Shown: piece after piece, positions 1 through 59,489 of the stretch
Position numbering within the stretch: position 1 is the stretch's first letter
Layout: each line of letters opens with the position of its first letter
DNA from: Chitinophaga pinensis
Lineage (GTDB): Bacteria > Bacteroidota > Bacteroidia > Chitinophagales > Chitinophagaceae
Assembly: GCA_945865295.1 (NCBI GenBank)
Contig: CAMBDE010000004.1
Coordinates: 1-59,489 of the forward strand
Length of the DNA: 59,489 nucleotides
Reading direction: 5' to 3'
Position numbers and translations under genes: made by a program
The notes under the pieces: model-generated
What the model saw: the letters and a program-made list of their open reading frames with translations, nothing else
Database searches by the model: none
What the model was told of the DNA's origin: nothing

Positions 1-14
1 AATCTGCTGAAATA

Positions 15-1490
15 ATGAAAGAAAATCGCACTATACACCTTCAGGAGGTCCTTTTTGGTTCTTCTATTAAAGCAGAATCGAGAAGGATCAGTCAACTTGT
101 TAAGCAAGGTACAATTATAAAAATAGCACCAAATCTTTATACAAGTAACATACATGATACCTCTGAGAATATTATTAAGCGTAATTGGTTCCGGATTCTT
201 GCTACCCAATATCCAAATGCATTACTAAGTCATCGAAGTGCATTGGAGTGCAAGCCAACATCCAAAGAGTGCCATATTTATTTAACATATACCTACAATA
301 AAGTTGTTAAGCTACCGGGCATGATCATCCATTTACAATCAGGTCCACCCATTTTTGAGGGTGATAATAGCTTCTTTTCTGAATTATACTTATCACAACA
401 GGCAAGGGCATTTCTGGAAAATTTTCAGCAATCTAGAAAAACAGGTGAACAATCCCGAACACTCACTAGGGAACAGATAGAAGAAAGGCTAGAGAATATC
501 ATACGGTCTAAAGGGGAGAATGGGTTAAATATTTTACGTGATAGGGCGAGGGAAATTGCACCGGCGTTGAAAATGGAAAAGGAGTTTTTAGTATTGAATA
601 AAATTATTAGTGCAATGCTAAGTACGCAACCATTAGGCATATTATCTTCAAGCGTGGGTAAAGCGCGCTCCTTAGGTGAACCTTTTGATTCAGGTAGAAT
701 TGCAATTTTTGAATTACTCTATGATGCACTTGCAGGTAATATTTACCCTGAATATGTTGATAAAAATACAAGCCGTGCTGCTTACCAGAGCTTTGCATTC
801 TTTGAAAGCTATTTTTCTAATTACATTGAAGGAACCATTTTTGACGTAGAAGAAGCTAGGCAAATCATCACCACAGAAACGCCCTTACCAGCTAGAAATG
901 AAGATTCGCACGATGTATTAGGGACTTATAAGCTAACATCTAATCCAACTGAAATGTCTATTTGTCCATCATCTCCATCTGAATTAATTGATTTGCTGTT
1001 CAGTCGTCATGCAATCCTTTTATCAGCAAGAACAAACAAAAATCCAGGACAGTTCAAAAACATAAATAATCGAGCAGGAGATACAGAATTTGTCGATTGG
1101 AAATTAGTGATGGGAACATTAAAAAAAGGATTTGATTGGTATTCAATGTTACAGGATCCATTCGCAAGAGCAATCTATATGATGTTCCTAGTAAGTGAAG
1201 TACACCCTTTTTTAGATGGCAATGGAAGGGTTGCAAGAGTAATGCTGAATGCAGAACTTTCAAATATGAAATTATCTAAGATTATTATTCCTACTGTTTA
1301 TCGGGAGGACTATGTTGGGGCATTAAGAAAACTAACACGTCAGAATGATCCTGACCCATACATACGTGTGATGCTAAAGGGATATGAATTCAGTTCCACT
1401 ATCCATGGAGAAGATAACTTTGAAATGGAAAAATATTTGATTTCCTGCGATGCTTTCAAGGAACCAAAATACGGCAAGCTGCATTTTTAA
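15..1490 (+). CDS. Fic family protein with N-terminal AbiEi-like antitoxin/wHTH domain
   Basis: Fic motif HPFLDGNGRVAR; upstream inhibitory-type motif SNYIEG; N-terminus (SRRISQLVKQGTIIKIAPNLYTS...NALLSHRSAL...LPGMIIH) resembles type IV AbiEi antitoxins. Confidence 0.85.
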   Translation: MKENRTIHLQEVLFGSSIKAESRRISQLVKQGTIIKIAPNLYTSNIHDTSENIIKRNWFRILATQYPNALLSHRSALECKPTSKECHIYLTYTYNKVVKLPGMIIHLQSGPPIFEGDNSFFSELYLSQQARAFLENFQQSRKTGEQSRTLTREQIEERLENIIRSKGENGLNILRDRAREIAPALKMEKEFLVLNKIISAMLSTQPLGILSSSVGKARSLGEPFDSGRIAIFELLYDALAGNIYPEYVDKNTSRAAYQSFAFFESYFSNYIEGTIFDVEEARQIITTETPLPARNEDSHDVLGTYKLTSNPTEMSICPSSPSELIDLLFSRHAILLSARTNKNPGQFKNINNRAGDTEFVDWKLVMGTLKKGFDWYSMLQDPFARAIYMMFLVSEVHPFLDGNGRVARVMLNAELSNMKLSKIIIPTVYREDYVGALRKLTRQNDPDPYIRVMLKGYEFSSTIHGEDNFEMEKYLISCDAFKEPKYGKLHF

Positions 1491-1548
1491 GTATGTTTTT
1501 CTTAATACCATTTTAGTCTGTTTAATCATATTCCGACGAAACGACTTT

Positions 1549-1571
1549 ATATTAGTGTGGACCACACTAAT
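1549..1571. repeat. 23-bp direct repeat copy 1 with palindromic core ATTAGTGTGG-A-CCACACTAAT
   Basis: ATATTAGTGTGGACCACACTAAT; identical copy at 52932-52954. Confidence 0.9.
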
Positions 1572-1668
1572 TATAGGGTATTTTACAATTGATTATCAGC
1601 TAGTTAGGTTTCAAATACGCACCAAATTGCACACCGGATATGTTCTTTCAAAAGTGGCAAAGTCTAAT

Positions 1669-2115
1669 TTATTGAACAACATCCAAATATGGTAGACAAC
1701 AGTTCATAATACTTCCATTCTTAAATCCAACATTAGATACTATTTTTCCAGGCAATATAATCCCTTTATACAAATAATCATCTGTGCAAAGTATTGTAAA
1801 ATCAATATGATTCCCTTCTGAATTTACATTCCACGCATGGCTTATTTTATAACCAGATTTTTTGTTTACAATAACTCCTTCGACGTATTGATATCCAATA
1901 TAAGTTTTTTGAATAGCATTCCGATAACACGATTGAGCTTTCATTTTGTTACTCTTTTTTGGAGGTGGAAATACATCAAAAATTTCTCCCACCTGATGAA
2001 GAATTTTTTCTGAGTATTTGACTTTTAGATTATTAATTACATTGGGAGGATAAAATGAATTTAATTCATTAAATCTTTGCTGGTACTCATCGTCTCTTAA
2101 AAATGAAATTTTCAT
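1669..2115 (-). CDS. hypothetical protein with possible Cys-His-Asp (papain/transglutaminase-like) arrangement
   Basis: ORF 148 aa; SCYRNA...YVEGV...HAWNV...HIDFT pattern. Confidence 0.6.
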   Translation of the reverse strand: MKISFLRDDEYQQRFNELNSFYPPNVINNLKVKYSEKILHQVGEIFDVFPPPKKSNKMKAQSCYRNAIQKTYIGYQYVEGVIVNKKSGYKISHAWNVNSEGNHIDFTILCTDDYLYKGIILPGKIVSNVGFKNGSIMNCCLPYLDVVQ

Positions 2116-2227
2116 GATATAATTATTTTTTAAATTGAATCGGAATTATCAGATGTGATCAAAATAATCCAGACATAATATTATTGATGTGTGAGGAAGC
2201 TTGTTTCTATTAGTAAATTTTGGGTAT

Positions 2228-2740
2228 TTATATAAAAAATGGCCTTCGTTTAAAGAAATGAAACACAGCCTCATCATTTACAAAGCGTTCCATAACCTGC
2301 ACTGCATTTGCAAAAGGCTGTTTGAACATCCCGGACCATTCTTCGCGGTTTCTGAGCCATTCAATGACCAATTCTTTTAATCTTCCTCGTAGTACAAAGT
2401 CATTCATCGATTTCTCCTTTGATACATTGTAAAAAATATAATCAATAGAAGAGAATGACTTATAGATTGCTGGAAACCCTGGAATGTCAATTTTTGCAAA
2501 CAAAACTTGATTATCAATAGAATTAAACATAGTGAGTATTTCAATCTCTAATGCCGCTTCGTTGTTGGCAATAATTAGCAGTATTTCAGTTCGGATTGCA
2601 GAAATGATATTATGGTAATCATCTAGTTTTGAATCTACTTGGCTGAGGGATCGCATATGCCTTTCCCTGATTTGTTGTAATTCATCATAATTTGAGTCAG
2701 CATCTAAACGAAATGAATTAAGTTGTTCTAATTGTTCCAT
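2228..2740 (-). CDS. hypothetical protein
   Basis: ORF 170 aa, no strong overlapping alternative. Confidence 0.55.
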   Translation of the reverse strand: MEQLEQLNSFRLDADSNYDELQQIRERHMRSLSQVDSKLDDYHNIISAIRTEILLIIANNEAALEIEILTMFNSIDNQVLFAKIDIPGFPAIYKSFSSIDYIFYNVSKEKSMNDFVLRGRLKELVIEWLRNREEWSGMFKQPFANAVQVMERFVNDEAVFHFFKRRPFFI

Positions 2741-2761
2741 AATATTTAATTAATTGGTTTT

Positions 2762-3181
2762 TTAGAATTTAGAGAAAACTACTTCCTTTTGAATTAAATT
2801 TTCAACAAGCCTGCTTACAATGACTTCTTTTATTTCTTGGTAAATAAGCTCACTTGGTATATAATCTGACACAAAATCATTGTAATCCTTTTCAGAATCC
2901 AAGGTGCCCCTTTCACTAATTCCACCTACATATTCAATTCTAAAACAGCCGAATGGAATTTCATTCTTGATTTCTTGGTAGATTAAATTACTAAACTCAA
3001 AACCTTTTAATTCGTCAATTTTTAAAGGGATTTGATTTTCATCTTTTTTTATAAAAATTCCCCAATAATAGCCACAATCATGACATCTTTTATTATTTTC
3101 ATGATCTGAAGAATGAAAATTTTGAACAAAATTCTCGCTTTCACATCTTGGACATATACCGTCAATACTTATACTTACCAT
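2762..3181 (-). CDS. hypothetical zinc-ribbon protein
   Basis: CPRCESENF...KRCHDCGYYWG CxxC...CxxC pattern. Confidence 0.6.
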   Translation of the reverse strand: MVSISIDGICPRCESENFVQNFHSSDHENNKRCHDCGYYWGIFIKKDENQIPLKIDELKGFEFSNLIYQEIKNEIPFGCFRIEYVGGISERGTLDSEKDYNDFVSDYIPSELIYQEIKEVIVSRLVENLIQKEVVFSKF

Positions 3182-3342
3182 GTTATTTATTTTTTTGTTT
3201 TATTTTTTAATTGAAATTTAAGCCTGACCTCATCCTCTAAATACAATTTCATGGGACTAGCGGTACTATAGTGTGGATTTTTTTTCTCAATAACATGTAG
3301 ATTAATTAGTTGATTTTCCTCAATTTTATACTCATTCATTAA

Positions 3343-3492
3343 TCAAGTTTTACAAATAATAAAACCACCTTTATTTTCCCCGCTAAAGGGATATTTAGTA
3401 GCCAATTCTAATGCTTTTTTATACTCATGCTCAGTAATTAACTTAATAACCTGAACTCGATATTTTTCTATGGTAGTTTGTTTTATATTCAT
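3343..3492 (-). CDS. small hypothetical protein (internal start MNIKQTT preferred)
   Basis: short ORF abutting the integrase 3' end; the longer listed start would overlap the integrase. Confidence 0.3.
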   Translation of the reverse strand: MNIKQTTIEKYRVQVIKLITEHEYKKALELATKYPFSGENKGGFIICKT

Positions 3493-3493
3493 T

Positions 3494-4807
3494 TTAAATA
3501 AGAATTTTATTTTCACTTGATACTGCATATCTTTCATTCCATATCCCATCTAATTTGTCTGCATATTGATCTGGAGACACTTTGATATATCGCATAAAAG
3601 ACTTGTGCGACTTATGCCCACTAATCGACATAATTATTAATGGATCGGTTCCTTTAATGATCTCGTTCGAACAAAAACTGCGGCGGCTGGTATGGGTTTG
3701 AAGAAAAGAAAATTTCATTGCAACTATTTCTTTAAGCTCTCGACCATAAGTCACTTGTCTAATAAATGGAACGTGGAGACATGGTAGTTTCTCTCCTACT
3801 AGTTTAATGATTCGGTTAAACTCATTATTTTTTGGTACCTTAGGCAAAGCATTGTTATACTTCTTCAATATGGTATTAACAACCGGATGAATGGGAATGG
3901 TAACTTTTCCTCCAGTTTTCTTTTGAACAAATTCAAGCCGATTATTTCTAATAGCAGATGGATCAATGGTTGAATAGTCTGAAAAACGCATTGCTGTAAA
4001 GCACCCAACTACAAACACATCGCGAACTTGCTCATGGATTGGGTCATCAAAATCTTTTATCTCTAGAAGTTGTAATATTTCACTTTCAGTCAGATAAATA
4101 CTATCTGTTTCTTCACGACGGGTATCAAATTCTAATTCGATCATTTTAGCAGCAGGAATTTTCTTTAGTTTAACCGCGTACTTAATAATCTGCAAAAGAT
4201 CCATCATGGCTTTTGCATGCGTATTCATTGCAAATTCTTCATCAATGATTAGAAAGTCGCTAAACTTATCGATGTCGCTTTGTGAAAAATCTTTTAATGA
4301 TAAAATCTTTTTTGTTTGCTCTTGAAATTTCAACAAATACCCCTTAGTGGTTCTATAAGACCCTATTGATGTAGGCTTTAGCTTTTGACGCTTTGGGGAT
4401 AGCCTCACTCCAGATTCACAATCTTGAATAAACTGATCCAAGAATCCAATAAGGGTTTCTTTTGGTTGATAAAACTTAGCTACAGGTTCCCCTTTTTTGC
4501 GATCTGGACGGTCAACTAATGCGGTTAATTTAGATTGCAGTTCAATAAAGTTCATTTTAGATTTTCCATTTTTATATTGATCTAATAAAGTTAAGATGTC
4601 AATCTCTAGCTCCTTTAGTCTTTGGATAAGAAGTGTCGTTGTAGACTTGCCTATATAGGATTTGACAAAACACTTCTTTCTATCCCAATGATCCGTTTCT
4701 ACACTTCTGCCAGTGTATAAAAATATACTTACTCCGCTTACTGAAATTTTTGCGCGAATGCTACTTACTTTTTGTTTTGGTCTAGCCAATGAAAATGAAA
4801 TACTCAT
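3494..4807 (-). CDS. tyrosine recombinase / site-specific integrase (Bacteroidetes type)
   Basis: catalytic R-H-R-H-Y pattern: TAMRFSDYS, THTSRRSF, SGHKSHKSFMRYIK. Confidence 0.95.
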   Translation of the reverse strand: MSISFSLARPKQKVSSIRAKISVSGVSIFLYTGRSVETDHWDRKKCFVKSYIGKSTTTLLIQRLKELEIDILTLLDQYKNGKSKMNFIELQSKLTALVDRPDRKKGEPVAKFYQPKETLIGFLDQFIQDCESGVRLSPKRQKLKPTSIGSYRTTKGYLLKFQEQTKKILSLKDFSQSDIDKFSDFLIIDEEFAMNTHAKAMMDLLQIIKYAVKLKKIPAAKMIELEFDTRREETDSIYLTESEILQLLEIKDFDDPIHEQVRDVFVVGCFTAMRFSDYSTIDPSAIRNNRLEFVQKKTGGKVTIPIHPVVNTILKKYNNALPKVPKNNEFNRIIKLVGEKLPCLHVPFIRQVTYGRELKEIVAMKFSFLQTHTSRRSFCSNEIIKGTDPLIIMSISGHKSHKSFMRYIKVSPDQYADKLDGIWNERYAVSSENKILI

Positions 4808-4858
4808 TATATATATATTTTAGTTAAGTGTCTTTAAAGAATCAATTATGCACGATAA

Positions 4859-5041
4859 TTAGGTATCTAAAAATGGAAAGTTTTCTTCTGCATCTTCTTT
4901 CCCATATGCTGCCATACTTAAGACGTATCTCATACCAGCTAACATTCCGCTATTAAAACCATGCTCCCAGCTTCGGTTATTACCTTTTATTAAATCTTTC
5001 ACCTCTTCTGGATACAATTCTTCAATACGTTTTCTATTCAC
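4859..5041 (-). CDS. small hypothetical protein
   Basis: 60 aa ORF in element gene order. Confidence 0.45.
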   Translation of the reverse strand: MNRKRIEELYPEEVKDLIKGNNRSWEHGFNSGMLAGMRYVLSMAAYGKEDAEENFPFLDT

Positions 5042-5195
5042 TTTGGATCCTTTTATATGATCATTTTTTGGGGATGAACGTGCATACCAAACGAGCTCGA
5101 AGTATTTTCTCTCTAAGTTTTTTACTTCAAAAATGATGTCTTTTTTTTCATATTTATAAAAAGCGGATACTCGCCGCTCCGAGTTTTTTTATTTA

Positions 5196-5477
5196 TTAAT
5201 TATTTTTGCTACTCAAATAATTGACTATAGAAGACTTCAGAAATCGATATTTTGCACCACTTTTCTGACCCACTACCTTACCCTCTAAGAACAGCTTAGT
5301 CATCGTCTGCTCACTTAGCTTCAGTAGCTCTGCAGCCTGTTTTCTATCGAGTACTTCATCTTTAAAACCTTCACCTAGCATCGGGCTTTGCAAGATTAAT
5401 TGAACTTCATTTCTGACAACTGTTGACATTAAATCAACTAAATCATCCATACTTACAGTTACGATTCTTGTTTGCAT
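5196..5477 (-). CDS. HTH (MerR/excisionase-like) DNA-binding protein
   Basis: VLDRKQAAELLKLSEQTMTKLFLEGKVVGQKSGAKYRFLKSSIVNYL HTH_17-like. Confidence 0.75.
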   Translation of the reverse strand: MQTRIVTVSMDDLVDLMSTVVRNEVQLILQSPMLGEGFKDEVLDRKQAAELLKLSEQTMTKLFLEGKVVGQKSGAKYRFLKSSIVNYLSSKNN

Positions 5478-5536
5478 TTTAAATAGTTTTATTTGTTTTG
5501 AAATATTTTTTTTTCAAAGTTTTTAAGCAAAAAAAA

Positions 5537-6079
5537 TTACCCCGCTATCATCCCATATGTATCAATATATAGATCTTTGATTTTAGCTTTAATTTCATTC
5601 TCTGCATTTTTAATGGTTTTATGGTCATATTTGCCATTTTTGAACATCAAATTGGAAGTATTGCCAAGGCTTAGAGAAAATTTCAAAACCTTCTTTCCGG
5701 AATCATCAATCCAATAGCCGCGCATAACGGAATACTTGTGTTCATTGTTTGAACTCTTATTAACACTCACAATTGTATCTGGCTGAATAAGCTGTCTGAG
5801 TCTAGAAATTTGTATTCGAGATATCTTAAACAACCTATTCAATTGATTAATTGTATAAATAGTCATGGTGTTACTTGATCCTTTGATCTCGCCATAATAG
5901 TTTTCTCTATAAACATCTTTCAACCTTTGCAATTCCTTCAAAAAAAGCGAATTCTCCACATCCCGAATCGTTTCAGCCTGAAACCCATCAAAATTTAAAA
6001 AATCTTCTGTTTTTTTATCATGATCATCCTGACTCTCCCCCATCGCTGCAAAAGGGAAAAAGAAAGCATATTTTGCCAT
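5537..6079 (-). CDS. hypothetical protein with possible central HTH (start MAKYAFFFPF)
   Basis: ORF; YTINQLNRLFKISRIQISRLRQL resembles an HTH. Confidence 0.5.
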   Translation of the reverse strand: MAKYAFFFPFAAMGESQDDHDKKTEDFLNFDGFQAETIRDVENSLFLKELQRLKDVYRENYYGEIKGSSNTMTIYTINQLNRLFKISRIQISRLRQLIQPDTIVSVNKSSNNEHKYSVMRGYWIDDSGKKVLKFSLSLGNTSNLMFKNGKYDHKTIKNAENEIKAKIKDLYIDTYGMIAG

Positions 6080-6274
6080 TAATACAGTTGATATTGTTAA
6101 TATAGAAATCATTTTTTTGTTATTGGTTCACAAAAATACTTTGAAATATTTTAATTTCAATACATATTTGAAAGTATTTTTTTTCAAACCATATGATTTT
6201 GTTACAATCTATTGATTATCTATATGTTATAATCATATTCAATAATCTACTCTTCACACCTCCCTGCCTGTAAG

Positions 6275-6319
6275 TATCCCATATCCCCCAGGTCGGAGTC
6301 CCAATCCCCTATATGGATA
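6275..6319. other. imperfect inverted repeat in a C-rich intergenic segment
   Basis: TATCCCATAT ... ATATGGATA flanking CCCCCAGGTCGGAGTCCCAATCCCCT. Confidence 0.35.
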
Positions 6320-6376
6320 ACCCTACCGTACACCAAATTTTGAGTCAAAGTTGGCATTTCAGAATGTATCCCAAAC

Positions 6377-6565
6377 CTATTTTGTAGTTGTATTGCGTGA
6401 TGAGTTCTTCAGCTCCTGAATTAAATTCCTAAAAAAATCCGAGATAGAAAGATTTGATTGTAAAATGTGCTGTTCTATAAATGCCCTATCTGCATTCGTA
6501 ACTCGAATCCTGATGAAGTTTTCTAATAGTTCTGGTTTCAAATTACTTTGATGATTTAAACGCAA
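6377..6565 (-). CDS. small ribbon-helix-helix/MobC-like protein
   Basis: FIRIRVTNADRAFIEQHILQSNLSISDFFRNLI; similar to the neighbouring ORF. Confidence 0.5.
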   Translation of the reverse strand: MRLNHQSNLKPELLENFIRIRVTNADRAFIEQHILQSNLSISDFFRNLIQELKNSSRNTTTK

Positions 6566-6734
6566 CTAAGGCTGGAAAATTATTTGCTGCATAAAAATGC
6601 AAGGATCTACGCACATGTTCGCTAATATTTGAATAGTCTGACGCATTTATTTGCTCTATAATTTTAAATTCTTGCGGGGTAAGTCGTAAGCGAATGAATT
6701 TTGATCTTTTAGGTTTTGTTTTATTCATATCCAT
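6543..6734 (-). CDS. small ribbon-helix-helix/MobC-like protein (paralogue)
   Basis: FIRLRLTPQEFKIIEQINASDYSNISEHVRRSL. Confidence 0.55.
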   Translation of the reverse strand: MDMNKTKPKRSKFIRLRLTPQEFKIIEQINASDYSNISEHVRRSLHFYAANNFPALVAFKSSK

Positions 6735-6825
6735 ATTGTTTATATATAAATATCAAGAAAAACTAAAATATTTTTGTTTTGGAATACTTTTTCTAAAGTC
6801 CTACATATTTATTAATAAAAATATT

Positions 6826-9288
6826 ATGGAACAAAAAAAGTATCAAATCACAATCAACCCAACTCCGATTAAATTAAAGCCCTCAAAGTCGGATAAGTCA
6901 ATAGGCATAATTTATAATAACCTAAAATTAAAAACGGGTTTAACAGCAAATGAAATTGCCACTATTGTTCAGCAACCATATGGCTACACTTGGTCGGGTG
7001 GTGTTTTTAATGGTCTGGTAAAAAATGAAAATTGGTTATCTCAAAATGTGATAGGAATCGACTTTGACAATAAAGAGTCAATCATTTATCCTGAGGATGT
7101 TATTAAAAGACTAGAAAAGTATACCATTACACCGCAAATATGGTACCGTACATTTTCGTCAACGGATCAATTGTTAAAATTCAGGATAATGCTTCTGCTA
7201 GATGCTGAAATCATAGACCCAGGTCATCATGATGTATTAATGAAAGGGTTAAAAGCTGTATTCCCAGAAGCAGACTCTAAGTGTTTTAGAAAAGGTGGTT
7301 TCTTTTTTGCTGGAACAGATTCTCAAATAATATCCACGGAAGAAATTAAAACTTCTAAGCTCACCAAACATTTATCGCTTGAGTTGATCACTAAAGATAA
7401 AGGAAGAACCAGATCTATTGCACCCTTAAAGGGATGTAGTTTTTTGTTGGGGGGAGAAGTTGGAGAAAAAGGTAATTTATTATATAACAATAATAATAAA
7501 CAACGGAATTCTCCAAATACCGCCGGCGCTATTCCTGAAGGGAAAGAACAACTAAATATCGATTGGGATTTAGCTAGACATAAAGTCAAGATTATAGACC
7601 AATTCTTAAATGGTAAATGGTTGGATCATGATGAGCTATTCGGTCTTGCTACCAATTTGATCAATTTTAAAGGAGGAAGAAAGTTGATGAATGAAACCAT
7701 GATAAAATACAATAAGCAGGGTTTAACTGAGTATACAGATAATAATTTCAATATTTTCTCTTACCTCGGAATAGTTTATTATCCCCCAGAACCAATTCAT
7801 GTTTTTTCTGATAATGACGAGGATAAACACATTTATGATTTAGAAACAGAACTATTAAATCAAAGAGGAAAAATTCAGGTATTAGAAGTAATAAATAAGA
7901 TTCCATTAAAAGAGGCAGTACAAAAGCTAAAAAATCATTTTGAATATACCCTGAAAAGTACTGAATTAGATAAAATTCATATTCTTAAACTTCCAACTGC
8001 CATTGGGAAAACAAGATTATTATCATCTGTTTCTAACGCTACAATATCTTTCCCTACTAATGACTTAAAGCAAGAGGTAACGGCACGAATGAGCGTTCCC
8101 TATCAAATGACTCCAAACATTATTAGATTCACTGATGAGCGAATAAATAAATTGATCGACAACTACTATGCAATGGGGCTACATCAAAAAGCTGTGGCTG
8201 TTTTGCACAATATCGTTTCAGGTAGATTTACTTATACTGTAAATAGTGAAGATTTAAGTCAAGCTATAGCATACCTTGATCAGCTTGAAAAGTGTATGAA
8301 GTCCGAGGAAACAGTTTTAACAACCCATACAAGGGCTGTACATTCGAAGTTTAGTCATGATACATTAATATTTGATGAAGACCCATTAGGATCGTTAGTT
8401 CAAATTAACCATGTTAAAATTTCAGATTTATTTGCGATTGGTCTTGCTCTAGAAAAGGGCAGGCAAGATTTAACCAATGTTATAAATATCCTAGAAAGTG
8501 CGAACAAAGGAGAAATAAAACTCTCTCCCACTTTACTTATAAATCTTGATGAACTAGTTGATAAGGTATCAGATTCAAAATGGGCCGATTCAAATATTTT
8601 CGGTTTTTTCTCTTCTTCCTTCTTTGTTAAGGATTCATTAGATCCGAACCTAATACACTATGTTAATAAAGTAGACTTACCCAAGGATAAGAAAATTATT
8701 ATTCTCTCTGCTACCATAAATCCAACCATCTACAAATATCTGTTCGGTGATAGAATTGAGGTATTTGATGTTGGGGATGTAGAGCAAAAGGGTAAAATAA
8801 TACAACATACCAATCGCTCCTGCTCACGTAAAGGGCTTAGGCAATATGCTAAACAGATAAGTGAAGAAGTAGGAGAAAAAAAGGTAATCACGTTTAAATC
8901 AATGAAACATGAATTTTCAAATGCCTGTGATGAAATATACTTCGGTAATTGCTCTGGATACGATACACTAGCCGGAGAAGATCTAGTTGTAGTTGGAACC
9001 CCACACCGAAATAATGTTGAATATCTATTACTAGCCAAAGTTTTGGGCATCAACTTTAAAACCTCCGATACCACTATGGGGTATAAAGAAATAGAATATA
9101 ATGGATTTAAATTTATGTTCAACTGCTATGACAATCTTGAACTCAGAGAGATCCAACTGGGATTAATTGAATCTGATTTAATTCAAGCAATTGGAAGAGC
9201 TAGAACCTTAAGAACTGATGCAACAGTAGAAGTATATTCGAATTTTCCCCTAAGAATATCTGACAAATTTATCTGGGGTAAAACTTAA
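6826..9288 (+). CDS. primase/helicase-like replication protein of a mobile element
   Basis: start MEQKKYQITI preferred; N-terminal VIGIDFDN motif as in primase-type domains; LPTAIGKT Walker A; LIFDEDP Walker B; ILSATINPTIY helicase motif. Confidence 0.75.
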   Translation: MEQKKYQITINPTPIKLKPSKSDKSIGIIYNNLKLKTGLTANEIATIVQQPYGYTWSGGVFNGLVKNENWLSQNVIGIDFDNKESIIYPEDVIKRLEKYTITPQIWYRTFSSTDQLLKFRIMLLLDAEIIDPGHHDVLMKGLKAVFPEADSKCFRKGGFFFAGTDSQIISTEEIKTSKLTKHLSLELITKDKGRTRSIAPLKGCSFLLGGEVGEKGNLLYNNNNKQRNSPNTAGAIPEGKEQLNIDWDLARHKVKIIDQFLNGKWLDHDELFGLATNLINFKGGRKLMNETMIKYNKQGLTEYTDNNFNIFSYLGIVYYPPEPIHVFSDNDEDKHIYDLETELLNQRGKIQVLEVINKIPLKEAVQKLKNHFEYTLKSTELDKIHILKLPTAIGKTRLLSSVSNATISFPTNDLKQEVTARMSVPYQMTPNIIRFTDERINKLIDNYYAMGLHQKAVAVLHNIVSGRFTYTVNSEDLSQAIAYLDQLEKCMKSEETVLTTHTRAVHSKFSHDTLIFDEDPLGSLVQINHVKISDLFAIGLALEKGRQDLTNVINILESANKGEIKLSPTLLINLDELVDKVSDSKWADSNIFGFFSSSFFVKDSLDPNLIHYVNKVDLPKDKKIIILSATINPTIYKYLFGDRIEVFDVGDVEQKGKIIQHTNRSCSRKGLRQYAKQISEEVGEKKVITFKSMKHEFSNACDEIYFGNCSGYDTLAGEDLVVVGTPHRNNVEYLLLAKVLGINFKTSDTTMGYKEIEYNGFKFMFNCYDNLELREIQLGLIESDLIQAIGRARTLRTDATVEVYSNFPLRISDKFIWGKT

Positions 9289-9469
9289 ATTATTACTGAT
9301 TAAACATGGATTTAAGTCAAAATAAACAAAAATTTAGTACCATTTGTGTCGTGTTTATCAATATACATAAGACAAGATATTTTGTAGAACTATTCGAAAC
9401 ACACTGTTACTACAAAGTTGGGATATTTACTCTAAAATCGAAATTATGATGCACTGAAATAAAAATAAA

Positions 9470-9497
9470 AAAAGGATGGTAGAAAGCCATCCTTTTT
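9470..9497. terminator. bidirectional terminator hairpin
   Basis: AAAAAGGATGG-tagaaag-CCATCCTTTTT between convergent genes. Confidence 0.8.
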
Positions 9498-9523
9498 CAA
9501 ATCATCACCTAATAATTATTAAT

Positions 9524-9868
9524 TTATAAAGAATAAAACATTACCCCACACGGTTGAATACCAATTGATGGCAAGAAATCATTGTGAAAATACCCGAATA
9601 TCAAATCATCCGATTGATTAGAAGAAAAATAACTTAATGTAGAGTCCTTTCTTTTTATTGGCTGATCAAAATTAAGTTCCAAAATTGAACTTGATCCAGG
9701 TAAACAGTCAGGATAAACCTCTTCAATTAGATCGCATTTAAATTTTATTAAATCATTATCAGAGACCTTAATTCTCATCGTTCTTCTATCCTGGCTTAAT
9801 TCTAGATCAAGCCCAAGAGAGATTAGTTTCTTTACCGAAGTACGCGGTATTGTGCTAAAATATTCCAT
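9524..9868 (-). CDS. hypothetical protein (start MEYFST)
   Basis: ORF with upstream repeat shared with the neighbouring gene. Confidence 0.5.
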   Translation of the reverse strand: MEYFSTIPRTSVKKLISLGLDLELSQDRRTMRIKVSDNDLIKFKCDLIEEVYPDCLPGSSSILELNFDQPIKRKDSTLSYFSSNQSDDLIFGYFHNDFLPSIGIQPCGVMFYSL

Positions 9869-9899
9869 ATAATTTATTTTTATAAGATAAAATATCACT

Positions 9900-9918
9900 A
9901 AAATCTTAAAAAGTAAAC
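9900..9918. repeat. 19-bp repeat AAAATCTTAAAAAGTAAAC copy 1, upstream of the 9524..9868 gene
   Basis: exact match to 10333-10351. Confidence 0.8.
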
Positions 9919-10009
9919 CCTTAAATAATTATGTTTAAAAAAGCACTTTAAATATGGGATTTAGCCAGCAAAAAAAATAGATTTTAAATCAATATTCTTA
10001 AAAGAATAC

Positions 10010-10285
10010 TCAATCATCGTCACAGTTGCAATAATTTTTGCTTAAAAAAGTATTGATTTCACGAAGTGTATCATTATAAACATACCAATACAACATAATC
10101 GATAATATATATTCTCGATCATAGCTATCTCCCATAAATTCTTTTCCATTTTCTTGGCAATGGTGTATCAGAATAGCTACACCAAACTCTACTTGTTCTC
10201 TTGCTAATTGGTGGTTAAAATGCTTTCCATAAACTCCACCTGGGCCATAAAATCTAAATACGTAATCTATAAATTCTTCTTTCAT
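10010..10285 (-). CDS. hypothetical protein
   Basis: 91 aa ORF. Confidence 0.5.
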   Translation of the reverse strand: MKEEFIDYVFRFYGPGGVYGKHFNHQLAREQVEFGVAILIHHCQENGKEFMGDSYDREYILSIMLYWYVYNDTLREINTFLSKNYCNCDDD

Positions 10286-10332
10286 TGTTTTTAAACCTTT
10301 TTTTTACTAAAGGATAATTAAAATATGCATAT

Positions 10333-10351
10333 AAAATCTTAAAAAGTAAAC
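10333..10351. repeat. 19-bp repeat AAAATCTTAAAAAGTAAAC copy 2, upstream of the 10010..10285 gene
   Basis: exact match to 9900-9918. Confidence 0.8.
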
Positions 10352-10572
10352 ACTAAATAAAAGTTTGAATATTTATTAAATAAAAAAAGAAATGAAAAAG
10401 AGGAAAATTATCATTATCACGGAGGAACAAGCGAAAAAACTGATTAATCAAATAATTAATGAGTCTAAATTGAACCTTAAACTGAAAAAATATTTATTAA
10501 AATAAATATGGTCAATTATTTGACTTTGTCAACTTTTTTCCTTAAATTTTATCATATTAATTAGCAAAAATA

Positions 10573-10674
10573 CTAATGTACTAATATTTCTAATTACTAT
10601 TTTACTAAGTAATAATATACTAAATGCTAATTTTCTAGGCACTAACTACTATTATACTAAGTAGTTTATTCTAA
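10573..10674. repeat. CTAA-phased array (about 7-8/15 bp spacing) with two 19-bp partial palindromes
   Basis: TTACTATTTTACTAAGTAA (10594-10612) and CTACTATTATACTAAGTAG (10646-10664); CTAA at 10573, 10581, 10590, 10605, 10620, 10627, 10642, 10657, 10671. Confidence 0.6.
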
Positions 10675-10697
10675 TTTCTTTTCAATAAAAATCAAAC

Positions 10698-10860
10698 TGT
10701 GTCAGTATTCCGCTCAAACTAAACCTACCAATGTTAGTTTAATTATTAGCTTCCAAAGTGGTTCTTTCTAATATTCCGAGCATATTCTGCATATTCTACG
10801 CAAACTGAGCCACCCTTTATCAATTCTAACCTCCTATTCTAGCGTTTGTGAGCCATAACG
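10698..10860. repeat. IS21-end-like repeat region
   Basis: TGTGTCAGTATTCCGCTCAAACT... and ACGCAAACTGAGCCACCCTTTATCAATTCTAACCTCC...GAGCCA. Confidence 0.55.
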
Positions 10861-10963
10861 GTGTGGTCATTGTAGGCTTCCCCCGAAATAGTTAAGTTTT
10901 AAAAATGGACAAATTTTGTAACTTTAAAAACCCGTAAAATAAACTTTATTAAATTCATCAATT

Positions 10964-11428
10964 ATGGAACCTCCAAAGCGATACTTCCACTATACAACAG
11001 AAAATAGATTAGAAATAATATTACAAAGTGAAATTATTTTACTGGCAGGCTCTGGCATTGAAAATAAAAATGAAAAACCATGTGCATGGGTGTCCTCCAA
11101 CCCAAAATGGGAATCTACTGCAACAAAACTGATTAAGAATCAAAAAGGAATAATAACTCAAATGACCTTTGAAGAGCAATTGAAAAACTTTGGTTGTGCG
11201 AGAATTGAGGTCGAATCTAAGGGCTTATTACCTTGGAAGACCATTCGAAAAATTGCTAAAATCAAACCAACGATGGCAGATGCAATGGAATCCTCAGGTA
11301 TTCGAATTGGAGGAAATCCTTCTGAATGGTTTGGAAGTTTTTCTCCTATTGATATTAATCGATGGATTAGAGCAGAAATTTTTAGAGACGGGGAATGGGT
11401 TGAATATGAAGTATTTGAAGAAAAATAA
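10964..11428 (+). CDS. hypothetical protein, possible ADP-ribosyltransferase-like fold
   Basis: ORF 154 aa; N-terminal YFHYTTENRLEIILQSEIILL ... WVSSNPKWESTAT is reminiscent of small ART-like proteins. Confidence 0.5.
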   Translation: MEPPKRYFHYTTENRLEIILQSEIILLAGSGIENKNEKPCAWVSSNPKWESTATKLIKNQKGIITQMTFEEQLKNFGCARIEVESKGLLPWKTIRKIAKIKPTMADAMESSGIRIGGNPSEWFGSFSPIDINRWIRAEIFRDGEWVEYEVFEEK

Positions 11429-11472
11429 CTTTTTTTGAGAATAAAGATAGTCCCTTTTCTGCTGAGAGCAAA

Positions 11473-11537
11473 TTCCGCTCAAACTGAGCTACCCTTTATC
11501 AATTCTAACCTCCCATTCCGCCGTTAGAGAGCCACTT
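11473..11537. repeat. IS21-end-like repeat, direct copy of 10796-10860
   Basis: TCCGCTCAAACTGAGCTACCCTTTATCAATTCTAACCTCCCATTC...GAGCCA. Confidence 0.65.
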
Positions 11538-11614
11538 GGATGTAACCGTGACCTAATAGCTCAAAGTTGCGCACATAATCATTTAATGCTAATTTACAGT
11601 TCAATTCCAACCAC

Positions 11615-12196
11615 ATGCCAACGTATACATTCAAAATAAATCTAATAAACACGGAACCCTTGGTTTCAAGAACCATTAAGGTATGCTCAGAGACTACTCT
11701 ATATCTGATGCATCATATCATTCAAACCGCTATGGGCTGGGAAAATCGTCATTTGTATGAGTTCTCCATCAATAACTTACGTTTTGCAGATAGTAGACTT
11801 GTCGACGAGGAATATGGGGATATGACAGATGTTAAGACGGTCCTATTGGAGGATGTTTTTCCCAAAATTGGGACGTCAGCTATTTACCTTTATGATTTTG
11901 GAGATGGGTGGAAGCACAAACTCGAACTAATTGAAATAAGCAATGCTCCGCAAAATGAATTGTTGCCGTCTTTTGTTTCAGGCCAAAATGCATGTCCACC
12001 AGAAGACTGCGGAGGCGTTAATCGCTACAGAGAAATTATTGAGATTTTAGCTGATTCTACGCATGAAGAATATGAAATCATAGTGGATTGGTTAGGTCCA
12101 AAATTTAATCCTGTTGCATTTAATAAATTAACAATTGAGAGAGGGCTAGGAATTTTGGGAGCTAAAATCAAGGCATATGAAAAAGGCTTCAAATAA
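11615..12196 (+). CDS. plasmid pRiA4b ORF-3-like (IS1096 TnpR-like) family protein
   Basis: YTFKINLINTEPLVSRTIKV...HLYEFSI...YLYDFGDGWKHKLELIEI...CPPEDCGGVNRYREIIEIL. Confidence 0.85.
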   Translation: MPTYTFKINLINTEPLVSRTIKVCSETTLYLMHHIIQTAMGWENRHLYEFSINNLRFADSRLVDEEYGDMTDVKTVLLEDVFPKIGTSAIYLYDFGDGWKHKLELIEISNAPQNELLPSFVSGQNACPPEDCGGVNRYREIIEILADSTHEEYEIIVDWLGPKFNPVAFNKLTIERGLGILGAKIKAYEKGFK

Positions 12197-12221
12197 ACTC
12201 TTAATCCATTAAAACGTAAAA

Positions 12222-12239
12222 ACCCACCAAGTGGTGGGT
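12222..12239. terminator. terminator-like hairpin between convergent genes
   Basis: ACCCACCA-AG-TGGTGGGT between + gene end (12196) and - gene end (12267). Confidence 0.7.
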
Positions 12240-12266
12240 CATTTAATTTATAAGTTTAAAAGTATT

Positions 12267-12818
12267 CTAGTGACTAACTCCCTTACTAAATAATACATTA
12301 GTGAAGGTCTTGATAATAATCTCAATATCAAAAAGTGTAGATCTTTTATATAGGTATTCTTGCTCTAATTGAACCTTCTTTTCTATAGTGATATCATCTC
12401 TACCATTAATCTGTGCCCAACCCGTAATTCCAGGCTTTAACTTATCTACGCCTGTTGCTACTCTTAATGTCATTAAATCGTCTTGATTATATAGTGCAGG
12501 TCTAGGGCCCACGAATACCATTTCTCCTTTGATGATGTTAATGAGGTTTGGTAATTCGTCCAAACTCAATTTACGCAACACTCCTCCTATTCTCAACAAA
12601 TAAGATGCAGGGTTTTCTAATAAATGCGTTGCTACATTAGGTGTATTCTTCTTCATGCTCCTAAACTTATAGATGTAAAAGAAAATGTAATTTACGCCTA
12701 CCCTTTTTTGTTTGAATAATATGGGCGACCCGTCTTCTATGAATATGGCCAAAGTCACAGCAAGAAAGATTGGCGACAGAATTACGAGAATGATGAGGGC
12801 GAATAAACGATTAAGCAT
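12267..12818 (-). CDS. undecaprenyl-phosphate sugar phosphotransferase (PglC-like)
   Basis: FKQKRVGVNYIFFYIYKFRSM...LRKLSLDELPNLINIIKGEMVFVGPRPAL...KPGITGWAQINGRD. Confidence 0.93.
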   Translation of the reverse strand: MLNRLFALIILVILSPIFLAVTLAIFIEDGSPILFKQKRVGVNYIFFYIYKFRSMKKNTPNVATHLLENPASYLLRIGGVLRKLSLDELPNLINIIKGEMVFVGPRPALYNQDDLMTLRVATGVDKLKPGITGWAQINGRDDITIEKKVQLEQEYLYKRSTLFDIEIIIKTFTNVLFSKGVSH

Positions 12819-13695
12819 AGTCCGTAAAAGATTTAAATGTTTGCATTAATCCCTCTTTTGATGAGACGGGAAATTGCTTACCTAAGGCTTCTTTAATCTT
12901 TGTATTACTTACTATGTAGCTCTCTGTAAGTTTCTGTAAGCGTTCGGAATTTAGCGGTAATTTTAAAAAATCTCCTATACGTGCTAGTACCTTTATGAAG
13001 TTTTTATTAAAATTCAAAATCTTTGCTTTCTTTTCCTTTGATTCGGCAATCATTTTAATTACTTCATTCGTAGATAATGGAACATCATCTGCTACATTAT
13101 ACACTCCAGATGGGATATCTTCTCTTTCTATTAACTCTTTAATTATAAAACAAAGATTTTCAATGGAGAGGTAAGACCGAGAGTTTTCGAATAAACCTAA
13201 GGGCCATGGAAAACCATTAGAAACTAAACCGTATAATAGATTAAGATTCCCCTTATTCCCTGGACCATGAATCATACACGGACGTAAAATATAGACTCTT
13301 TTTTTTTCAGGAATTGGCTGCGAAAGAATATATTTTTCTGCTAACAGTTTACTTTTACCATAATGAGTAATTGGATTAGGAATAGCGTCCTCTAACAATA
13401 CTTCATTTACCTTGTCAGCTAGAGCTTTAACTGAACTAAGAGTTATAAATACTTTAGCATTAGATGCTAAAAAAGCATCATAAATTTGTTTAGAAAAGTC
13501 AGTATTTACCTTATAATATTCCTCCGATGTTAAAGTTTTTTTTAGATCATGTGCTATCCCTGCACAATTTATTACTACATTAGAATTAATATCAAGATTT
13601 TGATTTCTAGTATGAAGTATTAATTCGCTTTTAATAAAATAATTAGTGAGCGCCTTACCTACGAATCCATTTGATCCAGTGATAAATATTTTCAA
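12811..13695 (-). CDS. NAD-dependent epimerase/dehydratase (SDR)
   Basis: ITGSNGFVGKAL; YGKSKLLAEKY. Confidence 0.85.
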   Translation of the reverse strand: MKIFITGSNGFVGKALTNYFIKSELILHTRNQNLDINSNVVINCAGIAHDLKKTLTSEEYYKVNTDFSKQIYDAFLASNAKVFITLSSVKALADKVNEVLLEDAIPNPITHYGKSKLLAEKYILSQPIPEKKRVYILRPCMIHGPGNKGNLNLLYGLVSNGFPWPLGLFENSRSYLSIENLCFIIKELIEREDIPSGVYNVADDVPLSTNEVIKMIAESKEKKAKILNFNKNFIKVLARIGDFLKLPLNSERLQKLTESYIVSNTKIKEALGKQFPVSSKEGLMQTFKSFTDYA

Positions 13696-13700
13696 AATAC

Positions 13701-14696
13701 TTAAATTTGATTATTGTATGGCTGATAAAAAACAATTTGAGCACCACCACTTTCAAGCTTAAAATCAACTTTTTGCAAGTTAGATAATGCATTTATAATT
13801 TTATTATGCTTTTCAGGAGGAGCAAAAAACATTATAAAGCCTCCATTACCAGCACCCAAAAGTTTTCCTCCTGTAGCACCATTTTTTAAGCCTTCTTTGT
13901 ACCATGAGTCAATTTGAATGTCAGAAATACCATTTGTCAATTGTGTTTTTAAAGCCCAATTTTCATGTAAAATTTGACCGAAATTTTTGATTGAATTACT
14001 TTCAAGTTCAGCTTTTAATTCAAATGATAACTCTACCATTCTACGCAATAGTAATTTCTTACTCAAAGAAACAGTCTCTTTGGATTGCTTTGCTAATAAA
14101 GCAGAAGCACTTCTTGTCCTTCCAGTAAAAAAAACTAATGTATGGTCTTCAATTTCTTTATGTAGATTAGGACTACAAATTATTGGTTCTACAGAAACTG
14201 CTTCATTGGGGTAAAATTTTATTAAATTTATTCCTCCATATGCAGCTGCATATTGATCTTGTTTCCCTATAGGTTCGTTGCATTTAATTATTTCAATTTC
14301 ACAAGCTTCTTTTGCAAGTTGATCTTTGGATACATATTGATTTTTATAAGCGTAAAGTGCGTTTAATAAACCAACAGTAAAGGAACTAGATGATCCAAGG
14401 CCGGATCCCTTTGATGGAATATCCGCTAATGATGCAATTTCTAATCCTCCTTTAATATCAAGAAAGGATAAAACTTGTTTAAAAATTGGATGTTCGATAT
14501 CATTTACTGAAGATACTTCTTCGGTTTTACTATAATTCAATCTTATGTTGCCGTCAAACTTAGGATTTAAAGCAATGTAGACGTATTTATTAATGCTTGT
14601 TGAGAGCACAGCTCCCAACTCATCTTGATAAAAAGATGGCAAATCACTTCCCCCGCCTACCCAACTCATTCTAAGTGGTGTTTTACTAATTATCAT
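13701..14696 (-). CDS. hddA: GHMP kinase, D-glycero-D-manno-heptose 7-phosphate kinase-like
   Basis: RMSWVGGGSDLPSFY; GSGLGSSSSFTVGLLNAL; GATGGKLLGAGNGGF. Confidence 0.85.
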   Translation of the reverse strand: MIISKTPLRMSWVGGGSDLPSFYQDELGAVLSTSINKYVYIALNPKFDGNIRLNYSKTEEVSSVNDIEHPIFKQVLSFLDIKGGLEIASLADIPSKGSGLGSSSSFTVGLLNALYAYKNQYVSKDQLAKEACEIEIIKCNEPIGKQDQYAAAYGGINLIKFYPNEAVSVEPIICSPNLHKEIEDHTLVFFTGRTRSASALLAKQSKETVSLSKKLLLRRMVELSFELKAELESNSIKNFGQILHENWALKTQLTNGISDIQIDSWYKEGLKNGATGGKLLGAGNGGFIMFFAPPEKHNKIINALSNLQKVDFKLESGGAQIVFYQPYNNQI

Positions 14697-14701
14697 ATTT
14701 A

Positions 14702-16597
14702 CTAAGTGGTAATTTTAAAAGTTGCATTTTTAGAACTATGATACACTTCTTGTACTTCTTCATTAGCTCTGGATTTTAACGTCTTTTGTAAAATTTCAAA
14801 ATTTGTATTTCTCCATGAATAATCTAAATATAATCTATTTTCTCTTTCATTTTTCTCAACATCCATAAAAATACAATTATTTGATAATTTACATAAATCA
14901 TCATCCATAAGAGCAACTACTCCTTCTAAAACAATTATATCATTAGGGCCAATTGAAATACATTTACTTTTATCAGTTTCTCTAATAAATCGATTATAAA
15001 TTGGAACATTAATTTGATGTCTTTCTATACTTTTAATTATTGGGATAAACAAAGATAATACCGCGGGTAAATTATATCTTTTTAATACTCCCTCACCTTC
15101 AACTCTATCTTTTAAAGGAAATAGCCATCCGTCTAATGATATTACATGAATATTTTTGCCTGATAATCGTAATAAGTGATTAATAATTTGAGCCACTGTG
15201 CTCTTACCGGATCTTGCAGGGCCTCCAACTAAGATTAAACGACTTTCATTTAATGAGTTTAAGATTGGGAATAATTTATTCACTAATTTATTGTAATCAA
15301 ATAAGCAAAAATCAACTGCATTTAACAAATTTGGAAAAATAAAGTCAGGTTCTATGTTATACTTGGAATCGTTACCTGCGTGACCTGTTCTTACTAAGAT
15401 TGTTTTCATCCCAGATAATTTACCAGCTTTAATGTCAGATGTAGAATCGCCAATAAACCATGAAGAAGATCTATCAATATACAATTCATTAACTGCATTA
15501 TCAATTAATCCTGTTTTAGGTTTTCTACAATTGCATTCTATTTTAAATTTTGAAACTTCACCTTCAAAACCAGACTCGGGATGATGTGGACAATAATATA
15601 TCTTGTCAATATAAGCACCCTTTAATCCCAAATCGTAATCCATTTTTTTATGTATTTCATTAAGTCCTTCTTCTGTCAAATCACCTCTCGCAATAACTGG
15701 TTGATTTGTAATACAAACTGCTAAATGACCACTTTGATTAATTTTCTTAATTGCAACAGCTACGTCATCTAATAATTCAAAATCTTCTGGTTTTTTTAAA
15801 TAATTAACTTCCTTATTAATAGTTCCGTCTCTATCTAAGAAAATTGTTGACCTTAAATTTCTAAATGAAAGTTTCTCTGGTAAAGCATAAAAAATGTCTT
15901 TTTCTACCTTATCTAAGCGATTAGGAGTTCCCATATCTTTAATATATTCTTGAGTTCTATATGAATAAATTAAATGATTTTTTTCTAAAATTGCAGGGAA
16001 GATATCTTTAGCTAAATCAAATTTGCCTTGAATAGGTATAAAATCGCTGATAAATTTTTTATTGAAAATGTATAATGCAGCATTAACTAGATTATTAAAG
16101 TATTTACCATCTTCATGCGGATATGAGTGTATTTTAACGACTTCGTTTCTTGAATTTACTTCTACTAAATCAGAATCATGTGGATGATCGTTTGGATGAA
16201 CTAGCAAGGTGGCATTAGATTCTTTTTTGTGATGATACTCAATAAACATATCTAAATCTACATCTACGTAAGTATCACCATAAAATACAATAAATTCTTC
16301 ATCCATATAATTTAATGAATCATAAAGTGCCCCAGCTGTTCCTCTTGCGTTTTCTTCTATTATATAATTCAAAGAAACACCCCATTTACTTCCATCTCCA
16401 AAATATGATGAAATTACTTCGTATTCATAATGTACAAGTAGAGAAATATTTAATAAATTAAATTTTTTACATAATAGAATTTGGTATTCCAAAACTGGCT
16501 TTCCCAATAATAAAGCCATAGGTTTAGGTATATTACCTGTCCTAGATTTTAATCTTGAGCCCATTCCTCCGGCTAAAATTGCAACTTTACTAATCAT
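14702..16597 (-). CDS. trifunctional fusion: nucleotidyltransferase (HddC-like) + HAD-IIIA heptose bisphosphatase (GmhB-like) + P-loop kinase (uridine kinase-like)
   Basis: ILAGGMGSRLKSRTGNIPKPM; IFLDRDGTINKEVNYL...CNCRKPKTGLID; LVGGPARSGKSTVAQ. Confidence 0.88.
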   Translation of the reverse strand: MISKVAILAGGMGSRLKSRTGNIPKPMALLLGKPVLEYQILLCKKFNLLNISLLVHYEYEVISSYFGDGSKWGVSLNYIIEENARGTAGALYDSLNYMDEEFIVFYGDTYVDVDLDMFIEYHHKKESNATLLVHPNDHPHDSDLVEVNSRNEVVKIHSYPHEDGKYFNNLVNAALYIFNKKFISDFIPIQGKFDLAKDIFPAILEKNHLIYSYRTQEYIKDMGTPNRLDKVEKDIFYALPEKLSFRNLRSTIFLDRDGTINKEVNYLKKPEDFELLDDVAVAIKKINQSGHLAVCITNQPVIARGDLTEEGLNEIHKKMDYDLGLKGAYIDKIYYCPHHPESGFEGEVSKFKIECNCRKPKTGLIDNAVNELYIDRSSSWFIGDSTSDIKAGKLSGMKTILVRTGHAGNDSKYNIEPDFIFPNLLNAVDFCLFDYNKLVNKLFPILNSLNESRLILVGGPARSGKSTVAQIINHLLRLSGKNIHVISLDGWLFPLKDRVEGEGVLKRYNLPAVLSLFIPIIKSIERHQINVPIYNRFIRETDKSKCISIGPNDIIVLEGVVALMDDDLCKLSNNCIFMDVEKNERENRLYLDYSWRNTNFEILQKTLKSRANEEVQEVYHSSKNATFKITT

Positions 16598-16606
16598 GTT
16601 GAAAAA

Positions 16607-17566
16607 TTAAGATTTTAAAATAATTTCATCAATTGCCTTGATCACAGCTTCAGATGATCCCAACTTTGGTTTCCAACCAAAGGATTGTAATAATTCTGTT
16701 GAATAAATAAATCTTGGAACGTCTCCAACCCAACCTTTATTACCAATACCATATATTATTAATGCATTAGGGTTTATTTTGTTAATTACCTGATTTGCGA
16801 TCCAATTAACAGTTACACCTTCATCTATGGGTCCAATATTAACAACATTCATTTTCTTATCAACTTGATGTTTAATAATTAATAGCATAGCATCAATCAG
16901 GTCAGAAACATGTAAATAAGATTTTTGTTGAGTTCCATCCCCTAAAACGTTTAGTTCATTGTTATTTTTCAATAATTTAAAAACAAAATCTAGAATCACT
17001 CCATGTGTAGCTGGGACACCTACAACATTTGGAAATCGAAAAATATTAGCTCTATCTAAGTAACTTTCACAAGCTGCAGATATTTGGGCTTCAGAAGCCA
17101 ATTTCATGGCTCCATAATTTGAAATTGGTTGAAGAGGGCCAATATTTTCAGTTATTGCTACTTGTCCTAAATCTCCATAGATTGCAGAGCTTGAAGCAAA
17201 ATGAATTGTTTTAACATTAAATTTTTTCATTGATCTCAATACTTCAAAAGTTGTCATAAAAGTATTTTTTAGGTCAACTATCGGATTCAAAACTCCTGCG
17301 GGAATATCTGAATTAGCAGCTAAATGCCATACTTCATCAATTTGACAAAATTTCGTTGCAATATTAAAAGCATCATCACAAGAAAAAGAGACATCAAATT
17401 CAATAAATTTAAATTCTTTTTGGTCAACATATGCATCAAGAAACTCTTTTCTTCCTCTAGAAAGATCATCTATAACAGTTACGAGATTCCCAATTGACAA
17501 TAACTTTTTTACTAAATTAGTGCCTATAAAACCAGCTCCGCCAACAATGAGTGAATGTTTTCTCAT
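16607..17566 (-). CDS. NAD-dependent epimerase/dehydratase (SDR)
   Basis: VGGAGFIGTNLVKKL; YGAMKLASEAQ. Confidence 0.85.
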   Translation of the reverse strand: MRKHSLIVGGAGFIGTNLVKKLLSIGNLVTVIDDLSRGRKEFLDAYVDQKEFKFIEFDVSFSCDDAFNIATKFCQIDEVWHLAANSDIPAGVLNPIVDLKNTFMTTFEVLRSMKKFNVKTIHFASSSAIYGDLGQVAITENIGPLQPISNYGAMKLASEAQISAACESYLDRANIFRFPNVVGVPATHGVILDFVFKLLKNNNELNVLGDGTQQKSYLHVSDLIDAMLLIIKHQVDKKMNVVNIGPIDEGVTVNWIANQVINKINPNALIIYGIGNKGWVGDVPRFIYSTELLQSFGWKPKLGSSEAVIKAIDEIILKS

Positions 17567-17576
17567 TTTTATTATA

Positions 17577-18665
17577 TTATGGATGATTTATAAACTTAGT
17601 TTTACTAAATATTTCTAAATATTTAGTACATATGACAGACTTATTATGTGTATTTATCACCCAATCTCTAGAAATTTCTGTAATTTTTGAAAAAGATGCA
17701 TTATCTAAATTCAAGGAATTTTCTATAGAAAATAATATAGACTCTACAGAATATTCACAACAAAATGTAATCATTTGGTCAGAGATGGCATCAAAACAGC
17801 CTGATACTTTTGTAGTAATAACAATTGAACAATTTAATTGTGCTTCTAATAAAATCATTGGTAATCCTTCGCCATAAATACTTGGGAGCAAAACTATTGA
17901 TGTAATATTTAAAAGTTGTCTTTTCTTCGATTCACTAACTTCGCCATGGTAAATAATTCCAGGATGAGAAATTGATCTAAAAAATATTTCTTTCTCTATA
18001 TCATTCAAACTCATTTCTCCAGCAATATTTAAAATTATATCAGGTTTTGATTCAAAAGCTACTTTGAAGGCTTCTATTATTAAAAATATCCCCTTTTCAT
18101 TTATAATTCTAGAAAGGTATAAAAGTTCATTTCGTTTTTTACATGTTACAAAATCAATATCAGTATTAATGCCTTCAGATGCTATTTGGAAAACCTTATT
18201 TTCACCAAAGCATTCATACAAAAAATTAAAATTATCAACATTCATCGCAATAATATTATTTGATCGGGACACGAAAAAACGAAATAAATGATGTAATATA
18301 GACTTTTTATTAGTTAATTTTATTGAATAGCTACCCAGCCCTGAAACTACAGTTGAAAGTTTATACTTAAAAAATATCTGCAAAAAACCACAATAAATGT
18401 TATTTTTCGGTGCAAATGAAATTATATGTGTAGGTTTTAGTCTAAAAAAAATTAATACTAATCTTAAGAATATTATAATTTCGAAGGAGATGCCTTTACG
18501 GTTATATGCCCCTTCCCAAAGAATTTGATTTTCTTGAATTTCAGAAAAGTTATCTCCTACAAAATAAACTTTATCAAAACGATTTGTCAATGTTTTATAC
18601 AAATCGTTTCGTATTCTTACGTTTTGGATATTACTAGAAGACAGTATGAAACATTTAGATTGCAT
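17577..18665 (-). CDS. glycosyltransferase family 4-like
   Basis: LYLSRIINEKGIFLIIEAF...LLPSIYGEGLPMILLEAQ. Confidence 0.8.
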   Translation of the reverse strand: MQSKCFILSSSNIQNVRIRNDLYKTLTNRFDKVYFVGDNFSEIQENQILWEGAYNRKGISFEIIIFLRLVLIFFRLKPTHIISFAPKNNIYCGFLQIFFKYKLSTVVSGLGSYSIKLTNKKSILHHLFRFFVSRSNNIIAMNVDNFNFLYECFGENKVFQIASEGINTDIDFVTCKKRNELLYLSRIINEKGIFLIIEAFKVAFESKPDIILNIAGEMSLNDIEKEIFFRSISHPGIIYHGEVSESKKRQLLNITSIVLLPSIYGEGLPMILLEAQLNCSIVITTKVSGCFDAISDQMITFCCEYSVESILFSIENSLNLDNASFSKITEISRDWVINTHNKSVICTKYLEIFSKTKFINHP

Positions 18666-18684
18666 ATTTTATATTTATAATTAA

Positions 18685-19633
18685 TTATTTTTGAGATCCG
18701 TTATATTCTAATAAATATTTTTTGTAATCATAATTAATTTTAGGATAATTAGAAATTTTTGTACCTATAAAAAAAACGCCGCAAGCCCCATCTTCATTAA
18801 AATGATTGTCTATGATGTTATCTAAGAATCTTAAGTAAAAAAAGAACAATCGAAATATTTTACCTACTAATCTGGATCTGAATAATCCTGCAAATAATAT
18901 CTCAATAGTCCAAAGTAATTTTGTTCCTATTCCTCCATTATATCCTGTTTTATTTTTTTCAAAATCTTTAAATAAGATTCTATGACCTAGCACAGTATAT
19001 CGAGTAAAATCATATTGCACCTTCATGGACATGTTGTAAAAATGGAGTTTCTGCATAAACCATTCCGTTAATTTTAAGAACTCTATTTATCTCTTTAACA
19101 ACTACATGAGGTGAAACAACATGTTCAAGAACTGCTTGTATAATAACTAAATCAAATATATTATCCTTCATTGGAATCGAATGAGCATCAGCAATAAAAT
19201 TAATATTTGCAGAATTATATATGTCGAAAGAAAATATGTTATCTTTATTTTTGTTTATAAATTTATTCATTCCAGAACCAATTGTACCACCTCCTATAAT
19301 TAAAATTTTTGAATTATTATTTAAATATGAATTTAAATATGTAAGATTTTTAATAGTAACTGAACCAGAGCCATGTATAATAGTCTTTACAAAAGAATGT
19401 AATTTTGATGGAAATGTCTTCCTTTTAACAATACTATCACCGCTTAATTTTATTAAAACTTCTTTACTTAAAACTGAATTTTCAAAGTCAACTAATACGT
19501 ACTTATTATCTATACTATAAAATTCTTCTGTCCAATTTATACAAATAATATTAGAACATTTAAGTTTAATTCCATCATAATCTAATTTATTATGGCATTT
19601 CGGACAAATTAGTAAATTAATAAGTTCTTTCAT
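18685..19633 (-). pseudogene. SAM-dependent methyltransferase, frameshifted (ORFs 19010..19633 and 18685..19056)
   Basis: upstream ORF ends ...ETPFLQHVHEGAI*; downstream frame continues ...YDFTRYTVLGHRILF; removing one T at 19015/19016 restores HEGAYDFTRYT. Confidence 0.8.
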
Positions 19634-20768
19634 CTGTATATATTTTATTCCAAATTTTATTGTACTTTTCTATCATATCTTCTTGATTAAAAGATTCAGA
19701 TATTTTTTTTCTTAGTAAAAATTTCCTGTCTGAATTTTGTACATTTATTTTATAATTATTAAAAAAATTGTAAAATGATTCTAGTAAGATTTCTGAATTA
19801 TTTACTGGAACAATTTGTCCGAATCCCTTAGTAATAAATTCATTACAAAGTCCAACATCTGTTGAGATAACCTCGATACCGCAAGCAAGGCATTCAGCTG
19901 TAATATTACCAAAAGATTCTGAATTGCTAGTCAATACATGAAGGTCTAAAGCATTTATATATTCTTCAATATTATCTACAGACCCAATTAAAAAACAATT
20001 ATCAAGTAAATTATTTTCTTCTAATTGGTTAATTAAATCATTATTATCATTAGTTATCGAATCTCCAGCTAAAAGTATTTTACAATTATATTTAAAATTT
20101 TTATTCATAAATTTATTTAATGTGTTAAATAATAACTTATGATTTTTATTTATATCCCATCTTGCAATCATTCCAATTAAAATTGTGCTATCTGAAATTC
20201 CAAGTTGGGTCCTAATTTTCAATCTTGCTTCCAAATTGGGAGAAAACTTTTTAATATCAATGCCATTATTGATTATAAACATTTTATTGCTTTTGAAGCC
20301 TAAATCTATGTGTGAAGACATGGCAACTTCTGAACAACAAATTATTTTTTTTGGAATAAAAAATGAAAGATAACTTAGAATTTTGACTATAAAAATAGTT
20401 GAAGCTTTAGTTGTTTTTGCATTTAAATAAGTACTATGTATGCCATATATAACATTTGATCTGAGAAAAATTGATGCTAAAGTAATGGCTAGGTCTGCAT
20501 GGTACATCCAACTTTGTAGAATGTTTGGATTTTCTGTTTTAATAATTTTTCTCAATTGTAACAAACCATTTATATATGAAAATGGAGAAGTAATATTTAA
20601 AGTATAAACAGAAATACCGAATTGATAAAATTTAGTAACATAGTACTGGTTTTTATCTCCCAATGAAACAATAACATGATTGATTTTACTATTCGATATT
20701 ACGATTCGATATAAAATTGCTTCTGCGCCACCATTTTTTAAACCGGAAATAACGTGTAATACTTTCAT
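19617..20768 (-). CDS. glycosyltransferase (GT4-like)
   Basis: VISGLKNGGAEAILYRI...IGMIARWDINKNHKLL...TSNSESFGNITAECLACG. Confidence 0.88.
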   Translation of the reverse strand: MKVLHVISGLKNGGAEAILYRIVISNSKINHVIVSLGDKNQYYVTKFYQFGISVYTLNITSPFSYINGLLQLRKIIKTENPNILQSWMYHADLAITLASIFLRSNVIYGIHSTYLNAKTTKASTIFIVKILSYLSFFIPKKIICCSEVAMSSHIDLGFKSNKMFIINNGIDIKKFSPNLEARLKIRTQLGISDSTILIGMIARWDINKNHKLLFNTLNKFMNKNFKYNCKILLAGDSITNDNNDLINQLEENNLLDNCFLIGSVDNIEEYINALDLHVLTSNSESFGNITAECLACGIEVISTDVGLCNEFITKGFGQIVPVNNSEILLESFYNFFNNYKINVQNSDRKFLLRKKISESFNQEDMIEKYNKIWNKIYTDERTY

Positions 20769-21114
20769 AATAAATATATCGAAATTTTTCTTAGAAATTT
20801 TTATTCATACTAGTACATAGTGGTCAATAAATAATATTAGTATGAAGTAATTTATTCAAAAAAATAATTTAAAACTTTTTTTAATATAAAAAGATTGACT
20901 TTAATTTGAATAAAAAATAATTGAGACTATTATTATATTTTCATTTACACTTTAGGTCTTGATTACATCAACTCTAGTAATTGGAAATTAATTCATCTTT
21001 CATATAATAAAAATCAAATTGAAGTTCTATATAATTAGAGTCTTTTACCCCTAATTCCAATAAAGTAATCAGACTAAAATAAATTTATTTTGAAAAATTA
21101 AAAACATTAAGAAA

Positions 21115-22374
21115 TTATTGCACAATTGATTTTTTTTGTATACTAGATATCCAATATTTTTTCAAAAGTGGATATAATGCGAATCCAAGTAAAAATTGAA
21201 ATGACGGTGCTTCAAGATAAGGAATAGCAAATTGACTTAACACTAAAGAAAATAAAAATATTCCAAATTCTCTAGTATTTTTCCGTCTTACTTTCTTAAA
21301 TAATATAGCCCTCTTTAAATAAAATAAAGTAATAAATAAGACGCTAAAAAGTAGTGGTATTAAAAATTCGCTTTTGAGAATTAAAGATATTTGAGAATAA
21401 GAAGAATCTTCACTAAACGAAAGACCAACTTGTGAAACTTGATCAAAAAGAATATCATTTATACCTGAAAATCCTAGGGCATTTGCAATATCTAAACCTC
21501 TAGTCAAAGTGCTCATTAGAAATTTAGATTCTCCAAAGTTTACTTTAAAAAGACCTGGGAAAAAAAAGTAATATAAACTTAAGAAGGTGAATAACATAAT
21601 TAAAAGCTTTAATGATTTAATTCTCCAAACTCTTCCTACAAACAAAAAACCATAAATATATAGAAGAAGAGTTCCAAAGAAAGCCATAAAACTCATTGTT
21701 AAAACTAAAATGCAAATAACAACTAAGTCCGAATATCGAACATTAACTGTTTTTGTTGTTATTAGATTAAGAACAACACCAATTAAAACAAAAATTGATA
21801 AAATGTTATTAGCATTTAACAATCCACTTGGCCTACCTTGACCTATCTGATAGTTCAATTCATCTAGTTCTATAAACAAAGTTGGATATACTGGGATTAA
21901 CTTAAAAGTGCCAATTTCCGAAAGATCTAAAACATCAATTGAATGTGCATAATCAGTATTCCATTGCATAAAAATTGAAGAAACTCCTGTGATTTGGCAA
22001 ATCATAAATGGAATAGAAATTAAAAAAAAAAGTATTATTTGTTTATAAAGTAGTTTAGGATTTTCTCCATATATTTTGCCTCCAACTATAAAAAATATTC
22101 CTCCCAAACTAATTGTTTTTAGTCCGTCAAGTAAATAACTCTCTAAAAACAAATTTGTTAAATGAAAAAATAAACTCAAAATTATTAATGCATAACTTAA
22201 TATTTTATATTGAGTATTTATTATAATATATGTTGAAATAATTATAATAAAGTAAAATATAAATTGCCCTATACTAATTCCAAGAATATTCCATGTATTT
22301 GCGCTAGTAGTTATATTAACTAAAAAAAGAGGAAATAGTAACTTTTCCAATATTTTAGTTTTAGATATTCTCAT
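21115..22374 (-). CDS. O-antigen polymerase (Wzy-like) membrane protein
   Basis: multi-TM protein within polysaccharide locus; SGLLNANNILS segment. Confidence 0.65.
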   Translation of the reverse strand: MRISKTKILEKLLFPLFLVNITTSANTWNILGISIGQFIFYFIIIISTYIIINTQYKILSYALIILSLFFHLTNLFLESYLLDGLKTISLGGIFFIVGGKIYGENPKLLYKQIILFFLISIPFMICQITGVSSIFMQWNTDYAHSIDVLDLSEIGTFKLIPVYPTLFIELDELNYQIGQGRPSGLLNANNILSIFVLIGVVLNLITTKTVNVRYSDLVVICILVLTMSFMAFFGTLLLYIYGFLFVGRVWRIKSLKLLIMLFTFLSLYYFFFPGLFKVNFGESKFLMSTLTRGLDIANALGFSGINDILFDQVSQVGLSFSEDSSYSQISLILKSEFLIPLLFSVLFITLFYLKRAILFKKVRRKNTREFGIFLFSLVLSQFAIPYLEAPSFQFLLGFALYPLLKKYWISSIQKKSIVQ

Positions 22375-22491
22375 GATGTCTTATTGTATAGAAATTTTAA
22401 ATATGAAAGATAAATTATATATTATTTTGAACTTTATTATTATCAATATGTAATTTATAATATATTTTGCTTTGTAGAAATAAACAATTGA

Positions 22492-23373
22492 TTATAAAAA
22501 TAATTTTGTAGCATTACTAAAAAATCTTTTTATAATTAAGTTGATTGAATTATATAAAAGAAAAGCAGTTAAACGTAAAATAGATTTATTATTTTTCTTT
22601 TGATATAATTTTGCTATTTTGTAAACTAAAAATAATTCTTTTATAAAGAAGAATAATCCCAAGTTTCTATTTCCAGAAAAATCTATTGAACATACAGCGT
22701 TTCCTGCACGATGCAAATGAATTCCTTTTTCTCGTAATAAATCAGAATGAAAAATATCTTCCCAATAAGCTTTTCCAGAAAAAGGATAATAATTATCCAA
22801 TACTAAATTTTCCTTTTTATGTAGAATACACCCACCTGGTAACCATTCAGTAAATAGATATTTTTCTGGTTTCTCAGGCAATCCCATATAAATACCGGCC
22901 TTAGATAATTTACCGGGTATACAGCCATCAAAACCATTTAAAATATAAAAGGGAATCTTTTCGAAATGCGTCATGTTATTATTATCGTTGTAAAGATAAG
23001 AGTGATATCTGCCACTTAATCTATCTACTAACTTTGGTCCTACAGAAGAACCTGGATATTCTAAAATAAAATTCACTAAATTTTCTAGACAATTTTTTTC
23101 AAGGTGTATATCATCATCTAATTGCAAAACAAGATCATTTTTTGCTATTTTGAATCCAAATGCCCTCTGAGCAACTTGACCTCTAAATTTAGTTTTGACT
23201 ATTTTAATATTATCAAAAATAAACGATGGAACTTTATAAGCATTTTCATTTGGTATACAAACTAAAATCTCATCAGCCAAATAAGTGCCAGAATTTAATA
23301 TCTTAATTGTTTCCTCTAAACAAATTCCTCCAAGGGTAGGGATAACAACAGTTACTTTACTCTCCATATTCAT
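22492..23373 (-). CDS. glycosyltransferase family 2
   Basis: VTVVIPTLGGICLEETI...LVLQLDDDIHLEKNCLENLV...WLPGGCILH. Confidence 0.88.
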   Translation of the reverse strand: MNMESKVTVVIPTLGGICLEETIKILNSGTYLADEILVCIPNENAYKVPSFIFDNIKIVKTKFRGQVAQRAFGFKIAKNDLVLQLDDDIHLEKNCLENLVNFILEYPGSSVGPKLVDRLSGRYHSYLYNDNNNMTHFEKIPFYILNGFDGCIPGKLSKAGIYMGLPEKPEKYLFTEWLPGGCILHKKENLVLDNYYPFSGKAYWEDIFHSDLLREKGIHLHRAGNAVCSIDFSGNRNLGLFFFIKELFLVYKIAKLYQKKNNKSILRLTAFLLYNSINLIIKRFFSNATKLFL

Positions 23374-23467
23374 ATTAATATAACTAGAAATTATTTACAA
23401 GATTTGTTTATAAATTAAAAGCATATTGTAAGCTAAACTTAGATGATCTAATTCAAAATAGACTGTC

Positions 23468-25009
23468 CTAAGCATTTAATATTTTTATTAACTTATTATT
23501 AAGTACATTGATATCAAGAGGAGAAAATCTTTGTATACATATTTCTATTGCTAAATTATGATTATTAGAAAACATTTTAAAACCTGATTGAATATCTTTA
23601 TTTATAACTTCAACTAATTCTTGAGGTCTATCTAGTATTATTCTCCACTCTTTAAGATTGAAAAGGGGGTCTATTGTTAATTCACCATTAATCCGTAAAT
23701 AAAAAGGCCTCAAACCACAGGATATTGCTTTAAATATAGCTGTGGTTCCTCTATACAAAACCCAGTTAGATAACTCGATATCTTTCTCTAGGGATTGTTC
23801 TGATAATATGATGTTTCTAGGTAAATTAATAAAAAGATTTTCTCTAGATTTTAAATCTCTAAAACTTACACCAGGATGAAGGCGCCATATAAAATATATA
23901 TGTGGATGTAATAATGCACACTCATAGGAAAATCTGAATAATATAAGACATTCGGTTGTTATTCCTTCAGGGATAACTAAACAAAAAAATGGGCTGTTTT
24001 TATTTAATTTTCTTTTATTTGAGTTGATTAAACCTCTATTTGAGCCTAGTACTTCAATCTCGGTTTTAGCAAAAATTTTCAGTTTACTAAGTTCTTCTTT
24101 GCATTCAATTCCCGATGTAAAAATTATATCAGGGTTATATATGGGCTTTAATTGTAACTTTATCGCATTAGATAATCTAAATGTACCAGTATGCTGATAA
24201 GAAATACAAACAATATTTGGATTTATAGATCTTGCTGCGGCCATTAAAATTCTCTCATAAGCATGACCTTCATATAGTGAAACTATAGTTTTAGGATTAG
24301 ATACAAGAACAAGATTTCTAACTTGTTCATACAATCTTAACATCGCTTGGGTTTCTCCATTAAAAATTACATTAGAAGCATAATTATAGATATCTTTCGT
24401 AAAATTATCTGAGTTTAAATTTGAATTAGATTTTAATTTTCGGGATTCTTTATGTAACAATTTACGAATGGAGAGCTCCTTAAAAAAAGTTAGTGTATTA
24501 GTGAAATACACTTTAGGGTACGAGGTCGAAATAATTGATTTTTGAATGTTTGTGTCTTTGAAATCCAAATTGTTAATGTAGCCTAACAGAACACTGTAAT
24601 TGCTTTTAATTAACTCTGATGGAATATTAACAAAATAAAAATCATCAATATTTGAAAGCTGAGAAGAATTTAAAATATGTGAAATAAATAGACAATCCAC
24701 TTCAGGCTGTATTACATCATCTGTATACCAATACGAATTATGTAAAAAAAATGAGCGATATATTTGTCTTACCCATGTTAAGTAATTCTTTATATACTTA
24801 ATTAAATTTTCATATATCTCGTAAATAAACGCTTTTTTATGAAATATATCTTTATATCGTTCTAAAAAAACAGGATGCTCTCTTATTAGATACAACCACG
24901 GTATAGCAACAACTACCAATGTAGACATCTTTGAATTCAATATATTATTGAATTCTCTACAAAGTCGATTATATTGATTTTGATTTATAAGTTTGAAATT
25001 AGAATTCAT
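23468..25009 (-). CDS. surface carbohydrate biosynthesis / GT-B-like protein
   Basis: LYEGHAYERILMAAARSINPNIVCISYQHTGTFRLS... Confidence 0.55.
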   Translation of the reverse strand: MNSNFKLINQNQYNRLCREFNNILNSKMSTLVVVAIPWLYLIREHPVFLERYKDIFHKKAFIYEIYENLIKYIKNYLTWVRQIYRSFFLHNSYWYTDDVIQPEVDCLFISHILNSSQLSNIDDFYFVNIPSELIKSNYSVLLGYINNLDFKDTNIQKSIISTSYPKVYFTNTLTFFKELSIRKLLHKESRKLKSNSNLNSDNFTKDIYNYASNVIFNGETQAMLRLYEQVRNLVLVSNPKTIVSLYEGHAYERILMAAARSINPNIVCISYQHTGTFRLSNAIKLQLKPIYNPDIIFTSGIECKEELSKLKIFAKTEIEVLGSNRGLINSNKRKLNKNSPFFCLVIPEGITTECLILFRFSYECALLHPHIYFIWRLHPGVSFRDLKSRENLFINLPRNIILSEQSLEKDIELSNWVLYRGTTAIFKAISCGLRPFYLRINGELTIDPLFNLKEWRIILDRPQELVEVINKDIQSGFKMFSNNHNLAIEICIQRFSPLDINVLNNKLIKILNA

Positions 25010-25646
25010 TTAAAAATGCAATTACTGTACACGGCGAACCATCAGCATCTTTAATCAATAATGGTGAAATTATTATTCTACGAGGAGAATCATTTATTTG
25101 AGTAAGATTCATATCTTCTAGGATAAGAATATCATTTTCTATCAAAAATGAAATATGTGCCTTTTTCCCCTCAAATCTATCCAACTTGCTTGTAAGTGAA
25201 ATTAAATCAAATCCGAAAACGCGCAAATATGGAAAAGTTGACCTTAATAGATTTCCGTATGAAGCGGGTATAACAGGCTGTGATTGCCAATATGATTCAT
25301 GTCCTCTTTTAGTTCCGAATCCAGTTTTAAGAATTAAAATTTCAATATCCGAAGGAAGACCTTTTATCATATTAGGTAATTCATCTATTGAACATGATAA
25401 AAACCCAATTTTTTTAAATACCCAAAATTCACTTGAATAATCGGAACAAGTGTTTCCGTTGTTAGAGAAATGACGAGGAAAGTCTATGTGGGTACCAGAA
25501 TGATTTGGCAAATTAATAACACATTCGTTTGTGGTATCTCCATTTTCAATCACCTTAATTCGATTAAAACTTATTAAATCTGATTTACCGCCATAAACTG
25601 GTGTTAGTAAATCGTAATAGTATGATAAAAAAACAATTTTATCCAT
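24999..25646 (-). CDS. cyclase family protein (kynurenine formamidase-like)
   Basis: NHSGTHIDFPRHF metal-binding motif. Confidence 0.85.
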   Translation of the reverse strand: MDKIVFLSYYYDLLTPVYGGKSDLISFNRIKVIENGDTTNECVINLPNHSGTHIDFPRHFSNNGNTCSDYSSEFWVFKKIGFLSCSIDELPNMIKGLPSDIEILILKTGFGTKRGHESYWQSQPVIPASYGNLLRSTFPYLRVFGFDLISLTSKLDRFEGKKAHISFLIENDILILEDMNLTQINDSPRRIIISPLLIKDADGSPCTVIAFLNEF

Positions 25647-25649
25647 TTA

Positions 25650-26402
25650 TTATAATAATATCTTAGACACTTTGTTAAAAATATTCGAGTTAGATGCCAA
25701 TACTTCATACTGAAATGGTTTACTCATTTTTTTTAACTCATACAACCCTCCAGCAGCTTCTACGATTGCTAGACCTGCCGCAATATCCCATAAATAAATT
25801 CCTTTTTCATAGTAAACATCGAATATTCCTTCAGCTACTAAACATAACATCAAACTTGCGCATCCCAATGCTCTAATTTTTTTAAATCTCTGTACGTTAT
25901 TTACAAACGATTGAAGGTCACTTGAATTATAAGATGCTCCTGAAGGGAATCCTGTGACAAGTACAGAATTACAAATCTCAGATTCTTCAGAAACTTTAAT
26001 CTCTAAATTATTTTTACTCGCCTTATTAATAAGGTTAGTACTAAAAAAAATATTTTTAGAAATATCTAAAACGAAACCATGAACGGGAATAAAATTTTCA
26101 ACAAATGCTACGGAAATTGAATAAAATGGAAAATTTCTAGTGAAATTAAGAGTGCCATCTAACGGATCTAAAATCCAACCACAACTTATATTCTCATGTA
26201 ACTTTGACTCTTCTGATAGTACAGGAAATTCGGTTTTTTTAAGAGCATCAAAAATAAATTCATTCATTCTATGATCTACAACAGTTTTAATGTCTTTAAA
26301 TTCGTTAGTTAAAACTCCTGGATTACTTAAATGCACCAATGCAATTTCTCTTGCGTCTTCAAGTATTTGTTTAACTAAATCAATATGTTTTTGAGTTAAC
26401 AT
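25650..26402 (-). CDS. inositol monophosphatase family protein
   Basis: SEES...GWILDPLDGTLNFTRNFPFYSISVAF; YLWDIAAGLAIVEAAGG. Confidence 0.92.
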   Translation of the reverse strand: MLTQKHIDLVKQILEDAREIALVHLSNPGVLTNEFKDIKTVVDHRMNEFIFDALKKTEFPVLSEESKLHENISCGWILDPLDGTLNFTRNFPFYSISVAFVENFIPVHGFVLDISKNIFFSTNLINKASKNNLEIKVSEESEICNSVLVTGFPSGASYNSSDLQSFVNNVQRFKKIRALGCASLMLCLVAEGIFDVYYEKGIYLWDIAAGLAIVEAAGGLYELKKMSKPFQYEVLASNSNIFNKVSKILL

Positions 26403-26416
26403 TTATATTGAATAAA

Positions 26417-27466
26417 TTAATTTAAAATATTATTTGGATTTGATATATTATATTTATTACGCCAAATCTCATCACTAAAATATATATTGTATACCAACTT
26501 CATTGTTTCTAAAGCATCATTACTAGTCCCTGATAAAATAGGCTTATTATCAATTATCGCTGAAGCAAATTCAAAAATCTCATCTTTCCATGAATTATCT
26601 TCTAAAAATCTAGTTGTTGTTTGCTCCATTTGTCCATTATCAGATTCCTCATTAATTGTCCCAATAATAATTTTTTCCTCTCCATAGCTTTTTGAACCTG
26701 ATAAAATACCATGAAGTTCAATATATCCTTTTGTAAGAGAAATTTCAAGACTAAACTTATGTTGCCATTGTGTCGCAGAAGAATGAATCATTGCTACTCT
26801 CCCTATGCTATCTTTCATAATTGCAAAAGCATTATCTTCGACATCATGATTCCAAAAATCATTTGAAACAAAGCTTTTAACCTCAACAAAATATCCGCAA
26901 AATAACCTCATTAGGTCTAGCATATGAATACCTTGGTCTAATAAGATTCCTCCACCCGCCAACTTTCGACTAGATCGCCATCCCCCTGAAAATGGGATGA
27001 CACGACTTTTCCCATATACACCTCGTAAGTTAACTATATCTCCTAATTCTCCAGATAGAATTATTTTCAACGCCAACTTTACAGAATCATGATATCTATG
27101 ATTAAATCCATATTTCAACTTCAAAGATGGATTCGCTTTTTCAACGCTAATGACTTTCTGTATTTCTTCTACATTCATCCCAGGAGGCTTTTCACAAAAT
27201 ACATGTAAATTTTTATTCAATCCCGCCATTGTAACTTCAGCAGCAATATTATTTGTAAGACAAACAAATAATATATCTAATTCTTCGCAATTTAATAAAT
27301 CTTTATAATTGCTATAACTTGATACTTCTGATAAATTGTTGTTCTCAACTTCAAAATTTTGATCGCATATAGCTACTACTTTTAATTTGGGGTGTGAGTC
27401 AATAAATAAATGTCTCCTTTTTCCAACTATTCCATATCCAGCTATTCCAACTCTTAATTTATCCAT
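26417..27466 (-). CDS. Gfo/Idh/MocA family oxidoreductase
   Basis: RVGIAGYGIVGKRR; HVFCEKPPG; GGILLDQGIHMLDLMR. Confidence 0.92.
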   Translation of the reverse strand: MDKLRVGIAGYGIVGKRRHLFIDSHPKLKVVAICDQNFEVENNNLSEVSSYSNYKDLLNCEELDILFVCLTNNIAAEVTMAGLNKNLHVFCEKPPGMNVEEIQKVISVEKANPSLKLKYGFNHRYHDSVKLALKIILSGELGDIVNLRGVYGKSRVIPFSGGWRSSRKLAGGGILLDQGIHMLDLMRLFCGYFVEVKSFVSNDFWNHDVEDNAFAIMKDSIGRVAMIHSSATQWQHKFSLEISLTKGYIELHGILSGSKSYGEEKIIIGTINEESDNGQMEQTTTRFLEDNSWKDEIFEFASAIIDNKPILSGTSNDALETMKLVYNIYFSDEIWRNKYNISNPNNILN

Positions 27467-27471
27467 AAAAT

Positions 27472-28401
27472 TTATTTAGTTGTTTGTTTTTTAAAATTAA
27501 GTAAATGATCAAGCGCTGACATCCCCATCGCAACTACAGCTTCATAAGAATTCCCTCCTATATGAGGAGTACATATAAAATTATTTTGCTTTAATAAGTC
27601 CAAATCATTTGGAGGCTCTTCATTATATACGTCCAAAGCTGCTCCAGATATTAGACCTTTTTCAAGTGCCTCCTTCAAATCAATTTCATTAATTATACCA
27701 CCTCTCGCAGTATTTATAATGATAGAAGATGGCTTCATTATTTCAAAAACAGAACTATTAATAAGATTTTTAGTTTCACTTGTTAGGGGAGTATGAATAG
27801 AGATGATATCTGCCTCTCTAAACATATAGTCTTTAGAAACTTGTTGCAAATCAAAACTTTCATTAATATTTTCTAAGTTAATTATATCATTAACAATTAT
27901 CTTACATCCAAATGGTTCCAATAATTTTACAAGTTCTTTCCCTATATTCCCAAAGCCTATAATTCCGACTGTTTTACCTGATAATTGAGTTCCTCCATTC
28001 TTATTCCACAATCCATCCTTTAATTGATTCGATGTAACAAAAAGATTTCGAGATAATGCTATCATAAAACCTATAGCCATTTCTGCTACCGATCGCTTGT
28101 TTACACCTCCTGTCCACCCAACCAAAATATTTCTTTTTATACAAGCATCAATATCAATGTTATCAATACCTACTCCAAACTTAGCAATCATTTTTAGATT
28201 GGGAAGTTTCGATAGTAAATCATCATCAATTTTTTCGAGTCCAACTACGATAGCTTCTGCATCTGAGAAATATTCAATTGTTTCTGGATAATTTATTCTA
28301 GTACCTTTTGAATTAAATTCTGCATCTGGAAATTCCTCAAGCAATCTCTCTACAAGAAAATTATTTTTTGAAAATGCAATATTTGCTACTTTTACCTTCA
28401 T
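27472..28401 (-). CDS. D-isomer-specific 2-hydroxyacid dehydrogenase (SerA-like)
   Basis: GKTVGIIGFGNIGKELVKLL; INTARGGIINEIDL; CTPHIGGNS. Confidence 0.93.
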   Translation of the reverse strand: MKVKVANIAFSKNNFLVERLLEEFPDAEFNSKGTRINYPETIEYFSDAEAIVVGLEKIDDDLLSKLPNLKMIAKFGVGIDNIDIDACIKRNILVGWTGGVNKRSVAEMAIGFMIALSRNLFVTSNQLKDGLWNKNGGTQLSGKTVGIIGFGNIGKELVKLLEPFGCKIIVNDIINLENINESFDLQQVSKDYMFREADIISIHTPLTSETKNLINSSVFEIMKPSSIIINTARGGIINEIDLKEALEKGLISGAALDVYNEEPPNDLDLLKQNNFICTPHIGGNSYEAVVAMGMSALDHLLNFKKQTTK

Positions 28402-28403
28402 AG

Positions 28404-29177
28404 TTAAACATTCTTATATTTTGGAAAAACTTTGTCATGTTTCATTTTTAATTCTACTCTGTTTAAATCATCGGGGATATCAATTGCATCAACCTCAAAA
28501 GTCGTTTCAACCATATTTATAGTAATCCCATTTTCTAAAAAACGATTCATATCTACTGATTCAATAATTTCAAGTTCTGAAGGAGCAAGTTCGACAAAAC
28601 GTAATAACGCTTGGCGAGTAAATCCAATAAGACCTAATTGACGATAATAGTTAATGTTGCCGTTAAATTTTTCCGATGATGGAATTGGCTCTCTGGACAT
28701 ATACAAGGCATTTCCTTCAATAGAATTAACGACCTTAACATTATTCGAATTATTGATTTCATCTTTAGATTTCAGAGATACCATTAGATTTGAAACTTGA
28801 CTTTTTCCTTCAATTAAGGGAGCAGCAACCTGTTTAATCATCTCCGGGTCTATTAAAGGCTCGTCACCTTGAATCATAATAATAATATCATATTTAACAC
28901 CAGGATTGGCCCTTTCTATTTCTATAAGAGCTTCCGCCGTTCTTTCGGTAGCACGTTCGTGCTTATCTGAAGTCATAACTGCTGTGCCCCCAATTGAATT
29001 TATATAGTCTAAAATTGAAAAATCACAAGTTGCAACAATCGTTTCATCCAATAAATCACACAATTTGCTCCTTAAATAGCAATGTTCAACCATTGGCATT
29101 CCCAAAATCTTTACCATTGGCTTGTTTGGAAATCTACTTGCAGCCATCCTAGCTGGAATTACCCCGAGAATTTTCAT
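28404..29177 (-). CDS. KdsB-like CMP-ulosonic acid cytidylyltransferase
   Basis: VIPARMAASRFPNKPMVKILGMPMVEHCY; IMIQGDEPLIDPEMI. Confidence 0.88.
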   Translation of the reverse strand: MKILGVIPARMAASRFPNKPMVKILGMPMVEHCYLRSKLCDLLDETIVATCDFSILDYINSIGGTAVMTSDKHERATERTAEALIEIERANPGVKYDIIIMIQGDEPLIDPEMIKQVAAPLIEGKSQVSNLMVSLKSKDEINNSNNVKVVNSIEGNALYMSREPIPSSEKFNGNINYYRQLGLIGFTRQALLRFVELAPSELEIIESVDMNRFLENGITINMVETTFEVDAIDIPDDLNRVELKMKHDKVFPKYKNV

Positions 29178-29914
29178 GTTTTTCGTAATTTTAATTGATT
29201 TCTAATCATTTGTCCTAAAAAATTTAAATCAAAACTAAATGCTATAAAATTATACCCATTATTAATCTTATCATTAACTAAATTAAAATCAGGTGGAACT
29301 ATATGGAAACCAATAAGCTTATCATACCTTTTGGCTATAATTTCATATCTTTTAATTAACTCAATAACTTCAGGGTCATCCCAACAACCAGGTTTTCCGA
29401 TTGAGCCAGATAAATCATAAGGTCCAATAAAAGTGCCATCTATACCTTCTAGATTAAGTATTAAGTCTAGTTCATCAATTGCCTTAAAGTGTTCGATCTG
29501 AACAATTAATTTTATATTATTTAATGTTTCGTTTTTATATTTATTAAAACTAAAGCCATAACCCTGAGCTCGAGCCAGTCCAACTCCCCTAGTGCCGATT
29601 GGAGGGTATTTTACAGCATTTAAAGCTTTTAATGCCTCTTGTGATGAATTAACTGAAGGTACAATGATTCCATCAGGTCCTGCATCAAGAACTCGTTTAA
29701 TTATAAGCGGATTATTTTCACCAACTCTTACATAAGCTTTCAAACCTTTTCCCTGGATTGCTATAATTAAATTTAACATTTCAGAATAATCGATTGTAGT
29801 ATGTTCCAGATCAATACACAACCAATCGAAACCTGAATCTGCCATTACTTCAACAATAGAAGAATGAGCAATTGTAATCCATGACCCAATTGTACAATTA
29901 TTAAAATTATTCAT
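29174..29914 (-). CDS. HpcH/HpaI family aldolase
   Basis: GFDWLCIDLEHTTIDYSEML...VRVGENNPLIIKRVLDAGPDGIIVPSVNS...GPYDLSGSIG. Confidence 0.92.
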   Translation of the reverse strand: MNNFNNCTIGSWITIAHSSIVEVMADSGFDWLCIDLEHTTIDYSEMLNLIIAIQGKGLKAYVRVGENNPLIIKRVLDAGPDGIIVPSVNSSQEALKALNAVKYPPIGTRGVGLARAQGYGFSFNKYKNETLNNIKLIVQIEHFKAIDELDLILNLEGIDGTFIGPYDLSGSIGKPGCWDDPEVIELIKRYEIIAKRYDKLIGFHIVPPDFNLVNDKINNGYNFIAFSFDLNFLGQMIRNQLKLRKT

Positions 29915-29939
29915 ATATGTAAATTAAAACTATACATTA

Positions 29940-30731
29940 CTATCGAATCCAAATTTGATTTGGAGATCCATCTCTTCCTTTTAAATATTCAGAATTAAAT
30001 GACATTTTTTTTAAGCCAGATTTTTCCAACACATCTTCACAAGTTAATTTTCTAATTTCCCAATTTTCCGATATTTCAATTAATAACCCTTTAATTCTAC
30101 ACAAAACATCAGTAGCACCCTGTAATATTAATAATTCAATACCATCAACATCAATTTTCACATAATCAGGAAAATCTAGTTTTAAATTTTGAACAGCCTC
30201 ATCTAAAGAGATTGAAAAAATTGGATATTTATATATAATTTTCATTTCTTCGCCATTTTCACCATATGTTTTATCAAATGTTGACAAGGCCCCACCCCAA
30301 TTTTCAGAACTCATATTCAAAATGCCCTTCCCCATAATATTATTAACTGCAAAAGGCATTATTGTAATATCATTATTTAAGTTATTCAAGAAAATATTTC
30401 TTGAAAGCACCTCTAAATTAAAGACTGAAGGCTCAAAAGCAAAAACCTGACAATTACGAGATTTTGCAGCATGTATTGAATACAACCCAATATTAGCACC
30501 AATATCCCAAAAAATTGAACCTTCTAAAAACGAATCAATCCAAAATAATGTTTCAGGTTCTTTCGAACTAAAGGTTTTAGCTCTATATCTACAAAGCTGA
30601 TTGGGCGCCGAAAAATTATATTCTATACCATTCCTCTCTATCAAAATAGTTTTTTTACGAACATAGTTCACAAAATTTTCGCTAAAAAAAAACATTTTGT
30701 AAAGTGATTTTAAAATTATTTTAAATTTCAT
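29940..30731 (-). CDS. FkbM family methyltransferase
   Basis: FWDIGANIGLYSIHAAKS...VFAFEPSVFNLEVLSRN...VKIDVDGIELLILQGA. Confidence 0.92.
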   Translation of the reverse strand: MKFKIILKSLYKMFFFSENFVNYVRKKTILIERNGIEYNFSAPNQLCRYRAKTFSSKEPETLFWIDSFLEGSIFWDIGANIGLYSIHAAKSRNCQVFAFEPSVFNLEVLSRNIFLNNLNNDITIMPFAVNNIMGKGILNMSSENWGGALSTFDKTYGENGEEMKIIYKYPIFSISLDEAVQNLKLDFPDYVKIDVDGIELLILQGATDVLCRIKGLLIEISENWEIRKLTCEDVLEKSGLKKMSFNSEYLKGRDGSPNQIWIR

Positions 30732-31981
30732 GATTTACTATTTTTAAATTGGTTATTAATTTCAGAACTCAAAAAGTTTACGATTCTTTCAGAAGATTTT
30801 ACAGGTAAAAAACAATCTAAAAAGTCATTGTACATTTTAGAATAATTTGACTCTTTAGATAAGAGATCTATAAATTCGTTTATATTACTAAACTTATTGC
30901 AATAATCATCAATCCAGGTTTTCGATAATGATGAATCTGTAAAGTATACACTTTTAAAATATTCATCTTGTCTTTCAAAAGACTTTAAAAAAGAATTTGG
31001 TAAAAATAAAAAAGATGGTTTTTGTAAGGCAATTGTTTTAAGTATGGATGTGCTCAGAAAAGTAATTACAAAATCAACTTTTTTAGCTAAAATCTCTATG
31101 GATATATCTGAAATTTCAAAAAAACCAGAATTTGTAATTAATAAATCATCGAAATAATTTCGACAATCGTTAGGATGGTATTTCAATATTACTTTATAAC
31201 CATTTAGGATTAAATCAGAAATAATTTTTTTGCTCTCTTCTATTATTTTAAAATCTTTATATATCGTATTATTTGAGTTTACCATTATAAACAAAATAAT
31301 CATCTTATTTTGTTTACATCTGTATGATTCGGGTAATACAATATCATCTAAATAATCTACTTCAAGGCTCGGACAACCAAGAAATTTTACATTTGGATGA
31401 GCATTTGAGTTAAAAATTTCTTGATATTCAGTCTTTGAGCTCGTAAAAAAAAGATCAAATGGATAAATTATTTTCTGATACCAATGAGGCCATACTACCA
31501 ATGGGGTCCCTATAAATAGTGCCTTGCTTAATCGAGCTTTGTTATAAAAACATGCCTCAAGTTTATCAATGGGTATACCAGGATAATTACTAGCTATAAT
31601 AATGTCGTATCTATCACATATTTTTGAAATAGAATCAACATATATATTAAACATAAAAGTATTTAATATATACGCAAGTAATTGCAAAATTCTACGAATA
31701 ATCGTATCTATATAAAAGCAACTAAACTGTTTATATAATTTATAAATTTTAACAAATGACTTAAAAGGATATAAATCATCCCTATAAATTATATTGTAAT
31801 TTCTATATGTTGCAATTAATTCTAGTTTTTTTGTAAATACTGTCTCAAAACTATAAATATTCATTAAAAAAAAGGTAACAGGATAACCTTTATTTCTAAA
31901 ACCCAAAGCTATTGGCATTTTCAAATCTAAATCAAGAGCAGTTCTGCTATTTGAAAAAATTAAAATTGATTTAATTGCCAA
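30728..31981 (-). CDS. glycosyltransferase-like (GT-B/CDP-glycerol-transferase-like) protein
   Basis: VILKYHPNDCRNYF...FVITFLSTSILKTIALQKPSFLF. Confidence 0.5.
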   Translation of the reverse strand: MAIKSILIFSNSRTALDLDLKMPIALGFRNKGYPVTFFLMNIYSFETVFTKKLELIATYRNYNIIYRDDLYPFKSFVKIYKLYKQFSCFYIDTIIRRILQLLAYILNTFMFNIYVDSISKICDRYDIIIASNYPGIPIDKLEACFYNKARLSKALFIGTPLVVWPHWYQKIIYPFDLFFTSSKTEYQEIFNSNAHPNVKFLGCPSLEVDYLDDIVLPESYRCKQNKMIILFIMVNSNNTIYKDFKIIEESKKIISDLILNGYKVILKYHPNDCRNYFDDLLITNSGFFEISDISIEILAKKVDFVITFLSTSILKTIALQKPSFLFLPNSFLKSFERQDEYFKSVYFTDSSLSKTWIDDYCNKFSNINEFIDLLSKESNYSKMYNDFLDCFLPVKSSERIVNFLSSEINNQFKNSKS

Positions 31982-32007
31982 AATTAGAATTTATAAGTAA
32001 AAACATA

Positions 32008-33918
32008 TTAACTATGAAGTACTTCATTTTCAATTATACTTCGAAAACGAACAATTGAATTATTATCTTGAAAATTATCAAATTCGTTAATAATATTTTT
32101 CCAATCTCCAAGATCTCGAAACTCATTAAAACCAAATCTAAATTGTTTAATTGCATAAACAATACTTTCTATTGAATCAAATTCAATCATTGATTTAGAA
32201 TATAAGTTGTCAAAATTAGACTTTATTTTATCCTTATTTAATAAAACGCATCTCTTTCCTGAAATAGCCGCTTCTAGTCCTGCTGTGGCTCCATATTTAT
32301 GAGATATACAAATATCCGAAATTAAAGCAGCCTCAGTCGGCAAAATATCATTCCTTGTGTACATAAGTCCTTCATTAAGCTCAATGTACCTACCTGTAGC
32401 AAGAGCCAATTTAAACAGATGATTATTCGAATACCAATTTGAAGGAGAATATTTTGTAAACTGAGACTTAACAACTAGACCAAAAGTTTTGTCATCTAGT
32501 ATAAGATTGATTAAAACTAGTAATTCAGATAAATGTTCTTCATGTTTTACGTGACCCCATTTATTATTGTCAACTCGTTCATCAAAATAACATATTGTAA
32601 ATTTAACTCCTTTATTTTGTAACTTACAGCGATATAATTCTACTCTTGAAACAATAATATTTTTAACGTAACTAAATAGATACCCTGTAGATATATATTG
32701 TTTTGAATTTATGTTGCCATAGTTAAAAATAGGCTTATATAAATCAGAAAATAACAAAAACTTATCTACTTTAATTGTCATTAAAGTAGAATAAAAGGGC
32801 AGATTAGAGTATTGATAAGAAATAGTCTTAACACCCAATTTACCTGAAATTAGTGATGAAGCATCAGAATAAGGGTTATGAGGTTCCCCAATTAAAATAA
32901 CCTTTACATTTAAACTATGAATTAAATTTTCTAAAAAATCAGCTCTATTATTCAAATCATTTAAAACAAATAATGAGTGCCTTTCATAACTATTATAAAT
33001 AAATAAAAGCTTTAGTCTTGAAAGAGAAAATACTTTAATGATTTGTTTTAAAAATGCAATTATATATTTCTTTAAAGAAAAACCATATGGAATATCATAA
33101 ACATTAAATTTCTTTAGTTCTCCAAAATCTAATGCTTTATCCATTATGCTCTTCCGATTCTTAGGTTTCCCAATTTTACTTAAAATAAATGTACGAAAAC
33201 CAGGATTAATTTTTTCCCTGTCAACCCAATGAGGTTGACCTCTTAAGCTAAGATCTGAACGTAAGGTATCGGTTTGAAAAGTTAATACAGAAGGTAACCC
33301 ATCATTAATTATACTATTTTCCTTTCTCCATTTTTTAAACTCTAGAAATCTTAACAAGATTGATCCAAGATCAGTATATAAAACACTTATTAATTGAAAA
33401 AAAGTGAAATCAAAACGTGAATAGTAATTAAAATTTATTTCAGTAAATTTTTTATTAATAAAAATAGTTTCAAATTTTAATGGTTTTTTTATGATTAAAT
33501 GCGCTTTGCAATTTACCGTTAATGCCTCAACAACCATTGCTCTAAGTACCAGATAATACATTTCAGAATAAATTTGCTTTGAAAGAAATATTCTAAACAC
33601 ATCAATGTCATAGTTTGGCTTAAAAACACTAACGATTGATTTCGATTTTATTAAATTCTCAGTCGCATCGAAAGATAAAATAGATGATAGGCGAAGAGAC
33701 GCAATTGTAATTGATTCTCCATCAAGACTTTTTAAGTTTCCAGCAAAAAAATTTACCTCATCAATTTTATACCCTAAAAAAATTAATATGAACTTTAAAA
33801 AACGTCTTTTAAATGTATCATTATTCTCAAGAGTAAGGATTCTCTTTTCATAATTGCTTATCAATAAATGATAACAGGAAGAAAATGAGAGCTCATCTAA
33901 AAACAATTGTTTATTCAT
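32008..33918 (-). CDS. surface carbohydrate biosynthesis / GT-B-like protein
   Basis: LVVKSQFTKY...ISHKYGATAGLEAAISGKRCVLLNKDKI. Confidence 0.5.
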   Translation of the reverse strand: MNKQLFLDELSFSSCYHLLISNYEKRILTLENNDTFKRRFLKFILIFLGYKIDEVNFFAGNLKSLDGESITIASLRLSSILSFDATENLIKSKSIVSVFKPNYDIDVFRIFLSKQIYSEMYYLVLRAMVVEALTVNCKAHLIIKKPLKFETIFINKKFTEINFNYYSRFDFTFFQLISVLYTDLGSILLRFLEFKKWRKENSIINDGLPSVLTFQTDTLRSDLSLRGQPHWVDREKINPGFRTFILSKIGKPKNRKSIMDKALDFGELKKFNVYDIPYGFSLKKYIIAFLKQIIKVFSLSRLKLLFIYNSYERHSLFVLNDLNNRADFLENLIHSLNVKVILIGEPHNPYSDASSLISGKLGVKTISYQYSNLPFYSTLMTIKVDKFLLFSDLYKPIFNYGNINSKQYISTGYLFSYVKNIIVSRVELYRCKLQNKGVKFTICYFDERVDNNKWGHVKHEEHLSELLVLINLILDDKTFGLVVKSQFTKYSPSNWYSNNHLFKLALATGRYIELNEGLMYTRNDILPTEAALISDICISHKYGATAGLEAAISGKRCVLLNKDKIKSNFDNLYSKSMIEFDSIESIVYAIKQFRFGFNEFRDLGDWKNIINEFDNFQDNNSIVRFRSIIENEVLHS

Positions 33919-33939
33919 CGTTTATTAAAAATAATCCGT

Positions 33940-34563
33940 CTAAAATATATAATTAATATCATCAAGATATATAAGGCTCGGATTGTTGAAAGAGAGAAAA
34001 TGAATTTTATTATGTTTTGCAGCTTCATAATCGTTTATGGAATCCCCTATTAAAATACATTGTCCTATTTCAAAGTTATTGTGATTTAATATATTTGAAA
34101 CTAATTCATTTTTTGGAGTTGGGGACCCATAAATGCCCTTAAAGTATATTGACAACAAAAGTTCATCACATAAAAACCTTAATTCGTTTTGATCTGAACC
34201 TGAGACTATATACATTTTAATTTTACCATAATACAATTTTACAAAATCGAGAGTCTGTTGAATTAACAATTCTCGATTCAATAATAATTCTCTCATAATT
34301 ATAGAAAAGGAATCCGATAATTTTAAAATATCGTAATCTGAAATTTTTTCTCTTCTAATGTTTTCAAAAAAATGTCGAAATTTAACGTAACGTGATAATC
34401 CTCCATTTTCTCTATGAAAAGATAAAAGATCTTCGACCTCCTTTTTTGGAAAATCCTTTAAAACTTTTTGAAATCCTATATCACGAATCGAATTAGAGTC
34501 TAATAATACACCGTCAAAATCCCAAAATATAACTTTATACTTACTTAAGCTCATTATTTTCAA
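33940..34563 (-). CDS. HAD family phosphatase
   Basis: IFWDFDGVLLDSNSIRD; MYIVSGSDQNEL; CILIGDSINDYEAA. Confidence 0.9.
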   Translation of the reverse strand: MKIMSLSKYKVIFWDFDGVLLDSNSIRDIGFQKVLKDFPKKEVEDLLSFHRENGGLSRYVKFRHFFENIRREKISDYDILKLSDSFSIIMRELLLNRELLIQQTLDFVKLYYGKIKMYIVSGSDQNELRFLCDELLLSIYFKGIYGSPTPKNELVSNILNHNNFEIGQCILIGDSINDYEAAKHNKIHFLSFNNPSLIYLDDINYIF

Positions 34564-35275
34564 TTATTTTCATAACTTCTTTTACATCATCAGCTGTATC
34601 AACTGCAATAGAATCTGTTGATAATTGAATCATTCTCACATCAAATCCTAATTCCATAAATCTTAATATTTCTATATCTTCAATACTTTCTAATAAAGTT
34701 TTTTCCTTTGCTCTACTATACCTAATTAAAGCTTCTTTGGGAAATGCATATATACAAATTTGACGCCAAGACTTAACGAATAAACTATTCTTGTTACCAG
34801 GAATTGGACTTCGTGACATATAGAGCAAACGACCATCTGGTCGAAATACAACTTTAGGTATAGAAATGCTATTGTAATGTTTTTCATTATCTATTGGCGC
34901 ATAACCATTAATAATTTCTCCATTATATTTTTTGATATTTTCTACAACTTTAAGAATATCAGCCGGATTTATTAGAGGTTCATCCCCTTGCACATTGATA
35001 TAATAATCCGCCTCATTAAATAGTGAAAATTCAGCCACTCGATCCGTGCCAGTCAAGCAATCACTTGATGTCATCACAACTTGAATATTTAGATTTTCAC
35101 AATGTTTATAAATTTGCTCATCGTCAGTTGCAACAAATATAAATTTAGAGTCAACTGCTTTGGCACATTTATCATAAGTCCTTTGGATCATTGATTTTCC
35201 CAAAAAATCAATTAAAGGCTTTCCCGGCAATCTTGATGATTGAAACCTAGCAGGTATTACTAATAAAATTTTCAT
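34541..35275 (-). CDS. KdsB-like CMP-ulosonic acid cytidylyltransferase (second)
   Basis: VIPARFQSSRLPGKPLIDFLGKSMIQRTY; INVQGDEPLINPADI. Confidence 0.92.
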   Translation of the reverse strand: MKILLVIPARFQSSRLPGKPLIDFLGKSMIQRTYDKCAKAVDSKFIFVATDDEQIYKHCENLNIQVVMTSSDCLTGTDRVAEFSLFNEADYYINVQGDEPLINPADILKVVENIKKYNGEIINGYAPIDNEKHYNSISIPKVVFRPDGRLLYMSRSPIPGNKNSLFVKSWRQICIYAFPKEALIRYSRAKEKTLLESIEDIEILRFMELGFDVRMIQLSTDSIAVDTADDVKEVMKIIENNELK

Positions 35276-35276
35276 A

Positions 35277-36821
35277 TTAAATTAATGAATAAACTGATTG
35301 AAGTTCCAAAATTTTATATTTTGTTGGTGTAATACTCACAGTCCTTATATCGAATTTATTTAAAGCGTTAAATAAGTATTCATTTTCAAAAATCAAATCT
35401 TGCTCTTTTTCTCCAATCAAATCACCCGCATAACCGTCATAACCAGCAAGATAGATATTTGTTACACCAATAGATTTCGCCGTCTGTAATGCTAATGCAG
35501 TATGTGAATCTTGAAATTTTTCAGTGAAATCTACTGTTCTTAATTCAAAAATGTTTTCAGAAATCATACTAGGAACATACGTTCCCATAATACGCGGAAA
35601 AGGTGGCAGGATAAACTTTGAATGAGCTAATTTTAGGAACTTAAAAGATTTTTCTAACCTATGCCCTTCATTCCCAACTAAACAAAAGTATTGTTTATTT
35701 GATATTTCGTTAAACTGTACTGCATTTTTTGAACTAGCATGGATTACAATCATTTCAGGGTTTAAATTAATCAAACTTCGAATTGCACTAATATGATTAA
35801 TTATTGAAGATCCACCTCCAATAATTAAAGCTTTATCACATTTTATTTCATAAGAAAAATCAATAATTGGTAGTTTTTTATTATCTAGAATATCGTTGGA
35901 TATGTTTGAGAGAGCTCTAATTATGCTATTAAAAGAATAATACCGCTTGCCAACCCATTCCATAACATCCTTTTGAGGTAGCGAATTAGCTCCAGAAACC
36001 ATATACGGCAGATTTGTGCCCCATTCATGCTTTTTTTGCAATTCAAAAAATTCCTCCACTATAAAACTAAGAGCATTGAAATTTAGATTCATATTTAACT
36101 TTCCTCGAGCATTTAATGCAGTTAACAAAAGCTCGGTTTTTAAATTCCCTGCACCTCTACCCATTCCCGTAATTGTAGAATCCACCATATCAACACCACA
36201 ATCTATTGCAGTTAGAGAATTTATTAATCCAAGTTCTAAGTTATTATGACCGTGAAATCCGACCTTGACGTTAGTTTTTGATTTGACTATTTCCAATATT
36301 TTCCTAACATCTTCTGGATATACACTTCCATAAGAATCAACAATACTAAAATAATCAACTTTGCCATCTAATTTAGTGAATTGATCAAACAATCCTTCGT
36401 GATTAACCCATGTAGACATATACATTAAATTAAATCCAACTTCGAATCCCATATTTTTTATATTCTCAGCAAGTATTAATCCTCGACCAAAATTTACAGG
36501 GTCAACGGCAATTCGAATCATATCTATCATCCCAATACATGGATTTAATAATCGATTTAAATCTGAATGAATTACGTCCTTTTCGTTTAGCATAATTGCA
36601 ATTTTTTTTATGCAATTTTTTTTAACATTTTCTAAAACATATTCAGGACAATAAAAAAACTCGCCAAGATAATTGGACATAGTTTTGGAACGATAGCCAA
36701 TTTCTATGTATTCAATTGGTAATTGATTAATAGATTCAAAATATGATTTGACCAACTTAGAATCAAAATCCCAATTTGTATAATACCCACCATCACGAAG
36801 TGTGCAATCTAGAATTTTCAT
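35277..36821 (-). CDS. DRE-TIM/HMGL-like aldolase with C-terminal accessory domain
   Basis: LDCTLRDGGYYTNWDFD; VGFHGHNNLELGLINSLTAIDCGVDMVDSTITGMGRGAGN; second domain begins KALIIGGGSSI. Confidence 0.88.
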   Translation of the reverse strand: MKILDCTLRDGGYYTNWDFDSKLVKSYFESINQLPIEYIEIGYRSKTMSNYLGEFFYCPEYVLENVKKNCIKKIAIMLNEKDVIHSDLNRLLNPCIGMIDMIRIAVDPVNFGRGLILAENIKNMGFEVGFNLMYMSTWVNHEGLFDQFTKLDGKVDYFSIVDSYGSVYPEDVRKILEIVKSKTNVKVGFHGHNNLELGLINSLTAIDCGVDMVDSTITGMGRGAGNLKTELLLTALNARGKLNMNLNFNALSFIVEEFFELQKKHEWGTNLPYMVSGANSLPQKDVMEWVGKRYYSFNSIIRALSNISNDILDNKKLPIIDFSYEIKCDKALIIGGGSSIINHISAIRSLINLNPEMIVIHASSKNAVQFNEISNKQYFCLVGNEGHRLEKSFKFLKLAHSKFILPPFPRIMGTYVPSMISENIFELRTVDFTEKFQDSHTALALQTAKSIGVTNIYLAGYDGYAGDLIGEKEQDLIFENEYLFNALNKFDIRTVSITPTKYKILELQSVYSLI

Positions 36822-36925
36822 AAATAAAAATTAAATTAAATAAAAATTACTTAAATAATAAAATAGTATAATCGATTTAGCGAGTTATAAATAAAGTATT
36901 GAGAGCTTGTCTTTATAATTATAAA

Positions 36926-38833
36926 TTAATATAAGCCTATTAAAGAATGCATTGCAAGAACGCCTAAATCCTCCCTTTCTTTTGAAAATAACTCTACACC
37001 TTTAGTGTACTCTAAAATTAAGTGATCGACATAATTCATATTTATAAATGTTTTATCAAGTTGATTGATAAAATTTCCATTATTTAACGAATCAATTAAT
37101 AAGGGCTTAAATGATGACGCAAATAAAATTTCTCCCAATAAAGAAAAATTTGGAATTACATCATAAGTATAAGAGTGTGGACCCGTTTGTAAATGCATTG
37201 GGTAATCAATTTTATTTTTTAACATCCATTTCAATGGATATTTAGTATTATTCAAATCAAGTCCTCGGCCCCAATTTTCTGGCATTGAAGATAAAAAATC
37301 GATCAATCCTTTATCATGAAAAGGTAGGGCGCATTTAAACCCATGATAGTCAGCGGTATATTCAATAGTTGATACGGTTGAACCTTGCCAGTGAAATGTA
37401 TTATATAAATGTAAATATGTTGCATAAAGGTTTTCTTCCGTTAAACTTTCAGCGAAATTATTCAAATAACATTTTTCTGATATATCTAGGTATGATTTTT
37501 GCCCTAAACTAGACAATAAATTAGAATTTTTAATGGAAAAGAAAGGAAGCCTACCAGATCTAAGAAAAAACGACGATAAAAACTGTTTGTTGATATCAAT
37601 TTTATCTTTACATATATCATCTATTACAACATTTCTATTTAAATTTTTAAATAAATTCCAAACTGGATCTATATTTTCACTTCCTTTTAAGACTTCATTG
37701 TAAAATGTTGGGCCATGCAAATAAGATAACATCTTGTCACTGTATTCCCTAAAATCAAAGGAGGATGGATGGAAAATTGTAGCATACTGAGAAAATCCTA
37801 AATTATGAGCACCGTCACTCATCTCCCCTGCGAATACCACTTCATCTCCATTAGAAGTTTTTGCAATCTCTTCAGCAAGAAGCCAGTGATTAAAACCAGT
37901 CATATTTGCAAAATTTTGACTTTTAAAAAGCCCTTTTAATTCAATAAGTACCTTTTCAGCATTTTTTCTGTAATCAAATTCAACTATATCTAACTTAACA
38001 TCAAAATACCTGGCTATAGATATTGCTCGATCAATTTCAAATTGATTAATAACACCACTTCTATCTGAATATTGCATCCTTCCAATTACGCATCTAGTTT
38101 TTTTATTACCAAATAGGTGAACTAAAGCTGCAAGAATGGAGGTTGAATCCCAACCAGAAGAAAGATATACAATATTGCCATTCACAGAAGCTCGAGATCT
38201 TATTGCCTCTAGAAAAATATCTGAATATTCATGTAATTTACTTTCATCATAATTTTGTGCATTTCTTAACTTAACATCACGATTTAAAATCTCAACATTA
38301 TTATTAGAAATTTTTATACCTTCATATGTGCCCAACCTTTTAACATCAGAATACAATGTATGTTTCTTTGCTGGCCTAGAACCATAAACAGTTAATGAAT
38401 GTGCGACACCAACATTATCTAATTTATATCTTGTTAAATTAGTTTGAAAAAACTCAAGTGAAGAACATAAAATAAAGGTGTCATCTAAAAACTGGTAGTA
38501 AACTTCTAATCTGCCAAAATTATCAGTCCAAATTTCTACATTACTACTTTCAGAAATTCTAAAAATAACAAATCGCCCCTCTAATTCATCTAATCGATTT
38601 GGGTTTTTAATAATATCGATGATTTGTAATAAATCATTGACTGAATTAATAATACCATTTATATCCCTGTAACCAACCAAATTGCCAATTAGAATAAATT
38701 TCTCATTGTTATGATTTAAAATATAAGTTGTTTCAGAACTTTCTATTAAAAGATTCTCTGAAAGGTATTGTTCAGTCATATTAAAATGACTTTTAAACAC
38801 AGATTTACCAAATACGATTCTAAAATTTACCAT
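36926..38833 (-). CDS. asparagine synthetase-like protein lacking an N-terminal Cys
   Basis: PP-loop VYLSSGWDSTSILAAL; N-terminus MVNFRIVF has no Cys2; region DELEGRFVIFRI resembles the Ntn fold. Confidence 0.85.
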   Translation of the reverse strand: MVNFRIVFGKSVFKSHFNMTEQYLSENLLIESSETTYILNHNNEKFILIGNLVGYRDINGIINSVNDLLQIIDIIKNPNRLDELEGRFVIFRISESSNVEIWTDNFGRLEVYYQFLDDTFILCSSLEFFQTNLTRYKLDNVGVAHSLTVYGSRPAKKHTLYSDVKRLGTYEGIKISNNNVEILNRDVKLRNAQNYDESKLHEYSDIFLEAIRSRASVNGNIVYLSSGWDSTSILAALVHLFGNKKTRCVIGRMQYSDRSGVINQFEIDRAISIARYFDVKLDIVEFDYRKNAEKVLIELKGLFKSQNFANMTGFNHWLLAEEIAKTSNGDEVVFAGEMSDGAHNLGFSQYATIFHPSSFDFREYSDKMLSYLHGPTFYNEVLKGSENIDPVWNLFKNLNRNVVIDDICKDKIDINKQFLSSFFLRSGRLPFFSIKNSNLLSSLGQKSYLDISEKCYLNNFAESLTEENLYATYLHLYNTFHWQGSTVSTIEYTADYHGFKCALPFHDKGLIDFLSSMPENWGRGLDLNNTKYPLKWMLKNKIDYPMHLQTGPHSYTYDVIPNFSLLGEILFASSFKPLLIDSLNNGNFINQLDKTFINMNYVDHLILEYTKGVELFSKEREDLGVLAMHSLIGLY

Positions 38834-40256
38834 AAATAATTTTTTTTAACAAATTAGTTGAAACAATTTTATAATTAAAACCTAAGAGAATATAAACTGA
38901 AAATACTAAAACTTTAATGGCTGCTAAATAATGATAACTTATACCAACTAAGTCACCGGCAATTAGAATAGTACCCCCTAAAAAAAACGTAAAATAGAAG
39001 GATATAATTTTTTCTGTTTCCCAATAAATTTTGTATGCTTTTTGTGAGTAGAAAAAATACAAACATCCAGTAATTATCCCTGAAATAAACGTTCCTAAAG
39101 CAGCTCCTATAATAAGGAATTTATAAGCTAATATATATGTAAATACAAACCCAATACCTACAGTCATAATACTTATAATCGTTATTACATATGCTTTTTT
39201 CTTGTACATTAATTGAGGAATTTTCCCGAAAAATAAAATACTTGTATACATTCCTAAAATAACTACTAAATTAGCAGCAGGGTGAAATTCATTTGGTGTT
39301 AGCATCCAAAGTACTTCATATGAAACAAAAGCAATTACCATGCAAATAAAAACTGAAATATAGATGTATGGTGTTAATAGTATACCAATTAATATCCCTC
39401 CTTTTTTTTCATCTTTATTTTCAAACATTAATTTATAAGTTTTGGGAGAATAGATATTTTCAATAGAAGTTAGAAATGTAAATGATAAATTAGAAAATCT
39501 ATTTGCTATACTTATTAGCCCAACACCATTTGTAGAATTAAAAATATTTAATATTATTTTATCAATTGATTTTCCAAGAATACCTACAAAAATTTTCGGA
39601 GTTAAAGGCAAGCTAATTTTCATTGATTTTAACAACATTTTATAGTCGAACTTATAACTTTCTATTTTTAAGAAATTATACGTTAAGAAAATGAGTACTG
39701 CACTTCCAGAAATTAATTGACTATATATTAATCCAATAACCCCGACACGCAAGTAATAAACAAAAAAAACAGATAATAGCAATGTTAAAACCGTATCGTC
39801 AATTGAATATTTTAAAAAACTAGTGCTATTTAAATTATTTTTAAAATAGATTAAATAGTAATTTTTAATGCTAGAAATTCCGATGGCGAAATACGAAAAC
39901 AATAATAATAGGCCATAGTTTTTACTTCCAAACAAATGAAATGAAACTATATTTCTAGAAAAGAAAAAAATAATTGAAAAAAAAATAAAAGAAACCCATA
40001 TATAAGTTAAAATAGAATAAATTAATTCAGCTGATTTTTCATTTAACTTTTCTTCGAAAAAATTTCTTTCATAAGAAATTGGTAACCCAAAGTTTATTAT
40101 TCCAAAAATTATTCCCGAAAAAACTTGAGCTAATGCTAAAATTCCATAATCCGTCGCACTTATAAATTTAGTAAATATCGGTAAAACGATAAATTGACCA
40201 AGCCCACCTATCAAAGAAGAAAAACTATATTTAAAAAAATGCTTTATATTACTCAT
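38820..40256 (-). CDS. polysaccharide flippase (Wzx-like)
   Basis: multi-TM; SLIGGLGQFIVLPIFTKFISATDYGILALAQVFSGI. Confidence 0.9.
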   Translation of the reverse strand: MSNIKHFFKYSFSSLIGGLGQFIVLPIFTKFISATDYGILALAQVFSGIIFGIINFGLPISYERNFFEEKLNEKSAELIYSILTYIWVSFIFFSIIFFFSRNIVSFHLFGSKNYGLLLLFSYFAIGISSIKNYYLIYFKNNLNSTSFLKYSIDDTVLTLLLSVFFVYYLRVGVIGLIYSQLISGSAVLIFLTYNFLKIESYKFDYKMLLKSMKISLPLTPKIFVGILGKSIDKIILNIFNSTNGVGLISIANRFSNLSFTFLTSIENIYSPKTYKLMFENKDEKKGGILIGILLTPYIYISVFICMVIAFVSYEVLWMLTPNEFHPAANLVVILGMYTSILFFGKIPQLMYKKKAYVITIISIMTVGIGFVFTYILAYKFLIIGAALGTFISGIITGCLYFFYSQKAYKIYWETEKIISFYFTFFLGGTILIAGDLVGISYHYLAAIKVLVFSVYILLGFNYKIVSTNLLKKIIYGKF

Positions 40257-40297
40257 TTTTATTTTTTGAAATAACAGAATGTTTATCGAAGAGACTT

Positions 40298-41362
40298 CTA
40301 TTTATCAAAAATCAATTCCCAAGTAAGTGGTGTACCTTTCAATACATCTCGATTCAATGTGAGCCCAATAACTTGATCAAAATATTTAGGTGGTAAACCT
40401 AATCCTGGCCTAACGCATCGTACATTTTCTGGACTCAAAGTTTCACCTCGTTTAACATTTGACGAAATATATAAAGATCTACGAAATACTAATGATTTTT
40501 TTTCTGCATCAGTAGCACCATAACGAACTACCCCTAATGCCTGCCAAGCGCGCTCTGTTTCTGTAACCAATGCTTGCATCTCTGACGGCTCCAGCGAAAA
40601 AGCACTATCCACACCACCATCTGCTCTGCTCAAAGTGAAATGTTTTTCAACGATTGTAGCTCCGAGTGTTACGGCTGCAACAGAAACTCCAGTACCCATG
40701 GTGTGGTCTGAAAGTCCTATTTGACAATTAAATAATTCCCGCATGTGTGGAATTGTAGATATGTTACTATTTTCTGGTAATGCAGGATAAGTACTTGTAC
40801 ATTTTAACAAAACCAAATTTTTACAACCAGCTTCTCTAGCAGCAGTAATAGCTTCATGCAATTCTGCTATAGTTGCCATACCAGTAGATATTATCAAAGG
40901 CTTACCTGTAGCAGCTACCTTGCGAATTAATGGAAGATGAATGTTTTCAAAAGAAGCTATTTTATAAGCAGGAACATTTAAATCCTCCAAAAAATCTACA
41001 GCAGTTTCATCAAATGGACTACTGAAACAAACCATTCCAAGTTCTTTTGCTCTTTTCATGATTGGAGCATGCCATTCCCAAGGAGTATAGGCTTCGCCAT
41101 AAAGCTTATGCAGACTTTTGCCATTCCACAAACTATTTTGATCCTGTATTTTGAACTCATTCTCATGAACATCCAATGTAATAGTATCGGCGGTGTATGT
41201 TTGGAGTTTTATAGCCTGAGCACCAGTCTTAGCAGCGGCTTCAACTATGGCCAATGCCCTATCCAATGATTGATTATGATTACCACTCATTTCTGCAATG
41301 ATAAATGGACGAACGTTATTCCCTATTTCAAAGGGTCCTATGTTAAAATTATTAATCGACAT
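40298..41362 (-). CDS. pseI: pseudaminic acid synthase (NeuB family)
   Basis: PFIIAEMSGNHNQSLDRAL...AIKLQTYTADT...GLSDHTMG...VEKHFTLSRADGGVDSAFSL; C-terminal SAF-like RRSLYISSNVKRGE. Confidence 0.92.
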   Translation of the reverse strand: MSINNFNIGPFEIGNNVRPFIIAEMSGNHNQSLDRALAIVEAAAKTGAQAIKLQTYTADTITLDVHENEFKIQDQNSLWNGKSLHKLYGEAYTPWEWHAPIMKRAKELGMVCFSSPFDETAVDFLEDLNVPAYKIASFENIHLPLIRKVAATGKPLIISTGMATIAELHEAITAAREAGCKNLVLLKCTSTYPALPENSNISTIPHMRELFNCQIGLSDHTMGTGVSVAAVTLGATIVEKHFTLSRADGGVDSAFSLEPSEMQALVTETERAWQALGVVRYGATDAEKKSLVFRRSLYISSNVKRGETLSPENVRCVRPGLGLPPKYFDQVIGLTLNRDVLKGTPLTWELIFDK

Positions 41363-42299
41363 ATTCTGAAAATCCTTTATAAAATTTATTAATTGAATGG
41401 TTAAGTTGAAATGAATCTAGTGGAATATTCAATTTATCTTGAATACTCCAAATAACATCTTCGTATCCCATCATGTGACGAAATAGAACGGTACTTGAAA
41501 AACGTGGATTGATTTCGAAAATCACAGGAATATCATTTATCAAGCGAAGTTGAACATTAATTGAACCTCGCAAATCGAGCAAAACTGCTAGTTCATGCAA
41601 TAACTCACTGATCTTGGGATGTTCTTCTCGTGATCCAAACCCAGAAAAGCCGCCCATCAATTTTCTTTTTAAAATAACATCTCTAATCTCTCCAGATATG
41701 GAACGGAACAATCCACATGTGAATTCACCACCTTGATCTATTAAAAACTCCTGCGCTATGAAATCAGGATAAATCTTCTGATAAAATCTCAATTCATCTT
41801 GATTATTGACAATATGAATTGACTTACTGCCTGATCCATCTCTGCTTTTGATCAAAACTGGATATTTATCTTTGTGATAATCTGATATTAGAAAAGTTTC
41901 AGGAAAAGGAAGTTCATAGTGTGCAAGAAAATCTGATGTCATTTTTTTATCAAATCCCACGTTTAGAGCCTGCTGGTTTGCCATAATAACTGGTCTGCCA
42001 AAAAAATCATCTTGGTATTGATGTTTTTCCATTTGCCTCAACTCAGGTTCTGAAATTGGAATTACAATATCGATTTCATTCTTCTTAATAAGATCCAATA
42101 CTTCAAACTGATAACTATCTGCATAACAACGAGGCACAATATGACATTCATCAAAAATAAATTTACCCGCGTGGTCTTTATGCAAATCGGCACCAATTAC
42201 CAAGCTAAATAGTTCAGGCTTGGATTTCAAAATCTTACCAATACTTTGGCCAATATCTCCACCACAACCTGTAATAAGCACCCTCAACTTATTCTTCAT
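41352..42299 (-). CDS. ATP-grasp domain protein
   Basis: PVLIKSRDGSGSKSIHIV...PVIFEINPRFSSTVLFRH. Confidence 0.88.
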   Translation of the reverse strand: MKNKLRVLITGCGGDIGQSIGKILKSKPELFSLVIGADLHKDHAGKFIFDECHIVPRCYADSYQFEVLDLIKKNEIDIVIPISEPELRQMEKHQYQDDFFGRPVIMANQQALNVGFDKKMTSDFLAHYELPFPETFLISDYHKDKYPVLIKSRDGSGSKSIHIVNNQDELRFYQKIYPDFIAQEFLIDQGGEFTCGLFRSISGEIRDVILKRKLMGGFSGFGSREEHPKISELLHELAVLLDLRGSINVQLRLINDIPVIFEINPRFSSTVLFRHMMGYEDVIWSIQDKLNIPLDSFQLNHSINKFYKGFSEYVD

Positions 42300-42996
42300 T
42301 TACACCTCTTTTTAGAATTTTACTTAAATAGTCAATATCTGGATCGTATTTATCAACTAATCTCAACAAAGATTGAGTATCATAATACGTCGATTGTAAG
42401 TCCAATATGCCTCGATTTAAATCCACCAAACACCAAGAGGCCAAACCACCAGTTATCCGAGATTGACCTACAGACCCAACATTTACTAATTTACCATGTC
42501 CAAGCTTAGCGATAAACGGACAATGAGAATGTCCTACAAAAATATAATCAATCTCAATGTCACATTTGGATAAAATCTCCTTACTCGCATCTGGATATAA
42601 ATAAAAATTTGGATCAAACGGTGAACCATGAAAGCAACCAATTGAAAAATCATTTATAGTTTCCAGATGAGAATCTGGTAATTTTCGAACTTGATCCAAT
42701 TCTGAAGCGGTGAACTGTTTCAAAGCGAGTTTATGCCCACTTCCATATTTTTGTCTTAAGATTTCTGCATCTAAAATACCATCCACACATTCAAAAAGCA
42801 TATGTTCATGATTTCCAAGAATCATTGTGGCATTCAATTCATTTAGCCTATCAAAAACATCTTTGGAATGGTAGTAATAGCCGGTGAAATCACCTAAAAA
42901 TATAATTCGATCAACTCCTATTTGTTCAATTTTCTTAAGAACGGCTTCTAAAGCAAAAATATTTCCATGAACATCAGATAAAACAGCTATTTTCAA
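42289..42996 (-). CDS. metallophosphoesterase (YfcE-like)
   Basis: AVLSDVHGNIFALEAV; GDFTGYY; GNHEHM; VGHSHCP. Confidence 0.93.
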   Translation of the reverse strand: MKIAVLSDVHGNIFALEAVLKKIEQIGVDRIIFLGDFTGYYYHSKDVFDRLNELNATMILGNHEHMLFECVDGILDAEILRQKYGSGHKLALKQFTASELDQVRKLPDSHLETINDFSIGCFHGSPFDPNFYLYPDASKEILSKCDIEIDYIFVGHSHCPFIAKLGHGKLVNVGSVGQSRITGGLASWCLVDLNRGILDLQSTYYDTQSLLRLVDKYDPDIDYLSKILKRGVNEE

Positions 42997-43874
42997 AAAT
43001 AAATTTTTAAAAGTTCTCTATTAAGACATGATTCAAAACTATTTTTAAAAGGAAACAGTGTTTGATATTTAGTACTGTCAATTTTGAAATCATACATATT
43101 TGTAAAGGGCGTGTTTGTTATATCAATTCCTTCACTAATTAATAAATTAAGCTTATAAAGATGAAAATCACAAATTATAGAAATAAAATCGTATTCTGAA
43201 ATTGGATTAAAGCTTACATTGTAAATACCAGTCAAGTCTTCATTTACAAAATTTAAAATCGCATGTGCTGCTTCGATAGAGAAAATATAATTTGATTTGC
43301 TATGAATATTACGAGGATTTATTGATTTCTCTTCTTTGATTAAAGATGAATAAAAAATAGTCCTTTGAGTATAATCATTTGCGCCTAAAATAATCGGAAA
43401 ACGTAAAATAACTAATTTATCATTATAATAATTATTAACAGAATAACTCTCCATGTCTCTTTTCCCGTTAGAATAAGATATGTCAGGCCTATCTAAACCA
43501 AATAACTTATGCTTACTAGGAAAAAAATCATTTTCGTTAAATAAAGAGTCTTTCTCTATCTGTAAAGGGTTATCATAAATATAAGTTGTTGATATAAGAA
43601 TTAATTTAGGCAGCTTTATTTGAAACCTTAGTGCATTCAATAATTTTTCAGAATCAGGTAAAGAAAAATTAATAAAATCAATAACTACATCAAATTGTAT
43701 ATTTTTAAATAAATTATCTAAATCACTCTGATTTTTCCTATCGATATTAATAAAGTTTTGAGTAGATATTTCATTTCTAGAAGCCACAAATAACTTAATA
43801 TTTTCTTCATTCAGAATCTTGATTAGCTCAAGTCCTAAATATCTTGTTCCACCTAAAACTAGAATATTTTTCAA
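42993..43874 (-). CDS. NAD-dependent epimerase/dehydratase (SDR)
   Basis: LVLGGTRYLGLELIKIL; SNGKRDMESY. Confidence 0.75.
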   Translation of the reverse strand: MKNILVLGGTRYLGLELIKILNEENIKLFVASRNEISTQNFINIDRKNQSDLDNLFKNIQFDVVIDFINFSLPDSEKLLNALRFQIKLPKLILISTTYIYDNPLQIEKDSLFNENDFFPSKHKLFGLDRPDISYSNGKRDMESYSVNNYYNDKLVILRFPIILGANDYTQRTIFYSSLIKEEKSINPRNIHSKSNYIFSIEAAHAILNFVNEDLTGIYNVSFNPISEYDFISIICDFHLYKLNLLISEGIDITNTPFTNMYDFKIDSTKYQTLFPFKNSFESCLNRELLKIYF

Positions 43875-43888
43875 AATACTAATTTATT

Positions 43889-44437
43889 CTAAGCGCTTTG
43901 CTTTGAATGAATAACCACTTTCCCTTTTTCATTTTTTTGAATATTTTTCAAATTTTTATCTAAATTAAATCCTGAAGTTTCTAATACCTTAAAAAGATCA
44001 GGCCTTAGATCAAAAGCATAGGTATATATTTTGATTAATTTTAAATCATTAAATGCTACCCGCTCTATTAAGTCAAGATAAATGAGCCATATTTCTTCAA
44101 AACTGTCTTTTTCTAATTTAGTGTCCATTATAAAAGAGATTTCGGCATTTTTGTCTGGCCAATTAATATGAACTAACCCACCATAACCGATACAAATATC
44201 ATTTTTTAAAAAAGAAAATAAAATTTGATTTGGTTGGTCTTCATCAAATATTTTAGAAACTATATTTGAGAAATAATTTTCTTGGTCTTCAACTGTTAAA
44301 GGATACTTTTGACGTAAATGATAGAGCTGTTCATTACGCCATAACATAATTGTAAAGCGATCTTGAAACCTAATGGGTACTATTTTATATTCTCTTGAAA
44401 TAAATTCTTGAGTATTTAAACATTTATAAATATTCAT
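43889..44437 (-). CDS. GNAT N-acetyltransferase-like
   Basis: IVPIRFQDRFTIMLWRNEQLYHLRQKYPLTVEDQENYF...IGYGGLVHI. Confidence 0.7.
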   Translation of the reverse strand: MNIYKCLNTQEFISREYKIVPIRFQDRFTIMLWRNEQLYHLRQKYPLTVEDQENYFSNIVSKIFDEDQPNQILFSFLKNDICIGYGGLVHINWPDKNAEISFIMDTKLEKDSFEEIWLIYLDLIERVAFNDLKLIKIYTYAFDLRPDLFKVLETSGFNLDKNLKNIQKNEKGKVVIHSKQSA

Positions 44438-44451
44438 TGTTTGAATGAAGA

Positions 44452-45816
44452 TTATAAAAGTTTTCTAAATACAGGCTTAGCAGCTTCGCCAACCAGAATG
44501 TTTTCCACACCAGCTTTCTCAGCTTCTTGGAGAACCAAAACAGTTTGAGAAAATGCTTCTACAAAATACGCGACATCATCTAAGGAATGACTATAGCATG
44601 GCGAAAATGCTCCTTGAAACAAAACCCCTCTTTTAATCATTTCTTGCATTGCGAGAGTTCGCATAACTGGACTAGCTAGTCCTTGACTATCTTTAAAATT
44701 AAATGCAACAAGCCAGTTGCAAGGAATAACATTAACCAAGTTGCTCGAACAAGTTGCAGCAATAGCTTCTTGACATCCTTTAATCAACGCATCACCAATT
44801 TTGTGATTATGATTTATTACATTCTGTTGTTGAAATATGTCAATTGTGGCATTTGCGGCTGCCATAGCATGAGTCTCACCTCCATGAGTCGTAGAGATCA
44901 GAAACACCTTTTCCTCTCCGCTGTTGTTAATGCCTCCTAGCTCCATTATTTCTTTTGTACCAGTGAGAGCACAAAATGAAAATCCATTTGCAATTCCTTT
45001 ACCCCAAGTAGCCATATCTGGTTTTAGATCGTATTTAGTCATAGATCCAGGAAAAGACGATTTGAAGCCACTCACCATTTCATCTATGATGAAAAGCGCG
45101 CCTTCTTGATGAGCAAGTTCAATTGCTTCCTTCAAAAATACGGCAGGACTTTGTGAACAATTGCAACCGTTTCCGCAAGGACTTTTCTCAGGCTCAGTAA
45201 TCACACAAGCAATTTGGCCAGGATAGCGTTCAAATAGTTGTTTCAAAGAATTGATATCACAAGATTTGAAAGGAACAGAAAGGTCTGAAAACTCATTTGG
45301 GACACCCTTATTACATGTCGTAGTTCCAATAAACCAATCATCGTAAGAATAAAACGGATGATCTCCTGGAAATGCTACGAGTTTTCTTCCAGTAAATGCT
45401 CTTGCTAATTTTACTGCAGCCGTAGTTACAATAGAACCATTTTTTGCAAATTTAATCATGTCATGTTGTGGTAGAAGTGACAAAAACTTTTCTGCCGTTT
45501 CTTTTTCCAACACAGATGGCCTTTGGAAATTAACCCCCTTTTCTAATTCTTCTTTTACTGCATTTAAAACTGGTTTATAAGCATGGCCTAAGCTTACACT
45601 TGTTAATCCCATAGAACAGTCTAAATACATATTACCATCTATATCCCAAACATAGGCACCCTTCCCATGGCTAATTGCCGCTGGAGAAAGTAATGGGAAC
45701 TGATCATCTCCTTTAGAGTAAGTGTGAGCCCCGCCTGGGATTAACTTATGAATTGAATCTCTGTATAGATTTGATTTTGAAAAATCAGTTATTGTCCTCA
45801 AATTTCGCTTTATCAT
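44452..45816 (-). CDS. class-III aminotransferase (glutamate-1-semialdehyde aminotransferase-like)
   Basis: IPGGAHTYSKGD; LFIIDEMVSGFK; PDMATWGKGIANG. Confidence 0.92.
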   Translation of the reverse strand: MIKRNLRTITDFSKSNLYRDSIHKLIPGGAHTYSKGDDQFPLLSPAAISHGKGAYVWDIDGNMYLDCSMGLTSVSLGHAYKPVLNAVKEELEKGVNFQRPSVLEKETAEKFLSLLPQHDMIKFAKNGSIVTTAAVKLARAFTGRKLVAFPGDHPFYSYDDWFIGTTTCNKGVPNEFSDLSVPFKSCDINSLKQLFERYPGQIACVITEPEKSPCGNGCNCSQSPAVFLKEAIELAHQEGALFIIDEMVSGFKSSFPGSMTKYDLKPDMATWGKGIANGFSFCALTGTKEIMELGGINNSGEEKVFLISTTHGGETHAMAAANATIDIFQQQNVINHNHKIGDALIKGCQEAIAATCSSNLVNVIPCNWLVAFNFKDSQGLASPVMRTLAMQEMIKRGVLFQGAFSPCYSHSLDDVAYFVEAFSQTVLVLQEAEKAGVENILVGEAAKPVFRKLL

Positions 45817-45824
45817 ATTATTAG

Positions 45825-46394
45825 TTACAATTTTTCAAAATAATTTTGAACCAAAGGGTTTTCATGATTGAATATTGCCATTCTATAAGCTTCACAGAAT
45901 TTCCCAGCATATATTCCATGCATTTGATATATTCCTTCTATCTGAAATCCTAATAACTCATACAATTTCACTGCGGCAACATTATCTTTAATTACACCTA
46001 AGGTTATCTTTCTCAAACCAACTGTTTGAAAACAATATTCAATAACAGCCTTTGACGCTTCCTTTGCATAACCCTTACCCCAATTATTTTTATCTCCCAT
46101 CAGAATTCCATATTCCCCTATTTCATTTCTTTGATTAATTGGGTCTATTTTTATGTTTCCAATGTGCGAATTCGTTTCTTTAACGATTATTGCCCAAAAT
46201 AAAATAGGGTTTTTTGTATACTTGGTTAAATAATCTGATAGTCCTTCCAAAGTATAATTTCCCCCTGTGTCCAAGTATTGATATACTTCTATATCATTCA
46301 GCCAATTAACATATTCTGTGGAGCAAAACTTAATACTTATAGGTTCAAGTATCAATCTTTCTGTTTCTAGGCAATGAATATTAAGATTATTCAA
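45825..46394 (-). CDS. GNAT N-acetyltransferase (RimJ/PseH-like)
   Basis: ETERLILEPISI...YGILMGDKNNWGKGYAKEASKAVIEYCF...GLRKITLGVIKDNVAAVKLYELLGF. Confidence 0.88.
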   Translation of the reverse strand: MNNLNIHCLETERLILEPISIKFCSTEYVNWLNDIEVYQYLDTGGNYTLEGLSDYLTKYTKNPILFWAIIVKETNSHIGNIKIDPINQRNEIGEYGILMGDKNNWGKGYAKEASKAVIEYCFQTVGLRKITLGVIKDNVAAVKLYELLGFQIEGIYQMHGIYAGKFCEAYRMAIFNHENPLVQNYFEKL

Positions 46395-46400
46395 ATTAAT

Positions 46401-47162
46401 TTACTTATTCATGGTTGAATATCCTGCTTCGGTAAATGGGGAAATTAATTCTTTATAATTGGGAGATAAATCTAAAAATTTCACCACCTCAAATAAAGGA
46501 ATTTTGGGTGCATAGTCTTTGAAATGGCAATATACAGCCCGACAAACCACCAAATCTTCTGGATTATCTACAGTTAGGCGTAAATCCTTTCTAATTAGTT
46601 CTTTAGGAGGCAACACTTTCTCTATGTTGAAATCCCCTTTATTTTCTCTGATAAATAAACTGCACAGTTCTGATCGATGACGATCGACACCCAATTCATG
46701 CGACTTTTTTAATGCTTCTAAGGAAATTATTTCGAATCCGCAGCCATCAATAATTTCATCCATAAATAAAGCATCCAATTCAGAATCAATATAATGTTGC
46801 CATAAACTATTTACTTCATCAAAATACATAAAAGGGGATTCACTTGTGACGCGTAAAATATCCGTAGCCTCAGCTATTTCCCCACAAGAAATCAAACGCG
46901 ATAAAACATCTTTTTCATCACCAAAAATAAATTTTATGTCATTTAGTTTTGCGTATTCTTCAAAAGCTAAATTGTCATTCCCCCATGAAATTCCTAAAAC
47001 TATTTCTTCCACAATATTTAAACTTTTTATACATGCTATTATATTGTCAAGAATTGTAATTTTTTTTATAACATCTAGATTTTGTAATGGCTTACCATAC
47101 AACCTTGATCCATTATTGCGGCAAGCTATAGCCGCGACTAATTTTCTTGAAGACTTTTTCAA
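46401..47162 (-). CDS. CMP-nonulosonate cytidylyltransferase (SpsF/PseF-like)
   Basis: AIACRNNGSRLYGKPLQNL...EDVLSRLISCGEIA.. DILRVTSESPF. Confidence 0.75.
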   Translation of the reverse strand: MKKSSRKLVAAIACRNNGSRLYGKPLQNLDVIKKITILDNIIACIKSLNIVEEIVLGISWGNDNLAFEEYAKLNDIKFIFGDEKDVLSRLISCGEIAEATDILRVTSESPFMYFDEVNSLWQHYIDSELDALFMDEIIDGCGFEIISLEALKKSHELGVDRHRSELCSLFIRENKGDFNIEKVLPPKELIRKDLRLTVDNPEDLVVCRAVYCHFKDYAPKIPLFEVVKFLDLSPNYKELISPFTEAGYSTMNK

Positions 47163-47166
47163 TATT

Positions 47167-48186
47167 TTAAAATTCTACTGGGCTATTTGAAGAAATTCGT
47201 TTGGTGGCAATTTTACCTTCTACTTCGCTTATTTCAGTTAGAGCCTGAGTAGAAGATGTACGCTTCAATGCTAAATTATCGGAACTAATAACATTGCCTT
47301 GGCAAATTGGATCAATTGTCACAACATGTCTTCTAATCATTTTTCTATACCCGAATTCGCTTTCTGACATACCAAAATCAGCGTCATTGTTAACAAATCC
47401 TATAGCTGTGCTACAATTGTGAATAAAATTTACATATTCCAAAAATTCATCGGGATTTAGCGCTGATTCATGGTCTTCCATTTTCATGTTTTTTGCCAAA
47501 GTCAAATGTTTTTCCAAAACCTCTGCTCCAAAACCAATAGCCATTGCTCCAAGTCCAAGGTGAATATTAGTTTCGGGATTAACATGATCAGCAAACCCAA
47601 TCTTTAAAGAAGCATGAGACTTAGAAAAGATATCTCTTGCTAATTTAATTCGATTAATATGATTATCAGAATTAGCCGTCGGATAAGACTGAAATCCGAA
47701 TAATAAAATTACTTCCTTATTCTTCAAAATATCAAGTGCAACTAGTATTTCATTTTGAAACGCACCACCAGCACCAAGTATAACTTGCTGTATCTTGGTA
47801 TTTGCAACCATATTAAGTAACCTTTTGTTGGCAATATCAGTCCCATGAATTTTTACTGCCTCTACCCCTATTTTTTCAGCTAATTGAATGCTTTTTTCTC
47901 CAAAGATATCTAAATGTAAGGCTAAATTATTTTCAATTGCTAAATTTGAAATTTTTTCCCAAACTTCTTCTGGCATCTCCAATGACTTGAATAAATTATA
48001 ATATTTATAGTCAGGAGTTGCTAATTCGTCCGCATATACTAATTGAAATTTTACTGCATCGGCTCCAGAAGCAGCTGCAGCTTTGACGAACAATTCAGAA
48101 TAAATTGAATTCCCTTCAAATCCTTGAGCGATTTCAGCAATTATTTTTATTTTATTATTTTTCATATTTAATTCAACTAATTCCAA
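47167..48186 (-). CDS. NeuB-family synthase (second)
   Basis: KIIAEIAQGFEGNSIYSELFVKAAAASGADAVKFQLVYADEL...GFADHVNPE...LEKHLTL. Confidence 0.85.
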   Translation of the reverse strand: MELVELNMKNNKIKIIAEIAQGFEGNSIYSELFVKAAAASGADAVKFQLVYADELATPDYKYYNLFKSLEMPEEVWEKISNLAIENNLALHLDIFGEKSIQLAEKIGVEAVKIHGTDIANKRLLNMVANTKIQQVILGAGGAFQNEILVALDILKNKEVILLFGFQSYPTANSDNHINRIKLARDIFSKSHASLKIGFADHVNPETNIHLGLGAMAIGFGAEVLEKHLTLAKNMKMEDHESALNPDEFLEYVNFIHNCSTAIGFVNNDADFGMSESEFGYRKMIRRHVVTIDPICQGNVISSDNLALKRTSSTQALTEISEVEGKIATKRISSNSPVEF

Positions 48187-49031
48187 TTTAATGGATTTAA
48201 TAAATCTAATTCAGTCACTTCAATCGAAAGCAATTCGCTTATTACATCTTTCGAAAAAGATTTTTTTTGGCTGATATATATATTTTCAGCTAATTGAGAA
48301 ACATTATCAATCCCTATAACCACTTTATTGATTAATGGATTACATAAAACAAATCCTAAACATAATTCACTTATTGAAAGATTATTTTGATTTGCAATAT
48401 CTTGTAATTTTATCAAACTAGGCTTCAATAGTTTAAAATGACTAGAAAGCCTTTCCGGATTCATTTGCAGCAAACCTTGCAAATAAACTGATCTAGTATG
48501 AATTTCTACGCCTAATGAAACTAATTCTGACATGTGTGGAGCAAATCTTTGATCAAAAATATTATAAGGAAACTGTATTAAATCAGGAATCATGTTTTGA
48601 GTTAATAAAGACTCAAGTTGATTTACAGAGTATATAGAATAGCCTATTTTTTTTACAAGTCCATGATTTTTTGCTTCTTTTAAGCTATGCCACCATTCGG
48701 GATTTTTAATTAATAGATCTCCATCATGCGCAATGTACCCATATAAGCATTGTTTATTTAACTTACTCAGGCTTTCTCTTAACTCTTTATGCAATGGATA
48801 TGGTGTTTCAAGTTTTTTAAACTTCGTTATAACTTGGAAATCATAACTAGAAAATTTTCCAAGTCTCTCTTCTGCATTTCCATATCCCTGAGCGGAATCT
48901 AAAATTTCTATTCCAGCTTTTTTTGCTAATGTAAATATTGATTCTAAGTCTAATTCTGTTGGTATACCTGATTTGTTATTTATTCCATATTGCAAACCAA
49001 ACTGAACTGTCCCTAATGCTAATTTTACCAT
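48177..49031 (-). CDS. aldo/keto reductase
   Basis: LALGTVQFGLQYGI...ILDSAQGYGNAEERLGKF...KKIGYSIY. Confidence 0.92.
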   Translation of the reverse strand: MVKLALGTVQFGLQYGINNKSGIPTELDLESIFTLAKKAGIEILDSAQGYGNAEERLGKFSSYDFQVITKFKKLETPYPLHKELRESLSKLNKQCLYGYIAHDGDLLIKNPEWWHSLKEAKNHGLVKKIGYSIYSVNQLESLLTQNMIPDLIQFPYNIFDQRFAPHMSELVSLGVEIHTRSVYLQGLLQMNPERLSSHFKLLKPSLIKLQDIANQNNLSISELCLGFVLCNPLINKVVIGIDNVSQLAENIYISQKKSFSKDVISELLSIEVTELDLLNPLNWN

Positions 49032-49037
49032 TATTAC

Positions 49038-50210
49038 TTAAAAAATATTTTGATGTCCTATTGGTTTTTTAATCGCATCTGCTACAAATTGCTGATCGCT
49101 TTCCGTCAAAGTTGCAAACATAGGAATACTAATTGCCTCTGAATAATAAGATTCAGCATTGGGAAAATCTTGCTTTTCAAAGCCTTTTGCTTCGTAATAA
49201 GGATGTCTATATACTGGAATATAATGCAGGTTAACTAAAATCCCTGCATTTCTGAGTTTTTCAAACAATTGCAGATGTGTAATTCCTTTCGTGTTTTTTT
49301 TAACTCTAATTATATATAAATGTAAGCCAGAGTATGTATCTGGATGCTGCCAAGGTAACTCTATCCAATCTTCATTTAATAATTCATTATATCGTTTTGC
49401 AATTGAATGTCTGACTGAAACAAAATCATCTAACCTATTCATTTGACTCAATCCCAAAGCAGCTTGGATATCTGTCATTCGGTAATTATACCCTAACTCT
49501 ATTTGCTGATAATACCAAGGTCCATCAGGCAATTTAGTCATTTCACTTGGATGTCTCACAATTCCATGACTCCTCAAACGATTCAAAGAAATAGCTAGTT
49601 GGGGATCATTGGTCAAACACATGCCCCCTTCACCTGTCGTGATAATTTTTACGGGATGAAAACTAAAAACCGTAATGTCAGAATATTGACAACTTCCAAT
49701 AGCCTTATTTTTATATTTTCCACCTATTGCATGAGAGGCATCTTCAATAATATGAAATTCATACTTTTGTCCTAAAGCATGAATTTTGTCCATCTCACAT
49801 GATTGACCTGCAAGATGAACTGGGATAACTACTTTAGGTAAACGTCCAGCTTTCTCTGCTTTAACTAACTTTTCCTCTAGTGAAATTGCTGACATATTGT
49901 AAGAAACTGGATCAATATCAACAAAATCTACATCAGCTCCACAATACAAGGCACAATTAGCTGATGCCACAAAAGTTATAGGACTTGTCCAAACTAAATC
50001 CCCCTTACCCACTCCCAATGCTAAACATGCAATATGTAGTGCACTTGTTGCACTGTTTACAGCAAATGCATGTTTAGCTTCACAATAATCTGAAACAGCT
50101 TTTTCAAATGCCAGAACTACTGGACCTTGAGTTAGATAGTCTGATTTAAGAACATCAATAACGGCATTTATATCTTCTTGTGAGATGTCTTGGCGACCAT
50201 ATGGTATCAT
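49038..50210 (-). CDS. pseC: UDP-4-amino-4,6-dideoxy-N-acetyl-beta-L-altrosamine transaminase
   Basis: IPYGRQDISQEDINAVIDVLKSDYLTQGP; HIIEDASHAIGGKYK; VFSFHPVKIITTGEGG. Confidence 0.94.
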   Translation of the reverse strand: MIPYGRQDISQEDINAVIDVLKSDYLTQGPVVLAFEKAVSDYCEAKHAFAVNSATSALHIACLALGVGKGDLVWTSPITFVASANCALYCGADVDFVDIDPVSYNMSAISLEEKLVKAEKAGRLPKVVIPVHLAGQSCEMDKIHALGQKYEFHIIEDASHAIGGKYKNKAIGSCQYSDITVFSFHPVKIITTGEGGMCLTNDPQLAISLNRLRSHGIVRHPSEMTKLPDGPWYYQQIELGYNYRMTDIQAALGLSQMNRLDDFVSVRHSIAKRYNELLNEDWIELPWQHPDTYSGLHLYIIRVKKNTKGITHLQLFEKLRNAGILVNLHYIPVYRHPYYEAKGFEKQDFPNAESYYSEAISIPMFATLTESDQQFVADAIKKPIGHQNIF

Positions 50211-51127
50211 AATAACTGAATTTTTTTGGTTTTAGTTTCAAACTCTTGCTCGTGCAGCTTAGCAATGTGTTGTTTTACTGTACCTAGATTTTTACCTAAT
50301 AAATTCTTAACTTTTTGATTAGATAAACTCATATCAAACGGCCTTCTAGCCAGACTTGAATTATCATTTATATTACATTTCTTGATATATGATTTATCTA
50401 AGCTGAACTCTTCTGCTATTAACATTCCAAAATCATATTTAGAGATTCTGTCATCACTTACAATATTAAAAATACCTTTTTCTTTTTTTTTCAATAATTC
50501 ATGTACTATTTCTATCAAATTTTCTGCTAAAATTGGGGTATAATAAACATCATGAAACAAACTTATCAACTGTTTTTTTCTTAAAGATTCAATTATATAA
50601 TCACTAAACGATTTTCTATATGATGTACCCCATGCATAAAAATTTGTGCGTATAATTAAAGCTTTTGGGTTAATTTCTCCAACAATTCTTTCCGCAAAGG
50701 CCTTTGTTTTTCCATAAATATTAATTGCTTGAGTAGGCTCTTCTTCTTTTATCATAGAAGCATTTCCTTCGAAAAGGTGGTCTGTAGAAATATGAACCAA
50801 AGAGATTCCTAGCTGTTTCGTGACTTTTGCAACCATTCTGGATAGCTCGACATTTATACGAAAGGCCAATTCTGGATTTGTTTCGCATCTCTCAACATTT
50901 GTTAATCCTGCGGTATGAATAAGAATTGAAGGCCGTATTTTCTGAAGTTGCTCTACTAAACTATTTTCAGACGTAAAATCTAAAAATAGCAAGTTTGCTC
51001 CTGATGGATTAATTGCCCTTTCATTTAAACCAAGATAAATCTCGTAGTCATTATGCTTCGAATAAAACCAATTGACGGCTAATAGGCCAGATCCTCCAGT
51101 AAGTAAAATTGAAGGCTTAAGAATCAT
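50207..51127 (-). CDS. SDR sugar-nucleotide reductase (RmlD-like)
   Basis: LLTGGSGLLAVNWFY; HTAGLTNVERCE; HISTDHLFEG; YGKTKAFAE. Confidence 0.88.
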   Translation of the reverse strand: MILKPSILLTGGSGLLAVNWFYSKHNDYEIYLGLNERAINPSGANLLFLDFTSENSLVEQLQKIRPSILIHTAGLTNVERCETNPELAFRINVELSRMVAKVTKQLGISLVHISTDHLFEGNASMIKEEEPTQAINIYGKTKAFAERIVGEINPKALIIRTNFYAWGTSYRKSFSDYIIESLRKKQLISLFHDVYYTPILAENLIEIVHELLKKKEKGIFNIVSDDRISKYDFGMLIAEEFSLDKSYIKKCNINDNSSLARRPFDMSLSNQKVKNLLGKNLGTVKQHIAKLHEQEFETKTKKIQLL

Positions 51128-52125
51128 TATATTTGGCCTATCTTAAATTTATTATTTTTTATCCAAATTTTTAGCTCCTCTACTGTCATCCAATCAGAAT
51201 TATTATCAGAAGAATAAGTAAAATCATTTGGCACAGATTTGCCATCTTTTATTCGCAAAGGATCAGAGGACCAATTATGTATAGCAGGTAGAATTTTATA
51301 ATGACTGTCATATTCAAAAGTGTGAGGAGCGTCCTCAATTCCAATCATTTGCTCATGTATTTTTTCCCCGGGACGAATTCCAATTATTTTTTGTTTTGCA
51401 TCGGAATCTACGGCTTTGGCAATATCTCCAATTGTCATAGATGGAATTTTTTTTACGTAAATTTCACCTCCAAGCATATCTTCAAATGCTTTCCATACAA
51501 GCTTAACACCCTCTTCTAAAGTAATCATGAAACGAGTCATTCGTGGATCTGTAATGGGTAATTCACCTGTGCCCGCTAACTTACTAAAAAAGGGAATGAC
51601 GGAACCCCTAGAACCCATAACATTTCCATATCTAACAACGGAAAAGGTAGTTTGCATCTCATTAACATTTGAATTTGCTGCGACAAATAATTTATCTGAT
51701 GCTAACTTTGTTGCGCCATATAAATTTATTGGATTACTTGCTTTATCAGTTGATAATGCGACAACTTTTTTAATGCCACTTTCAATACAAGCATCAACTA
51801 AATTCATAGCTCCATTTATATTAGTTTTTATACACTCAAATGGGTTATATTCTGCGGTTGGAACAATTTTAGTTGCAGCTGCATGAACAACAAAATCAAT
51901 CCCATCTAAACAACGAGATAATCTATCCTTATCTCTAACATCACCTATAACAAATTTAACCCTTGGGTCATTAACAAATTTTTGAGCCATTTCCCATTGT
52001 TTCATTTCATCTCTAGAATAAATGACAATTCTTTGGGGATTATATTTTTCTAAGGTCATCGGAACAAAAGTATTACCAAATGATCCTGTTCCACCCGTAA
52101 TTAAAATGTTCGAATTTTTAAGCAT
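51127..52125 (-). CDS. pseB: UDP-N-acetylglucosamine 4,6-dehydratase (inverting)
   Basis: NILITGGTGSFGNTFVPMTL; YSRDEMKQWEMAQ; HAAATKIVPTAEYNPFECIKTNINGA. Confidence 0.95.
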   Translation of the reverse strand: MLKNSNILITGGTGSFGNTFVPMTLEKYNPQRIVIYSRDEMKQWEMAQKFVNDPRVKFVIGDVRDKDRLSRCLDGIDFVVHAAATKIVPTAEYNPFECIKTNINGAMNLVDACIESGIKKVVALSTDKASNPINLYGATKLASDKLFVAANSNVNEMQTTFSVVRYGNVMGSRGSVIPFFSKLAGTGELPITDPRMTRFMITLEEGVKLVWKAFEDMLGGEIYVKKIPSMTIGDIAKAVDSDAKQKIIGIRPGEKIHEQMIGIEDAPHTFEYDSHYKILPAIHNWSSDPLRIKDGKSVPNDFTYSSDNNSDWMTVEELKIWIKNNKFKIGQI

Positions 52126-52156
52126 AAATTATTCTATTTATAGGTAAATGATTGTT

Positions 52157-52783
52157 TTATAATTTAAAAGATGAAATATTCATATTTTGAAAATCTTCCC
52201 TGTCCCATTCAAAAATTTCCATGGATTCATCCAAAATCAAATGCAGAAATATTTGATGAATACATTCAACCATTCCATAAGTTTTCATAGGGACATAAAT
52301 TGAATAATCAGCAAGTGATATTGATTTATTGTCTTTTTTTAGACCAGACAATGCTAAAGATCTTATCTGATTTTCTTTACAATAATTTAATACGCTAACA
52401 ATATTAGGACTATTACCACTTGAACTAATAGTAATCACAAGGTCATCATTTGTAACTCCTTCGATTTTTAAGAATTCTAACATGGCGTTCTCGTAAGAGT
52501 AATCATTGGACAAGGCAGTTAATAAAGCACTGTCGCTTAGTGATCTAGATAAAATTTTGCCATTTTTAGAGAAATCTAATGCCATATGGTTTGCAAAAGC
52601 AGCACTTGCACCATTACCAAAAAAATAGATTTTACTTTTAGTTTCCCTAAGCTTTATAAGTGCATGTTTAATTGTTTCAAAAAACAATTCAGGTTCAGAT
52701 ACTTGCTGATTTGCATAGTATAAAGATTCTTCCAATCCCTGACTAATTGATTTAAAATAGTTAGAATAATATTTATTTACCAT
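52157..52783 (-). CDS. gmhA: SIS-domain sedoheptulose-7-phosphate isomerase-like (start MVNKYY)
   Basis: IYFFGNGASAAFANHMALDFSKNGK; ITISSSGNSPNIVSVL. Confidence 0.85.
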   Translation of the reverse strand: MVNKYYSNYFKSISQGLEESLYYANQQVSEPELFFETIKHALIKLRETKSKIYFFGNGASAAFANHMALDFSKNGKILSRSLSDSALLTALSNDYSYENAMLEFLKIEGVTNDDLVITISSSGNSPNIVSVLNYCKENQIRSLALSGLKKDNKSISLADYSIYVPMKTYGMVECIHQIFLHLILDESMEIFEWDREDFQNMNISSFKL

Positions 52784-52931
52784 ATGATTTTCCTTTGTTA
52801 ATTTGAGAAATAATGCGCACAAAACTGCGCACACTTTAGCTATATTCCAACTTTTTCTGGTTACATATAATTAAGTATATAAAAAATGATTATTACGTTA
52901 TTAATGATTTACGATTAACTGTAAATAAACA

Positions 52932-52954
52932 ATATTAGTGTGGACCACACTAAT
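52932..52954. repeat. 23-bp direct repeat copy 2 with palindromic core
   Basis: ATATTAGTGTGGACCACACTAAT, identical to 1549-1571 and in the same orientation. Confidence 0.9.
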
Positions 52955-52962
52955 CCAAATTC

Positions 52963-53499
52963 TTATCCCAACAACTTCATAAACACTCCCACATCCTTCA
53001 ACATTTTCTCAGTAAACTCCAGGGGTTGGTATAAGGCAACTCGTATTTTTTTATCAATTAAGGTTTCTGCCTTTTCAATTAACTGATATAAATAACCCTT
53101 ATCAACATCGCCAACTATTACCAAATCCACAAAGGGATTGTTTTTTCCTAATGCTAAATCTCCAGTTAGGTATACCTCATCTACATTTCCCAACTTATCC
53201 AACACATTTTCAATAATCTGATCCAAGCCAACATATTGCATAATCACCCCTCGCAAGGATTTAAACATGGGGTGTTTTGTATTTACTGCGTAATGTTTTG
53301 TTTTTGTGCTTTCATCATCGGTTTGCTCTTGTATGAGTTGCATGTCCGATAACTTATTTAATTCCAATCGCACTGTATTACTACTAACACCTAAGTCACG
53401 TTCCAAACCGCGCAAATACACGGTACTAGCGGGGTTGAGTAGTAATTTAGTGAGTAACTGCACTCTTATTTTACCAGTAAAAATTTTATCTAAGATCAT
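52963..53499 (-). CDS. winged-HTH regulator with degenerate nucleotidyltransferase-like domain
   Basis: YLRGLERDLGVSSNTVRLELNKLSDMQLI; EVYLTGDLALGKNNPFVDLVIVGD resembles MNT-type GS...D.D. Confidence 0.8.
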   Translation of the reverse strand: MILDKIFTGKIRVQLLTKLLLNPASTVYLRGLERDLGVSSNTVRLELNKLSDMQLIQEQTDDESTKTKHYAVNTKHPMFKSLRGVIMQYVGLDQIIENVLDKLGNVDEVYLTGDLALGKNNPFVDLVIVGDVDKGYLYQLIEKAETLIDKKIRVALYQPLEFTEKMLKDVGVFMKLLG

Positions 53500-53531
53500 T
53501 GGGGTAGATGAGATGTTCGGGAAAGTGTATT

Positions 53532-53544
53532 ACGGCTTCGCCGT
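53532..53544. promoter_or_regulatory. hairpin ACGGC-TTC-GCCGT in the 5' leader of the wHTH gene
   Basis: perfect 5-bp arms, about 33 nt upstream of the start codon. Confidence 0.4.
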
Positions 53545-53570
53545 TCTGAGTCACATTTTAATCATGCAAA

Positions 53571-53624
53571 CTCAATATTGTTAAACAAATATAGCGCAAT
53601 ATTGAGTAGTATTATTAATAATTA
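53571..53624. promoter_or_regulatory. operator-like array CTCAATATTG / CAATATTGAG / ATTATTGAG
   Basis: 10-bp perfect inverted arms at 53571-53580 and 53597-53606, plus a third half-site near 53617. Confidence 0.5.
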
Positions 53625-53644
53625 TTGAGTAAAATTAAGAACAA

Positions 53645-55612
53645 TTAATTTGCCTTAGAAATCTCTACCCCCCCCCCCGTCATATCCAATATCTTAGTTT
53701 GAAGGTTAGGGTCCAGGCGTTCAAAAATGCTATTGTTGCTGATAAACTCAGGAACCAGTTCCTTCATTTTCCCCACCAGTTCCATTTCATTGGAAATTTT
53801 AGAAGCCGAAGTCACTAATAAACTAAGGTCATTAAAGCTTTCATTAATACTGGCAAGTTCCACCTCCCTTACTTTAGCAATCAATATTTTATCATGGTAA
53901 GTAGCTAGGGTATTTTCAGCATCGTTTAATAATTCCTCATATAATTTTTCACCAGGGCGTAAACCACTGTATGTAATATTAATATCAATATTCGGAATCA
54001 TACCATACAAACGAATCATTTTTTTAGCCAAGTCGGCAATAGCTACCGGCTGCCCCATATCAAAAACAAATATCTCACCGCCATTTCCCATACTACCAGC
54101 TTCTAATACCAATTGACAAGCTTCGGGGATGGTCATAAAGTAGCGCGTGATATTGGGGTGCGTTACCGTTAAGGGTCCACCTTTTTCAATTTGTTCCTTA
54201 AACCTATTAATTACCGATCCATTACTACCAAGTACATTCCCAAAACGGGTTGTAATAAATTTAGTGACAATATTTTTTTCACTCGATAATCCTTGCACAT
54301 AAATTTCAGCCATACGTTTACTTGCACCCATTACATTCGTAGGGTTCACCGCTTTGTCGGTGCTGATCATTACAAACCTTTCAGCTTGGTATTTTACAGC
54401 AAGGTCTGAAACTATTTTAGTGCCTATCACATTATTTCGAACTGCTTCAGTTGGACACAATTCCATCATTGGCACATGCTTATAGGCTGCTGCATGATAC
54501 ACATAGTGTGGCTTAAAACTATCAAACAAGTTACCCATTCTTTTTTCGTTGGTGATATCCGCTAAAAACGAAACGCAGTTAACACGTGTGCCGCGCTCTT
54601 GTAATTCTAATTCAATATTATGTAATGGGGTTTCGGCCTGGTCGCACATAATAATCATTTCAGGTGCATAGGGAACTAATTGTCTAACAATTTCACTTCC
54701 GATAGAACCTGCTGCACCAGTAACTAATACACGCTTGCCTTTTATTTGGGATCGTATTTGATTGTTGTTAATTATAATAGGATCACGCTCTAATAAGTCC
54801 TCAATTTTAATAGTCTGTAATTGATTGCTGTTAAACTTACCCTCCGCCCATTTACTATAAGGAGGTACGCTTAACACTTTAATGTCATGGTCCAAACAAA
54901 AGTCCACCAATTCATTTTTACGTTTGGTCGTGATGGATAAGCTGGCAATAATTAATTCATCAATGGGATGTATCGCAACCAATTTTATAAACTCTTCAAG
55001 ACGTATTACCTGAATACCATTTAAATTTTTCTTTGTTTTCTTTTTATCATCGTCAACAAAGGCAAGAATATTGATATTGGAAGCTCCGTTATTTTCGAGT
55101 ACTCTTTGTGTTGCAACACCTGTATCTGCAGCGCCAAAAATAACGACGCTCTTTTTTTTCATCTTATAGTTTTTGGCATAAGCAAACAAAAACTTAACTA
55201 GTACGCGGTAACTTACTAAAATTAAAAAACTAAAACATGCATATACAATTACAACGGCCGAGCCTAAAGTAAATTCCTGACTATATCGGTAGGAAACATT
55301 ATTTACAATAAATAAAAATGCTGCTGAAGCTACAATTGATACACTAATTCTAAATGCATCCTGTATACCAGTATACCTTACAATACCGGAATAGGTTTTA
55401 ATGGAAGTAAATACCAGGGTATTAATAATAGTAACCAATACAAATGTATTAAAAACGGCTTCCCAACTTAAGCCTACCAATGTCATGTTCTGCTTTATAG
55501 TTATGGCTAAAAAAAGCGAGAATAGGGTACCCCCAATGTCTAATAAGAATATAATCCACCTAGGGACAATATTAAAATTTTTAAACATGATGTTTGTTTT
55601 TGGTTGAATCAT
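53645..55612 (-). CDS. polysaccharide biosynthesis nucleoside-diphosphate sugar epimerase/dehydratase (CapD/WbpM/PglF-like)
   Basis: N-terminal TM segments; VIFGAADTGVATQRVL; GKRVLVTGAAGSIGSEIVRQL; HAAAYKHVPMME. Confidence 0.95.
   Translation of the reverse strand: MIQPKTNIMFKNFNIVPRWIIFLLDIGGTLFSLFLAITIKQNMTLVGLSWEAVFNTFVLVTIINTLVFTSIKTYSGIVRYTGIQDAFRISVSIVASAAFLFIVNNVSYRYSQEFTLGSAVVIVYACFSFLILVSYRVLVKFLFAYAKNYKMKKKSVVIFGAADTGVATQRVLENNGASNINILAFVDDDKKKTKKNLNGIQVIRLEEFIKLVAIHPIDELIIASLSITTKRKNELVDFCLDHDIKVLSVPPYSKWAEGKFNSNQLQTIKIEDLLERDPIIINNNQIRSQIKGKRVLVTGAAGSIGSEIVRQLVPYAPEMIIMCDQAETPLHNIELELQERGTRVNCVSFLADITNEKRMGNLFDSFKPHYVYHAAAYKHVPMMELCPTEAVRNNVIGTKIVSDLAVKYQAERFVMISTDKAVNPTNVMGASKRMAEIYVQGLSSEKNIVTKFITTRFGNVLGSNGSVINRFKEQIEKGGPLTVTHPNITRYFMTIPEACQLVLEAGSMGNGGEIFVFDMGQPVAIADLAKKMIRLYGMIPNIDINITYSGLRPGEKLYEELLNDAENTLATYHDKILIAKVREVELASINESFNDLSLLVTSASKISNEMELVGKMKELVPEFISNNSIFERLDPNLQTKILDMTGGGVEISKAN
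53668..53678. repeat. 11-nt C homopolymer (G11 on coding strand) in the 3' end of the capD-like gene
   Basis: ctcta-CCCCCCCCCCC-gtcat; encodes ...MTGGGVEISKAN*. Confidence 0.9.
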
Positions 55613-55666
55613 ACAACGGGGGGATTGTACTAATTATTTTTAAAGCCTAAAAAATAAGCTAATGAA

Positions 55667-56752
55667 TTACGCGATCAATTTTTTATATAAACTCGAAAAC
55701 ACTAAATATAATACAGTTAAAAAGCCAGCTAAAAATCCACCTAATACCAATGATTTTAATTTGCCTACTTTTTCTTTTTCCAAAGGAAAGATAGGTTTAT
55801 CAATCACTTGTATCAAAGGAGTTTCCTTGCGAAGTGCCATTTTTGACATTTCTAAATTTGTTACTAGGCTAGTAAGCATGGCAGTATTGGCTTGCACATC
55901 TACCTGCCTACGTGCACCTGGGCTTCGCTTTACATTCATAGCCATATTTAAATTAAATACATTATCAGCTGCGCTAGCTACACCTGTGATTGCACTATTT
56001 AGTTCCGCACGAATACTATCGGTCTGCTTTTGTAATATTTCAACATTCAAGCGCGCCTTTTTGCTTTTTATTTCAACATAGTATTCGGAAGTTTCAAAGG
56101 CCAATGTTTCACAAAATGCTTTAGCAAATTTTTCATTGATTGAATTTACTTCGATACTTAAGATGCTAATTTTTTTATCTTTTTGACTTACTACAACATC
56201 TGTTTTTACCAAACCCGTTGAAATATTTTTTAATATTGAATCCTGTTGTAGTGTAAATTTTTCGCGATCTGCATCAACAGGAAAATTAATACCCTTTAAT
56301 GCCGGTTTATCCTCCCAACTCTTTTTCACTTCATTAAATTCCAAATAATAATCAGCCAAACTTAGTGTTTTGCCATTTACTGTAATGGGTGATAACAATG
56401 TTTTTTCAACCAATTTTCGGCTCTTCATTAACTCAATTAAATTAGAACCTGCAAATGCGCCACCCGCACTTGAACCTAAGTCAATACCGAGCGTACTGGC
56501 TAAACCTAAGGCGCCACTCAAACCTCCGCCACCACTTTTTTCTTCCTCCATGGCAAATGTAAGTGTCGCCTTATACGTTGGCTTTTGAAAATAAGCATAA
56601 GTAAATCCAATCAATCCACCAATGATACCAGCAAGTACTATTAACTTCCATTTAGTTAATAAAAACTGATACCACTCTTTTATTTTTAACACCAATTCCT
56701 TCAACGATATTTCGTCGTTATCAATTTGGGGTGTATTATTTTGATCAACCAT
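55667..56752 (-). CDS. chain-length determinant / Wzz-like protein
   Basis: two terminal TM segments; LIGFTYAYFQKPTYKATLTFAMEE; PLIQVIDKPIFPLEKEKVGK. Confidence 0.9.
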   Translation of the reverse strand: MVDQNNTPQIDNDEISLKELVLKIKEWYQFLLTKWKLIVLAGIIGGLIGFTYAYFQKPTYKATLTFAMEEEKSGGGGLSGALGLASTLGIDLGSSAGGAFAGSNLIELMKSRKLVEKTLLSPITVNGKTLSLADYYLEFNEVKKSWEDKPALKGINFPVDADREKFTLQQDSILKNISTGLVKTDVVVSQKDKKISILSIEVNSINEKFAKAFCETLAFETSEYYVEIKSKKARLNVEILQKQTDSIRAELNSAITGVASAADNVFNLNMAMNVKRSPGARRQVDVQANTAMLTSLVTNLEMSKMALRKETPLIQVIDKPIFPLEKEKVGKLKSLVLGGFLAGFLTVLYLVFSSLYKKLIA

Positions 56753-56783
56753 AATTTTTTGTATTAAACTATTGGGGGGATAA

Positions 56784-59216
56784 TTATTTTGCTAGCAATT
56801 GCAATGTTGCAAGTGAAGTGCCTATTTGTGCAAAGATGGTAACATATTGCAATATCGTTGTTATTGCATCTTTCCTTACTGCACCTTCAGGTAATACCAC
56901 TTCCGATCCAGGTTCAATACGCGGATTAAATCTAAAAAATCCAAATGTTTTGGTTCGTTTTGATCTTCCATTGTAATACACTACATAAGCTTTATTGCGC
57001 CTTGCGTTTTCAGTGATACCGCCTGCTGAACTAATACATTCACTCATAGTGATGCCTTCGTGATAGCTAATAGTAACAGGGCGTAAAACAGCGCCTCGGA
57101 TAGTTACTTTATTATCCAATTTAGGTATAACTATTTCATCCTTATCGGCCAATACCAAGTCATAATAACTGCCGGGATTTTTTAAAATTTGTTCAATATC
57201 TAAAGCAATGTTTTGAACATTGGTTGGCGATTCATTACTTAATCCAGCCTTCTTTAAGCTGTCTAATAATACTTGACTGATTGTATCTGCTTTTATACTT
57301 TCTCTTTTGATAAATGCCCCTTTTGAATATGCATCACCAATCAAACCGCCTGCGCGTTTTAATAAATCGCTCACTCTTTCCACCCTACTCACTAAACTAT
57401 ATTTACCTGCATATTGCACTTGACCAGTAATGGATACAATTTGATTTTCTGCAAAGCCTATCTTTTTTGTAATGCTTACCACATCATAAGGTTGTAAGAT
57501 AATATCGCTATTGCCTGGGGAAAAATTTAAATTGGCGTCTAATTCAGTAGTAAGCAAAGTAGCAATTTCAGTGTTGTTTAATTTACCGTCTTGTTGTTTG
57601 TATAACCTTGCAACTTCCACTTTTTTATTGGCAGCAAATGTACTTCCACCTGCAAGGGTGATTAAATCCTTCACTGTCATACTATCTGCATAAGTAAACT
57701 TTCCTGGGTTATGCACTTCCCCAAATATTTTTACATTAAAACTATCACGCAAGTCCAATACCGAACTTACATACAACTCATCTTCTCTTTGTAAATATAT
57801 ATTTTCAGTTTTGTCGCCCGCTAATGCTTTATTTAAATCAATGTTCACCATTTCTTTAACCAAGTTGGGTTTTAATCTAAATAACTGTGCACCTCCTGTG
57901 TAAGCATCTTCCTTTAAACCATCTGCCTTTTTTATTAAATCCGATATGCGCATGCCTTCCACCAATTGATAAGTATCGGGTCTGTATACTGCGCCTGTAA
58001 GCTTTACCCTATTTTGATAACGATTTAATATTTTACTCACCACATATACATCACCTCCTTGGGGAGCATAGCTAGCAAATTCATCTTTCCCCAAATCCTT
58101 TACTAATAATTCACGGCCATTTTTTTGAATCACTTTTACATTGCTGGTATATGCTGCTTCATCAAAGCCACCCGCAAATGCCAAAATGTTTTGAAAATTT
58201 TCCTTGCCGGTTAATTCAAATATGCCTGGACGTTTTACTTGCCCGTTCAATTCAACGCGGTTTTCATAAGCAGGTATGCGAATTACATCATTATCCTTTA
58301 GACCGATATTATCCGTTTGATCCCCGTTAAGTATGAAATGATATAAATCCACTTTACGAATCACTTTGTTGTTGCGCACCAATTCAATATTACGGTAACT
58401 GCCTATTGGGGAAGGACCACCCGCTAATGACAAAGCACTAAACACCGTACTTAAGGAACTTAAGTCATAAGTGCCTGGTTTTTTTGCACCAATAATAGTC
58501 ACATGTATAGTGCGAATATTGGATAAAGTCACTGATAATTTAGATTCACCTGTGCGTAAACTTACATAAGCCGTGCGCGCCATTTGTTGGCGTATTTTGT
58601 CGGTGGCAGCTTCAATGGTTAAGCCTGCTACTCGAATTACACCTACATTTTGAACGGTTACACTTCCTTCATAACTTACTCTTAGTTCAGTTGCAAATTC
58701 CTGTATGCCGTATAAAACCAGTTTTAAAATATCATTCGGGCCTACTTCGTAATTTAAGGGAGTAGCAATATTTGCATTAGAAGTAAGTGATCCAGCATTT
58801 TGAAATAGTTCGGATCCGAAAACTAATGAATTTGCAGCTACTTCGGCTTCCTTAAAACTACTCGCATTGCTTGTTGCGTTTCCTTCGCGATTTGATTGTA
58901 CACTTTCTATTTTTGTTCCAATTGTATTTGTAGCATTATTTGTGGCACTTAACCTAGTGCGTAATTTTTCAAACTCAGCTGCGGGTAAGCCTTTGGCAGA
59001 TGTCTGTGTTTTTATTTGCTCAATGCTTAATTCGGAACTTTGTAAGCGTTCCTTAATTTTACTAATGTCGCCTTCGCTTAACATTTCCACCTTAAATTGG
59101 CTTAAGTCCTTTTGGGTTAAAAAAGCTTGTGCTTTAACGGTTTGTGCCGTCACAGCAAATAATAGAACTAGGGTTAAATTGCGAAAAAAATGCTTGAATG
59201 TTGCTTTTGTTATCAT
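56784..59216 (-). CDS. SLBB-domain polysaccharide export outer-membrane protein (Wza-like)
   Basis: YEVGPNDILKLVLYGIQE; repeated SLBB modules (VTIIGAKKPGTYDLSSLSTVFSALSLAGG; VRLTGAVYRPDTYQL-type). Confidence 0.93.
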   Translation of the reverse strand: MITKATFKHFFRNLTLVLLFAVTAQTVKAQAFLTQKDLSQFKVEMLSEGDISKIKERLQSSELSIEQIKTQTSAKGLPAAEFEKLRTRLSATNNATNTIGTKIESVQSNREGNATSNASSFKEAEVAANSLVFGSELFQNAGSLTSNANIATPLNYEVGPNDILKLVLYGIQEFATELRVSYEGSVTVQNVGVIRVAGLTIEAATDKIRQQMARTAYVSLRTGESKLSVTLSNIRTIHVTIIGAKKPGTYDLSSLSTVFSALSLAGGPSPIGSYRNIELVRNNKVIRKVDLYHFILNGDQTDNIGLKDNDVIRIPAYENRVELNGQVKRPGIFELTGKENFQNILAFAGGFDEAAYTSNVKVIQKNGRELLVKDLGKDEFASYAPQGGDVYVVSKILNRYQNRVKLTGAVYRPDTYQLVEGMRISDLIKKADGLKEDAYTGGAQLFRLKPNLVKEMVNIDLNKALAGDKTENIYLQREDELYVSSVLDLRDSFNVKIFGEVHNPGKFTYADSMTVKDLITLAGGSTFAANKKVEVARLYKQQDGKLNNTEIATLLTTELDANLNFSPGNSDIILQPYDVVSITKKIGFAENQIVSITGQVQYAGKYSLVSRVERVSDLLKRAGGLIGDAYSKGAFIKRESIKADTISQVLLDSLKKAGLSNESPTNVQNIALDIEQILKNPGSYYDLVLADKDEIVIPKLDNKVTIRGAVLRPVTISYHEGITMSECISSAGGITENARRNKAYVVYYNGRSKRTKTFGFFRFNPRIEPGSEVVLPEGAVRKDAITTILQYVTIFAQIGTSLATLQLLAK

Positions 59217-59312
59217 TGTGATCTTGAAAATTTAAACGTTAAAGGGGGAGTTGTTTGATTTTTGTGCAAAGCTTCGCTATTCTTAGTCCCATTATAGATA
59301 CAAAAAGGACTA

Positions 59313-59384
59313 ATAAACAACTGTTTATATGTACAAAAAACAATTTTTAAGTGCCAATAAAACAAATTAAGTGGTACTTAAAAA
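59313..59384. promoter_or_regulatory. palindrome-rich upstream region of the wza-like gene
   Basis: ATAAACA-AC-TGTTTAT (59313-59328); TTTTTAAGTGCC...GGTACTTAAAAA (59344-59384). Confidence 0.45.
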
Positions 59385-59489
59385 TAGGTTCGTATTTGTT
59401 TTAACAAGCAAAGCATATTAAAATTCATACCAATAAATTTAGGGGGGTGGATTTACTAGACAAAAGTACTCGAATAATTACTCAAAAAA

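Follow-up and report, generated by a model that had tools for sequence, protein, structure and literature searches.

A recurrent HpcH/HpaI aldolase and KdsB-like cytidylyltransferase gene set as a probable route to a CMP-activated non-Kdo ulosonic acid

The well-known CMP-activated ulosonic acids, namely Kdo and the sialic, pseudaminic and legionaminic acids, are built by PEP-dependent synthases, and the typical substrates of KdsB and NeuA relatives are 3-deoxy acids. HpcH-family enzymes are known to yield 2-keto-3-deoxy sugar acids as products; they are reversible and can be operated in the synthetic direction (PMC8560999), and ketones have been reported as their acceptors in vitro (PMC7610986).

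The window (the whole stretch of DNA that was analysed, 59,489 nucleotides) carries a polysaccharide locus of about 12.2-59.2 kb with Wza/Wzz/Wzx-type genes, and multiple sugars are clearly produced by its genes. The locus is far larger than the block at 24999-29914, for which a six-gene run had been claimed in the preliminary description. All six genes could be confirmed on the minus strand with intact catalytic residues and intergenic gaps of 2-14 bases, the start of the KdsB-like gene overlapping the stop of the HpcH gene by 4 bases (ATGA). All six proteins scored above the Pfam curated cut-offs. The block, its neighbours and one further gene of the locus are as follows:

29174-29914, minus strand: HpcH/HpaI-family class II pyruvate aldolase, 246 aa (PF03328), proposed ulosonic-acid-forming enzyme
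28404-29177, minus strand: KdsB-like cytidylyltransferase, 257 aa (PF02348), proposed CMP-ulosonate synthetase with altered sugar pocket
27472-28401, minus strand: SerA-like D-2-hydroxyacid dehydrogenase, 309 aa (PF02826, E=2e-54; PF00389)
26417-27466, minus strand: Gfo/Idh/MocA sugar dehydrogenase, 349 aa, type-B module (PF01408/PF22725)
25650-26402, minus strand: IMPase-family sugar phosphatase, 250 aa (PF00459, E=9e-43)
24999-25646, minus strand: cyclase/kynurenine-formamidase-like metal hydrolase, 215 aa (PF04199), proposed lactonase
29940-30731, minus strand: FkbM-type methyltransferase, upstream of the aldolase (PF05050/TIGR01444)
23468-25009, minus strand: protein of 513 aa, family unknown, candidate glycosyltransferase; overlaps the cyclase gene
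52157-52834, minus strand: GmhA-like SIS phosphoheptose isomerase (TIGR00441, E=2e-19, below cut-off)

The Pfam analysis did not reveal a PEP-dependent synthase of the NeuB/KdsA type among the genes of 24999-29914; the two NeuB-type synthases of the locus (40298 and 47167) are part of other gene sets. A literature search yielded no paper describing a polysaccharide pathway based on HpcH and KdsB, and the preliminary description likewise had recognised no characterised pathway of this composition. The Rfam scan matched no RNA family, and promoter- and terminator-like sites occurred at chance level.

The same locus holds another aldolase, cytidylyltransferase and phosphatase trio at 33940-36821, which is HMGL-like and unrelated to the HpcH set:

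33940-34563, minus strand: HAD-family phosphatase (PF13419), conserved beside HMGL
34541-35275, minus strand: second KdsB-like cytidylyltransferase, 244 aa (PF02348)
35277-36821, minus strand: HMGL-like (4-hydroxy-2-oxovalerate-aldolase-like) aldolase (PF00682)

Relatives of this second cytidylyltransferase with 62-64% identity lie beside HMGL and HAD genes in two other loci (L177 and L181), and the three families co-occur in 9 Bacteroidota genomes, at the loci that were examined.

The aldolase is the only HpcH gene of the genome and scored 110.9 bits against PF03328 (cut-off 25; E=7e-32), with RhmA, GarL and HpaI as its closest solved relatives. The conserved active-site positions D35, E37, H38, R63, E141 and D167 were invariant or nearly so among 90 relatives, and E37, H38, R63, E141 and D167 aligned with E47, H48, R73, E151 and D177 of AtHpaI. 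The protein is proposed to be a metal-dependent pyruvate aldolase, its pyruvate-dependent aldol activity being inferred. It remained under the NCBIfam equivalog cut-offs for HpaI (167 vs 369 bits), GarL (150-154 vs 393-407) and RhmA (143 vs 441), and tree analysis placed the cytidylyltransferase-linked aldolases in a subfamily apart from these three enzymes.

Relatives of the aldolase were gathered by a search blind to their neighbours, and the 80 closest represented 80 loci. A CMP-sugar synthetase, of either the KdsB type or the NeuA/PseF type, was observed near the aldolase in 78 of them, mostly within 3 genes and directly adjacent in 48/78. The pairing spanned 23 phylum-level groups including archaea, whose loci come from metagenome bins in which misbinning is possible. 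Cultured environmental carriers include Winogradskyella tangerina, Mucilaginibacter and Draconibacterium. The HpcH genes of two loci (L052 and L093) and the KdsB partner in L093 were located by tblastn, while one locus (L041) had HpcH and a 2-hydroxyacid dehydrogenase with no cytidylyltransferase detected. No cytidylyltransferase was present in any of the 9 neighbourhoods examined of more distant or catabolic HpcH genes; the linkage is therefore not due to chance (78/80 vs 0/9). In the reciprocal search, the strong KdsB hits adjoined HpcH, with a single exception that lay at a contig end; the weaker hits away from HpcH had the ordinary pocket.

The KdsB-like protein reached 154.6-154.8 bits against the TIGR00466 kdsB cut-off of 155.2, a very small shortfall that is therefore weak evidence on its own. 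Its CTP/Mg residues R10, R15, K19, Q98, D100, R157 and D235 are all kept, as they were in 49/49 HpcH-partner KdsBs. At positions 181, 185 and 210 (E. coli KdsB numbering), which we take to be the sugar pocket on the basis of the Kdo complex of E. coli KdsB, the ordinary KdsBs had H181, Y185 and E210 in 30/30, whereas the HpcH partners had Q181 in 49/49, I185 in 46/49 and D210 in 49/49; the window protein carries all three substitutions (H181Q, Y185I, E210D). A separate canonical KdsB is encoded elsewhere in the genome, together with two synthases assigned only to the joint DAHP/KDO8P type. The cassette was also found to be independent of KdsA: no KdsA over the cut-off was present in three archaea, two Syntrophomonadaceae and one actinobacterial MAG that carry it, while three Bacteroidota had one. 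Because the pair occurs in archaea and Syntrophomonas without KdsA, Kdo made by the known route is unlikely as the substrate. The KdsB-like enzyme thus appears not to be simply the LPS enzyme, and the separate KdsB, the altered pocket and the KdsA-free genomes did not support its accepting only Kdo from the LPS pathway, which would have refuted the original proposal; this evidence is genomic, without activity data.

Among the remaining genes, the 2-hydroxyacid dehydrogenase was the most conserved partner, with its family in 65/80 loci and its catalytic R233, E262 and H280 invariant in 62/62 sequences; it was missing near the aldolase in some loci. Relatives of the Gfo/Idh protein in other aldolase loci reached 73% identity, the EKP and DQGIHMxD motifs being present in 19/19, and the IMPase-like protein contained DPxDG and WD motifs and had relatives in 6 other aldolase loci. 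The HxGTHxDxPxH metal motif of the cyclase family was found in 30/30. The cyclase-family gene occurred in 31 loci, never alongside a 6-phosphogluconolactonase-like gene, and the two replace each other (both present in 0/71 loci, p=0.0007); the PF04199 protein is proposed to be a lactonase, the substrate being inferred. Mutual exclusion of IMP and AroB-like genes (0/71 loci with both) was not significant (p=0.58). The aldolase was the constant gene while the supply modules varied between loci, and with two supply modules and as many cytidylyltransferase types among the loci, the acceptor is not fixed by any single gene set. The redox and hydrolytic genes had been described at first as tailoring the product; the gene swaps lead us to infer that they more likely supply the acceptor.

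The FkbM methyltransferase sits in the same position in another locus (L043) and is a candidate for O-methylation of the product. The 513-aa protein had no Pfam or NCBIfam match, and its single-sequence AlphaFold2 model was unusable (mean pLDDT 32); a relative with 39% identity occurs in an aldolase locus (L029), and its assignment as a candidate glycosyltransferase is inference only. The GmhA-like isomerase, of the same family as the SIS gene of other type-B loci, possibly supplies heptose 7-phosphate, or it may serve a GDP-heptose pathway instead.

We consider it probable, in the absence of any enzyme activity or glycan structure, that the block is dedicated to making a CMP-activated ulosonic acid, distinct from Kdo, for the Wzx-type surface polysaccharide of this locus. 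HpcH would replace the PEP-dependent NeuB/KdsA synthase and join pyruvate to a sugar-derived acceptor, a direction that is inferred, and the resulting 2-keto-3-deoxy acid would be joined to CMP by the KdsB-like enzyme. The acceptor would most likely be made by the two dehydrogenases, the cyclase-family hydrolase and the IMPase: in the inferred order, oxidation of a sugar phosphate would give a lactone, whose hydrolysis would yield an aldonate; C2 oxidation to a 2-keto acid and dephosphorylation would follow. The identities of acceptor and sugar are likewise inferred. The earlier suggestion of an HpcH and KdsB-like pair making an ulosonic acid without a PEP-dependent synthase gained support from the cross-phylum linkage, the separate aldolase subfamily, the separate canonical KdsB, the altered pocket and the pair-carrying genomes without KdsA. 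More speculatively, the product could be a branched dicarboxylic 3-deoxy-ulosonic acid, the 2-hydroxyacid dehydrogenase giving a 2-keto aldonic acid and HpcH adding pyruvate to its ketone rather than to an aldehyde; this is doubtful. Built from a heptose, such a product would have about ten carbons, and to our knowledge this class of CMP-activated sugar has not been described previously.

A different acceptor would leave the core of this explanation in place. A short-chain or dicarboxylic 3-deoxy acid, such as hexulosonic or heptulosaric acid, could be formed from a small aldehyde, with Gfo, IMPase and cyclase serving another sugar of the same polysaccharide. The characterised relatives HpaI, GarL and RhmA do take small aldehydes, often with a carboxylate, and the locus clearly makes several sugars; however, Gfo, IMPase and cyclase, like the 2-hydroxyacid dehydrogenase, accompany the aldolase in other phyla as well, and the cyclase/6-phosphogluconolactonase exchange tracks the aldolase set, so we regard this possibility as rather unlikely. 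It is improbable that the aldolase cleaves, removing or recycling a 2-keto acid, with the CMP-activated acid arising from the dehydrogenase branch by direct C2 oxidation of the aldonate, since the aldolase adjoins the cytidylyltransferase so frequently and stays constant while the supply modules vary, and KdsB/NeuA relatives are generally known to use 3-deoxy acids. Nevertheless, dehydrogenase, lactonase and 2-hydroxyacid dehydrogenase alone could give a 2-ulosonic acid, and a role in keto-acid removal or recycling is not excluded because HpcH aldolases are reversible (PMC8560999).

Two further readings would disconnect the aldolase from the pathway. The KdsB-like enzyme might, like KpsU, merely provide activated Kdo for a polysaccharide that contains it, the aldolase cluster being an unrelated passenger. 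Membership of the KdsB family, just under the curated cut-off, and a genome that probably makes Kdo (DAHP/KDO8P-type synthase and canonical KdsB) are in keeping with this, but substitution of positions 181 and 210 without exception, HpcH linkage across phyla and pair-carrying archaea and Syntrophomonas without KdsA make it very improbable. That an ordinary catabolic HpcH aldolase lies in the polysaccharide locus by chance is hardly credible: the separate subfamily, the near-universal cytidylyltransferase linkage and the lack of a nearby transporter, dehydratase or regulator, unlike real catabolic loci, outweigh a family annotation that is mostly catabolic. A catabolic aldolase without conserved KdsB linkage had been named beforehand as refuting the proposal, and the comparison revealed the opposite.

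The aldolase/KdsB-like pairing recurring in 23 phylum-level groups points to an uncharacterised route to make and activate an acidic surface sugar. If true, a widespread aldolase-based alternative would exist in bacteria and archaea, even without Kdo synthesis, and an overlooked class of acidic surface sugars would now be misannotated as Kdo ('CMP-Kdo synthetase'). Such enzymes can be picked out and reannotated by a simple check of their sequences for the Q181/I185/D210 signature, and the gene set is compact enough for reconstitution in vitro to be practical.

Compared with known systems, the AroB-related phospholyase TIGR04425, a family of unknown function, is found in the type-B version of the cassette but is absent from the window cassette, which has an IMPase instead. 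The catabolic HpaI, GarL and RhmA share fold and catalytic residues with the aldolase and reversibly form 2-keto-3-deoxy acids (PMC8560999), but they occupy a separate tree branch and their operons hold dehydratases, transporters and regulators. The sialic, pseudaminic and legionaminic pathways (NeuB/PseI-NeuA/PseF) similarly supply a surface glycan with a CMP-activated ulosonic acid, and a NeuA/PseF-like cytidylyltransferase is used in some HpcH loci; in the block, which has no NeuB, the proposed source of the C3 unit is pyruvate via HpcH and not PEP via NeuB. As in the Kdo pathway (KdsD-KdsA-KdsC-KdsB), a sugar-derived acceptor and a three-carbon unit would give a 3-deoxy-2-ulosonic acid, with a phosphatase and a KdsB-family enzyme that makes the CMP sugar. 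Unlike that pathway, the cassette has a pyruvate aldolase in place of the PEP synthase KdsA, a substituted KdsB sugar pocket, and extra dehydrogenases and a hydrolase.

All six genes from which the preliminary description had inferred a CMP-ulosonic acid pathway were found, closely spaced and in the same direction on the minus strand, and every family assignment in the block was backed by Pfam. The HpcH/HpaI-family aldolase gene (HpcH), ending at 29174, and the KdsB-like cytidylyltransferase gene, starting at 29177, share a 4-base ATGA overlap. The block sits inside a surface-polysaccharide locus with glycosyltransferase genes and the following features:

38820, Wzx-like gene
53645, CapD-like gene
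55667, Wzz gene
56784, SLBB/Wza-like gene

The window also contains two NeuB-type synthases (40298–41362, above the PseI cut-off, and 47167–48186), and the number of different ulosonic acids produced by the locus may therefore be as high as four. A 631-aa gene product (14702–16597) is an apparent fusion of a nucleotidyltransferase, a GmhB-like phosphatase and a uridine-kinase-like domain; with the adjoining GHMP kinase (13701), a GDP-heptose pathway is possible.

The aldolase search used one genome per species with an aldolase alignment as query, ignoring neighbours; its seeds came from a phylum search and were CTP-linked in most cases. A cytidylyltransferase of KdsB type was present in 45 of the best 80 loci and one of NeuA/PseF type in 32, and one further KdsB-type locus (L093) raised the count to 78; only loci L110 and L052 were without one. 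The two genes were no more than three genes apart in 71 of these loci and adjacent in 48. By contrast, a cytidylyltransferase was absent from all nine HpcH neighbourhoods examined that were catabolic or more distantly related. Since the 80 loci are best matches, the linkage rate holds for this aldolase subfamily and not for all HpcH proteins. The loci come from 23 phylum-level groups, and four of the records are archaeal. In Acuticoccus, a 97-kb plasmid (L124:9950–13111) carries an aldolase with an acylneuraminate cytidylyltransferase, a phosphoglycerate dehydrogenase and a HAD protein.

Among 49 relatives of the KdsB-like enzyme, the CTP/Mg residues were unaltered, while H181, Y185 and E210, the sugar-pocket residues of ordinary KdsB, were replaced by Q, I (46/49) and D. 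A reciprocal KdsB search gave the same split: pocket-altered copies occurred with HpcH and pocket-normal copies without it, and one strong copy lay at a contig end with its upstream gene not visible. The sugar is bound by the C-terminal domain of KdsB (PMC3149649). The window's genome encodes a separate normal KdsB. Of six cassette genomes without a KdsA above the cut-off, three are archaeal, two belong to Syntrophomonadaceae and one is actinobacterial; most are incomplete bins, and one Syntrophomonas genome comes from an isolate. KdsA was present in three Bacteroidota cassette genomes. The top KdsB-family match in the archaeal and Syntrophomonadaceae genomes was the aldolase-linked gene itself; the actinobacterial cytidylyltransferase is NeuA-type.

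Two alternative accessory sets accompany the pair. In type A the pair comes with an SDR, a HAD phosphatase and a 2-hydroxyacid dehydrogenase, together with a cyclase-family hydrolase or, in its place, a 6-phosphogluconolactonase that exceeds the TIGR01198 cut-off. Type B has Gfo/Idh, a GmhA-like SIS isomerase and a 2-hydroxyacid dehydrogenase, completed by an SDR with AroB-like TIGR04425 in one version and by an IMPase in the other. The window cassette is a type B variant with IMPase and cyclase; one comparison locus (L065) has the same gene families, and in another (L043) the first five genes follow the window order (FkbM, HpcH, KdsB, 2-hydroxyacid dehydrogenase, Gfo/Idh). Catalytic residues were conserved in the 2-hydroxyacid dehydrogenase, cyclase, Gfo/Idh and IMPase families. 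Cyclase and lactonase never co-occurred (0/71 loci, p = 0.0007, only indicative as loci share ancestry), which suggests that the cyclase acts as a lactonase here. In three loci (L023:6182–7954, L047:11537–13297 and L049:13118–14896) the 2-hydroxyacid dehydrogenase is fused to a degenerate N-terminal domain of cytidylyltransferase fold, without P-loop and QGDEP motifs, an extra hint that both enzymes serve one process. TIGR04425, an AroB-related putative cyclising phospholyase of unknown function, accompanies the cassette at L025:1971–3074 and in other type B loci.

A second aldolase trio (33940–36821) is conserved in examined loci of nine Bacteroidota genomes:

33940, HAD phosphatase
34541, KdsB-like cytidylyltransferase, second copy
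35277, HMGL-like aldolase

The pocket of this KdsB-like protein is unlike both ordinary KdsB and the aldolase-linked class. In three loci (L037, L039, L176) an HpcH-family protein also adjoins the trio. Between the two aldolase modules, the proteins at 30728–31981 (417 aa) and 32008–33918 (636 aa) had no meaningful Pfam or NCBIfam match and are candidate glycosyltransferases.

We consider it probable that HpcH would join pyruvate to a sugar-derived acceptor of unknown identity, giving a 2-keto-3-deoxy acid which would then be activated with CMP. A 2-hydroxyacid dehydrogenase and a lactonase-like enzyme often accompany the pair, which hints at an aldonate intermediate in the route to the acceptor. 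HpcH enzymes accept ketones in vitro (PMC7610986), and a branched dicarboxylic product is thus possible but unproven. No description of the pathway was found in the open-licence literature searched, though one could exist elsewhere.

The block aldolase is the only HpcH gene in its genome, and it retains the catalytic residues, based on residue roles taken from PMC8560999. Its nearest solved relatives are RhmA, GarL and HpaI, and it scores far under the equivalog cut-offs of all three. In a tree with moderate root-branch support (SH-aLRT 91, no bootstrap) and two long branches of unsure placement, 52 of the 53 linked aldolases clustered together, apart from GarL, RhmA and HpaI.
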